The position numbers were made by a program, and so were the translations under genes. DNA of 37,967 nucleotides from Halorubrum persicum (GTDB taxonomy: Archaea; Halobacteriota; Halobacteria; Halobacteriales; Haloferacaceae): positions 1-37,967 of the forward strand of contig NZ_NHOA01000088.1 of assembly GCF_002727125.1 (NCBI RefSeq). The letters run 5' to 3'. The notes under the pieces are model-generated. The model searched no databases, was not told the DNA's origin, and saw only the letters and a list, made by a program, of their open reading frames with translations. The stretch's first letter is position 1. The number at the start of each line of letters is the position of its first letter. Positions 1 through 37,967 of this stretch are shown here, piece by piece.

Positions 1-114
1 TTTCTAACGTCTACTATAGCCGCTAACGGTATTCTCAATTTGAAATTCCGTTGAAATCCTCGTCTTCAGACACAACGCCGGTGAAAAGTGGCAGTTATGA
101 AGTAGATAGATGCG

Positions 115-726
115 TCATAATGAGTTGGCTTCAGACTCGCTAATTTCCCGTATGTCAGATTTTAGCGCTCGGATTTGGCCCTTGAGATGCTCGATTTCTT
201 TTTTGTGATCTCTGATCTCTTTTTGATTGGTGTTTGTCTCTCGACTGTACCTCGAGAGTTTATTTTGGTTTGAATTAGTGGAAGATTCTATCTCAGAAAT
301 TCGTTCTTCCGTTCTTTCTATGTACTCATATCGCTCAGTTGTCTGTTCAGCCATATGATGTATGCTTTCCATTTGGGTTTCGAAATTTTGGAGGCGCACC
401 TCAAATTCAGATATTTTCTTATTCTGGTGTTCTTTAAGTTGTTCAGCTACTGCTTCTACAACCCCCACCTCAGTTTGATCGAGAGATTCGAGTTGGCTGC
501 GATTCTGTATAATATGCCTCAGATAGGCAGATCTACTGTCAAAATCTCTGATTTCTGCTTCCGAAGTTATCGCCGCCAACGTTTCTGAATTTAGACTGAT
601 ACTAATCGTTTCCACATCTAATCCCAGTACATCGAATTTTGAAAAATGGGTTGTTACGTCCTTGGGGAACAATTCCACAGTGCTGAACGTGTTCTCCGTA
701 CTAACTGTACTCGATTCAGAAGACAT
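115..726 (-). CDS. Ribbon-helix-helix protein with long C-terminal coiled coil
   Basis: A 203-residue acidic protein of unknown function. Residues about 40-75 read as a beta strand (ETISISLNSE) followed by two helices (about AAITSEAEIRDFDSRSAYLR), which fits a ribbon-helix-helix DNA-binding fold. From about residue 85 to the end the sequence is rich in E, K, Q and R with heptad spacing, predicting a long coiled coil. A DNA-binding head on a coiled coil recalls KfrA-like plasmid proteins, but that is an analogy and no homology is claimed. The ATG is followed by a serine-rich, probably disordered start. It is a single gene 69 bases from the end of the neighbouring transporter gene, which lies on the same strand. 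Its base composition is more AT-rich than the que genes, which may reflect different ancestry. Confidence 0.7.
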   Translation of the reverse strand: MSSESSTVSTENTFSTVELFPKDVTTHFSKFDVLGLDVETISISLNSETLAAITSEAEIRDFDSRSAYLRHIIQNRSQLESLDQTEVGVVEAVAEQLKEHQNKKISEFEVRLQNFETQMESIHHMAEQTTERYEYIERTEERISEIESSTNSNQNKLSRYSRETNTNQKEIRDHKKEIEHLKGQIRALKSDIREISESEANSL

Positions 727-794
727 CGCTCGCTGAGGGTGTTAACAGAGTCGATTGAATAACCCAACCAGTGATTGTAATATCCACTGAATAG

Positions 795-1454
795 TCAGCC
801 GGGTTGTTTCACAACCTCTGTGACGGCGTAGAAGGGTAGTGTGTCAAGAAGTGCCACGAATAGTTTCACGATGTACTGCCCGGTGACGATCGACACGAGC
901 GCCCAGCCCCATGTTGGATCCCCACCAAGCCCGAGTGCCGGAAAGATGGCGAAACCGAGCGTGATAAACACGACCGTATCCACCCCTTGACTGATTGCAG
1001 TGGAACCGCAGTTCCGGAGCCAACGATGACGGCCAGCAGTACGACTCTTTAGATTGGCGAATAATCGAACATCAAGATGTTGGGCGAACGCGAGCGCGAC
1101 GACTGATGCGAGGATGATCGATGCGGAGCCACCAAGCGTCGAAACGAACGCTTCTTGCCCACCGTAGAACGGAGCGGATGGCATCCAGATTGCGAGGAAT
1201 ACGAGCGCATACGCGATGACGAGCGTGACGACGGTTCCGTTGACTACTGTCGCAGCGTATTCTTTCCCGTGGTACTCAACAAGTAGATCTGAAGCAAGGT
1301 ACGCGACGCCGAACGCAACGAACCCAGCAGGGACGGCAACGCCGCCAAGTCCGGGTAGTTCGATCCACGTCAGTTTCGCTGCGAGGACGTTCGCTAAGAC
1401 GATGGAGCCGGCGAACACGGCGGTGAAGATCGCGCGAGTATCCTCAGTCTCCAT
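795..1454 (-). CDS. yhhQ: Queuosine/archaeosine precursor transporter, VUT (YhhQ) family
   Basis: A 219-residue integral membrane protein with about six hydrophobic segments. The N-terminal pattern (SIVLANVLAAKL, then YLASDLLVEYHGKEYA) matches the VUT/YhhQ family, which imports 7-deazaguanine precursors such as preQ0 or preQ1. In archaea the precursor feeds archaeosine in tRNA. The gene is divergent from queD, and the 177-base gap must hold both promoters. A GGGGGTGA Shine-Dalgarno-like stretch lies just before the ATG. Having import and the queDEC synthesis genes side by side implies two routes to preQ0. The family assignment is from motifs; the substrate is inferred from the family and the neighbours. 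Confidence 0.85.
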   Translation of the reverse strand: METEDTRAIFTAVFAGSIVLANVLAAKLTWIELPGLGGVAVPAGFVAFGVAYLASDLLVEYHGKEYAATVVNGTVVTLVIAYALVFLAIWMPSAPFYGGQEAFVSTLGGSASIILASVVALAFAQHLDVRLFANLKSRTAGRHRWLRNCGSTAISQGVDTVVFITLGFAIFPALGLGGDPTWGWALVSIVTGQYIVKLFVALLDTLPFYAVTEVVKQPG

Positions 1455-1600
1455 CAGCTGTCACCCCCGTCTGTGACCGTACAGTTGCGTACCGTGCTGT
1501 GTCGCGGCTCAGTTCGGGTGGGTACCGGTGGACAACGAGAGAGTCGGTGGAGAAACGCTCGTGAGTGGTGCTGTTCCATCGATAGAATAACGAAACTCAA

Positions 1601-1610
1601 TATTTATATA
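1601..1610 (+). promoter_or_regulatory. TATA box of queD
   Basis: TATTTATATA lies 22-31 bases before the ATG at 1632. This spacing puts the transcript start on or next to the start codon, as in leaderless haloarchaeal genes, and it decides the queD start. Earlier in-frame starts would lie upstream of the TATA box. Confidence 0.7.
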
Positions 1611-1631
1611 TTCCCCGAATATTCTTCGAGT

Positions 1632-2093
1632 ATGGCCCGAAGTATATCAAGAGATGAGTCCGAAGCGGTTGCGCTTCGGGAAGCAGGCCAACGAATACTC
1701 CAAATCGGAGCAGATAACCCGATTCGGATCAGTTCGGGCCATCGAATTCGCCATCACGACGGGAAGTGCTCACGACCACACGGCCACAACTACGAGATCG
1801 CCGTCGAAGTGACCGGCGAACTCACCGAAGAGGGATGGGTCGTCGACAAAGGCGATGTCACGGACGTCATCGACGCGTGGGATCATCGGTTCCTCGTTGA
1901 GGAAGGCGACCCGCTTGTCGACGCGTTTGAGGCGTCTGGAGATGGCGACGCACTCGTCGTCTTGGATCACCCACCGACGGCAGAGGTGATGAGCGTCCTG
2001 CTCGAACAACGTATGCTCGACGCCTTCCCAGACACGGTCTCAGACGTGTCGGTGTCGGTGAGCGAAACGGGCGAACTCTGTGCAACCTACTAA
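1632..2093 (+). CDS. queD: 6-carboxytetrahydropterin synthase (QueD/PTPS family)
   Basis: A 153-residue protein that converts dihydroneopterin triphosphate to 6-carboxytetrahydropterin, the first committed step to preQ0. Zinc-binding histidines are visible in SGHRI and HGHNYE. The catalytic cysteine sits in GKCSRPHGH, and DHRFL plus PPTAEVMS are the other family signatures. The length is normal for the family. The start was set at the ATG 22 bases after a TATA box. The stop overlaps the ATG of queE (TAATG), so translation is probably coupled. Together with queE and queC it makes preQ0 for archaeosine. The GTP cyclohydrolase that supplies the substrate is not in this window. Confidence 0.92.
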   Translation: MARSISRDESEAVALREAGQRILQIGADNPIRISSGHRIRHHDGKCSRPHGHNYEIAVEVTGELTEEGWVVDKGDVTDVIDAWDHRFLVEEGDPLVDAFEASGDGDALVVLDHPPTAEVMSVLLEQRMLDAFPDTVSDVSVSVSETGELCATY

Positions 2094-2869
2094 TGCCGGT
2101 CGCAAGTGACGTCGAGGAGCGCGCAACGGACGATGACGCGTCTGGTGAAGGACTCCCGATCAACGAGGTGTTCTACTCGTTGCAGGGTGAGGGAACGCTT
2201 GCTGGCGTGCCTTCCGTTTTTGTGCGGACGTCTGGGTGTAATCTGCGTTGTTGGTTCTGTGATTCGTACCACACATCGTGGGAGCCGACCGGGGCTTGGC
2301 GCGACGTCGACTCGATCATCGAGGAAGTCCAATCACACGAGCAGGCTGGCCACGTTGTGCTCACGGGCGGGGAGCCGCTCATCCACGAGGAGTCCGTCGA
2401 ATTGTTAGAGCGACTCGCCGCAGATGGGTATCATACGACGGTGGAGACGAACGGGACGATTTACCGGGATGCGCCGATAGATCTGGCGAGTATCAGCCCG
2501 AAACTGGCGAGCAGCACGCCGACGCCGGATCGTGACCCGAAAGGCGACGGCGAATGGGAGGAGAAACACGAAGAGAATCGGATTGACATGGACGCGTTGT
2601 CCCGCATGGTGGATGCATACGAGACGCAACTGAAGTTCGTCGTGACGGATGAGTCGGATCTGTCAGAGATTACGGGCCTAGTTGAGCGGGTGAGGGCGGC
2701 GACGGCGACGACCGTCGCGGACGATGACGTGTTGTTGATGCCGGAAGGCATGACGCGGGAGCAACTCGATGGGACGCGAAGCAAGGTCGCCGAGTTAGCG
2801 ATGGAGTACGGCTACCGGTACACACCTCGACTCCACGTCGACTTGTGGAACGACGCCCCGGGGACATGA
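2093..2869 (+). CDS. queE: 7-carboxy-7-deazaguanine synthase, radical SAM
   Basis: A 258-residue radical SAM enzyme that contracts 6-carboxytetrahydropterin to 7-carboxy-7-deazaguanine. The FeS-cluster motif CNLRCWFC (CxxxCxxC) lies at about residues 50-57. It is preceded by NEVFYSLQGEG, the typical N-terminal QueE signature, and followed by the glycine-rich VLTGGEPL SAM-binding segment. The start codon overlaps the queD stop by one base. The C-terminal half contains an insertion rich in E and D (about residues 140-170), consistent with halophilic adaptation. It is the second gene of the queDEC unit. Confidence 0.93.
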   Translation: MPVASDVEERATDDDASGEGLPINEVFYSLQGEGTLAGVPSVFVRTSGCNLRCWFCDSYHTSWEPTGAWRDVDSIIEEVQSHEQAGHVVLTGGEPLIHEESVELLERLAADGYHTTVETNGTIYRDAPIDLASISPKLASSTPTPDRDPKGDGEWEEKHEENRIDMDALSRMVDAYETQLKFVVTDESDLSEITGLVERVRAATATTVADDDVLLMPEGMTREQLDGTRSKVAELAMEYGYRYTPRLHVDLWNDAPGT

Positions 2870-2977
2870 GCGTCGTAGACAGCCCGATCGAAGTCGTGTG
2901 GTGCCGCGAGGCCCGCGTGGGTGTCGTACGCAGCGTGGTGTACAGAGCGACAATCGATTCGACGCAACTGAGCAGAT

Positions 2978-3667
2978 ATGAGCAACAATAGCGCGGTAAT
3001 TCTGGTGTCTGGAGGGATGGATAGTGCGACGGTTGTGTACGAGGCGATGGAGCAGGGGTACGAGCCGTACTTCCTGCACACATCGTATGGGCAACGTACG
3101 GAAGACAAGGAGTTCGAGTGTGCACAAGCACTTGCTGACGAGGTCGATGCGGCTGACTTCCTCCATATTGAAACAGGGCACCTCGCTCAAATCGGTGCGT
3201 CGAGTCTGACGGACGAAGAGATGGACGTGGCTGATGCGGATCTTGAGAGTGACGAGATCCCGACATCGTACGTTCCTTTCCGGAACGCGAATCTGTTGTC
3301 GATGGCGACATCGTACGCGGAGGCAACTGACTCGGAGGCGCTGTTTATCGGCGCACACTCAGAAGATTTCTCCGGGTATCCCGATTGTCGCCCCGCCTTT
3401 TTTGACGCCTTTCAGAACGTAATCGATGTCGGCACGAAACCCGAGACGGATATCGAGTTGAGGGCGCCGTTCGTCGAGTGGTCGAAAACGGAAATCGCAG
3501 AACGTGGATTGGAACTCGGCGTGCCGTACGAGATGACGTGGTCGTGTTACCGGGATGAGGAGCCGGCATGCGGAACGTGTGATGCGTGTGCGTTCCGGCT
3601 TGAAGCATTCCGGAGTGCTGGGTCACGTGATCCGATCGCGTACGCAGAGAGACCTGATTTCTCGTAA
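2978..3667 (+). CDS. queC: 7-cyano-7-deazaguanine (preQ0) synthase
   Basis: A 229-residue ATP-dependent enzyme that turns 7-carboxy-7-deazaguanine and ammonia into preQ0. The PP-loop ATP motif SGGMDSAT is near the N-terminus. The C-terminus has the four-cysteine zinc site (CYRDEEPACGTCDAC). The gene lies 108 bases after queE on the same strand. The gap is unusually long for this operon and could hold its own promoter, but I see no strong TATA box. It completes the preQ0 pathway. The downstream transglycosylase and amidotransferase for archaeosine are not in the window. Confidence 0.94.
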   Translation: MSNNSAVILVSGGMDSATVVYEAMEQGYEPYFLHTSYGQRTEDKEFECAQALADEVDAADFLHIETGHLAQIGASSLTDEEMDVADADLESDEIPTSYVPFRNANLLSMATSYAEATDSEALFIGAHSEDFSGYPDCRPAFFDAFQNVIDVGTKPETDIELRAPFVEWSKTEIAERGLELGVPYEMTWSCYRDEEPACGTCDACAFRLEAFRSAGSRDPIAYAERPDFS

Positions 3668-3781
3668 CTCGTCAGCTAATACACGTCTCGCCTTTGTAGC
3701 GTTTTGTATGTTCAAGCGGTCTATTGGTAAGCTGATTACACTGTCGACACTATGAAGATATTCCTCTGCGAATACACGCAC

Positions 3782-3988
3782 ATGCCAAAGGTCAGCGTCG
3801 AGATCCCCCAAGAACTGCTTGATGACCTCGACGAGCACGTTGGTGACGAGGGGAAGTTCGTGAATCGAAGCGATGCGATTCGGGCATCGATCCGGAAGAC
3901 TCTCGATATGCTTGATGAGATCGACGAACGACATGGACGGGTTGACTCATCCGGGAACGAAGACACCGAGGCAGAAAGTACCGAGTGA
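3782..3988 (+). CDS. Small ribbon-helix-helix (CopG-type) DNA-binding protein
   Basis: A 68-residue protein opening PKVSVEIPQELLDDLDEHV, the beta strand and first helix of a ribbon-helix-helix fold. KFVNRSDAIRASIRKTLD follows as the second helix, then a short acidic tail. Such proteins act as dimers on palindromic operators, as antitoxins or small repressors. No toxin gene follows, so an antitoxin role is unsupported. An earlier in-frame ATG at 3752 would add ten residues that do not look like part of the fold; I chose 3782. It may regulate the que cluster upstream or be an orphan. Confidence 0.75.
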   Translation: MPKVSVEIPQELLDDLDEHVGDEGKFVNRSDAIRASIRKTLDMLDEIDERHGRVDSSGNEDTEAESTE

Positions 3989-4140
3989 GTTTTCGGACGT
4001 TTCCGGAAACAGTGTATTCCACGATGAGAATCGGGGGACAACAAAGCAATTGGTAGGTATTTAGCGGCGATCAGAGCTTTTTTCGAATCTACCCAGTCAC
4101 ACTTTTATTATTTACCCAGAGTATAGTTATCCATCGATAG

Positions 4141-4764
4141 ATGATCCGCGATGCTCGCATCCTCCGCGCTGGGTTCGTCCCCCGGTAAATTGAGCATCGC
4201 GACGCTGAAGTCAACCACCTCTCCAGTGTCGATGAACCATTCACGAACAGTGAATCCGCCGACACAGCTGTCATCACCGAACCCAGCGGCGCCGGCAAGA
4301 CGTGTATCTCGAAATTCGTCACGAAACGACTTCGGCAAGAAGTCCTCGATGTCGAGGCCATATACGTCAACTGCAGGCGCAACTACGCCCGGTTCCGCAC
4401 GCTCTACCAGATTCTTGACGACCTCGGTGCCACCATCGACATCCACCGGCAGTCGACGCCGCGCGACGAACTCGTCAACCGGTTCCAGCAACACGATGGT
4501 CCGCGAACCGTCGTCATCCTCGACGAAGTCGACCAGCTCGAAGACTCCAGCGATATCTACGACCTCCACAGCCTCCCGCAGTTCGCAATCATCTGGATCG
4601 CGAACAAGGAAGAGGAGCTGTTCAGCCGCGTCGACGACCGCCTTGTGAGCTGTCTGCGCTCCAGCGAGCATGTCCGGACGGACAAGTACCACAACGAACA
4701 GCTGTACGACATCCTGAGTGCTCGCACGAAGTGGGGGGCTCGCCGAGGACGTCATCCGATGTGA
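4141..4764 (+). pseudogene. Broken orc1/cdc6-type replication initiator (N-terminal AAA+ part)
   Basis: One plus-strand frame reads MIRDARILRAGFVPR, then an in-frame TAA at 4186-4188. The same frame then continues for about 190 codons: VNHLSSV, a Walker A (EPSGAGKT, where the family usually has GPSGAGKT), a Walker B (VVILDEVDQLE), and a sensor region with IWIANKEEELFSRVDDRLVS. This is the N-terminal AAA+ half of an Orc1/Cdc6 protein. After KWG the frame slips by one and the reading changes to GLAEDVI, which begins the open frame of the polymerase relic. The lid and winged-helix domains are absent. The gene is therefore dead by a nonsense codon, a frameshift and loss of its 3' half. It lies 1.4 kb from the intact orc1/cdc6 gene and is a different lineage from it. 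Confidence 0.8.
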
Positions 4765-5819
4765 CTGCCACAGCGACCGCAACGTCGTCCCCGGCCTCGG
4801 GTACTCGATCTGCGACGACCGGGGTTACCTCGTCGACGTCCTCCAGCCGATCATCGACGCCCGCGGCGAGATTAAGACGGCCATCCGTCGCGAGAAGGAA
4901 GGGGACAACCGCGAGGAGGACCGACTGGCGGAGCTCGAAGGGCGGTCGGGAGCGCTGAAGTGGATTCTCGTCGCCTGCTTCGGCTATCAAGGGTTCAGCA
5001 ACGCGAAGTTCGGGCGCATCGAGTGCCACGAGGCAATCAACGCGTTCGCTCGCGAGATTCTGCTGAAGGCGAAACAGCGGCTGGAAGCTGGCGGCTGGCG
5101 GGTCGTTCACGGCATCGTCGACTCCATCTGGGTGACCCCCGACCCCGACATCGACGACGATGCCCGCGAAAACCTCGAGGCCCTCCCGACGGAGATCGCG
5201 GAGCGTGTCCCGGTTCGGCTCGAACACGAAGCCCACTACGACTGGGTGGCGTTCGTGCCGCAGCGCGAGAGCGCCGCCGGCGCGTTGACGAAGCACTTTG
5301 GTAAAGTGGCTGGTGAAGACGAATTTAAAATTAGAGGGATCGAAGCCCGGCAGCGCTCGACCCCGCCATTCATCGAGAACGTTCAGCGGGACTGTCTCGA
5401 CCGACTTGATTCCACGCGGTCGCCGGATGCAGTCCTCGACAGACTCCAAGAGGCGACCAATCGGCTCCATGCAGGACAGTGTCGGTCGATGCACTCGTCG
5501 AGCGGAATCGCGTGTCAAGCCACTCGACGGATACACCCAGAATACGCAGAACGTGGCGGCATTAAAGCGCGCTCGCGAGCAAGACCTCGGCGTCCACCCC
5601 GGACAGGATATCGAGTACGTGGTTGTCGATGACGAGAAATCCTCACGGGACCGTGTCGCCCTCGCCCACGAAGCAATCGAGACCTACGACGCCGCGTACT
5701 ACGTGACCCAACTCGTCAGAGCTGTCGAAAGCGTGCTGTCCCCCCCCGGGTGGGATCGGACCGATATCCGACGAGAACTTGATGGGATACGAGTACGTGG
5801 TATCACGGACTGGACCTGA
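4765..5819 (+). pseudogene. 3' fragment of a B-family DNA polymerase gene, frameshifted
   Basis: From about 4790 the frame reads GLGYSICDDRGYLVDVLQP, then ALKWILVACFGYQGFSNAKF (the finger/palm motif B region), EAINAFAREILLKAKQRLE and HGIVDSIWV (motif C position). This is the C-terminal third of a haloarchaeal PolB; the N-terminal exonuclease part and motif A are missing. The frame changes at about 5478 (to VSVDALVERNRVS) and again at about 5512 (to KPLDGYTQNTQNV), and ends with SVLSPPGWDRTDIRREL. At motif C the usual DTD appears as IVD, so only the last aspartate remains; archaeal PolB groups with degraded active sites are known. It is fused directly to the cdc6 relic, which points to a deletion joining two replication genes. 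Confidence 0.8.
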
Positions 5820-5820
5820 C

Positions 5821-6128
5821 CACCCCCGTTTTTCGGGTTGTAAATGGGATAGGGATACGGTGGACACCCCTATTTCGTGTTGTAAGACACCCCTATTTCG
5901 AGATGTAAATATGGCTCCTACACCCTCTACAGCCCACCTACCCAGTATTCCAGCCTGACGGACGATGTCCAAAGACGCCTACTCGAAACGAAGGCAGCAG
6001 CGAATCGCGATGAACATCCACTTGTGAGTACATCGCAAAACACACCCCCCTATTTCGAGTTGTAACGCGAACGGCCGCTCCCGTGTCGAAGATCGATATC
6101 CGAGGCACACCCCTATTTCGAGTTGTAA
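5821..6128 (+). repeat. Origin-type direct repeats, downstream cluster (five copies)
   Basis: Copies lie at 5821-5843 (divergent), 5864-5885, 5887-5908, 6042-6065 and 6107-6128. The core is CCCCTATTTCGAGTTGTAA, all in the same orientation. The second and third are spaced by one base. The stretch 5820-6164 between the polymerase relic and orc contains these repeats and no gene. On the other strand each copy ends in a run of G, like origin recognition boxes of haloarchaeal Orc proteins. They lie beyond the 3' end of the initiator gene. Confidence 0.85.
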
Positions 6129-6164
6129 ACGAAAGGGGGAAAATCGGAGGCCGCAGTCGGGACT

Positions 6165-7598
6165 CTAGTTCAGGAACCCGTTCATTTTCGATTTTGCGAT
6201 AGACCGCATCATCTCTTCTTCCTGTTCCAGGTTAGCAAAACGATCGTCCTCTAGGATTCGTTCCATAATCGACTCAGGGTCTTCAGCGAGGTCGAAGTGC
6301 ATGTGGATGCCTTTTCCCCGTCCTCGACCGCGACGGTCGAACTCAAGGATACCATAGGTCGCCTGTTCGGTAACATGGTTCACGAAGGTTTCTCGCCCAT
6401 AGGAGTCAGCCCCGAGGGAGTCACAGACGAACTGATAGAGGCTGTAGGAGGGGCCGGCCGGAGTCCAGTCCACACCGGCATTTGAGTAGTAGTCTGTCGC
6501 AGCAACGGCGAAGATGCAGAGCTTCTTTTGTGTCGAGAGGCCACCGATATGTCGTAATTTCCGATCGGAGTCGTATCGGTCCTGGGCAGTCCGGACATGC
6601 GATTCTTCGACACGCTCGTCTCCCTGTTTATCGGCTAATTCCCCAGACCACCGAAGCAGATCGATAGCCTTCCGTGCATCACCGTGTGTCTGAGAGCCGA
6701 ACGCGGCGACGAGTGGGACAACATCATCCGCGAGCGCCTCAGTCTTGAAGGCGTCTTCACGATTGCGGAGGATATGTCGAAGTTGCGTTGCGTCGTAATC
6801 CTCGAAGAAGATCTCGTCTGGATTGAATGAGCTATTCGCGCGGCTATTGAGATCAGACATGAAATTGACGTAGTTGGTTATCGCAGTGACGGAAACTGGG
6901 CCATCAAAGCGGCCGAGGTCTCGAGCCCGCGAAAGCTGATAGAGTAGTGAATTATATTCTGGTTCCGAGTATGGGCCGTCGAGCATGTCGACCTCGTCTA
7001 AGACGAAAATTACGCCGTCATAGTGTTCGCGCATGATTTCCCATAGACGCTCGAGTTTCTGGTCTGTCGAGACCCCACTCTCGGGGACACCCGGTTCTTC
7101 ATCGATATTTGCCGTCGCCTCTTGAATAAGACGATAGACGGCACGACTGGTCGTACCTGGACCCTCGCAGTTTATTGAAAACACACCGAACCGCATTCCT
7201 TGAGCCTCACTCAGCTCGACGATTTTCTTACAGACCGCATGGATAATCAGGGATTTCCCTGTTCCAGACGGCCCAGTGAGCAACATCTCCGGAATTCCGT
7301 GGTCTTGGAGAGCGGGTTTGAGATTTGTGATGACGGTCTTCAACTGCTCATCGCGACCAACGATCCGATCTTCGTCGATGATAGTATCCGGGCGAACCAA
7401 ATCCTTGTTCTCGAAGACGGTCTCAACAGATTCAGATTGGAGCTCGTCCATAATCGAGATCCCGCTACCAGAATCGTCGAGCGTAGTTTGACTGCTGGTA
7501 GACTCCTCGGAGTTACTCTCTCCGCGCTTTCCGGGAACCTCCGTTATAGATTCAGACTGTTCCGTCTGGTTATCTGTACCCGGCGATTCATCACCCAT
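6165..7598 (-). CDS. orc1/cdc6: Orc1/Cdc6 replication initiator
   Basis: A 477-residue AAA+ initiator that binds origin repeats and recruits the replicative helicase. The N-terminal 60 residues are polar and probably disordered. Then come Walker A GPSGTGKS (109-116), Walker B IFVLDEVD (197-204), sensor 1 TAITN (about 238-242) and sensor 2 GDARKAID (306-313). The C-terminal 130 residues fit the winged-helix DNA-binding domain. The ATG at 7598 was chosen because a TATA box lies 23-32 bases upstream; a longer frame to 7640 would run across that box and into an origin repeat. The same repeat family flanks the gene on both sides, so this protein is probably their specific binder and may repress itself through the copy at 7639-7657. 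Confidence 0.93.
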   Translation of the reverse strand: MGDESPGTDNQTEQSESITEVPGKRGESNSEESTSSQTTLDDSGSGISIMDELQSESVETVFENKDLVRPDTIIDEDRIVGRDEQLKTVITNLKPALQDHGIPEMLLTGPSGTGKSLIIHAVCKKIVELSEAQGMRFGVFSINCEGPGTTSRAVYRLIQEATANIDEEPGVPESGVSTDQKLERLWEIMREHYDGVIFVLDEVDMLDGPYSEPEYNSLLYQLSRARDLGRFDGPVSVTAITNYVNFMSDLNSRANSSFNPDEIFFEDYDATQLRHILRNREDAFKTEALADDVVPLVAAFGSQTHGDARKAIDLLRWSGELADKQGDERVEESHVRTAQDRYDSDRKLRHIGGLSTQKKLCIFAVAATDYYSNAGVDWTPAGPSYSLYQFVCDSLGADSYGRETFVNHVTEQATYGILEFDRRGRGRGKGIHMHFDLAEDPESIMERILEDDRFANLEQEEEMMRSIAKSKMNGFLN

Positions 7599-7620
7599 AC
7601 CCCAATCCTCTGTGGGCCTA

Positions 7621-7630
7621 CTATAAATAA
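7621..7630 (-). promoter_or_regulatory. TATA box of orc1/cdc6
   Basis: On the minus strand this reads TTATTTATAG, 23-32 bases before the ATG at 7598, giving a leaderless transcript. A degenerate origin repeat (7639-7657) abuts it upstream, where bound Orc protein could block or modulate transcription. Confidence 0.65.
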
Positions 7631-7638
7631 GTAAAGGC

Positions 7639-7813
7639 AACCTATTTCGATTTGTAATCTCGAAGATTCACCCGGTGGAGTTACTGAGTCGGTAGTTTTC
7701 CCATTCTAAGTGTTGAACCGACTTCGATGCAGAGACGCACCCCTATTTCGAGTTGTATAATCGTGTCAAAGGTTAAATCAAATCCAGCCACACACCCCTA
7801 TTTCGAGTTGTAA
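7639..7813 (+). repeat. Origin-type direct repeats, upstream cluster (three copies)
   Basis: Copies at 7639-7657 (degenerate), 7738-7757 and 7792-7813 share CCCCTATTTCGAGTTGTA with the cluster on the other side of orc. All point the same way. No gene lies between 7599 and 8428; this 830-base stretch is repeats, the AT-rich core and promoters. Confidence 0.82.
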
Positions 7814-7986
7814 CGGATTGGGAGGCTCTAACACGGTTTTGAGATATTCTCAACGCCCAGTCTTGTCATATCAATTGGATTGATTGGAAGTAGTTCAGCC
7901 CACCCGTCGAGAATTCACCCAAGAAAAGACACGCACCATCCTCGAAGGCCAGCTTGACCCGTGCTCCTTGGGAGAGTCCCCACACT

Positions 7987-8360
7987 CCCACCCCTTTTTC
8001 GAGTTGTAACGCACAACAGCGGGAGGGACAGATGAGCTGTTAGACGAGAACGAAACACCACTGACCTGCGGTAGAGAGCTTCATACAGCGATTTTCACGG
8101 TGTTTTCTCGGACAAGCCTTCGTTGATCCTACTACTCACAGATACGTAATATTACTTACGTATTGTTCGTAGGAGTTGCACAGTACGGATACTGTTCTAC
8201 ACCATAGATAATAAAGATTCCTATCTCATAGTCTTTGTTGGATTTCGTGGTAAGGAGGCGTGATTCGTCTGAAAACCGGCTATTCGAGGTGTTTGAGCTT
8301 TCTTCGGCTTTCTCCCTCCCCCACCCTTGTTCTGTTACAACTCGAAAAAGGGGTGGGGGT
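7987..8360. other. Putative replication origin core: AT-rich stretch between inverted repeats
   Basis: The repeat at 7987-8009 (CCCTTTTTCGAGTTGTAA) recurs inverted at 8335-8360. Both share a TTTTT variant and an extended G/C-string not seen in the other copies. Between them is an AT-rich region, most marked at about 8140-8225, with a perfect inverted repeat: ATACGTAA at 8142-8149 and TTACGTAT at 8156-8163. An AT-rich unwinding element flanked by inverted origin boxes next to an orc1/cdc6 gene is the standard architecture of haloarchaeal origins. That this is the active origin is inference from layout. Confidence 0.75.
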
Positions 8361-8428
8361 GTCGCCAACCTCTCGAGACAGGACCTCACTCGAGTTTAAA
8401 TACCAATCCGCGGCTAAACGGATTACTC

Positions 8429-9115
8429 ATGTCTAACCAACCGACACCCCGTTCGACACCGATTCGGACGCCTCCTCAACCACGCCGCTTTACTCTCCTG
8501 TCACCGCCACAAACATCTACCACGCCGTTTCAGACCTCGGCTACCCGACCGAGTACGTCCCGATTGTCGCCCGCGCCCTTGACGAGTTCCAACTCGCTAT
8601 TTCCGCTGCTACCAACGGTCACTTCCTCCTCGACCAGCTCGTGCCACAAGCCGAATGCTTCGAGATCTTGGACGTCGACCACGTCACCGGGCCCATCCGC
8701 CTTGAGGATCTTTTGTTCTTCAGCGGCCCCTACGCGATGACGATTCTCACAGACGCGTCGGTGCCATAGATGACGGGGACGTCGTGGAGAACGGACAGAA
8801 ACCTGAGGGTGTCAGTTACCGATTCGTCTCTGGTTGCTCCTGCCCACTCACGAGAGTCTCGGCACACTCGACGAGGTCGTCCTCTGATGTCCACTGACAG
8901 AGACGCCCAGCATCGTCGAGGAGGTACTCCTGCCAGAGGACCGCCGACAGAACGATTTGCCGTACAAGTTCTATGGGATTAGCGAGAGTGGTCGACAGTT
9001 CCTCGAGGAACACAAACTCCTTCGAGCGCAGGATACACTCCGAGATATCTACGCCCGTGTGGAGAAGACCGACGACATCGAACGCTACGAAACTGCGCCG
9101 CGACCCAAGCGCTGA
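8429..9115 (+). pseudogene. Frameshifted relic of a haloarchaeal winged-helix-type gene
   Basis: An ATG at 8429 (MSNQPT) is followed, after a one-base slip before 8452, by a long sensible frame: FDTDSDASSTTPLYSPVTAT, then GYPTEYVPIVARALDEFQ, ending at a TAG at 8767. The reading resumes in another frame as DDGDVVENGQKPEGVSYRFV and SGCSCPLTR. A last in-frame block (about 8918-9115) reads LPEDRRQNDLPYKFYGISES, then RQFLEEHKLLRA, and ends KR-stop. The final block resembles the C-terminal part of haloarchaeal winged-helix regulators (YKFYGLTE...GRxFLEEH). At least two frameshifts and stops make it a pseudogene. Whether all three blocks came from one gene is likely but not proven. Confidence 0.55.
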
Positions 9116-9120
9116 AAACC

Positions 9121-9162
9121 TTAACCAACAGAGCGGAAGAAATCCAACATCTCGTTGGTTAA
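9121..9162. repeat. Boundary palindrome, copy 1 (TTAACCAAC ... GTTGGTTAA)
   Basis: Arms TTAACCAAC (9121-9129) and GTTGGTTAA (9154-9162) are separated by 24 bases. The right arm contains the stop codon of the ardC-like gene. Three further copies occur at 10615, 12210 and 26549. It has no T-run and the loop is long, so it does not look like a simple terminator. Confidence 0.8.
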
Positions 9163-10106
9163 CTGAATGAGGACGAGAATTCGTCCTCCAGAACGTCGAT
9201 GAGCTCCTCTGCCGTTCGACTAATCCGGTCGAGACGGTCACGAACGACTTCAGGCTCGTCCGACTCCCACGCGGCCAGGTAAAACGCTGACCCGCTCGTG
9301 TCGAGCCCGCAGTAGCGCCCGACGACGTATGCGACAGCTTCGGCCTCGACCTCGCGTTTCGACCGCTCGGTATCGTCGTCGACGTCGAAGTGGAGCAGGG
9401 CGTGGGCGTACTCGTGGATCAGCGTCCGCGCAAGGTCGGCCTCGTTCTCGCGATCACGCACCTCGACACGCGGTTGCATATCGACGAGACTCAGCTGCTC
9501 GCAGATGCCTTTCGCCTCGCCGTGCGTCCACTCCGCTTCCGGAACGATCCGAACCGTCACGCCAAGTTCGTCGGCGGCTCCAGTCAGCCGACCGACGAGG
9601 TCGCCGGCGTCCCCGGTCGCTTCTGTGTCCAGGTCGGGAAGCGGCTCGCCCTCGGTCTGGGAGACGTCGAACACGGGCGCGGGCTTGAACCCGACCAGCC
9701 CCTCCGACCACTCTTCGGGCGGCGTCTCGTCGTACGCACAGTCACTGTCCTCGTGGTAGCTCGGCGAGTTCTCGCACTCCGGGCACTGCGTGGTGATGAT
9801 CGGCGCCCAGATCCAGATGGCCGACTCGCCTTCCTGGACGTGGCGGTCGAACTCTTCTTGCCACCTCCGGTAGCCCGCCACCCGGCTCGCCTCGGGATAC
9901 TGGCGCTTGATGAGGAGCGTATTCCGGTAGGAGTAGTCGTGGAAGCGACTCTGGACGTCGAGCCACTCCTGAAACTCCGCGCTGGTCTGTGCATCGTCGA
10001 TGCCGGTGACGAGGTCGTCAATCCACTGTTCGATCGTACTGTTCATCTCGTCGGATCGCGTGTCGGTCTGGTCGAAGGAGACCGACGAGTCACTGCTCGT
10101 AGCCAT
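9159..10106 (-). CDS. ArdC-like antirestriction / ImmA-IrrE-type metallopeptidase
   Basis: A 315-residue protein with the architecture of ArdC. The N-terminal domain (about 25-150, with YSYRNTLLI and a CPEC...C zinc-like insertion) resembles the ssDNA-binding ArdC-N domain. The C-terminal zinc peptidase domain has HEYAH at 231-235 and a following EAEAVAYVV helix carrying the likely third ligand. ArdC proteins protect incoming plasmid DNA from restriction. The ATG at 10106 has a GGTGA Shine-Dalgarno seven bases upstream. An upstream TTG at 10118 would lie before that site. It is the last gene of the minus-strand array; the leader hairpin at 10150 precedes it and its stop lies in a boundary palindrome. 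A Mrr-like nuclease gene is 3 kb away. Confidence 0.85.
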   Translation of the reverse strand: MATSSDSSVSFDQTDTRSDEMNSTIEQWIDDLVTGIDDAQTSAEFQEWLDVQSRFHDYSYRNTLLIKRQYPEASRVAGYRRWQEEFDRHVQEGESAIWIWAPIITTQCPECENSPSYHEDSDCAYDETPPEEWSEGLVGFKPAPVFDVSQTEGEPLPDLDTEATGDAGDLVGRLTGAADELGVTVRIVPEAEWTHGEAKGICEQLSLVDMQPRVEVRDRENEADLARTLIHEYAHALLHFDVDDDTERSKREVEAEAVAYVVGRYCGLDTSGSAFYLAAWESDEPEVVRDRLDRISRTAEELIDVLEDEFSSSFS

Positions 10107-10149
10107 TATGTTCACCAAATCAAGTTCACGGCGACTGCGTCAGTTCAGA

Positions 10150-10181
10150 CCGCGCCGCACCCCTCAGGGGTGTTCAAAAAA
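10150..10181 (-). promoter_or_regulatory. Leader hairpin of the ardC-like gene
   Basis: In coding orientation a run of six T precedes a near-perfect palindrome, CACCCCT/AGGGGTG with one central base (10158-10172). It lies 52 bases before the start codon, after the stop of the preceding gene. It is one of eleven related leader hairpins. Confidence 0.7.
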
Positions 10182-10193
10182 CCACTCTGTCAG

Positions 10194-10541
10194 TCAGCGG
10201 AGTTCGTGGCGATCATCCGCAAAGCCAACCGAGACGAGGTACTCGAGGAACTCGTCGAACCGCTCGACGTCGCTAGGCGTGTCGGTCGCAAGGTGACGTG
10301 CCCACTCGATGGCCCACTGGAAGGCGGGATCCGTGCCGCCCTTGCCGTGTAGATACCACCAGCGAGCCGCTTTGAGAACCACGATGGGATTCGTCGGCGG
10401 CTGCTCACCGGCGAGCCCACGGGTGATGGATTCGATTTTGTCGGGGACGTCGGCGGGATCGACTTCCGCTGATTGCGTGGTGTCGATATCGACCGGGATT
10501 GCGTCGATCGAGACGGTGTCGGAACGCTGTTGTTGACTCAC
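10194..10541 (-). CDS. Plasmid-type protein of unknown function (115 aa)
   Basis: I do not recognise a family. The protein has an acidic, Q- and T-rich N-terminal 40 residues, then a helical core with a tryptophan-rich patch (AARWWYLHGK, AFQWAIEWARHL) and an acidic C-terminus. The start is GTG at 10541, supported by a GAGGTGA Shine-Dalgarno six bases upstream. No ATG fits. It sits between the ardC-like gene and the 62-residue gene in the minus-strand array, preceded by a leader hairpin and by boundary palindrome copy 2. Its conserved position in the array suggests a plasmid maintenance or transfer role, but nothing in the sequence shows that. Confidence 0.7.
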   Translation of the reverse strand: MSQQQRSDTVSIDAIPVDIDTTQSAEVDPADVPDKIESITRGLAGEQPPTNPIVVLKAARWWYLHGKGGTDPAFQWAIEWARHLATDTPSDVERFDEFLEYLVSVGFADDRHELR

Positions 10542-10570
10542 TGGAAGTCACCTCTGAGAGCGTTCGAAGG

Positions 10571-10600
10571 AGCCCTCGCCCTCTCAGGGGGCACGAAAAA
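10571..10600 (-). promoter_or_regulatory. Leader hairpin of the 115-residue gene
   Basis: In coding orientation: TTTTTCGT, then a GCCCCCT...AGGGC stem (10578-10592) with a short GA-rich loop. It lies 37 bases before the GTG start and is the same type as the other leader hairpins. Confidence 0.65.
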
Positions 10601-10614
10601 CAGAGCACAGTTCA

Positions 10615-10656
10615 TTAACCAACAAAAATACAGATCTCGCGGGAGATGTTGGTTAA
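10615..10656. repeat. Boundary palindrome, copy 2
   Basis: Arms TTAACCAACA (10615-10624) and TGTTGGTTAA (10647-10656), ten bases each, with a 22-base spacer. It lies between the 3' end of the 62-residue gene and the leader of the 115-residue gene. Confidence 0.8.
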
Positions 10657-10698
10657 GAACAGAATTCAATCTTCGTCCTCACGCAGCTCTTCAGCCTT

Positions 10699-10887
10699 TC
10701 AGTTGAGCCGGCGCAGGATTTGCGTACTATTCTGATGAGCGTTCTCGTAGGCAACACACTCCCGGAGTGTCTCCATATCGGGGATCGTCGCGATCCCGAC
10801 CTTGATCAGTCGATAGTTCGGTGCTTCGAGGCGTTTCTCGGGTGGGAATTCGTCCTCACCCCCGTCGTTGTCTGCGGATTTCTCCAT
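10699..10887 (-). CDS. Small protein of unknown function, possibly cut short by a stop
   Basis: A 62-residue protein, acidic at the N-terminus, with a compact core (APNYRLIKVGIA, METLRECVAYENAHQ) ending QILRRLN-stop. The family is not recognised. After the TGA at 10699-10701 the same frame continues with ten plausible codons (KAEELREDED) to a second TGA at 10666-10668. That tail looks like natural coding sequence, so the gene may have lost its last residues to a nonsense mutation. The ATG is at 10887. Its leader hairpin ends only six bases upstream and contains the likely ribosome-binding stretch. Confidence 0.65.
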   Translation of the reverse strand: MEKSADNDGGEDEFPPEKRLEAPNYRLIKVGIATIPDMETLRECVAYENAHQNSTQILRRLN

Positions 10888-10892
10888 CGCTA

Positions 10893-10928
10893 TCGCCCTT
10901 CACCCTTCACCCTTCACGGGCGAGAAAG
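10893..10928 (-). promoter_or_regulatory. Leader hairpin with three tandem heptamers
   Basis: The stem is TCGCCC/GGGCGA (10893-10898, 10918-10923). The loop consists of CCCTTCA repeated three times (10896-10916, plus strand), that is GAAGGGT in coding orientation. The hairpin abuts the start codon, so folding could hide the ribosome-binding region. Confidence 0.65.
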
Positions 10929-10960
10929 ACAGAAGAAACGACTGCCGAACTATTACAGCG

Positions 10961-12121
10961 TCAGGCCATCGCATCCTGAAATCGCTCGCGAAGCGCATCT
11001 TCACGCTCCTCGAACTGATCGACCTTCTCCTGCAGGTCGTCGCTGACGCGCTCGATGCTCGCGAGCGCCCGCTCGCCGGCGAGTGACGCCTGCGATCCGC
11101 CGTCGCTGTCCGCTTCCAGCTGCTCCTCGTAGGCGCGTTCAACGCGCTCGATGGTGCCCTCTGGGTTGAACAGAATGTCGTTGGCCGTGCGGACGTAGCC
11201 GTCCAGCGATGCGCCTTCCTTGCCCTGGAAGAAGTGCGTGAGCGCGTACGTCGCGCCGGAATGCAGCGTCCACATATCGATCTCCACGGGTGAGGCCGCG
11301 TTGGCCTCGGCATCGCTCGCAGCGCGTTCGGCCAGGTAATCCGGAAAGCCGAGCAGACGGTAGAACTCCGTGACGGTGAAGGGGAGCTCCGAGAAGTCGA
11401 GGTCGATGTCCTGGACGTCCCGGATGAACTCAAAGAGATCGTCGGCGATAAGTTCGACCTGTGCGAGAATCTCCTCCCACCAGGTCCGGAAGTTCCGGAC
11501 GTCGCCGACGTGTTTGATAATCTCCTTGTCGGTGAGCGAGCGCATCGTGTTCGAACAATACCCGTCCTGAGCGAACCCCTCCACGTAGACGGCGTGCTCA
11601 CCGAAGAAATCATAGCCCGACGTAACGCCCATCGTGATCGGGTCCGACCGCCCGGGGAGGCGCACCCCGAGGCCGTCGAACATGATGTCCATATGGACCT
11701 CGCCGCCACCCCGGTAGCGCCGGATCTCGCCGAACATCACCTCGCCGAGCGGCGTTCCGTCGATAGTCTGCTCGCGGAGGACTTCCTCAAGCGGGCCGTA
11801 GACGTCGACAGGATTGATGATCGCGTAGCTGTCTGTGGGGATATGAAATAGGGGATCCATCTCAGCGTCTTCATCTTGGGCCTGCTCTCGAGCTCGATTC
11901 GGCTCGACGAGCGCGTTGAACCGATCAGTCTGGACCCACTCGTCGGTGTAGGGATCGCGATACGCGACTGCTGTGTCGACTGCTTGGGGAAGCTCTCGAA
12001 CCGCCGCACTGAAGCTGATTGGTTCAGCCCCACCGTGTTGCTCGGCGTACCATTCAGGTAGTTCGGTGTCGGTACGTCCATCGACGCCAGCGAAGGTGGT
12101 TCTCGACTCTGGGTCTTTCAT
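10961..12121 (-). CDS. DUF932-like plasmid/phage protein
   Basis: A 386-residue protein. The segment HIPTDSYAIINPVDVYGPLE at about 115-135 and the later DGYCSNTMRSLTDKEIIKHV resemble the conserved blocks of DUF932 proteins found on phages and plasmids (function unknown). The middle carries a glycine-rich strand region (RRYRGGGEVHMDI, LGVRLPGRSD). The C-terminal 60 residues are charged and predict a coiled coil. The ATG at 12121 follows a GAGGTGA Shine-Dalgarno by six bases. A longer frame to 12277 would run through the boundary palindrome and leader hairpin. It lies upstream of the 62-residue gene in the minus-strand array. The DUF932 link is tentative; that the gene is real is certain from length and acidity. 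Confidence 0.7.
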   Translation of the reverse strand: MKDPESRTTFAGVDGRTDTELPEWYAEQHGGAEPISFSAAVRELPQAVDTAVAYRDPYTDEWVQTDRFNALVEPNRAREQAQDEDAEMDPLFHIPTDSYAIINPVDVYGPLEEVLREQTIDGTPLGEVMFGEIRRYRGGGEVHMDIMFDGLGVRLPGRSDPITMGVTSGYDFFGEHAVYVEGFAQDGYCSNTMRSLTDKEIIKHVGDVRNFRTWWEEILAQVELIADDLFEFIRDVQDIDLDFSELPFTVTEFYRLLGFPDYLAERAASDAEANAASPVEIDMWTLHSGATYALTHFFQGKEGASLDGYVRTANDILFNPEGTIERVERAYEEQLEADSDGGSQASLAGERALASIERVSDDLQEKVDQFEEREDALRERFQDAMA

Positions 12122-12178
12122 TCCAGTCACCTCGACGCAGGAACGCTCATCGACGGCCGCTGCATCGTCCCGCGCCCT

Positions 12179-12200
12179 GCGCCCCTCTGCCGGGCGCAAC
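12179..12200 (-). promoter_or_regulatory. Leader hairpin of the DUF932-like gene
   Basis: GCGCCC (12179-12184) pairs with GGGCGC (12192-12197) around a seven-base loop, 58 bases before the start. In coding orientation TTGTTG precedes it rather than a pure T-run. Confidence 0.6.
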
Positions 12201-12209
12201 AACACCACA

Positions 12210-12250
12210 TTAACCAACACCATCCCTAGGAGTGACTGGCTGTTGGTTAA
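12210..12250. repeat. Boundary palindrome, copy 3
   Basis: Arms TTAACCAAC (12210-12218) and GTTGGTTAA (12242-12250) with a 23-base spacer. It lies between the toxin gene stop and the DUF932-like leader. Confidence 0.8.
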
Positions 12251-12319
12251 CCGAACACAGTCGGGGGGATGCCCCAATATCCTTACTCAGTGCTGGAGCC
12301 GCTCCGTAGGTAGAATGGA

Positions 12320-12583
12320 TTACGGCGGGAGATGACGATCGTAGATATTCCGCCGATGCCCAACCGCCTCGACGATGAGGACATCTTCGTCTCGGTCCCA
12401 CGTGATGATCGCTCGGTAGTCGCCGGCGCGGAGCTTATAGTACGGGTAGCCGGTGAGTTTTTCGAGCCGGTGGGAGGTCCAGTCTTTCGCCTCGTCGAGT
12501 TTCTTCACCAGTCGCTCTTGGGCTTCGGTGTCGAGTCCGTCCAGCAAATCGAGGGCTTTGGGCGTCCACTCGACCTCAGTCAT
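12320..12583 (-). CDS. RelE/ParE-family toxin
   Basis: An 87-residue protein with the RelE fold signature: an N-terminal TPKALDLLDGLD helix, then GYPYYKLRAGDYRAII and EAVGHRRNIYDR at the end. Family members cut mRNA on the ribosome (RelE) or act on gyrase (ParE). The YYKLRAGDYR strand and the terminal HRRNIY with basic residues favour the RelE type. The start overlaps the end of the antitoxin gene by eight bases, so translation is coupled. The pair probably stabilises the plasmid. Leader hairpins are absent here, as expected for a gene inside an operon. Confidence 0.88.
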   Translation of the reverse strand: MTEVEWTPKALDLLDGLDTEAQERLVKKLDEAKDWTSHRLEKLTGYPYYKLRAGDYRAIITWDRDEDVLIVEAVGHRRNIYDRHLPP

Positions 12584-12854
12584 CGATGCCCAGCCGGTTC
12601 TTCACGTCGTCCTGCGACACCGTCTCGCCCTGCTCTCGCTGTTCGCGGCTCTCTACCAGATGCTTGAGCGCTTCTTCGGATAGCTGAGCTGGCGGGTTGA
12701 CAGCGTCTCGGAGGGCATCGCGGATAAACTCGGATTTGTTCGCGTAGCCACGCTCCTCCCAGACCTCGTCGACTTGTGCCAGCAACGATTGCGGCACCCG
12801 GACGTTGATCTTCTCCATCTCGCCGTCGCCACCAGCGTCGCTGTCAGTGCTCAT
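12576..12854 (-). CDS. Ribbon-helix-helix antitoxin
   Basis: A 92-residue protein. After a disordered acidic start, MEKINVRVPQSLLAQVDEV and ANKSEFIRDALRDAV form a ribbon-helix-helix DNA-binding domain. The C-terminal 40 residues would wrap the toxin. The ATG at 12854 sits six bases after a perfect operator palindrome (12860-12877), consistent with autorepression by the antitoxin or the complex. An alternative ATG at 12818 gives a shorter protein beginning at the fold itself. It is cotranscribed with the RelE-type toxin. Confidence 0.88.
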   Translation of the reverse strand: MSTDSDAGGDGEMEKINVRVPQSLLAQVDEVWEERGYANKSEFIRDALRDAVNPPAQLSEEALKHLVESREQREQGETVSQDDVKNRLGIDD

Positions 12855-12859
12855 ATGCT

Positions 12860-12877
12860 GTGATACGCTTGTATCAC
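12860..12877. promoter_or_regulatory. Operator palindrome of the toxin-antitoxin pair
   Basis: GTGATAC and GTATCAC, perfect seven-base arms with a four-base spacer, lie immediately before the antitoxin start, between it and the probable TATA region. This is the expected site for ribbon-helix-helix autorepression. It also overlaps the stop codon region of the gene at 12874. Confidence 0.75.
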
Positions 12878-13080
12878 GTAAGTAGCTTCGGTTGAGTACT
12901 CGGGTGGGTGACGATGTCCAGACTGCGCTTGAGGGAGAGTCGCCGCTGATCCGAGAGGTTCAGCACGACGGCTTGGCCGTCGATGCGGAAGCCGACGTAC
13001 TCCACTGTGTCTCGGTGAGACTGAGCGGCCGATGAAACTGAAACGGATTCGGAACTGGCTACAGGTACATTCTCGCTCAT
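12874..13080 (-). CDS. Small protein of unknown function (68 aa)
   Basis: MSENVPVASSESVSVSSAAQ starts a serine-rich leader. It is followed by a compact core with VEYVGFRIDGQAVVLNLSDQ, a beta-rich pattern, and a basic C-terminus (RRLSLKRSLDIV). No family is recognised. The ATG at 13080 was preferred to a TTG at 13092. A leader hairpin lies 24 bases upstream, as for other array genes, although here the upstream neighbour is the divergent nuclease gene. That position shows the hairpin belongs to the 5' end of this gene and not to the 3' end of another. Confidence 0.6.
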   Translation of the reverse strand: MSENVPVASSESVSVSSAAQSHRDTVEYVGFRIDGQAVVLNLSDQRRLSLKRSLDIVTHPSTQPKLLT

Positions 13081-13103
13081 TCGTTGCTGCAAGTGGTTCG
13101 ATG

Positions 13104-13136
13104 ACCCCTGTATCCCTCTCAGGGGTTCAATAAACA
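13104..13136 (-). promoter_or_regulatory. Leader hairpin in the divergent gap before the nuclease gene
   Basis: ACCCCTG (13104-13110) pairs with CAGGGGT (13120-13126) around a nine-base loop; in coding orientation TGTTTATTGA precedes it. It is informative because no gene ends upstream of it on this strand. Confidence 0.68.
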
Positions 13137-13197
13137 GGACAGCACAGCGTTCGGCAACGTATTTGACAGTTGCAACGTACTGTCCAATTAATTCAGG

Positions 13198-14562
13198 ATG
13201 GCTGTACTGGACGATCTCTCAGGGTTCGAGTTCGAGGACGTGATGGAGGACGTGTTCCGCAACCTTGGCTACGAGAACGTCCGTCAGGCAGCCAAAACTG
13301 CCGACGAAGGTCGGGACGTCATCATGGAGGAGGTCGTCGACGGACAGCGCCGCGCGATTATTGTCGAGTGCAAGCACACGGCCACCGTCGGGCGGCCGGT
13401 CGTCCAGAAGCTCCACTCGGCGATCGCCACGTTCGACTTCGAGGGCCCCAAGCGCGGCATGGTCGTCACGACCGGTCGGTTCACGACTCCCGCTCAGGAG
13501 TACGCCGACCGCCTTCAGCAGAACGACGATCCGTATCCCATCGAGCTGCTGGACGGCAAGGATCTCCGAGAGATCGCCGACGAGATCGGGCTTGACCTCT
13601 ACAACGGTCGGATCGAAATCCTTTGTGACGAAACGCTTCGGCCGTACGACCCGGCCGCCGATGTCGACGCGGCCGTCGCGGAGGCGTTCCACGACATCGA
13701 GAACATCGAGGCCGCCGACCTACCCGAACCGCATTCGGCGGTAACGTTCCGCCCGGTGGTTGCGATTACCGCCGACACCAACGCCGTCTTCGAAACGTCA
13801 GTCGGCGTCATTCACCGGATCAACGACCGGACGCGGTTCGTCGTCCACACCGAACGCGGGCAGCCGCAGGTCGTCGACGAGGACGTCGGGTCGCTGGTCA
13901 CCGAGAACCTCCACGCGACGGTCGACCTCGACACCGAGCGGTTCGGAGCGGTGTTCAACGATGTCAAGGAGCGCCGATTTGGGCAGACTCAAACGGAGTA
14001 CAAGGAATGGGCTGTTGACCGCCTTCAGGACTATCACACGACGACGGTGACCTACACCGGCGACAACAACGTCACCTACAACAAGACGTGTGAGCCGAAT
14101 CTCTCGGACATCTCAGTACAATCGATTGAGCCGGTGTATCTCCCTGAGGTTCGGCAAACGACAGAGATGCTGGAGTATTCGTATCCCTACGAGTACTACG
14201 CGGCAGGCCCGTCAAGAGTGACTGCCGAGGACGGGATCCACCGGTGCGTCCACTGCGAGACGAGTGGCGTCGACGAGACCTACACCTACTGTCCGAACTG
14301 CGGGGCAATCGCCTGCGACAGCCACATCAAAAGGGAGCGGCTGGAAGGCGAGCCTGTCTGTACGGGCTGTGCAGTCACCGAGCGGTTCGCGTTAAAGACG
14401 AAGTACTTCTACGACGAGGAGAACCTCGAGGCGTTCCGCGAGGAGTACGCCGCCATGCCCATCCACGAGAAGGCGATGGAGAACAAGGTCCTCGCTGGCG
14501 GAGGCGTTATCGCGATGGTGCTGACCCTCATCGGCCTTCTCGTCATCGGCGGCGTCATCTAA
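13198..14562 (+). CDS. Mrr-like PD-(D/E)xK endonuclease with zinc ribbon and C-terminal membrane helix
   Basis: A 454-residue protein. Residues 8-130 match the Mrr catalytic domain: GFEFEDVMEDVFRNLGYENV, the catalytic aspartate in EGRD (D40), and ECK (E57, K59). Mrr enzymes cut modified or foreign DNA. The middle 200 residues are unassigned. At about 345-390 a multi-cysteine block (HRCVHC, YCPNCG, CDSH, VCTGC) forms zinc ribbons. The last 20 residues (VLAGGGVIAMVLTLIGLLVI) are a transmembrane helix, so the enzyme is probably anchored to the inner face of the membrane. It is the only plus-strand gene within the minus-strand array, which suggests separate insertion. An ATG start after an AT-rich gap fits its own promoter, but no clear TATA box was found. 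Confidence 0.85.
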   Translation: MAVLDDLSGFEFEDVMEDVFRNLGYENVRQAAKTADEGRDVIMEEVVDGQRRAIIVECKHTATVGRPVVQKLHSAIATFDFEGPKRGMVVTTGRFTTPAQEYADRLQQNDDPYPIELLDGKDLREIADEIGLDLYNGRIEILCDETLRPYDPAADVDAAVAEAFHDIENIEAADLPEPHSAVTFRPVVAITADTNAVFETSVGVIHRINDRTRFVVHTERGQPQVVDEDVGSLVTENLHATVDLDTERFGAVFNDVKERRFGQTQTEYKEWAVDRLQDYHTTTVTYTGDNNVTYNKTCEPNLSDISVQSIEPVYLPEVRQTTEMLEYSYPYEYYAAGPSRVTAEDGIHRCVHCETSGVDETYTYCPNCGAIACDSHIKRERLEGEPVCTGCAVTERFALKTKYFYDEENLEAFREEYAAMPIHEKAMENKVLAGGGVIAMVLTLIGLLVIGGVI

Positions 14563-14574
14563 CCCGTCGCGTTC

Positions 14575-15150
14575 TCACGCCGGCTCGGCGACGAGTTCTG
14601 TGAGCGCGTCGTCCAGTGGGCCGTGGAACTGCCAACTCGCTTGCTCGAACGCTTCGTCGGTCGGGCCGTCCCAGCGGGGGAACGCGGAGTGGCCACTCAC
14701 TTTGATGGTCCATTCGGAGGGCTCCTCGAACGGGTTTGCCGTTGGGAGTTCGACGACGTAGAGGTACTCCTCGTCGCCGTGGATGCCGTCAGCTGGGTCC
14801 TCGACGCCGTGGCCAAGCAGGAACAGCGGTTGATCGAGGTGCTGCATATTGTCCGGATCGAGGAGATCTGCTGGCTGCGCTGCGTCGATCGTTCGCTCAG
14901 GGTCGCCATCCAGATACAGGTCGATTGTCGAGAGCTTGTCGAGGAACACGAAAGTCGCCGCCGTGTAAGCTGGTCCGCGCTCGGCACGGGTCGCATCGAG
15001 GAGTTCCTTCAGTTGAGCGAGATCTCGAAGAACGGCCCCTGGGTACCCGTCCGAATGTCGGTATACCTGGGCGACGCGCTCGGCGTCGTCATTCGTTTTA
15101 CTGGGCTCTTCGACTCGTTGAACGAATCGGAGTTGACTACGTGTCGACAT
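14575..15150 (-). CDS. Array protein of unknown function (191 aa)
   Basis: A 191-residue acidic protein. The N-terminal third (YPGAVLRDLAQLKELLDATR) is helical. A middle segment AAQPADLLDPDNMQHLDQPL and a strand EYLYVVELP lie before a C-terminal WTIKVSG. No family is recognised. The phrase YTAATFVFLDKL resembles YTAAAFFHFKT in the gene at 17023, where both sit before an acidic C-terminal part, so the two may be distant relatives. The ATG at 15150 has GGTGA four bases upstream and the strongest leader hairpin of the set 19 bases away. It ends 12 bases from the convergent nuclease gene. Confidence 0.7.
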   Translation of the reverse strand: MSTRSQLRFVQRVEEPSKTNDDAERVAQVYRHSDGYPGAVLRDLAQLKELLDATRAERGPAYTAATFVFLDKLSTIDLYLDGDPERTIDAAQPADLLDPDNMQHLDQPLFLLGHGVEDPADGIHGDEEYLYVVELPTANPFEEPSEWTIKVSGHSAFPRWDGPTDEAFEQASWQFHGPLDDALTELVAEPA

Positions 15151-15168
15151 CGATCACCGCCGGCACGA

Positions 15169-15205
15169 GTGCGCCGGCACCCATCGCCGGCGCACCACAA
15201 AAACA
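15169..15205 (-). promoter_or_regulatory. Leader hairpin, ten-base stem
   Basis: GTGCGCCGGC (15169-15178) pairs perfectly with GCCGGCGCAC (15186-15195). The loop in coding orientation is GATGGGT, and TTTTTGTG precedes it. The start codon is 19 bases downstream. The loop is identical to that at 16972. Confidence 0.82.
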
Positions 15206-15217
15206 GAGTCCAGCTAC

Positions 15218-15505
15218 TCACTCGATTTCGAGGTTTCCAGCTTCTCCTTCGCCTGTCTCACTGTTCTCGTCCCATTCGAGTTCGAATTCGATGCTTAACT
15301 CTCCAGGGCCCTCTGCGGGCCCTTCGCGTTCGGCCTTGACTTCGAATGTCGGCCGCGTTGGTGGGTCCATCGTGACGGACTCTGCCCCGTCCTTCAGAGT
15401 GATCGACCCCCCCTGTTCGAGCTTTTCGGCGACATTCCGGAGATACGACGCGATTTCATCTCGGCTCTGGGCACTCTCAGATTTGAATAACACTTCTTCG
15501 GGCAT
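15218..15505 (-). CDS. Amphi-Trp domain protein
   Basis: A 95-residue protein opening MPEEVLFKSESAQSRDEIAS, then a helix (YLRNVAEKLEQGGSI) and a strand series (TLKDGAESVTMDPP, TFEVKAE) with a final acidic strand (ELSIEFELEWDE). This matches the small amphi-Trp domain common in haloarchaea, whose role is unknown. The ATG at 15505 lies 26-31 bases from a TTATCC promoter element (15531-15536), so it is leaderless, which explains the absence of a leader hairpin. Upstream in-frame starts would lie in antisense-like sequence. Confidence 0.8.
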   Translation of the reverse strand: MPEEVLFKSESAQSRDEIASYLRNVAEKLEQGGSITLKDGAESVTMDPPTRPTFEVKAEREGPAEGPGELSIEFELEWDENSETGEGEAGNLEIE

Positions 15506-15530
15506 ACACCACGCTCTACGCTCCCTGCTT

Positions 15531-15536
15531 GGATAA
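15531..15536 (-). promoter_or_regulatory. TATA-like element of the amphi-Trp gene
   Basis: TTATCC on the minus strand, 26-31 bases upstream of the ATG at 15505. It is the only array gene with an obvious own promoter and, fittingly, has no leader hairpin. Confidence 0.5.
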
Positions 15537-15572
15537 GTGACCCTCCCATCCCAGCAAGTGAAATCCGTTGCC

Positions 15573-15968
15573 CTAAGCCAGATGCGACACCTCGTCAGGC
15601 TCCTCGACGTCGTCGAACTCGCCGCGCTCAACAGGTTCCCAGTCCTCACCCGGCTCCGGACTCCACCAGTCGATCTCGTAGGCGCCCGGTGCGCCGAGGA
15701 CCTTCACGCGCGCCGATCCGTCAGGGAGGTCGCGTCGAAGCTTCTCGTCGACGTGAAGGTTCCACGTCGAGTCCGTGTCGAAACAGGCGAGTACGGCTTC
15801 CTCGTAGCCGCGTGTCTCCCGTGATTCTTGGAGTTCAACCTGCGTGTTACAGTTCTTGCAGAACACCCCCTCGAAGGGAATGTGGCTGAATATTTCGTGC
15901 CCGCAGACGGGACACCAGAGGAACTCGAACAGTGCCTCACTGTATCGGTTGAGTATTTCGAGACTCAT
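15573..15968 (-). CDS. Zinc-ribbon protein of unknown function (131 aa)
   Basis: An N-terminal zinc ribbon is visible: FLWCPVCGHEIFSHIPFEGV, then FCKNCNTQVELQ, with four cysteines in two CxxC pairs. A mixed domain follows with ACFDTDSTWNLHVDEKL, LPDGSARVKVLGAPGAYEID and WWSPEPGEDWEPV, and an acidic end. It resembles small haloarchaeal plasmid proteins but I cannot name the family. A nucleic-acid or protein-binding role is suggested by the ribbon only. A leader hairpin lies 21 bases before the ATG. Confidence 0.72.
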   Translation of the reverse strand: MSLEILNRYSEALFEFLWCPVCGHEIFSHIPFEGVFCKNCNTQVELQESRETRGYEEAVLACFDTDSTWNLHVDEKLRRDLPDGSARVKVLGAPGAYEIDWWSPEPGEDWEPVERGEFDDVEEPDEVSHLA

Positions 15969-15988
15969 GTTGGACTGACCCAGTCGAA

Positions 15989-16019
15989 CCGGGCCACCCC
16001 TCTTTCCCGGACGAAAAAC
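15989..16019 (-). promoter_or_regulatory. Leader hairpin of the zinc-ribbon gene
   Basis: CCGGG (15989-15993) pairs with CCCGG (16006-16010). In coding orientation the loop contains GAGGGGTGG, and TGTTTTTCG precedes the stem. It lies just after the stop of the gene at 16042. Confidence 0.72.
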
Positions 16020-16041
16020 AGCGAGGCGGAGGCCCCCTCAG

Positions 16042-16407
16042 TCACCGCTCGGCGCCGTAGACGATGCGTGATGGTGCTTCGTACCCACAGTCCGGGCAGT
16101 CGAACCAACGCTGAACCTTCGCCCCGTCTGCTGACTTCTCACCGACGAGGACGTCGTCGTTCGGACACTCCGAACAATTCAGCTTGGGCGCAGGCCGCTT
16201 CCGGAGTTCGTCCCGGAACGATTTCCCGTCCTTCGTCTGGTACCCTCGCGACCACACCGGGTAGCCGTCGACGAGGATCGCGCCACGCCACTTGTAGCGG
16301 TAGGTGTCTGGCGCTCTGTGGAGGACAGCCCGAGCGCCAGTCTCGGTGTTTCGATACGCGAGCGTCGGCGTGCGACTTTCTCGTGCCCAATTAGTGATCC
16401 GTGGCAT
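16042..16407 (-). CDS. Zinc-ribbon protein of unknown function (121 aa)
   Basis: The protein opens MPRITNWARESRTPTLAYRN and contains WRGAILVDGYPVWSRGYQTK, then a zinc ribbon (LNCSECPNDD, then FDCPDCGYEA). The N-terminal block recurs in haloarchaeal plasmid proteins as far as I recall, but I give no family name. It begins six bases after the end of the upstream gene (16414), so it is translationally linked and has no leader hairpin of its own. It and its downstream neighbour at 15573 are both ribbon proteins and may work together. Confidence 0.72.
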   Translation of the reverse strand: MPRITNWARESRTPTLAYRNTETGARAVLHRAPDTYRYKWRGAILVDGYPVWSRGYQTKDGKSFRDELRKRPAPKLNCSECPNDDVLVGEKSADGAKVQRWFDCPDCGYEAPSRIVYGAER

Positions 16408-16413
16408 TGTCGG

Positions 16414-16914
16414 TTAGAAGTGGACGTCTGCGGGGACGATCCAGAGCGTTTGACTGTCCTCCTCTTCCTCGAGGACACGATCCAGTTGGCCGCGATGCCG
16501 AATTCCCTGTGCGTGCTGATCGTACAACGGGATCGACGGCCCCTCGTAGGCGCCGATCTGGTGGAACGCGTGCCGAGCGAGGTCCTCGTCGCGCATGATA
16601 GCCTCGTCGTTTAGCTCGTCGAGCGCCTCTCTCACGCGGTCGAGATTCCGCTGAAACTCTTCCTTAGTGGCCTTCCAGGCCCGGTCGAGAAGCTCACCGC
16701 CCTCCTCTGAATTGATGGGTGCTGCCGTCGGCAGGTCTCCCCAACGCGCTTTCCCGGCTACTGTCGTATCCTCTTCGTCGAAGGTACAGTAGTAATCAAA
16801 CACGGCTGCGCCGTGGGGATTCGCTCCGACGAGACGGTCGAAGACCGCTTTCCCTTCGACCAGGGCGTCGTGCTGTGTCGGTGCTTCGACTAAGGCGTAG
16901 ATGATCATATGCAT
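16414..16914 (-). CDS. Array protein with a C-terminal LYDQ...WIVPA motif (166 aa)
   Basis: A 166-residue protein. The N-terminal part MIIYALVEAPTQHDALVEGK and VFDRLVGANPHGAAVFDYYC suggests a small alpha/beta domain. The C-terminal 40 residues (IPLYDQHAQGIRHRGQLDRV, then TLWIVPADVHF) match the segment LYDQRGNGIRDASRLDAVL...VWLVPAM in the gene at 26570, ten kilobases away on the far side of the thiamine island. The two therefore share a domain. The ATG at 16914 follows GAGGTGA by six bases. A leader hairpin lies 58 bases upstream. Function is unknown. Confidence 0.75.
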   Translation of the reverse strand: MHMIIYALVEAPTQHDALVEGKAVFDRLVGANPHGAAVFDYYCTFDEEDTTVAGKARWGDLPTAAPINSEEGGELLDRAWKATKEEFQRNLDRVREALDELNDEAIMRDEDLARHAFHQIGAYEGPSIPLYDQHAQGIRHRGQLDRVLEEEEDSQTLWIVPADVHF

Positions 16915-16971
16915 CTTCGTTCACCTCGGAGCGCCGACTCACCGGGCTCTGCTCCGCTCTGTCTGCTCGGT

Positions 16972-17002
16972 GCGCCGGCACCCATCGCCGGCGCTCGAAA
17001 AA
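16972..17002 (-). promoter_or_regulatory. Leader hairpin, GATGGGT loop
   Basis: GCGCCGGC (16972-16979) pairs with GCCGGCGC (16987-16994). The loop and stem are nearly identical to the hairpin at 15169. GTTTTTCGA precedes it in coding orientation, after the stop of the gene at 17023... that is, upstream gene in transcription order. Confidence 0.8.
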
Positions 17003-17022
17003 CCTGCTTCGGGAGATCGCGT

Positions 17023-17439
17023 TCAGGAGTCGGCCACACGCTCGACGGTGATGGTCAGATCCCCGGACTCGTAGTCCGCTTCGAAGTCGACGGTGTACGC
17101 ATCTGAATCGTAGGCGGCGTGGTAGGCGCGGTGACGCTCGAGGGATCCGGTCGTCTTGAAGTGGAAGAACGCGGCCGCCGTGTAGGGTTTGCTCTGGGTC
17201 TCGATCTGCGTCTCAACCGATGCTGGAAGCGCGATTTGTGGGGTGTCGGTGTCGATACTCGTCGCGAACTCCTTGGCCTCCTCGACGGTAGCTTGCGAAT
17301 GTGCTGGTGTCTCGCCGGTCAGTACATTCATCGGTGTTTCTGTCTCGTCGGTGAACAGGACGTCTTCGAAGGTGTGTATCCCGAGGATAGCCTCGGGATC
17401 TAACTCGCAGTCGTGAAATGGGTCGTCCTCTGAGGTCAT
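17023..17439 (-). CDS. Array protein of unknown function (138 aa)
   Basis: An acidic 138-residue protein. The N-terminal half (DPEAILGIHTFEDVLFTDET) is probably partly disordered. YTAAAFFHFKTTGSLERHRA follows, then a beta-rich acidic C-terminus (YTVDFEADYESGDLTITVER). No family is recognised. The YTAA.F...K segment resembles the protein at 14575. The ATG at 17439 has only a weak GTGA upstream, but the leader hairpin 19 bases away is well formed. It lies in the array downstream of the MGHRALV protein gene. Confidence 0.68.
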   Translation of the reverse strand: MTSEDDPFHDCELDPEAILGIHTFEDVLFTDETETPMNVLTGETPAHSQATVEEAKEFATSIDTDTPQIALPASVETQIETQSKPYTAAAFFHFKTTGSLERHRAYHAAYDSDAYTVDFEADYESGDLTITVERVADS

Positions 17440-17457
17440 CGAATCACGAGCCTACGT

Positions 17458-17487
17458 GGGGCTCACCCATTCCGGCCCCTGAAAAAC
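17458..17487 (-). promoter_or_regulatory. Leader hairpin, GAATGGGTGA loop
   Basis: GGGGC (17458-17462) pairs with GCCCC (17475-17479). In coding orientation TGTTTTTCA precedes it and the loop holds GGAATGGGTGA, close to the loops at 15179 and 31247. Confidence 0.75.
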
Positions 17488-17512
17488 AGCAGCTGCCACG
17501 AAACAAATCGAA

Positions 17513-18175
17513 CTAAGAGTGGTTCAGGCTCGCCTTCTCGAAGGATGAGTCTCCGGTCGGAATGAGCAACTCCTGTCGGTCTCCGACTCGCTCGGCCAGT
17601 TTCCGTTTCAGGTACTGCCTCGCCGTCGCCGGCGTGAAGACGCCTTTGTCGACCATATCGCCGACGACGTCTTTGAGGGCCGCGAACTGTCCCTGTAGGT
17701 GGCCATCGCCGACCGGCTCGCCGTCGTGCCACCGAACGGTCGCGAGCGCGCCGTTCCCGACCGTCTCCCCCTGTTTGACTGTCTCCGATTCGTACTGCAG
17801 GCCGAACCACAGCGTCCGGTAGGCGGTCACCTCGAAGGTCGGCGACACAACGTAGAACGCCTCGTGATGGAGGTAGTCGAGATGGTCAGCGATGATCTTC
17901 TCGAGGGTGAGTCCGGTGGCGCGGGGCTTCGGCTCGACGACCGTCGACGGTCGCTCTTCGTCGGCGAGGTAGCCGTCGACGGCGTCTGCCTCGAGACTAT
18001 CGGCCAGTTCCGCCAGCAGCTGTTTCGCCCACTTTGAGTCGGTGTCGTCGCCACCGAACGGCGACCCAGCCGAGATTCGGTGCTTGAGCTTCAGGTTCGC
18101 TGCGCCCCAATGTGAGTAGTGGAGCGTGTACTGTCCGTCTGTCCGTTCGTACGCAACAAGTGCGCGGTGACCCAT
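17513..18175 (-). CDS. DUF6735-like haloarchaeal protein
   Basis: A 220-residue protein opening MGHRALVAYERTDGQYTLHY, then SHWGAANLKLKHRI, a start I associate with the haloarchaeal family DUF6735 (function unknown). Later features are FYVVSPTFEVTAYRTLWFGL and a helical C-terminus (TARQYLKRKLAERV). The ATG at 18175 was preferred to a GTG at 18187 because GAGGTGA lies eight bases upstream of it. It is the first gene of the minus-strand array, about 120 bases from the thiamine island, and has its own leader hairpin, which suggests an independent leader rather than read-through from the symporter gene. Confidence 0.75.
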   Translation of the reverse strand: MGHRALVAYERTDGQYTLHYSHWGAANLKLKHRISAGSPFGGDDTDSKWAKQLLAELADSLEADAVDGYLADEERPSTVVEPKPRATGLTLEKIIADHLDYLHHEAFYVVSPTFEVTAYRTLWFGLQYESETVKQGETVGNGALATVRWHDGEPVGDGHLQGQFAALKDVVGDMVDKGVFTPATARQYLKRKLAERVGDRQELLIPTGDSSFEKASLNHS

Positions 18176-18213
18176 TCGAACAATCACCTCGCAGGACGAC
18201 CCACGACTGGATC

Positions 18214-18240
18214 GCCCCGCACCCCTCCCGGGGGACGAAC
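18214..18240 (-). promoter_or_regulatory. Leader hairpin at the head of the array
   Basis: CCCC (18215-18218) pairs with GGGG (18231-18234); in coding orientation the loop is GGGAGGGGTGC-like and GTTGTTCG precedes it. The start codon is 40 bases downstream. Confidence 0.6.
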
Positions 18241-18293
18241 AACGCTACCCGTCGATCGGCTTGAGGGAACTGTCCTGACAGGGGCGGCTGCCG

Positions 18294-19814
18294 TCAGTCG
18301 GCCGCCTCCGCGGGGTCGTCGTCGATGCGACCGATCTCGCCGGCGAGGCCGTCGAGGTCGAACGCCGACGATGAGAGCCGCGCTGTGACCAGTGTCAGTG
18401 CGGTTGAGATGCAGAACGCGCCTGCAAATGAGGTCAGGTACAACGGATCCACCGCGGGGAGTGCATCGCCTATGACCGGGACCGCTGCGAGCGCGCTGCG
18501 GAGGTCGGGGAAGTACACCAGCCCGACAGCCAGTCCGCCGATACTGCTTGCGAGCGCGCCGTGGCCAGTGACCGACTCCGAGTAGAGCCCGTAGAGGAGT
18601 GGGAACGCGACGGCTGCGCCCAGCAGGTCTGCAAAGAAGAACAGCCGAAGCACGCTCCGGGCTCGGAGACTGACGTACACCGCCGCAAGCGCCACAGCGA
18701 CGGTGAACAGCCGCGAGGCTAGGCGGAGCCGACGGTCGTTCGCTGCGGTGAGCCGCGCGAGGTCGACTGCGACGAGGCTCGCGAGCGCGTTGAACAGCGT
18801 GTCGACGGAGCTGACGACGAGCAGCAGCGCGAGCAGCGTCACCCCGAGGACGACCGGTTCTGGGAAGGCCTTCTCGAGAAGCACGAACAGCGCGACATCA
18901 GCGTTATATCCTGCGCTCGTCACGTCGGTCACGATATCCGTGCTGCCGACTGCGACGATGCCAAACAGGGCCGCCAAGAACACGAGCGCACCGTTCGTCA
19001 CGCTGGCTGTTCGGAAGCCGCGCCGGACGACATCATCGCTCTCGCCGGCGTACACCCGCTGCCACCAGGTCTGGTTGATCAGCTCCGCACCGAGGATGGC
19101 GAACGAGAGCGCGAGTCCGAACTGCAGCCCCGGGATGAACCCGAGGTCGAGCAAGGCCGGGTTCGCAGCGGTGACCCCGTTGTAGACCGGGACAACCCCG
19201 CCGACAGTTACGAGGACGGCGATGAACGTGGCCACGAGTAGGGGGATCACGAGCAATATTTGCACCGTGTCTGTGACAATACTCGCCGTGAGCCCCCCGT
19301 AGCCTGTGTAGAGGAGCACGATGCCGCCGACCAACACGGCCGTCTGCCACTGTGGGACGCCGGCGACGAGCGAGAGCGCACCCGCAATTCCCGTGAGTTC
19401 AGCGGCCACGAAGACGAACATGTAGAGTGCAGACACCACGAGAATGAACGCGTACATCGCGGTCCCGTAGCGCACGTGGGCGTACTCAGTCAACGAGTGA
19501 CCCTCCGGAATGAGCTGCCTGATTCGCGGCCCGATCCGGGCGTACGCAAGCATCGGAACCGCCTCGCCGACGGCGTAGCCGACGACCGCAGCAATCCCGA
19601 AGCTCGCCCCGGCCTCTGGCGCTGAAAAGAGTATCCAGACCCCCATCACCGACGCCACCAGCGTCCCGGTCATCCGTCGCTCGCCGATCGAACCCCGGGC
19701 TGTGATGAGATCCTCGACTGACCCGACCTGACCGCGAGAGTACCACACCCCGATCGCGGCGCTCCCGGCGAGTACGGCCACGATGAGCCCGAGTGCAGCT
19801 GTCGGCGTCACCAT
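18294..19814 (-). CDS. Sodium:solute symporter (SSF family), probable thiamine-precursor transporter
   Basis: A 506-residue membrane protein with about thirteen hydrophobic segments. GYGGLTASIVTDTVQILLVI is a classic SSF signature, and FSAPEAGASFGIAAVVGYAV near the N-terminus is the usual sodium-site region. It overlaps the stop of the TenA-like gene by seven bases, so it is the last gene of the tenA-tenA_E-symporter operon. SSF transporters next to tenA genes usually carry thiamine or its pyrimidine precursors. The substrate here is inferred from position. The C-terminal tail is acidic. Confidence 0.88.
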   Translation of the reverse strand: MVTPTAALGLIVAVLAGSAAIGVWYSRGQVGSVEDLITARGSIGERRMTGTLVASVMGVWILFSAPEAGASFGIAAVVGYAVGEAVPMLAYARIGPRIRQLIPEGHSLTEYAHVRYGTAMYAFILVVSALYMFVFVAAELTGIAGALSLVAGVPQWQTAVLVGGIVLLYTGYGGLTASIVTDTVQILLVIPLLVATFIAVLVTVGGVVPVYNGVTAANPALLDLGFIPGLQFGLALSFAILGAELINQTWWQRVYAGESDDVVRRGFRTASVTNGALVFLAALFGIVAVGSTDIVTDVTSAGYNADVALFVLLEKAFPEPVVLGVTLLALLLVVSSVDTLFNALASLVAVDLARLTAANDRRLRLASRLFTVAVALAAVYVSLRARSVLRLFFFADLLGAAVAFPLLYGLYSESVTGHGALASSIGGLAVGLVYFPDLRSALAAVPVIGDALPAVDPLYLTSFAGAFCISTALTLVTARLSSSAFDLDGLAGEIGRIDDDPAEAAD

Positions 19815-20569
19815 TCTTTCTCACCCAGATTGCTCCCACTGTCGGCATCGTAGGCCGACTCGAAGAACGCGACCTCCAGTTCGACCGTCCGCCGGAACAG
19901 CCGGTCGAGCCGTGCGCGTCGGCGACCGGATGCGGCCGCGCCCTCCCGGTCGAGTTCCTCGCGCAGCCAGTCGACGAACGCGACGAACCCCTCGTTCGCG
20001 TGAAGATCGATCCACTCCCCGAGATAGAACGGCTCGGGCACCGCGTTGGCGGCGGTCGCCCACTCCCGGTAGATCCACTCGGCGGGCACGAGCACCGCGA
20101 GTGTCTCGGCGTAGCCGCCCTCGCGGGCCGCCCGCTCCAGTACGTCCTGGAACGCACGGGTCGTGGCCGTCGTTTCCGGGTTGGTGTACGCTTCCTTGGC
20201 CACGCCGAGCGCGTCGAACGACCGCTCGAAGTAGTCGTTCTCCTCGGCGGTCAGCGACTCCATGAATGTCACGAGCTGCGACTTCGCGGCCATCGTCGGG
20301 GCCTCCCCGACCGCGTGGCCGAACGTACCGACGAGCGTCTCGACGAACACGTAATCCTGGAGGAGGTAGCGGCTGTATACGTCGTCGGCTATCGACCCCT
20401 CGATCAGCTCTTCGGTGAACCGGCCCTCGATGGCGGCCGACCACTGCGGCTCCGCGCGGGCCCGAAGCCAGTCAGTGAATCGCGCGCCCTCTGTGCCCCC
20501 CTCCGTCGCCGTGGCGTACGTCTCGAAGTCGACCGGGACATCCGTCCCGTCCGATCTCTGCGTCGTCAT
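19808..20569 (-). CDS. TenA-family protein lacking the catalytic cysteine (TenA_E-like)
   Basis: A 253-residue TenA-fold protein (YLLQDYVFVETLVGTFGHAV, AEENDYFERSFDALGVAKEA). At the position where TenA has its nucleophile (LPCMW in the neighbour) this protein reads VPAEW, so the cysteine is alanine with a glutamate next to it. TenA proteins without the cysteine (the TenA_E type) are known to act on other degraded or formylated forms of the thiamine pyrimidine. The ATG at 20569 overlaps the stop of the upstream tenA by four bases (ATGA). An in-frame extension to 20710 lies inside the neighbour and is not used. The pair would salvage two kinds of damaged pyrimidine. Confidence 0.85.
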   Translation of the reverse strand: MTTQRSDGTDVPVDFETYATATEGGTEGARFTDWLRARAEPQWSAAIEGRFTEELIEGSIADDVYSRYLLQDYVFVETLVGTFGHAVGEAPTMAAKSQLVTFMESLTAEENDYFERSFDALGVAKEAYTNPETTATTRAFQDVLERAAREGGYAETLAVLVPAEWIYREWATAANAVPEPFYLGEWIDLHANEGFVAFVDWLREELDREGAAASGRRRARLDRLFRRTVELEVAFFESAYDADSGSNLGEKEW

Positions 20570-21231
20570 AGCGGCCACCCCTCTCTCTCCCAGGCGGCAT
20601 CCCAAAACAGGTACTCGTACTGGGCCGACGTCGCAAACAGGTCGCGATAGCGATCCCGCTCGGCGTCGCTGGCTTCTGCGGCCACCTCGTTCATGAGGTC
20701 TTTGCACCACGTCGTGAGTTCGGTGAATTCCTCGCCAGCGTACATCTCTATCCAGGCTGCGTACTGTTCGTGCTCCGGCACTCCACGCGCTGCGAGGCGC
20801 GTTCCGGTCTCGTTAAAGCCCCACATACAGGGCAAGAGCGCGGCAACGAGGTCACCAAACGTTCCGTGGGAGGCCGTTCGGACGAGAAAGTCTGTGTACC
20901 CACGGGTCGTCGGCGAGGGATTGGTCGCCGCCAGCTCATCCTCGTCGATGCCGAACTCGGCGGCGTACGAACGATGAAGGTCCATCTCCGTATTCACGGT
21001 CGATTCGAGCAACGTCGCGAACCGACCCATGCGTTCGAGATCTGCCGCCTTCGCAGCGCCGAGCGCGAATAGCCGGCTGTACTCGATCAGGTAGACGTAA
21101 TCTTGGCGCACCCAGTGACGGAACGGCGCTTCCTCGAGGGTACCGTCCCCGAGTCGGCGCACCATCGGGTGATCGAGAATCGCCGACCAGTAACCGTCGG
21201 CCTCCGCACGTAGTTCGTCGGTGAATGTCAC
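20566..21231 (-). CDS. tenA: Aminopyrimidine aminohydrolase TenA
   Basis: A 221-residue protein with the TenA fold: PMVRRLGDGTLEEAPFRHWV, RQDYVYLIEYSRLFALGAAK and the active-site cysteine in LLPCMWGFNE. A conserved glutamate pair sits near the C-terminus (QYEYLFWDAAWE). TenA hydrolyses aminopyrimidine breakdown products of thiamine to HMP, which ThiD then phosphorylates. The start is GTG at 21231. It is the first gene of a three-gene minus-strand operon and is divergent from thiD-thiN across 63 bases that hold a ThiR-type palindrome. A candidate TATA element (AACATAAC) lies at 21263-21270. Confidence 0.9.
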   Translation of the reverse strand: MTFTDELRAEADGYWSAILDHPMVRRLGDGTLEEAPFRHWVRQDYVYLIEYSRLFALGAAKAADLERMGRFATLLESTVNTEMDLHRSYAAEFGIDEDELAATNPSPTTRGYTDFLVRTASHGTFGDLVAALLPCMWGFNETGTRLAARGVPEHEQYAAWIEMYAGEEFTELTTWCKDLMNEVAAEASDAERDRYRDLFATSAQYEYLFWDAAWEREGWPL

Positions 21232-21271
21232 ACCAGGACGCTAGACCGAGAACCGCAAAAGTGTTATGTTC

Positions 21272-21285
21272 GGGTTGTATAACCC
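21272..21285. promoter_or_regulatory. Probable ThiR operator between tenA and thiD
   Basis: GGGTTGTATAACCC: perfect five-base arms GGGTT/AACCC around a four-base centre. It lies between the probable thiD TATA element (21263-21270) and its GTG. In one orientation it agrees with the palindrome at 26220-26233 in 12 of 14 positions. ThiR regulators (HTH plus ThiN) are encoded 1.4 kb away. Binding is inferred. Confidence 0.65.
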
Positions 21286-21294
21286 AGTTATATT

Positions 21295-22644
21295 GTGCGA
21301 ACCCAAGCACCGGATACGCGACCCGTTGTGTTGACCGTCGCGGGCAGCGACTCGGGCGGCGGCGCCGGCGTGCAGGCAGATCTAAAAACCGCCGAAGCCT
21401 GCAGCGCGTTTGCAACGAGCGCAATCACCGCTGTGACCGCCCAGCACACTCGTGGTGTGGAGTCAACCCATGTACTTCCGCTCGAGGAGATCTCAGCCCA
21501 GATCGAGGCCGTCCGCGACGATTTCGCGGTCGACGCCCTCAAGACTGGGATGCTCGCCACCGAACCCGTCATCGAGCTCGTGGCCGACCACGCTGCCGAT
21601 CTGGCGGCGCCAACTGTCGTTGACCCAGTAATGGTCGCCACCAGCGGCGACCGACTGCTCGACCCCGAGGCGGAGGGGGCCTACGAGGAACTGCTCGCGC
21701 ACGCGACACTCGCCACACCAAACGCCGAGGAGGCCGAGCTGCTGACCGGTGTCGCCGTCGATGGCCAGGAGAGCGCCGTCGAAGCCGGCTGCGCCCTCCG
21801 TGAGACCGGCGTCGATGCGGTCCTCGTTACGGGCGGCCACATCGCCGGCGCTACTGTACAGGACGTGCTGGTCACCGCAGACAGCATCGAGACGTTCGAA
21901 CACACGCGTGTCGACACCGACGCGACCCACGGCTCTGGGTGTGCGCTCGCCAGCGCCGTCGCGGCCCGGGTCGCCCACGGCGAACCTCTCATCGAGGCCG
22001 TCCAGGCGGGGACGGACCTGCTCGCTCGCGCGATCCGCTACAACCACGACGTTGGCAAGGGACCAGGAGCGGTTCATCACCTCGTCGCGCTCCGGGAGCG
22101 GGCGGCGCGCGACCGGACGGCCGAGGCTGTCGAGTCCATCGTCCGGCGGTTGGTCGATACGGATACCTCGCCCGCGGTTCCCGAGGTCGGGATGAATGTG
22201 GTCGGGGCGACGCCGTACGCGGAATCACATGAGGAGACGGCCGCGGTTGAGGGGCGAATCACTCGAACCTTCTCTGGGGTGTCTCCCAACCGCGGCGTTC
22301 GCTTTGGCGCCTCAAGTCACGTTGCGCGCTTCCTGCTCGGCGCCCGCGAGTTCGACCCCGCGTTGCGGTTCGCGGTCAACTGCCGGTTCGACACGGCGAT
22401 CGAACAACGGCTGGACGACCTTGCGGGAGTCGTGGTGGAGATTGATCGACATGAGGAGCCCGAGCCAGACGAGGAGCGGTCGACGATGGGATGGGCCGCT
22501 CGGCGCGCCTTCGAGCAGGCGGACGAAACCCCCGTGGCGGTGTACGATCGTGGCGCCGTCGGAAAGGAGCCAGTGGCGCGTGTGCTCGCACCCGACGCCG
22601 AGACGGTCACGAAGCACGTGTTGACGCTCGCGGGGCGTGTCTAA
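21295..22644 (+). CDS. thiDN: Bifunctional HMP/HMP-phosphate kinase and thiamine-phosphate synthase (ThiD-ThiN)
   Basis: A 449-residue fusion. Residues 1-265 are ThiD (ribokinase fold: VVLTVAGSDSGGGAGVQADL, DPVMVATSGDRLL, and HGSGCALASAVAAR, the anion-hole and catalytic region), phosphorylating HMP twice. Residues about 275-449 are ThiN (GMNVVGATPYAES, SPNRGVRFGASSHVARFLLG), the archaeal thiamine-phosphate synthase. The start is GTG at 21295; no ATG is available and the ThiD start TRPVVLTVAG follows closely. It ends two bases before thiR, so the two are cotranscribed. With two TenA proteins it forms a complete pyrimidine salvage route; the thiazole half is not encoded here. Confidence 0.93.
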   Translation: MRTQAPDTRPVVLTVAGSDSGGGAGVQADLKTAEACSAFATSAITAVTAQHTRGVESTHVLPLEEISAQIEAVRDDFAVDALKTGMLATEPVIELVADHAADLAAPTVVDPVMVATSGDRLLDPEAEGAYEELLAHATLATPNAEEAELLTGVAVDGQESAVEAGCALRETGVDAVLVTGGHIAGATVQDVLVTADSIETFEHTRVDTDATHGSGCALASAVAARVAHGEPLIEAVQAGTDLLARAIRYNHDVGKGPGAVHHLVALRERAARDRTAEAVESIVRRLVDTDTSPAVPEVGMNVVGATPYAESHEETAAVEGRITRTFSGVSPNRGVRFGASSHVARFLLGAREFDPALRFAVNCRFDTAIEQRLDDLAGVVVEIDRHEEPEPDEERSTMGWAARRAFEQADETPVAVYDRGAVGKEPVARVLAPDAETVTKHVLTLAGRV

Positions 22645-22646
22645 CC

Positions 22647-23573
22647 GTGCCGTTTACGCTCCCGAGTGAGATCGTCGTGGAGGATGTTCTCCCGACCCTC
22701 CGTGTCGAGCTCGCGGCTGAACTCCAGCGATACGGACTCACCCAACAGGAGATCGCCGACGAGTTGGGTGTCACGCAAGCGGCTGTCTCAACGTACGTCA
22801 GCGGGGACACCGCCACCGACCCGCGCATCGCCAAACATCCCCGGACGCGGGCGACTGTCGAGCAGGTTGCCGAAGGGCTTGCGACCGACGAACTGGACGG
22901 GTACGAGGCCCTTGCCGACGTGCTGGACCTCGTCCGCGCCCTGGAGGACCGCGGACCGATCTGTGAGATCCACGAGACGCGAATGCCCGAGATAGCGGGG
23001 CTCGGCTGCGATCTCTGCGTTCGTGGTGCTGACCCGGCGGTAGACGCCGAGCGGGACGCCCTCGCCGACGTTCGAGCGGCCGCTCGTACGCTCTCGACGA
23101 CGCCCGGGATGGCGGCGTTCGTTCCGAATGTCGGCTCGAACGTCGGTGCCGCGCTCCCGGACGCCGAGACGCCGACCGAGGTCGCAGCAATCCCAGGACG
23201 TATCTACGCCGTCGATGGCCGTGTTGAGGTGCCCGCGAACCCGGAGTTCGGAGCGTCCCGACACGTCGCCACTGTCCTCCTCGCGGCGGCCGCAGTTCAC
23301 TCGAATTTTCGGGGAGCGGTCAATCTCGCTACCGACAGCGCGTTCCTGGCGGCGGCTCAAAAGCGTGGGGTTGAGATGATGGAGTTCGACGCCGATTACG
23401 AAGACCGCAAACGTCGGTTCCAGGATCGGTTTGCTGACCGGGAGTCGGTGCCCCGAGTACTGTATCACGAGGGCGCGTTCGGTATCGAGCCGATCACGTA
23501 CGTGCTCGGCACGGACGCCGAGGACGCGGTGAAGTTTGCCGCCGAACTTGTAGCAGAAGTCGCGGATGTATAA
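22647..23573 (+). CDS. thiR: ThiR-type transcriptional regulator (HTH plus ThiN domain)
   Basis: A 308-residue protein. The N-terminal helix-turn-helix reads YGLTQQEIADELGVTQAAVS (about residues 28-47). A four-cysteine-poor linker follows (one CDLC pair at about 111-114). The C-terminal ThiN domain spans about 145-308 (PNVGSNVGAALPDAETPTEV, EFGASRHVATVLLAAAA). HTH-ThiN proteins are the known archaeal thiamine repressors, sensing thiamine phosphates through ThiN. The start is GTG at 22647, two bases after the thiDN stop; longer frames would lie inside thiDN. It probably binds the palindromes at 21272 and 26220 and so represses its own operon. Confidence 0.9.
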   Translation: MPFTLPSEIVVEDVLPTLRVELAAELQRYGLTQQEIADELGVTQAAVSTYVSGDTATDPRIAKHPRTRATVEQVAEGLATDELDGYEALADVLDLVRALEDRGPICEIHETRMPEIAGLGCDLCVRGADPAVDAERDALADVRAAARTLSTTPGMAAFVPNVGSNVGAALPDAETPTEVAAIPGRIYAVDGRVEVPANPEFGASRHVATVLLAAAAVHSNFRGAVNLATDSAFLAAAQKRGVEMMEFDADYEDRKRRFQDRFADRESVPRVLYHEGAFGIEPITYVLGTDAEDAVKFAAELVAEVADV

Positions 23574-23673
23574 ACTACTCATTATTTACTCCCTGCCTCG
23601 AGGAAATTACCAGTGTGCGGGATCGAGAAGGTCTGTTCCCGCTGCTGTCCTCGGCGAGTTCACCGACAGTATG

Positions 23674-24558
23674 CTATTTCGAAGCCCGACGTTCGGCACC
23701 CAGCTGGTCTCTGAGCCAGTTTGCGATGCTTTCGACGCCGACGACCAATACAAAGATGACGACGATCGCCGCCATCACGCGCGTGTAGTTCCGGGCGCGA
23801 AACGCCATGATGAGCGGATAGCCGATCCCACCAGCGCCGACGATGCCGAGAACGGCGCTTTTCCGTGCGTTGATCTCCAGATAAAACAAGGTCCACGCCA
23901 CGTAGGCGGTCGTCACCTGCGGGATTCGAGCGGAAATCGTTGTTGCGAGAGTGCCGGCCCCGCTCGAACGGATGGCCTCGACAGGGGTCTCGTCGATCTC
24001 TTCCATCTCGTCGGCGAACAGACGGCCGAGATCCCCTACGGTACCCATGACAACCGCAAGGATGCCGGCAACGGGGCCGAGTCCGGCGAGGATGACGAAC
24101 ATCAGCGCATACACCATGCTTGGAACCGCACGGATACCGCCCAAAAGCAGCCGGATCGGTGTCGCGATCTGTGATGATGTGACGTTAGCTGCAGCGAGGA
24201 TCCCAAGACACAGCGCCGCCGGCAGCCCGATGGCGGTACCGAGGCTGGCGATTGCAAGCGTCTCAAGGGCTGCATGTCCGAGCATCGGTCCGTCGCCCTG
24301 TAACTGCATCCACAGCTGCTCCGGTGCCAACATTTCGCTCAGCAGCACATCGATAAGGTTCTCTCGGTGGGCATAGAGGTACCCGAGATCGAATCCGAGC
24401 CAGCGGGCTGTGAGGACAACGACTCCGATGAGAACAACCAAGACGATGATACGAAGCGTCATCCGCCGTCGCCACCGTCGCTGGATCTGGTCGAATTCCT
24501 CGCCGACCGATCCAGTCGTGGGCCGTTCCGACGCAGAGCGCCACCCCTTATCGGTCAT
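23674..24558 (-). CDS. ABC transporter permease, PhnE-type
   Basis: A 294-residue permease with about six transmembrane helices. The first is IIVLVVLIGVVVLTARWLGF. The cytoplasmic EAA-type loop is visible in EEIDETPVEAIRSSGAGTLA followed by ARIPQV. The sequence matches phosphonate-type (PhnE) permeases. The start ATG at 24558 overlaps the end of the ATPase gene by eleven bases. A much longer open frame to 25155 is only antisense to the ATPase gene and is rejected. Substrate is inferred to be a thiamine-related compound from the ThiR-type operator of the operon. Confidence 0.88.
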   Translation of the reverse strand: MTDKGWRSASERPTTGSVGEEFDQIQRRWRRRMTLRIIVLVVLIGVVVLTARWLGFDLGYLYAHRENLIDVLLSEMLAPEQLWMQLQGDGPMLGHAALETLAIASLGTAIGLPAALCLGILAAANVTSSQIATPIRLLLGGIRAVPSMVYALMFVILAGLGPVAGILAVVMGTVGDLGRLFADEMEEIDETPVEAIRSSGAGTLATTISARIPQVTTAYVAWTLFYLEINARKSAVLGIVGAGGIGYPLIMAFRARNYTRVMAAIVVIFVLVVGVESIANWLRDQLGAERRASK

Positions 24559-25252
24559 CGTACACCTCCATAAGTTCCGAAACGGAGAGGTCGTCTGCTG
24601 GCATGTCGAAGACGAGTTGACCTGCAGAGAGACCGAGATATCGATCGGCGAACGACTCGACGAGACGTGGCTGATGGAGGCTGACAAGTCCGACGAGATT
24701 TCGTGTTTTGACGACATCTGCGATCCGCTCGAGGACATCCCGACCGGTCGCCGGGTCGAGGCTCGCAACCGGCTCATCAGCGAGCAACACGACCGGCTCC
24801 TGCTGAAGTGCACGAGCGATGCCGACACGCTGTCGTTCCCCTCCGGAGAGGGTCCCAACTCGGCGTGTCCCGTACCCGTCGAGCCCGACTTCATGAAGCT
24901 GTTCGACCGCAGCACGCTTTTCGGCGGCTGGATACCAGCCGACGGCGGCTCTCCAGCCGGGGATACGGCCGAGAACTCCATCAAGTACGTTCGAGACAGC
25001 AGACTTCTCGTCGACCAACGCTCCCTCTTGGAAGACGAACGCAGCGTCAGTCTGGGCGAGGGGAGCACCGTCGAATTCGATCGTGCCCGTATCGGGTGAC
25101 TCCAAGCCACCGAGACAGCGTAAAAGCGTCGTCTTGCCGGCCCCTGATCGTCCAACGAGAACTGCCAGCTCGCCTCGCTGAAGTTTCAGAGAGACATCTG
25201 CAAGCGCCGACGTACCGCCGTATCGTTTCTTCAGGCCGCTGGCAACGAGCAT
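24548..25252 (-). CDS. ABC transporter ATPase, PhnC-type
   Basis: A 234-residue ATPase: Walker A GRSGAGKTT near residue 35, signature LSGGERQRVGIARA, Walker B VVLLADEPVASLDP and the H-loop VSLHQPRL. It powers the PhnE-type permease. The ATG at 25252 was chosen over a TTG at 25264 because the ABC fold starts immediately after. It lies 12 bases downstream of the binding-protein gene in the operon order binding protein, ATPase, permease. Confidence 0.9.
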   Translation of the reverse strand: MLVASGLKKRYGGTSALADVSLKLQRGELAVLVGRSGAGKTTLLRCLGGLESPDTGTIEFDGAPLAQTDAAFVFQEGALVDEKSAVSNVLDGVLGRIPGWRAAVGWYPAAEKRAAVEQLHEVGLDGYGTRRVGTLSGGERQRVGIARALQQEPVVLLADEPVASLDPATGRDVLERIADVVKTRNLVGLVSLHQPRLVESFADRYLGLSAGQLVFDMPADDLSVSELMEVYDDR

Positions 25253-25264
25253 CCGGAAATCCAA

Positions 25265-26200
25265 TTAGCCCTCGTCTTGCTCTAGGTCTTCGACTTCGAC
25301 GCCCATCTCGCGTGCGACATCTCTGACAGGATCGTACGTGCCGGGTTCGACTTCGCCGAACTGATCGATACGGTGATCTTCGAGTGCTTCCTCGGGCGTG
25401 TCGAGCAAGCGTTCGATCAACTCCTCACGGACCTCCTCCGGCGTATCGGGTTTCGCCACGAGCGGGTCGAATGGAATCGGCTCGCTCTCGGCGATCTTCA
25501 CAATCTCCTCGCCGTCGGGATGCTGGAAGTCGCCGTAAGCGGCCGCGTCGACGTGGCCCCCCTCCAGCGCCTCCAAGGCTGCACCGTGGCCGAAGGCCCA
25601 TTCGATGTCGAAATCCTCCGGCTCGGTATCGATGTCGCCGGCATCGAGGCCGGCTTCTGCGAGCATGTACCGTGGGAACAGCCCACCGCTCGTTGACAAC
25701 GGATCAACCATCGCTATCGTGGTTCTTTTGAGATCGCTGAGGGTCTCGATACCAGTATCAGATCGCGTCGCGATGTACCCATGGTAGGCGTCACTGCCGT
25801 GAGACCAATTGATCACAAGAGGGTGTATCCCCTCGTCTGCCGCGAGTGTGTAAATAATCGGGGAGAGATTCGCTATCTCCGTGTGTCCTCCGACGACGCT
25901 TTCGACAACTGTGCTGTAGCTCGTCGTCGTAACGCCTTTGACGCTGTCAACACCCTCAAAACCATCTTTGAGCCACTCGAACACAGGCGCATATTCGTCC
26001 TGTAACTCTTCTGCATCCTGAAACGGCGGTAATCCAAATTCGATATTTCCGTTCGCCCACTCGCTGACGGCCCCGGCTTCGGATTCCGGCTCCTGGGTGG
26101 CATTGTTGGGTTTCGGCTCGCCTGTGTTACCTTGGAGACAGCCGGCAACTGTCGCTGTGCCGAAGCTACCGACCGTAGCGAGATACGTTCTCCGCCTCAT
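25265..26200 (-). CDS. ABC transporter substrate-binding lipoprotein, PhnD-type
   Basis: A 311-residue protein. It starts with a Tat-type signal (MRRRTYLATVGSFGTATVAG) ending in a lipobox cysteine at residue 21, so it is exported folded and lipid-anchored. The mature part has PhnD-like blocks: LPPFQDAEELQDEYAPVFEW, STVVESVVGGHTEIANLSPI and the ligand-loop DPLSTSGGLFPRYML. It is the first gene of the three-gene transporter operon. The ATG at 26200 lies 23-28 bases from a TATA box that is embedded in a ThiR-type palindrome. Despite the phosphonate-type sequence, the predicted cargo is a thiamine precursor. Confidence 0.88.
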   Translation of the reverse strand: MRRRTYLATVGSFGTATVAGCLQGNTGEPKPNNATQEPESEAGAVSEWANGNIEFGLPPFQDAEELQDEYAPVFEWLKDGFEGVDSVKGVTTTSYSTVVESVVGGHTEIANLSPIIYTLAADEGIHPLVINWSHGSDAYHGYIATRSDTGIETLSDLKRTTIAMVDPLSTSGGLFPRYMLAEAGLDAGDIDTEPEDFDIEWAFGHGAALEALEGGHVDAAAYGDFQHPDGEEIVKIAESEPIPFDPLVAKPDTPEEVREELIERLLDTPEEALEDHRIDQFGEVEPGTYDPVRDVAREMGVEVEDLEQDEG

Positions 26201-26219
26201 AGTTTCATATTTAACCACT

Positions 26220-26233
26220 GGGTTATAACACCC
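26220..26233. promoter_or_regulatory. TATA box overlapped by a ThiR-like operator
   Basis: GGGTTATAACACCC. The TTATAA at 26223-26228 is 23-28 bases before the ATG at 26200. Reversed, it reads GGGTGTTATAACCC, 12 of 14 positions like the palindrome between tenA and thiD. A regulator bound here would exclude TBP. Confidence 0.65.
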
Positions 26234-26548
26234 ACGGGTAAGGCTTCTGTGACCGATAGGCTGCTGGAGTTTGTGTTTCTGCGTGGACGCATCCGAGACC
26301 GCAGTCCTGATAATTTCGTCATCACTCAGCAACAAGCAGACTCACGTTTTGGAGAAGCAGCCTCGCTGTCTTGATTCGCTCTTGATATACGTCGTCGAGT
26401 TTGGCCGTCTTGATGCGGGTGAGATTGGTAAGTGACCGATGTGGTCGATATCCGGGTGTGTTGCGTGGGTCTATTTAAAATGTCTCGCCGATACACGGCA
26501 CATAGAAACGTCTCGGGCTGCGGATAGCTGTGGGAGTGGGTGCGCCTA
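26234..26548. other. Gap at the right edge of the thiamine island
   Basis: No intact gene is seen. A minus-strand open frame without a start codon (stop TGA at 26322-26324) reads about 45 codons ending with IKTARLLLQNVSLLVAE, preceded by TRIKTAKLDDVYQER; it may be the tail of a lost gene. A TATTTAAA stretch lies at about 26471-26478 with nothing clear to drive. The right boundary of the island is probably here, since array-type features resume at 26549. Confidence 0.4.
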
Positions 26549-26589
26549 TTAACCAACACTGGCAATCCACTAGTCATTTTGTTGGTTAA
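26549..26589. repeat. Boundary palindrome, copy 4
   Basis: Arms TTAACCAAC (26549-26557) and GTTGGTTAA (26581-26589) with a 23-base spacer. The right arm encodes the last residues (NQQN) of the zinc-finger protein. It is 14 kb from copy 3, beyond the thiamine island. Confidence 0.8.
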
Positions 26590-27496
26590 GAGAAGGGTAG
26601 CGCTTCGATTTGCTTGGTCCGTAGCGAGGTGCGCCACACACCTGGCATTCCCAGATCGGTTGTTCCGTCCACGCCTCATCAGGGACCGACTCGTGGCTCT
26701 TGAACCGATGGTCGGTCGCCCGTCCACAGCTTTGACAGTTGAGTTCCTGCGTCGTCGGTATCGACGACACTTGGCGATCAGCCGCAGCCTCGCTAGTAGA
26801 TTCGGTCAGCGCCATCGCTGGAACCAGCCACACTGCGTCATCGGCGTTATCGAGGACCGCGTCGAGACGCGACGCGTCGCGGATGCCGTTCCCTCGCTGG
26901 TCGTAGAGCCGCGTTGGGGCCTGCTCCTGACGCTCCGACGCTTCCTGCCCGTGCCACCCAGTCCGGTCACGGGCGGCACTGAGAAGCCGCTCTCCCTCCT
27001 CTGAGGCCACCTGTACCGTGTCGGGGAGTGAGGGCCATTGCTCGACCAGCTGGCGCGCCGGTGGTTCGTCGAGATCGTAGATGAGGGTGTAGTCGTCGAC
27101 GGCCGGCTCCGCCTCGTTGGCGGAGAGGAGGTTCGCCGCGGCGCCGCCCTTCGCGACGGCGCCGTAGAACGTGGTCGACTCGACGATCAGGTGGACGATA
27201 CCGAGGAACGTCGTCGACGCTGACTCGTTCGTTCTAGTGGCGTCACTCCCGAGATGGTTGGTGAGACAGAACCGGCATTTCGTCTGCCCGTCTGGGACTG
27301 ACGCCCCACAGGACCGGCACTCGCCGTCGGTTACCGTCGGCGCATCAGGGTAGCCACCAGCGCTCGTCGCGACGCGTTGCCGCCGGGGGGAGCCCTCACA
27401 GCCGTCGTCCAGCCTCGCGTCCGGAATGTGGGACGCTTCGCCGGTCGGCCGCAGTTCCTCGAAATCCAGATATTGATTACTCATCGATTGACTCAT
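26570..27496 (-). CDS. Zinc-finger protein with the LYDQ...WLVPA domain (308 aa)
   Basis: A 308-residue protein with two zinc modules: CRSCGASVPDGQTKCRFC at about 60-77 and LNCQSCG...WECQVCG near the C-terminus. A middle domain (FLGIVHLIVESTTFYGAVAK, DDYTLIYDLDEPPARQLVEQ) leads to LYDQRGNGIRDASRLDAVL and WLVPAM, shared with the gene at 16414. The function is unknown; the ribbons suggest nucleic-acid contact. The ATG at 27496 lies about 20 bases after an AAATACG TATA-like element. The last four codons lie in boundary palindrome copy 4, so that element is partly coding. Confidence 0.75.
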   Translation of the reverse strand: MSQSMSNQYLDFEELRPTGEASHIPDARLDDGCEGSPRRQRVATSAGGYPDAPTVTDGECRSCGASVPDGQTKCRFCLTNHLGSDATRTNESASTTFLGIVHLIVESTTFYGAVAKGGAAANLLSANEAEPAVDDYTLIYDLDEPPARQLVEQWPSLPDTVQVASEEGERLLSAARDRTGWHGQEASERQEQAPTRLYDQRGNGIRDASRLDAVLDNADDAVWLVPAMALTESTSEAAADRQVSSIPTTQELNCQSCGRATDHRFKSHESVPDEAWTEQPIWECQVCGAPRYGPSKSKRYPSLNQQND

Positions 27497-27563
27497 GGAT
27501 TGTCCCGGCTTCGTATTTCAACTTCAGGTGGACTGTGCTCCCTGCCGTCTTCCGTCTATAGCA

Positions 27564-27609
27564 GATCTCATGAACTCAGCGATGGGAACATCTTATACTT
27601 CATGAGATC
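27564..27609. promoter_or_regulatory. Operator of the VapBC-like pair
   Basis: GATCTCATGAA (27564-27574) and TTCATGAGATC (27599-27609) are perfect eleven-base arms with a 24-base spacer. The right arm abuts a TATA-like CATAAAG, about 22-27 bases before the antitoxin ATG at 27636. Autorepression by the antitoxin is likely. Confidence 0.72.
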
Positions 27610-27635
27610 ATAAAGCGTGGCAAGAGAAGATTCGC

Positions 27636-27947
27636 ATGAGCAGCAACGACACCAAGCACGTCCAAACCGAGCTAAGCGAGGACGAGTACGAACGGTTCCG
27701 CGAGTTTGCGAGGGAACACGGGCTGTCGCTCAAGGAAGCCGGACACGAGGCGCTCATCGAGTGGGTCGAACGACAGCAGCGGGCGGATCCAAACGACCCA
27801 GCGTTTACTGTCCTTGACGACCTCGAAGATGAGTCGCTTCCAGCGTCGGCGGAGACGGACGCTCGCGAGGAAGCCGATCTCGTCGACGAGTGGCACGGCA
27901 GCGACGAGTCGTTCACGCTCGCCGACGATCCGTCCGCGCAATCCTGA
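27636..27947 (+). CDS. Antitoxin of a VapBC-like pair
   Basis: A 103-residue acidic protein. VQTELSEDEYERFREFAREH and GLSLKEAGHEALIEWVERQQ form a short strand and two helices of ribbon-helix-helix type. The C-terminal half is acidic and probably disordered until it binds the toxin. It starts 27 bases after the operator arm and ends six bases before the PIN-domain gene. Both features are typical of an antitoxin gene leading its toxin. Confidence 0.78.
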   Translation: MSSNDTKHVQTELSEDEYERFREFAREHGLSLKEAGHEALIEWVERQQRADPNDPAFTVLDDLEDESLPASAETDAREEADLVDEWHGSDESFTLADDPSAQS

Positions 27948-27953
27948 CCACGG

Positions 27954-28451
27954 ATGGCAGAGCCAGTCGAAACACCGATCGGGACGGTCACGGCCGAGCA
28001 TTTCCGTCCGGGCCACGTTCGACATCAGGTCATCGTCGGCCCGAAGTTCCTCTACGCACTGTTCAATCCTCGCGATCAGATGCATGCAGTTTCACGAGCC
28101 TTCATGACGTTCGTTCGCGACGGTGACCTCCCCTATCGTCGACTCATCGTCAACGATCACATCGTCGACGAGGCGGCCACGCGGCTGAAAAAGCAGGCCT
28201 CGATGCGGAACGCAGCGTCGTTCCTGACGACGCTCGACGAGAGCACGCTCTATCAGTTCGAAGGCGTCTCCACGAACGTCTTCGATGCCGCCAAAACGAT
28301 GTTCGTCGAGTGGACCGACCTGGATGCCTCATTCACCGACTTCATCGTCGCCGCACACATGGACGAATTGGAGGTCGATCACATCCTCACCTACGACCGG
28401 CATTACGATACGTTCGATGTGACGACGCTCCCGTATCGCAGTCAGATCTAG
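27954..28451 (+). CDS. PIN-domain toxin-like protein, first acidic residue apparently replaced
   Basis: A 165-residue PIN-domain protein. FLYALFNPRDQMHAVSRAF, NDHIVDEAATRL, SFTDFIVAAHMDEL and HILTYDRHYDTF are the usual PIN blocks with three acidic positions. The strand that normally starts with the first catalytic aspartate (VDTSF-like) reads VGPKF here, so that residue is glycine. Active VapC toxins cut RNA (often tRNA) with three or four acidic residues, so this protein may be weakened or use another residue. It follows the antitoxin by six bases. The N-terminal 25 residues (VETPIGTVTAEHFRPGHVRH) are an extra segment. Confidence 0.78.
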   Translation: MAEPVETPIGTVTAEHFRPGHVRHQVIVGPKFLYALFNPRDQMHAVSRAFMTFVRDGDLPYRRLIVNDHIVDEAATRLKKQASMRNAASFLTTLDESTLYQFEGVSTNVFDAAKTMFVEWTDLDASFTDFIVAAHMDELEVDHILTYDRHYDTFDVTTLPYRSQI

Positions 28452-28462
28452 AGGTGCCACGC

Positions 28463-29014
28463 ATGTCCGAATCCCCACGGAATGGCGTCCAATCGTGGAC
28501 TGAGTCGATGAGCGCCCGCGAACGCATTCGAGCCGTCGCCGAGACGCTTCGTGAACCCCGGTCGGTTAACTGGATCAGCGAACAGGCCGACGCCGCCTGG
28601 AGCACGACCAACGAGGAACTCCATGCGCTCGTCGAGCAGGGCCAGCTACGCCGCGTCGAGGCCGGCGAGACGACACGTTATCAGCCGGACTACACGCGAC
28701 TGCTCTTCGAGGAGATCCGGACGCTCATCGAGGAAAACACGCGCGAGGAGCTGCGGAGCGAAATGGCCGCGATCACCGAGGAAATCGAGGAGTGGCAGGC
28801 CACTTACGATGTCGAGACGTGGGAGGACCTCGAACAGTCGCTCGCCGACGGCGACCTTGCGAGTGACGAGCTCCGCGACCGCCGTGACGTGATTGCGCGC
28901 TGGGAAGAGAACCTGGAAGATCGTCGGCTTATCAAGCACGCGCTGGCACTCTACTCGGATGTCGAAGCCGCTCGCGAACAGATGACGGACTACAGCAGTT
29001 CTCGGCGGCGGTAG
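28463..29014 (+). CDS. Winged-helix regulator (DUF7342-like)
   Basis: A 183-residue protein. RIRAVAETLREPRSVNWISE, QADAAWSTTNEELHALVEQG and a wing (RRVEAGETTRYQPD) make a winged helix. The C-terminal half is charged and helical with EEWQATYDVETWEDLEQSL. The protein at 29685 (opposite strand) shares this layout, including RRYEDSYDVVSPEELAQQL at the same place, so they are paralogues. The ATG at 28463 follows a GAGGTG site; it lies 11 bases after the PIN gene and is probably in the same transcript. I recall the family as DUF7342, with moderate certainty. Confidence 0.75.
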   Translation: MSESPRNGVQSWTESMSARERIRAVAETLREPRSVNWISEQADAAWSTTNEELHALVEQGQLRRVEAGETTRYQPDYTRLLFEEIRTLIEENTREELRSEMAAITEEIEEWQATYDVETWEDLEQSLADGDLASDELRDRRDVIARWEENLEDRRLIKHALALYSDVEAAREQMTDYSSSRRR

Positions 29015-29095
29015 CGGCGATCGCTGGAAGGCTGGAATATCGATATCGCTCGGCTGGCCGGCGTAGTTGATAGAACCCCCAACTTAGAGATGGTC

Positions 29096-29233
29096 TTACT
29101 CAGTCGCAAGTTCGTTGTAGATTTCCTCGTGTTCGTTGAGGTCTTGGCGGCCGAGGAACCGGATGAGATACTGCCGTGCCTCCTCGGGGGACAGCTCATC
29201 TACACGCTCGGGGAAGTCACGTTCGCTGGGCAT
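29096..29233 (-). CDS. 45-residue protein downstream of the TumE-like gene
   Basis: A short open frame beginning MPSERDFPERVDELSPEEAR, then QYLIRFLGRQDLNEHEEIYN and a few last residues. It starts two bases after the stop of the gene at 29236, has strong acidic haloarchaeal codon use and a compact helical pattern. It is probably translated by coupling. The function is unknown; it is likely part of the same three-gene unit. Confidence 0.6.
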   Translation of the reverse strand: MPSERDFPERVDELSPEEARQYLIRFLGRQDLNEHEEIYNELATE

Positions 29234-29235
29234 TC

Positions 29236-29688
29236 TTACGGTGGGTTTGATGCGCTATTCAGTCTGTCCACGTCGTCGTTTTCGTACGCTGCTCGCCACA
29301 TCGTATGGACAGCACGGGTCACGAGTGACACCTCGCTCACATCGATACAGGACGGTTCGGCTGTTGTCGTGGCTGCGTCGGGCGGTGGGTGGAAATGGAT
29401 CTCGGGAGAGTGCGTATTCGGGTGCCGATCGAACCGCCAGTTGACGTCGTCGCTATCGACGTAGTGGAACGAATACATCCCTAATTCGCTCCATTGGATA
29501 TCGAGCCGAGCGCTGGCGGCGTCGTTGAGTCCGTCGCTGAGCGTGATCTGCAGCTCCGTCGGTGCGACGACGTCATCGTACGCCGTGGCGTCGACTAACG
29601 GCTCAAGTTCGATCCAGAGATCACGTATCCGCTGGAGTGCGGGGAGATAGATCGGTCCGAACTCGCCGGCTCGGTCGTCCTCACTCAT
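29236..29688 (-). CDS. DUF6516/TumE-like toxin candidate
   Basis: A 150-residue protein. IYLPALQRIRDLWIELEPLV opens it, then LQITLSDGLNDAASARLDI, and WSELGMYSFHYVDSDDVNWR FDRHPNTHSP-type sequence with histidines (EIHFHPP). This pattern (a YSFHW-like strand followed by an R-rich, H-rich block) resembles DUF6516 (TumE) toxins. The ATG at 29688 overlaps the stop of the winged-helix gene by four bases (ATGA), the usual antitoxin-toxin overlap. An N-terminal extension to 29766 lies inside the regulator gene and is rejected. The toxin assignment is moderate. Confidence 0.6.
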   Translation of the reverse strand: MSEDDRAGEFGPIYLPALQRIRDLWIELEPLVDATAYDDVVAPTELQITLSDGLNDAASARLDIQWSELGMYSFHYVDSDDVNWRFDRHPNTHSPEIHFHPPPDAATTTAEPSCIDVSEVSLVTRAVHTMWRAAYENDDVDRLNSASNPP

Positions 29689-30197
29689 ACGGCGAGCTGG
29701 TGGCTGGCCTCGGCGTAGGCGAGTGCTGCTTGGGCGACGGCGAGATTCTGCCGTGTCGTGCGCCACGCGGTGAGGTCGTCCCAGCCCTCTGTCTCGTCGC
29801 CGTCGAGTTGCTGGGCGAGTTCCTCCGGTGATACTACGTCGTAGCTGTCTTCGTAGCGCCGGATTTCGGCCTTCATCTCCTTGATACTGTCGAGCAACTC
29901 AGGTCGATCGACTTCCTCACGCAGTTCGCGGATCCGGGACATCAAGATCCGGTCGCTATCTCGCCTATACAGCGTTGTTTGGCCGTCCTGTTCCGTCTCG
30001 GCGAAGCCCGTGTTCACGAGCGTCTTGCAGTGCCGGCGCGCCGTCGGCTCGCTCACGAGGGCACGGTCGGCGATCTCGGCGGCCGACTGCCCGTCGTGGG
30101 TCTGTTCGACGATCTCGTACACCCGCTCGAACGGCGTGGTCTCGTCTTTCCAGTCCGCTTTGACCTGCTCGTTGACGTTGTCCCATGTCTCGGTCAT
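29685..30197 (-). CDS. Winged-helix regulator, probable antitoxin partner (DUF7342-like)
   Basis: A 170-residue protein. PFERVYEIVEQTHDGQSAAE, ADRALVSEPTARRHCKTLVN and a wing (AETEQDGQTTLYRR) form a winged helix. The C-terminal helical part matches the paralogue at 28463. The ATG at 30197 was chosen over a longer frame to 30224 because a TATA-like element (CTATTTG, about 30222-30228) is 25-31 bases upstream, overlapped by an operator palindrome (30225-30245). It leads the TumE-like gene and the 45-residue ORF, so it may repress all three. Confidence 0.78.
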   Translation of the reverse strand: MTETWDNVNEQVKADWKDETTPFERVYEIVEQTHDGQSAAEIADRALVSEPTARRHCKTLVNTGFAETEQDGQTTLYRRDSDRILMSRIRELREEVDRPELLDSIKEMKAEIRRYEDSYDVVSPEELAQQLDGDETEGWDDLTAWRTTRQNLAVAQAALAYAEASHQLAV

Positions 30198-30224
30198 ATT
30201 GAGTGCTACGCGGTCGAAGAACAA

Positions 30225-30245
30225 ATAGTTTCCTGAGAAAACTAT
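30225..30245. promoter_or_regulatory. Operator palindrome of the winged-helix/TumE-like operon
   Basis: ATAGTTT (30225-30231) and AAACTAT (30239-30245), perfect seven-base arms with a seven-base spacer, overlap the TATA-like element of the gene at 29685. It is a likely site for autorepression. Confidence 0.6.
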
Positions 30246-30274
30246 CTAACGACAGTGCTTGTACAGGGGCGTTG

Positions 30275-31201
30275 TCAGGCTATCTGTTCCTCTAACGTCT
30301 CGTGGTGGGTCCGCACCGTGGTTGGCGTGACGTTCCCGGTCTTCGCGACGGTACTTTGCGTCAGCCATCGGCCCTCCTCGCGACCGGCCGTGTAGAGACA
30401 GGCCGCGGCGAATCCGGCTGGATGGACGCCCGTCGTGACGCCGCGCTCCTCGGCCTGTTCCGCGAGAGCTCGGGCCCGCTGTCGGATTTCGTCCGGACAC
30501 TCGAGATCCGAGGCAAGTCGCGGCACGAACATGCTGGGGGAGACGGGCTTAGCGGGGAGGCCCAGCTCTTCGTTCAGCGTTTTGTACGCGTTCGTGACCC
30601 GTGACTCCGCGACGCGGGCCATCTCGCTGACGTCGTCCACTAACCGCGAGAAGCCGTTGCACCGGCAGGCTCCGTAGATGCTGGCCGCGGCGATGGCCTC
30701 GATGGACCTGCCATGAAGCAGATCCTCGTTCTGGGCGCTCCGGAAGAGCTGACACGCCTGGTCACGGACCGAATTGGAGAGTTCGAGGGCACTCGCCAAC
30801 CGACGCACTTCGCCCAGTCCGTGGGCGAGATTCCGTTCTGCTTTCGACCGCCAGCGACCACGAGTCTGCTCACGGCGCATCCGCGCGAGTCGCCGCCGCT
30901 TCTGCCCAGAGATCTCGTTCCCCTTCGCGTCGGTGCCGCGACCGATCTCCGTCGACAGGCCGCGATCGTGGCGAGCCGCAGTAAGTGGGGCGCCCGTTCG
31001 TTCGCACTCCTCGTCGTCGTACGCCCGCCACTCCGGCCCGTGATCGATACGCTGTTCGTCGATGACTAAGCCACAGTCCTCGCAGACCGTTTCGACCGCG
31101 TTCGTGGTGACCCGTCCGTCGCACTCGGGACACTGGTTCGCACTCGATTCCGTTCGGACGTCTTCGTCGAAGCCCGTTTCGTAGATGTCTCTGGTTGCCA
31201 T
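30275..31201 (-). CDS. tfb: Transcription initiation factor TFB
   Basis: A 308-residue TFIIB homologue. The N-terminal zinc ribbon has C24, C27, C40 and C43 (QCPECDGRV, ETVCEDCGLV). The B-reader region (GPEWRAYDDEE) follows, then two cyclin repeats (IEAIAAASIYGACRCNGFSR; PAGFAAACLYTAGREEGRWL) and a terminal HTH (TPTTVRTHHETLEEQI) that would contact BRE. TFB recruits RNA polymerase to TATA-TBP promoters; haloarchaea carry several, and plasmid-borne copies may direct a subset of genes. The ATG at 31201 has GGTGA seven bases upstream and a leader hairpin 40 bases upstream, like the array genes. Confidence 0.93.
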   Translation of the reverse strand: MATRDIYETGFDEDVRTESSANQCPECDGRVTTNAVETVCEDCGLVIDEQRIDHGPEWRAYDDEECERTGAPLTAARHDRGLSTEIGRGTDAKGNEISGQKRRRLARMRREQTRGRWRSKAERNLAHGLGEVRRLASALELSNSVRDQACQLFRSAQNEDLLHGRSIEAIAAASIYGACRCNGFSRLVDDVSEMARVAESRVTNAYKTLNEELGLPAKPVSPSMFVPRLASDLECPDEIRQRARALAEQAEERGVTTGVHPAGFAAACLYTAGREEGRWLTQSTVAKTGNVTPTTVRTHHETLEEQIA

Positions 31202-31240
31202 CGTTCTCACCGTGTTCAGGGAACCCGCCAGTACAGCGAG

Positions 31241-31259
31241 CCCCTCACCCATTGAGGGG
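31241..31259 (-). promoter_or_regulatory. Leader hairpin of the TFB gene
   Basis: CCCCTC (31241-31246) pairs with GAGGGG (31254-31259); the loop in coding orientation is AATGGGT, like the array hairpins at 15179 and 16980. The T-run is reduced to CTATTG. The upstream neighbour is divergent, so this too is a 5' element. Confidence 0.7.
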
Positions 31260-31327
31260 ACAATAGACTCTATTCATAGCTGAAATGCTTGCACTAGGGA
31301 AGAAATCGAATACAGTCTACAGAACAA

Positions 31328-31333
31328 TTATAA
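31328..31333 (+). promoter_or_regulatory. TATA box of the STAND NTPase gene
   Basis: TTATAA, 26-31 bases before the ATG at 31359, implying a leaderless transcript and fixing the start. Confidence 0.7.
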
Positions 31334-31358
31334 CACTTGGATAAGGATTCTTCCGATA

Positions 31359-34300
31359 ATGTGTCTCTCCCGCCTCAAGGAGGTGATACTCAGGTACACA
31401 ACCTTCGGCGGGGAACTCGATTTTCCAAGATATCTCTTCAGACGAGGGCTTGCAGCCATCGGAGGCATATTTGCACTTCGGCTGACCCTTGTCGGTCCTC
31501 AGATTCCTGAGACGGATATGGCGATAGGAGTACTTACCGTCCTGTTCGTGGTCAGCCTCGCCCTTATGTTCTACTTCCTCCGAAACACCGTGCAGTATAC
31601 GATAAATGAAGAAATACGGAAACTGCGAGGGACACTGGCCACCGGAATCACATATCTTCTCCTCAGTGGAATCGTGGTAATCGTCCTCTATCCGCTGCTG
31701 AATATCCTCCGCACAAGACCCTTCAGCTACACCTCGACTGAAATCGCTGCTGGACTCAACATCGCGAGTTACGCCGCTCTCCTGACCATAATCGCCAACA
31801 GAAGCAGCCTGAAAAATCAGTATCCAAGTCTGCAAACCATAAAAAGTCGCTTTACAGAGGAGACAAACCAAGCCTTGGACCGGATACAGACCAAAATTGA
31901 TGGTATCGGTCACATCGAGCGGCCAGAAACCGACCGGGCAACCGACCGGCTCTCCAACGGCGAGAACGTTATCGTAACCGGAGAAGGGGGAGTAGGTAAG
32001 AGCGGAGTTCTTGCTGGCGTCACCAAAGAATGGGAAGAAGATGTCCTTTTCATTGATTCCAGTACCCATTCCGCAGTCCGGAACCGAGTCGAACTTTCGA
32101 CCGGCGTCGGGTTCAAAAACGGGATACAACGGCCCATCAAGCAGCTGGCCGTTGCCAACCATGTCCTCCTCATCATCGACCAGTTGGACGACATCGACCG
32201 CGAGGCCGGCAACGTCTATCGGGACTTTATCCTGACTGTCGCAGACTTCGATAATGTCACAGTCGCCTTCGCCTGCCGTGACCACGACCTTACCGTCCGA
32301 CGAGAGTACGAACCACTGGACAACGCGGAATCGTTTACAACACGCCTGACCATCGGCTTACTTCGAACGACAGACGCAGAAAAGCACGTCCAGAACCTGA
32401 TTGGGGAATCACCGAGCGACGAGCTCATCCAAATCGGCCGGAAAATCGAGAACCTCGACATCATCGCACAGCTCGCTGAGGACGGTGTCGATTTTAGCGG
32501 CATCAGCGGCGAAATTTCACTCTGGGACAAGTTCCGGGAACAGCTCGGTCGCGAGGATCACCCAGACGACGGGACACGTACCGGCGACGACATCATTGAA
32601 CGACTCGTTGAGTACGCCGTCGACGCGATAGAGGATCAGTCAGACGGACTCAACATATTCACCGTTGGCACTAGCCAGGACTGGATCGACCAACGACTGA
32701 TAAACAGGGGCGTCATCGAGGAATCAACTGACCGACCCGGCAATCGCAAGTACCGGTTCCGCCACCTCGACTTCCAACGGTATCTCTATGCCTGGAACAC
32801 CGTGCAGGATAACAGGCCAATCCAAGAAGTCACATCCCAAATTGATGAACGGTTGGGCAAAGACATCTTCCGGTTTATGCTGGTGCTCTATATGCAGAGC
32901 GACGGCGACACAACCGACCAGATCGGCGACATACCCGTCGACTCCGACACCGCCGACCACGCCCGACAGTTCCTCGAAGAGATGCTGGACGACGAAACAG
33001 GCCTCGGCAACTACACCGCCAAGACGATTCTGGACGAGATCAAGACGTGGGATATCTCCGGAAACGACGACTTCGCAGGTCTCATACTGGACAACCTCCA
33101 AGACCGAGACACACTCTACAACTATTTTTTCGACAGTGACACCCACAAATCCTGGGCAGAAGCCCTCCACGGCCGGGGTGACTACACAGACCCTCCTAAC
33201 ATCTTGATCGGCTACCTACGCGACATCGCACCATACCATCCCGAAATCGTAGCCGAAATCATTCGGGACATCCAGACAGATGATCGCCACTCGCTCGGCT
33301 TGGTCGTCACGGTGATCCGCGAACTACCGTTCAATGTCGCGGCGAACCTCGTCGATGTCGTTCAGGCCTCCGTCACGCAAACGCCATCCGACTGGCACGA
33401 CACCCAAGCAACCAGACTTCTCCAGGATCTCATCGAAGCCGGTGAAACTAGTGCAGGTTTAGACTTGCTCGAAGCACTCCTCCAACCGCGCCAACCCACG
33501 GACAGCGAACCTAACAGAGCTCAACCCGTCACCCGTCTCTACAGTCTGGAATCCGTGTTGAATGAAATCCTCGAGACCCTCGTCGAAGCAGAAGGAGAGA
33601 ATGTGATCGATGTGCTTGAATCGCGCCTTAGGGAAGCAGTCACGATAGAATCCGAGATTCAGGATAAAGACATCGACGCGATTGTGGGCCCGATAACGAC
33701 CAGCATCGAGGGTTCGGATTTGCCGAATCAGAGCCCAACTGACCTCAAAACTCTGCTCATCGGAACGCACCGCAAAGCGTTGGACCAATGGTTCGACCAG
33801 AACCCTGTAGACAAGTCGCACCACAACCTCATCGAACGCTACCTCGATGACATTACCCTGTTTCGACGGCTCGGGCTCTACGTACTCAAGGAGCACAAGG
33901 ACCACTACCCCAGCCTTGTCAGTGCCGAACTCCTCGACGCGTCCAACTACACGGAGGTCTGGACTAAGGAAGACTTCCTCCGCCTCCTCAGAGACGGGTT
34001 CACGGTCCTATCCGAGGAAGACCGACTCCGCGTTATCGAGATAATCACCGACGTCCCCACCCTTGACTCAATAGAAGAAGCTGCTGAACAGCGAAGTGAA
34101 CGGTTCGACGACTACACAGCGGACGAACTTGCAGAAGCTGAGATAGCACGATGGGCCCGCGACCGACTCTGGCTGATTAGGGACCACCTCTCGGACGAAT
34201 ATGCCCAGCACCTCAACCAGCTCATCGACGAGTACGGCGAACCGGATGAGGTTCTCTCTCTCGTCAAGACCAGTGGTGGATACGTCTCACAGGAAAGCCC

Positions 34301-35867
34301 ACTCCCCAAAGAGGAAATCAGCGATATGCCTCCCAGTGATCTCATCGATTACTGCATCGACGAACCATTCGAGACGACTGGCTGGGAAGAACACGAATCC
34401 GGGCCCGGTGGGCTTTCTGAGGTCACCCCACGAGGACTCGCCGAATCTGCGATCCCGCGCATCCTTGAAGAGGTCACCGCGTTCCAAGACGACATCCCTC
34501 GGTTACAGCATGCCCCCTCTATGTACGTCAGCGAACTCCTTCGTGGACTACAGAAGCAGATCGATGATAATCCCGATTCCATCCCACCTGATTTCCCATG
34601 GACACCGTTCCTTGATCTCTGCGAGGCCGTCGCTACGACCCCCGAGGAATGGTCTGAATCGGCTCGGATGAACGTCGCACGGCTCTTCCGCGAAGCGTAC
34701 AGCACCGATACGACCGAATCCATCCACGCCTACAACGACCGGGTCAAGCAGATCCTCTTCATCCAGCTCGAAGACCCCGATCCAACCGATGAACGGGAAC
34801 ACCCCCCGCAGGGATACGCCGGCTACAATGACCCCGCACACGTAGCGATAAATTCGGTTCGACCGCTTGCTTTGGGAGCCCTCCTTATGTATTCATCTCG
34901 TCTCGCCAACCAGCGCGGCTACGAGGAATACACCGAAGAGGAGCAATCCGGCTTCGAACCAGACGTCCGCGAACGAATCGAGACCACAATGCAGAAAGAA
35001 TCTCGTTCTACCCGTGCAACCATCGGACGCTGGCTGAACACCATCTGGAGCTTCGACCACGAGCTCGTCCTCAACAACTTTGACACACTGTTCCCCCGCA
35101 ACCAGACCCTTCGCGCCAAGAATATGTTCTCCGCCACTTGGGACGCCTACCTTGCATACAGTCGCCCGTATGAAACATTGTTCGACTACCTCCGCCCTTG
35201 CTACCTCCACGGCATCGACATGCTCGTCGCCGGCGAGAACACGGCCATCCACGGGGTTGAACGCGGACTGGCAGTTCACTTACTCAATGCCTACCTCAAC
35301 GGGTACGATGAACGTGATGACCGCCAAAGTCTCCTATCCTACCTCTATGACAAGGAGGAACCGGATCTAGCGCGACAGGTCGCGTGGCAGCTCTGGCGGT
35401 GGGCAGAAGATACAGAGGAGATGCGTGATAACTGGGACAAAGTCAGGATGCTGTGGGAACAGCGGATCACGCAAGTCGATGACGCGGACGCCTACGCCGT
35501 GGAATTCCAGTGGTTCGTTGAGTGGCTTCCCCTTATTTCGGAGCGGACAGCGTTCAAAGACATAGCGCCCCTGATTATCGACACCGCCCCGTTCATCGCG
35601 CGTGAGAGGCGGACATGGGAGACTGTCGAATCATACTTGGAGGAATATGCTGAGGCTCATCCCAGTCTGGTCGTTGAGGTCTACGCTGCACTTATGAACG
35701 AAGAAACTCGGCCGAGTTGGGTTTCGTTCACCGACACCACCGCAGCCATTCTTGAACCTGGCCTTGACGAAGATCCTGAAACGAGGGCAACCGCACTAGA
35801 CATCGCTGAGGAGTACTTCAGTGATGGGGACGATACCGCTGAACAATTCTTGGATAATCGCACATAG
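31359..35867 (+). CDS. Membrane-anchored STAND NTPase, defence candidate (1502 aa)
   Basis: A 1502-residue protein. Four hydrophobic helices occupy about residues 27-48, 53-75, 94-118 and 127-147. A STAND/AAA-like NTPase follows: Walker A GEGGVGKS (208-215), Walker B HVLLIIDQLDDID (268-280) and a sensor FACRDHD (304-310). A winged-helix-like segment (RLINRGVIEESTDRPGNRKY) ends the ATPase. The last 1000 residues are helical and repetitive (LLEALLQPRQ, LIERYLDDITLFRRLGLYV, DLIDYCIDEPFETTGWEEHE), like HEAT-type sensor solenoids. No known catalytic effector domain is evident; the membrane helices may be the effector or anchor. STAND ATPases with long sensor repeats are established antiviral sensors (Avs-like). 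Convergent with a nuclease-like gene 25 bases away. Codon use is less GC-biased than the thiamine genes, consistent with transfer. Confidence 0.8.
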   Translation: MCLSRLKEVILRYTTFGGELDFPRYLFRRGLAAIGGIFALRLTLVGPQIPETDMAIGVLTVLFVVSLALMFYFLRNTVQYTINEEIRKLRGTLATGITYLLLSGIVVIVLYPLLNILRTRPFSYTSTEIAAGLNIASYAALLTIIANRSSLKNQYPSLQTIKSRFTEETNQALDRIQTKIDGIGHIERPETDRATDRLSNGENVIVTGEGGVGKSGVLAGVTKEWEEDVLFIDSSTHSAVRNRVELSTGVGFKNGIQRPIKQLAVANHVLLIIDQLDDIDREAGNVYRDFILTVADFDNVTVAFACRDHDLTVRREYEPLDNAESFTTRLTIGLLRTTDAEKHVQNLIGESPSDELIQIGRKIENLDIIAQLAEDGVDFSGISGEISLWDKFREQLGREDHPDDGTRTGDDIIERLVEYAVDAIEDQSDGLNIFTVGTSQDWIDQRLINRGVIEESTDRPGNRKYRFRHLDFQRYLYAWNTVQDNRPIQEVTSQIDERLGKDIFRFMLVLYMQSDGDTTDQIGDIPVDSDTADHARQFLEEMLDDETGLGNYTAKTILDEIKTWDISGNDDFAGLILDNLQDRDTLYNYFFDSDTHKSWAEALHGRGDYTDPPNILIGYLRDIAPYHPEIVAEIIRDIQTDDRHSLGLVVTVIRELPFNVAANLVDVVQASVTQTPSDWHDTQATRLLQDLIEAGETSAGLDLLEALLQPRQPTDSEPNRAQPVTRLYSLESVLNEILETLVEAEGENVIDVLESRLREAVTIESEIQDKDIDAIVGPITTSIEGSDLPNQSPTDLKTLLIGTHRKALDQWFDQNPVDKSHHNLIERYLDDITLFRRLGLYVLKEHKDHYPSLVSAELLDASNYTEVWTKEDFLRLLRDGFTVLSEEDRLRVIEIITDVPTLDSIEEAAEQRSERFDDYTADELAEAEIARWARDRLWLIRDHLSDEYAQHLNQLIDEYGEPDEVLSLVKTSGGYVSQESPLPKEEISDMPPSDLIDYCIDEPFETTGWEEHESGPGGLSEVTPRGLAESAIPRILEEVTAFQDDIPRLQHAPSMYVSELLRGLQKQIDDNPDSIPPDFPWTPFLDLCEAVATTPEEWSESARMNVARLFREAYSTDTTESIHAYNDRVKQILFIQLEDPDPTDEREHPPQGYAGYNDPAHVAINSVRPLALGALLMYSSRLANQRGYEEYTEEEQSGFEPDVRERIETTMQKESRSTRATIGRWLNTIWSFDHELVLNNFDTLFPRNQTLRAKNMFSATWDAYLAYSRPYETLFDYLRPCYLHGIDMLVAGENTAIHGVERGLAVHLLNAYLNGYDERDDRQSLLSYLYDKEEPDLARQVAWQLWRWAEDTEEMRDNWDKVRMLWEQRITQVDDADAYAVEFQWFVEWLPLISERTAFKDIAPLIIDTAPFIARERRTWETVESYLEEYAEAHPSLVVEVYAALMNEETRPSWVSFTDTTAAILEPGLDEDPETRATALDIAEEYFSDGDDTAEQFLDNRT

Positions 35868-35892
35868 AAACGTTTATATTTTGATCTTTCTC

Positions 35893-37027
35893 CTACCAAC
35901 TCTCATTTGAGTTTCTATTTTTAATATCTTGTAAATGTGATTTGTCGTTGAATCGCTTGCTGATGTAGACCGTGATGATGTCTTTCTTCGCTGCTTCTTC
36001 GACGCCCTTACGAAATTCGTCGTTAGGTCGGTAGTTGTCAAAATAGAATGCCCAGTATTCCCGCTCGCTGAATCCCCACACCGGCATATTGCCCTCGTAC
36101 CCCGTCCGCCAAAGCAGGAACTCATTGAACAGATTTGTCTCGTCCTCCTGAATGAGTTGGTAGAGGTCGTAGAGTGTGATAACCACTATCCGTTCGTGCT
36201 CTGGGATATGGTCGTGGATATCGCCCATTCCCAATTGTTGATCTGCCCGCGCGTTACCAGAGTACAACGTGGGAAGGAAGCCATCAAGAATGACGATGCC
36301 TCCCGTATTCATTTCACTGGTGTTCTTGTTGCCGGTGAGGTTATATACCAAACCGAATTCATCGTCTAGACTATCAAGATAGTCTATTGTGTTCTGTATC
36401 TGATCGGCAGCCCGAGTCACCTTATGTGTAAACCGGCTCTTGATAAGCTCAACACTGCCCGGAATCTTCCGGAAGATCGGATGGGATTTTACTTCGGCCA
36501 CCCAATATGAGTCCTCGAAAAAGAGAAGTCCATCTGCTTCTCCAGGGTTGGGATCATGGATATACTCGAACTCCTTGACGAAGTTTCGACTGGGTATCTG
36601 TTTTAGTAATTCTTGAGCTAGTTCCTCAACGACACCGCCTTTCTCTAAGTTTTCTACCTCCTGTACCTGCTTGAACTGCCCAACGTATTCCTCAATACGG
36701 TACTGTGCTGTAGTCAACAACACTTCAGGGAAGGGGACAACGATCTCGCGTTCTTCCTCCTTGACTTGGAAAACAGGATTTGAAAAGAAGTCCAGTGAAG
36801 AGTTCTCCCCCGAATATGAAAGGAACTCAATAATATCCTGAGCTGTTTCGATTCGTTCCTGATGTCGGCTTGGATCAATAGCTGGGTCGTCTGGTAGAGT
36901 CCCCTCTACGAACGACTTAATTATCTCCTTTCGACTGAGTGTAACCCGCCGATTCCACGTCTGTTGGAATTGCTTGCTAGGTTCATCGATATTCGAGAAA
37001 TCAGCATAATCTTCTTTCGATTCGAAC
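35893..37027 (-). pseudogene. PD-(D/E)xK nuclease-like gene, 5' end removed by an insertion sequence
   Basis: One continuous frame of 377 codons runs from the stop at 35893 to 37026, where the insertion sequence begins, so the N-terminus is missing. The core is PGEADGLLFFEDSYWVAEVK: an aspartate, a hydrophobic strand and E-x-K, the PD-(D/E)xK nuclease signature. FTHKVTRAADQIQNTIDYLD and GGIVILDGFLP follow. The preserved N-terminal part reads FESKEDYADFSNIDEPSKQF and EIVVPFPEVLLTTAQYRIEE. A GTG at 36723 could still start a shorter product that keeps the core, but no in-frame start exists in the insertion sequence end before a TAG. It is convergent with the STAND NTPase gene. It may have been its effector or partner. 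Confidence 0.72.
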
Positions 37028-37104
37028 GGCTGTGTTGAATCGCCATACAGCAGCGGGGTAGGCCGCTAAATCAAAGGAGTTGAAGCGGGAGACTTCAGTT
37101 GTTC

Positions 37105-37935
37105 ATGACCCAAATCTCCCGCTTCATCGGGGAGGTTGTGCCGGTTGCTCAAAGAGTTACTGGCGATGGAGGCGAATCCGCCGCCCCGGACGGTGGCGGC
37201 GGATTCGCCGACTACGCACTCGTTTCCCTCCATTGTCTCCGGATTTACCTCGATACGTCGTACCGCATGACGATCGACCTCCTCAAAGAGATGCCACAAA
37301 TAACCGGAGAGATCGGCCTCAGCGCGGCCGATCTCCCCGCACCGTCCACGTTGTGTAAGGCGTTCGACCGGATCAGCATGAGCGTCTGTCGAGTGCTGCT
37401 GCGCCAGTCGGCGCAGCTACACGATCTCTCTGAACACGCCGCGATCGATGCCACGTTCTACGACCGCTCACCAGCCAGCCGCCACTACTGCCAGCGAATC
37501 AGCTACCGCGTTCAAAAGCTCAAGGTTACGAAACTCGTCGATACAGCGTCGCAAGCCGTCCTTGACGTTCACTGCTCAACGAATCGAAAAGGAAGCGACG
37601 CAGACCTCGCTGAGCAGATCGCCCGCCGGAACGCGGGCGATCTGCGGTCTCTTGCGGCCGATAAGGGCTACGACAAGCAATCGCTCCGCGAAGGTCTGCG
37701 TGAGTTCGGGATCAGACCGCTGATCAAGCACCGCATCTTCGCACCGTACGACCACGCACACAACGCCAGAATCGACGATAACAGCTACAACCAGCGCTCT
37801 ATGACCGAAACCGTGAACTCGGCTGTCAAGCGCTCGCTCGGCTTCGCCGTGCGAGCGCGGTCGTGGTTCCGTGAGTTCCGCGAAATCGCGCTGATGTGTG
37901 TCGTCTATAACATCAAACGCTTCGTCAAACAGTGA
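37105..37935 (+). CDS. IS5-family transposase (DDE)
   Basis: A 276-residue DDE transposase. The first aspartate is in HAAIDATFYDRSPASRHY, the second in LAADKGYDKQSL and the glutamate in MTETVNSAVKRSLG, the spacing of IS5-type haloarchaeal transposases. The N-terminal third (QISRFIGEVVPVAQRV) holds an HTH-like region. The ATG at 37105 was preferred to a TTG at 37099. The coding sequence contains three long perfect inverted repeats, which is unusual. The gene is intact, so the element could still be active. Confidence 0.9.
   Translation: MTQISRFIGEVVPVAQRVTGDGGESAAPDGGGGFADYALVSLHCLRIYLDTSYRMTIDLLKEMPQITGEIGLSAADLPAPSTLCKAFDRISMSVCRVLLRQSAQLHDLSEHAAIDATFYDRSPASRHYCQRISYRVQKLKVTKLVDTASQAVLDVHCSTNRKGSDADLAEQIARRNAGDLRSLAADKGYDKQSLREGLREFGIRPLIKHRIFAPYDHAHNARIDDNSYNQRSMTETVNSAVKRSLGFAVRARSWFREFREIALMCVVYNIKRFVKQ
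37171..37209. repeat. 15-base perfect inverted repeat inside the transposase gene
   Basis: GGCGAATCCGCCGCC (37171-37185) and its exact reverse complement (37195-37209), spacer nine bases. It encodes a glycine- and alanine-rich stretch (GGESAAPDGGGGFAD). Confidence 0.85.
37309..37335. repeat. Ten-base inverted repeat inside the transposase gene
   Basis: GAGATCGGCC (37309-37318) and GGCCGATCTC (37326-37335), spacer seven bases. Confidence 0.8.
37614..37645. repeat. 13-base inverted repeat inside the transposase gene
   Basis: GCAGATCGCCCGC (37614-37626) and GCGGGCGATCTGC (37633-37645), spacer six bases. Confidence 0.85.
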
Positions 37936-37967
37936 ATCCCTCCGCCTTACAGCGATTCAACACAGCC

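Follow-up and report, generated by a model that had tools for sequence, protein, structure and literature searches.

The initiator gene and its repeats

The window, by which we mean the whole stretch of 37,967 nucleotides of Halorubrum persicum DNA analyzed here, contains an orc1/cdc6 initiator gene with ten ORB-like repeats (ORBs) around it, five on each side, between positions 5823 and 8355 (Table 1). The gene product matches TIGR02928 (E 1.2e-106) and carries the Pfam domains Cdc6_lid, Cdc6_C, and AAA. At 477 aa, it is longer than the 300 aa that we asked of an initiator, and it has the AAA+ and C-terminal winged-helix domains. Full-length relatives at 98% identity exist, archaeal Cdc6 homologues (2qby and 2v1u) come closest among solved structures, and no relative was found in IMG/VR. 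Initiators scoring above the NF001625 cut-off were taken as oriC1 type; the window initiator, with 230 bits against a cut-off of 501, falls outside that type, and the gene of its own genome that does score above the cut-off sits on another contig.

Table 1. Features of the origin locus (positions in the window)
Feature	Positions	Strand	Basis or remark
Broken family-B DNA polymerase (polB) gene, 3' end adjoining the last downstream ORB	4736..5819	+	Pfam DNA_pol_B
Downstream cluster ORB, 5th, TTTTT variant, adjoining the polB tail	5823..5843	+	consensus scan
Downstream cluster ORB, 4th	5865..5885	+	consensus scan
Downstream cluster ORB, 3rd	5888..5908	+	consensus scan
Downstream cluster ORB, 2nd	6045..6065	+	consensus scan
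Downstream cluster ORB, 1st	6108..6128	+	consensus scan
orc1/cdc6 initiator gene, 477 aa, ATG start at 7598	6165..7598	-	profile matches
ORB beside the orc promoter	7637..7657	+	consensus scan, 5 mismatches
Upstream accessory ORB	7738..7758	+	consensus scan
Upstream accessory ORB	7793..7813	+	consensus scan
Gene-proximal member of the inverted ORB pair (TTTTT class with a long C-string)	7989..8009	+	consensus scan
Origin core (putative unwinding segment) between the pair, common orientation	8010..8334	.	325 bases
G-rich inverted repeat just inside the ORB pair, arm GGGAGGGA	8021..8028	+	direct reading
Central dyad, ATACGTAA (8142-8149) / TTACGTAT (8156-8163)	8142..8163	.	perfect
Most AT-rich 60 bases of the core, 68% AT	8189..8248	.	
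Other arm of the G-rich inverted repeat, TCCCTCCC	8313..8320	+	direct reading
Gene-distal member of the inverted ORB pair (TTTTT class with a long C-string)	8335..8355	-	consensus scan

The repeats were located with a 21-base consensus, CACCCCTATTTCGAGTTGTAA, at a cut-off of at most five mismatches, for which shuffled sequence gives an expectation of 0.05 sites; the next best site in the window has six mismatches. A shorter core pattern, CCCCTWTTTCGAGTTGTAA, was searched through the window's own genome (3.58 Mb in 158 contigs) at up to two mismatches. All nine sites found lie in this locus, and a reversed-pattern control returned none. The count of ten repeats on both sides of orc1/cdc6 given in the first-pass annotation is thus borne out, although the common ending described there, CGAGTTGTAA, is exact in only five of the ten. 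Nine repeats share one orientation and the tenth, the gene-distal one, is opposite and forms an inverted pair with the gene-proximal one. This agrees with the earlier view that two deviant TTTTT repeats are inverted, but they are not the only two, as the outermost downstream repeat is also of the TTTTT type. No Rfam family reached its gathering threshold in the part of the window searched (4000-10000).

Other genes of the window deserve mention. A broken second orc1/cdc6-like gene (4126-4731, + strand), covering NF001625 positions 15-230 with two stops, immediately precedes the broken polB. Genes of queuosine/archaeosine type (PTPS family, radical SAM, and QueC; 1473-3667, + strand) lie about 2 kb from this plasmid-type origin, and the contig end carries an IS5-family transposase gene (37099-37935, + strand).

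A layout shared by related loci

Among plasmid records, the initiators nearest to the window's comprise four at 90-98% identity and 22 in a 60-80% band, and the 25 best records that we listed are the four plus 21 of the 22 in the lower band (65-70%). In nine of these 25, this locus is the sole Orc1/Cdc6-like place found by tblastn, a search that covered Orc1/Cdc6-like genes only; this fits a role as the working replicator. The locus sample consisted of the 25 plasmid records, three loci from two named genomes, and 29 from a 391-genome sample of the class. An identical layout was found in 51 loci, representing 40 distinct core segments of 313-338 bases, the window included. The shared order starts with the outer pair ORB, followed by the core, the inner pair ORB, two to four accessory ORBs, the initiator gene, and three to six downstream ORBs, and it is found in two related families, the window type and what we call the 66% family. 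A complete ORB pair was missing from seven loci above 60% identity (L012, L026, L013, L031, L047, L063, and L064). L012 and L026 are the same site, on the chromosome of Haloquadratum walsbyi J07HQW2, where the gene and its downstream ORBs remain but the core is absent. H. walsbyi J07HQW2 also has a second, truncated copy, L013.

An initiator gene adjacent to a conserved inverted pair, seen again in relatives, supports the earlier description of a complete-looking origin. To judge from these comparisons, the arrangement is a conserved haloarchaeal replicator, often carried on plasmids. Most of the ORBs point the same way and one sits at the orc promoter, as might be expected if an Orc-like transcription regulator used the repeats chiefly as operators and the locus were no origin. 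We regard this as highly improbable, however, since a conserved core is enclosed by a conserved inverted pair that forms its own ORB class, and since nine plasmid records have no other Orc1/Cdc6-like place in a search limited to such genes. GC skew along the plasmids of two relatives gave no clear origin signal: the detrended maximum falls on the origin in one, and nothing is seen there in the other.

The promoter ORB lies just upstream of a TATA-like TATAAA (7622-7627), and its offset is equal in all six window-type loci that keep the upstream side (the window, L011, and L014-L017). The earlier observation of a repeat by the orc TATA box therefore extends to relatives, and repression of orc by its own product through this ORB is plausible.

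Two oddities turned up in the sample. One contig (G305:C2) holds two equal-scoring copies of the initiator gene, at 29553 and 222643, which share coordinates with the Salinirubellus salinus plasmid match H3. On G322:C3, which its coordinates mark as the Salinigranum rubrum plasmid, an additional two ORBs (106929 and 106984) lie far from the origin, 55 bases apart, which is also the spacing of two accessory ORBs.

Two classes of ORB and the downstream cluster

Across the window-type and 66% families, a T precedes TTTCG in 80 of 80 pair ORBs. Only 11 of 302 other ORBs have this T, 8 of 43 in the window type, where the TTTTT rule is thus non-exclusive, and 3 of 259 in the 66% family. Fisher tests of pair against other ORBs gave 3e-7 for the window type and 3e-67 for the 66% family, values that treat related, non-independent loci as separate. 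Because the T was required when the outer pair member was chosen, only the inner member, which was picked without this constraint, provides an independent check, and it belongs to the TTTTT class in 40 of 40 loci. The scan used for these class counts misses the promoter ORB in most loci. Pair ORBs are also richer in C over the 12 bases preceding the TTTCG motif. By these sequence differences, pair ORBs are a class separate from most other ORBs. In these two families, the difference is consistent and amounts to a sequence rule for annotation that separates the firing pair from the likely titration sites.

The cluster directly downstream of the initiator gene, five ORBs in about 310 bp (5823-6128), has the form of an oriC2D-type cluster. 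Repeats beyond the 3' end of the gene had been called less usual in the first-pass annotation. That judgment does not hold, since all 40 distinct loci that have an intact pair, the window among them, keep a downstream cluster of three to six ORBs, and Wu et al. report many further ORB clusters on the far side of the gene (PMC3528665, in part). Those origin families, described in 2012, likewise have family-specific ORBs on both sides of orc/cdc6, a likeness of arrangement (PMC3528665, in part). A similar order is found at oriC2-cdc6E/oriC2D of Haloarcula hispanica, which has ORBs upstream of the initiator gene and a cluster directly downstream of cdc6E, with 11 ORBs in a 722-bp region compared with five in about 310 bp here. 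As the passages on oriC2D in PMC3936714 describe, this element could be deleted only together with the origin, lowers the replication of an origin plasmid in experiments, and restrains the origin, likely through titration of Cdc6. The two loci are likened by layout, not by ORB sequence; oriC2-cdc6E is chromosomal, and its negative control is experimental, whereas ours is inferred. By analogy with these experiments of Wu et al., initiator titration is the leading reading of the downstream cluster in the window, and it is probably how the cluster acts.

We consider it unlikely that the cluster is instead a second origin or the relic of a duplicated one. Its outermost repeat (5823), which is of the TTTTT class, adjoins the polB tail; in the 66% family, it is the outer pair ORB that neighbours this tail. 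However, in the scan of the loci, window-type downstream clusters have no opposite-direction ORB except for one weak site in L015, the constancy of three to six copies in all 40 loci argues against a second origin, and oriC2D by itself showed no replication activity in H. hispanica, according to the same part of PMC3936714.

The core and its central dyad

The inverted ORBs lie in the intergenic region adjoining the initiator gene with their C/G-strings pointing outward, as at an origin. The segment between them had been described as AT-rich. Their inversion around it stands, but its AT-richness is only moderate, at 54% overall and 68% in the best 60 bases, in a window that is mostly 50-65% GC. 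The perfect inverted repeat that had been pointed out in the core is present (Table 1) and has counterparts in relatives. Measured in the common orientation (L021 reversed), 34 of 40 loci have their longest perfect dyad 54-58% of the way along the core, the others being L036, L044, L052, L055, L062, and L069; in 28 of 40, it lies at this position and is also longer than the best of 20 shuffles. Five window-type loci have the stems GATACGTAAG/CTTACGTATC or GATACGTAGG/CCTACGTATC, the window has shorter ones, and the 66% family has ATCGTCTAGCT/AGCTAGACGAT and variants.

Covariation was assessed in 29 of the 34 66%-family sequences, cut around the best dyad; L021, L038, L040, L067, and L069 were left aside, L040 and L069 having no good dyad. 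Stem cells pair in 91% of cases, compared with 22-44% in slid controls, and two-sided changes occupy 22 cells versus 6.9 in shuffles (0 of 500 shuffles as high). However, these changes are confined to three of 12 stem pairs, and neither such pairs (3, shuffled 3.1) nor further pair types (8, shuffled 9.1) are more numerous than in the shuffles. Consequently, the covariation is partial and suggestive, short of proof. When folded as DNA, five chosen examples of the dyad were more stable than shuffles (z -2.4 to -4.8; window, z -2.4). A hairpin or cruciform formed by the dyad is possibly used in origin opening, although a dimer site (a pair of protein half-sites) or self-templated repair would also produce such symmetry.

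Recurrent inversion of the core

In core alignments, nine of 39 clearly scored loci match the remaining cores only as reverse complements. The scores are bimodal: reverse-complement and same-sense values are 592 and 34 for L014/L011, 554 and 43 for L032/L038, and 427 and 22 for L062/L036. L021 is a probable tenth inverted locus. A first call on its orientation, at scores of 28 versus 22, was dropped; its summed scores are 2137 reverse and 1310 same, and its dyad position, once reversed, agrees with the inverted state. It was excluded from the orientation counts on both trees. In three pairs compared base by base, the outer flanks are collinear at 80-97% while the inner block is reversed end to end at 86-96%, which places the breakpoints inside the ORBs. 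Nine orientation changes were counted on the gene tree, six of them forced by well-supported (starred) branches, and nine on the core-segment tree, five of them forced. On this phylogenetic evidence, the core has been inverted between collinear flanks in at least five to six independent events. The window has the common orientation; in the Halobaculum magnesiiphilum plasmid, its closest plasmid relative among the listed records (98% initiator identity), the core is inverted. Natronosalvus rutilus and Salinibaculum sp. KK48 likewise carry inverted cores. The common orientation is linked between the window-type and 66% families through L061/L017 (59 versus 19), a link that is irrelevant to the inversion calls within each family.

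The exact arms of the ORB pair are 19-29 bases long in the 40 loci. Repeat arms flanking a segment can mislead assembly, and the window's genome is a draft. However, usual read lengths far exceed such arms, and the inverted loci include records that bear a complete-plasmid label (L014, L020, L059, and L062). Inverted and standard blocks have also diverged in sequence, and a clade of four loci in another family, family 4, shares the inverted state. We therefore consider it exceedingly improbable that the inversions are assembly artefacts across short inverted repeats.

Both the two-class ORB pattern and the core inversion are visible only by comparison and were absent from the first reading. 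We found no description of origin-core inversion between ORBs in a search of titles and abstract beginnings, mostly outside subscription journals, and a text search for the words inversion and palindrome in the main text of PMC3936714 found neither. Recurrent ORB-bounded core inversion is, as far as we found, an undescribed property of an otherwise ordinary origin.

Other origin families

In family 3, with a pNRC200-type initiator, a search for inverted repeats upstream of the gene found almost nothing because the pair lies downstream, where all 30 loci have it. Among 29 distinct cores, L154 alone is inverted (172 reversed, 19 same); its outer flank does not align with those of relatives, and collinearity is thus seen on the gene side only. 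The figure is rough, since low-score placements are weak (for example L163, 31 versus 19). Family 4, whose ORB is CCTCTATCGATGTGTT and which has three core ORBs, has 6 of 28 loci inverted, L175 (a cut contig) and L182 (without one core ORB) being excluded from the 30. Same-sense scores are 101 or more in standard loci and 31 or less in inverted ones; reversed scores are 30 or less and 99 or more, respectively. The family 4 tree has three orientation changes, two of them forced. None of the 29 loci of family 5 (initiators 93-100% identical) is inverted, and 28 of them have the inverted repeat.

Chromosomal oriC1 was sampled in 20 of 39 listed genomes of the window's genus, the window's own genome not among them. 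All 20 loci have the inverted-pair layout and none is inverted (highest reversed score, 39); one of 190 pairs scored higher reversed, and L124 had no good partner (36 same, 24 reversed). The inverted ORB pair with outward C/G-strings is common to oriC1 and the window, and the window's G-rich inner repeat resembles the oriC1 enhancer repeat, which in H. hispanica also lies just inside the ORBs (PMC3936714, in part). In contrast, oriC1 has another ORB sequence, a shorter core (197-225 bp), and shorter arms (median 15 versus 28). With L021 counted, 10 of 40 inverted loci compared with 0 of 20 gives a Fisher p of 0.023, kinship ignored.

Inversion occurs at differing ORB sequences (CCCCTTTTTCGAGTTGTAA, CCTCTATCGATGTGTT, and CCCGTCATCGATGTGTAA), which suggests homology between the paired ORBs as the basis, better than one dedicated invertase. 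A dedicated site-specific invertase that recognizes ORB-like sites and so switches the strength or direction of the origin in a regulated way would fit recurrent inversion with precise ends. We nevertheless consider it very unlikely, given those differing sites and the shared orientation of identical cores from plainly different genomes (L034/L039 and L041/L058/L060), a small sample. Of ten identical-core groups, eight look like one genome met in two collections and only those two come from plainly different genomes; the groups consequently say little about the rate of flipping. The shared orientation of these identical cores and the zero flips in family 5 hint, in this small sample, that inversion is not rapid. 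With 0 of 29 in family 5 and 0 of 20 in oriC1, it could be rare neutral history.

A probable replicator whose initiator boxes may also recombine

We consider it highly likely that the locus is a haloarchaeal extrachromosomal replicator whose ORB pair doubles as inverted repeats for the recurrent inversion of its core. As at known archaeal origins, Orc1/Cdc6 would bind the inverted TTTTT-class ORBs, with their C-strings outward, the core between them would melt, and the helicase would then be loaded. The downstream cluster and the accessory upstream ORBs may bind the same initiator and, by analogy with oriC2D, probably restrain firing by titration, and the promoter ORB probably represses the orc gene. 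The pair also provides short inverted repeats across which the core has turned round repeatedly in evolution, with homology-based recombination as the most probable route.

In accounts of archaeal origins, initiator boxes surround a segment that melts. To our knowledge, the effect of the direction of this segment is untested, and natural origins with the core both ways between collinear flanks offer a ready experiment on direction. Initiator boxes, repeated and kept alike, are also suggested to shape plasmid rearrangement. A broader idea, which we hold tentatively and think rather unlikely, is that ORBs are recombination sites and that many haloarchaeal secondary-origin cores flip in living populations, with orientation altering origin strength, fork direction, or initiator expression.

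The polB tail and the whole block

The whole ori-orc block may flip likewise, which is conceivable because two related families differ in which end of the ORB array adjoins the polB tail. In the window, the broken polB consists of three pieces with 75-85% identity to the L053 polymerase. Where the match reaches the last codons, the polB end is about 10-30 bases from an ORB. In the window type, polB lies beyond the last downstream ORB in five of seven distinct loci (the window, L012, L014, L016, and L017; L011 and L015 were negative, and the truncated L013 was excluded), and in the 66% family it lies beyond the outer pair ORB in 29 of 34, with no match in L021, L043, L044, L052, or L066. No polB match in the swapped position was found in either family. 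For the larger REARRANGEMENT, this placement would fit one inversion of the whole block between ORBs; being a single difference between two families, it is weak evidence.

In many relatives, the last 40-100 polB codons persist beside the terminal ORB, although the remainder of the gene gave no match there. This tail may belong to the origin, or exchange may occur preferentially at it.

A polB gene also ends beside the ORB-like repeats of another Orc1/Cdc6 in the window's own genome (L003, on contig C18). With its counterparts in other genomes (L200-L222), this protein is 98-100% identical across six family codes of the sampled class, which suggests a recent, wide spread of the replicon, and most copies have an inverted repeat pair upstream.
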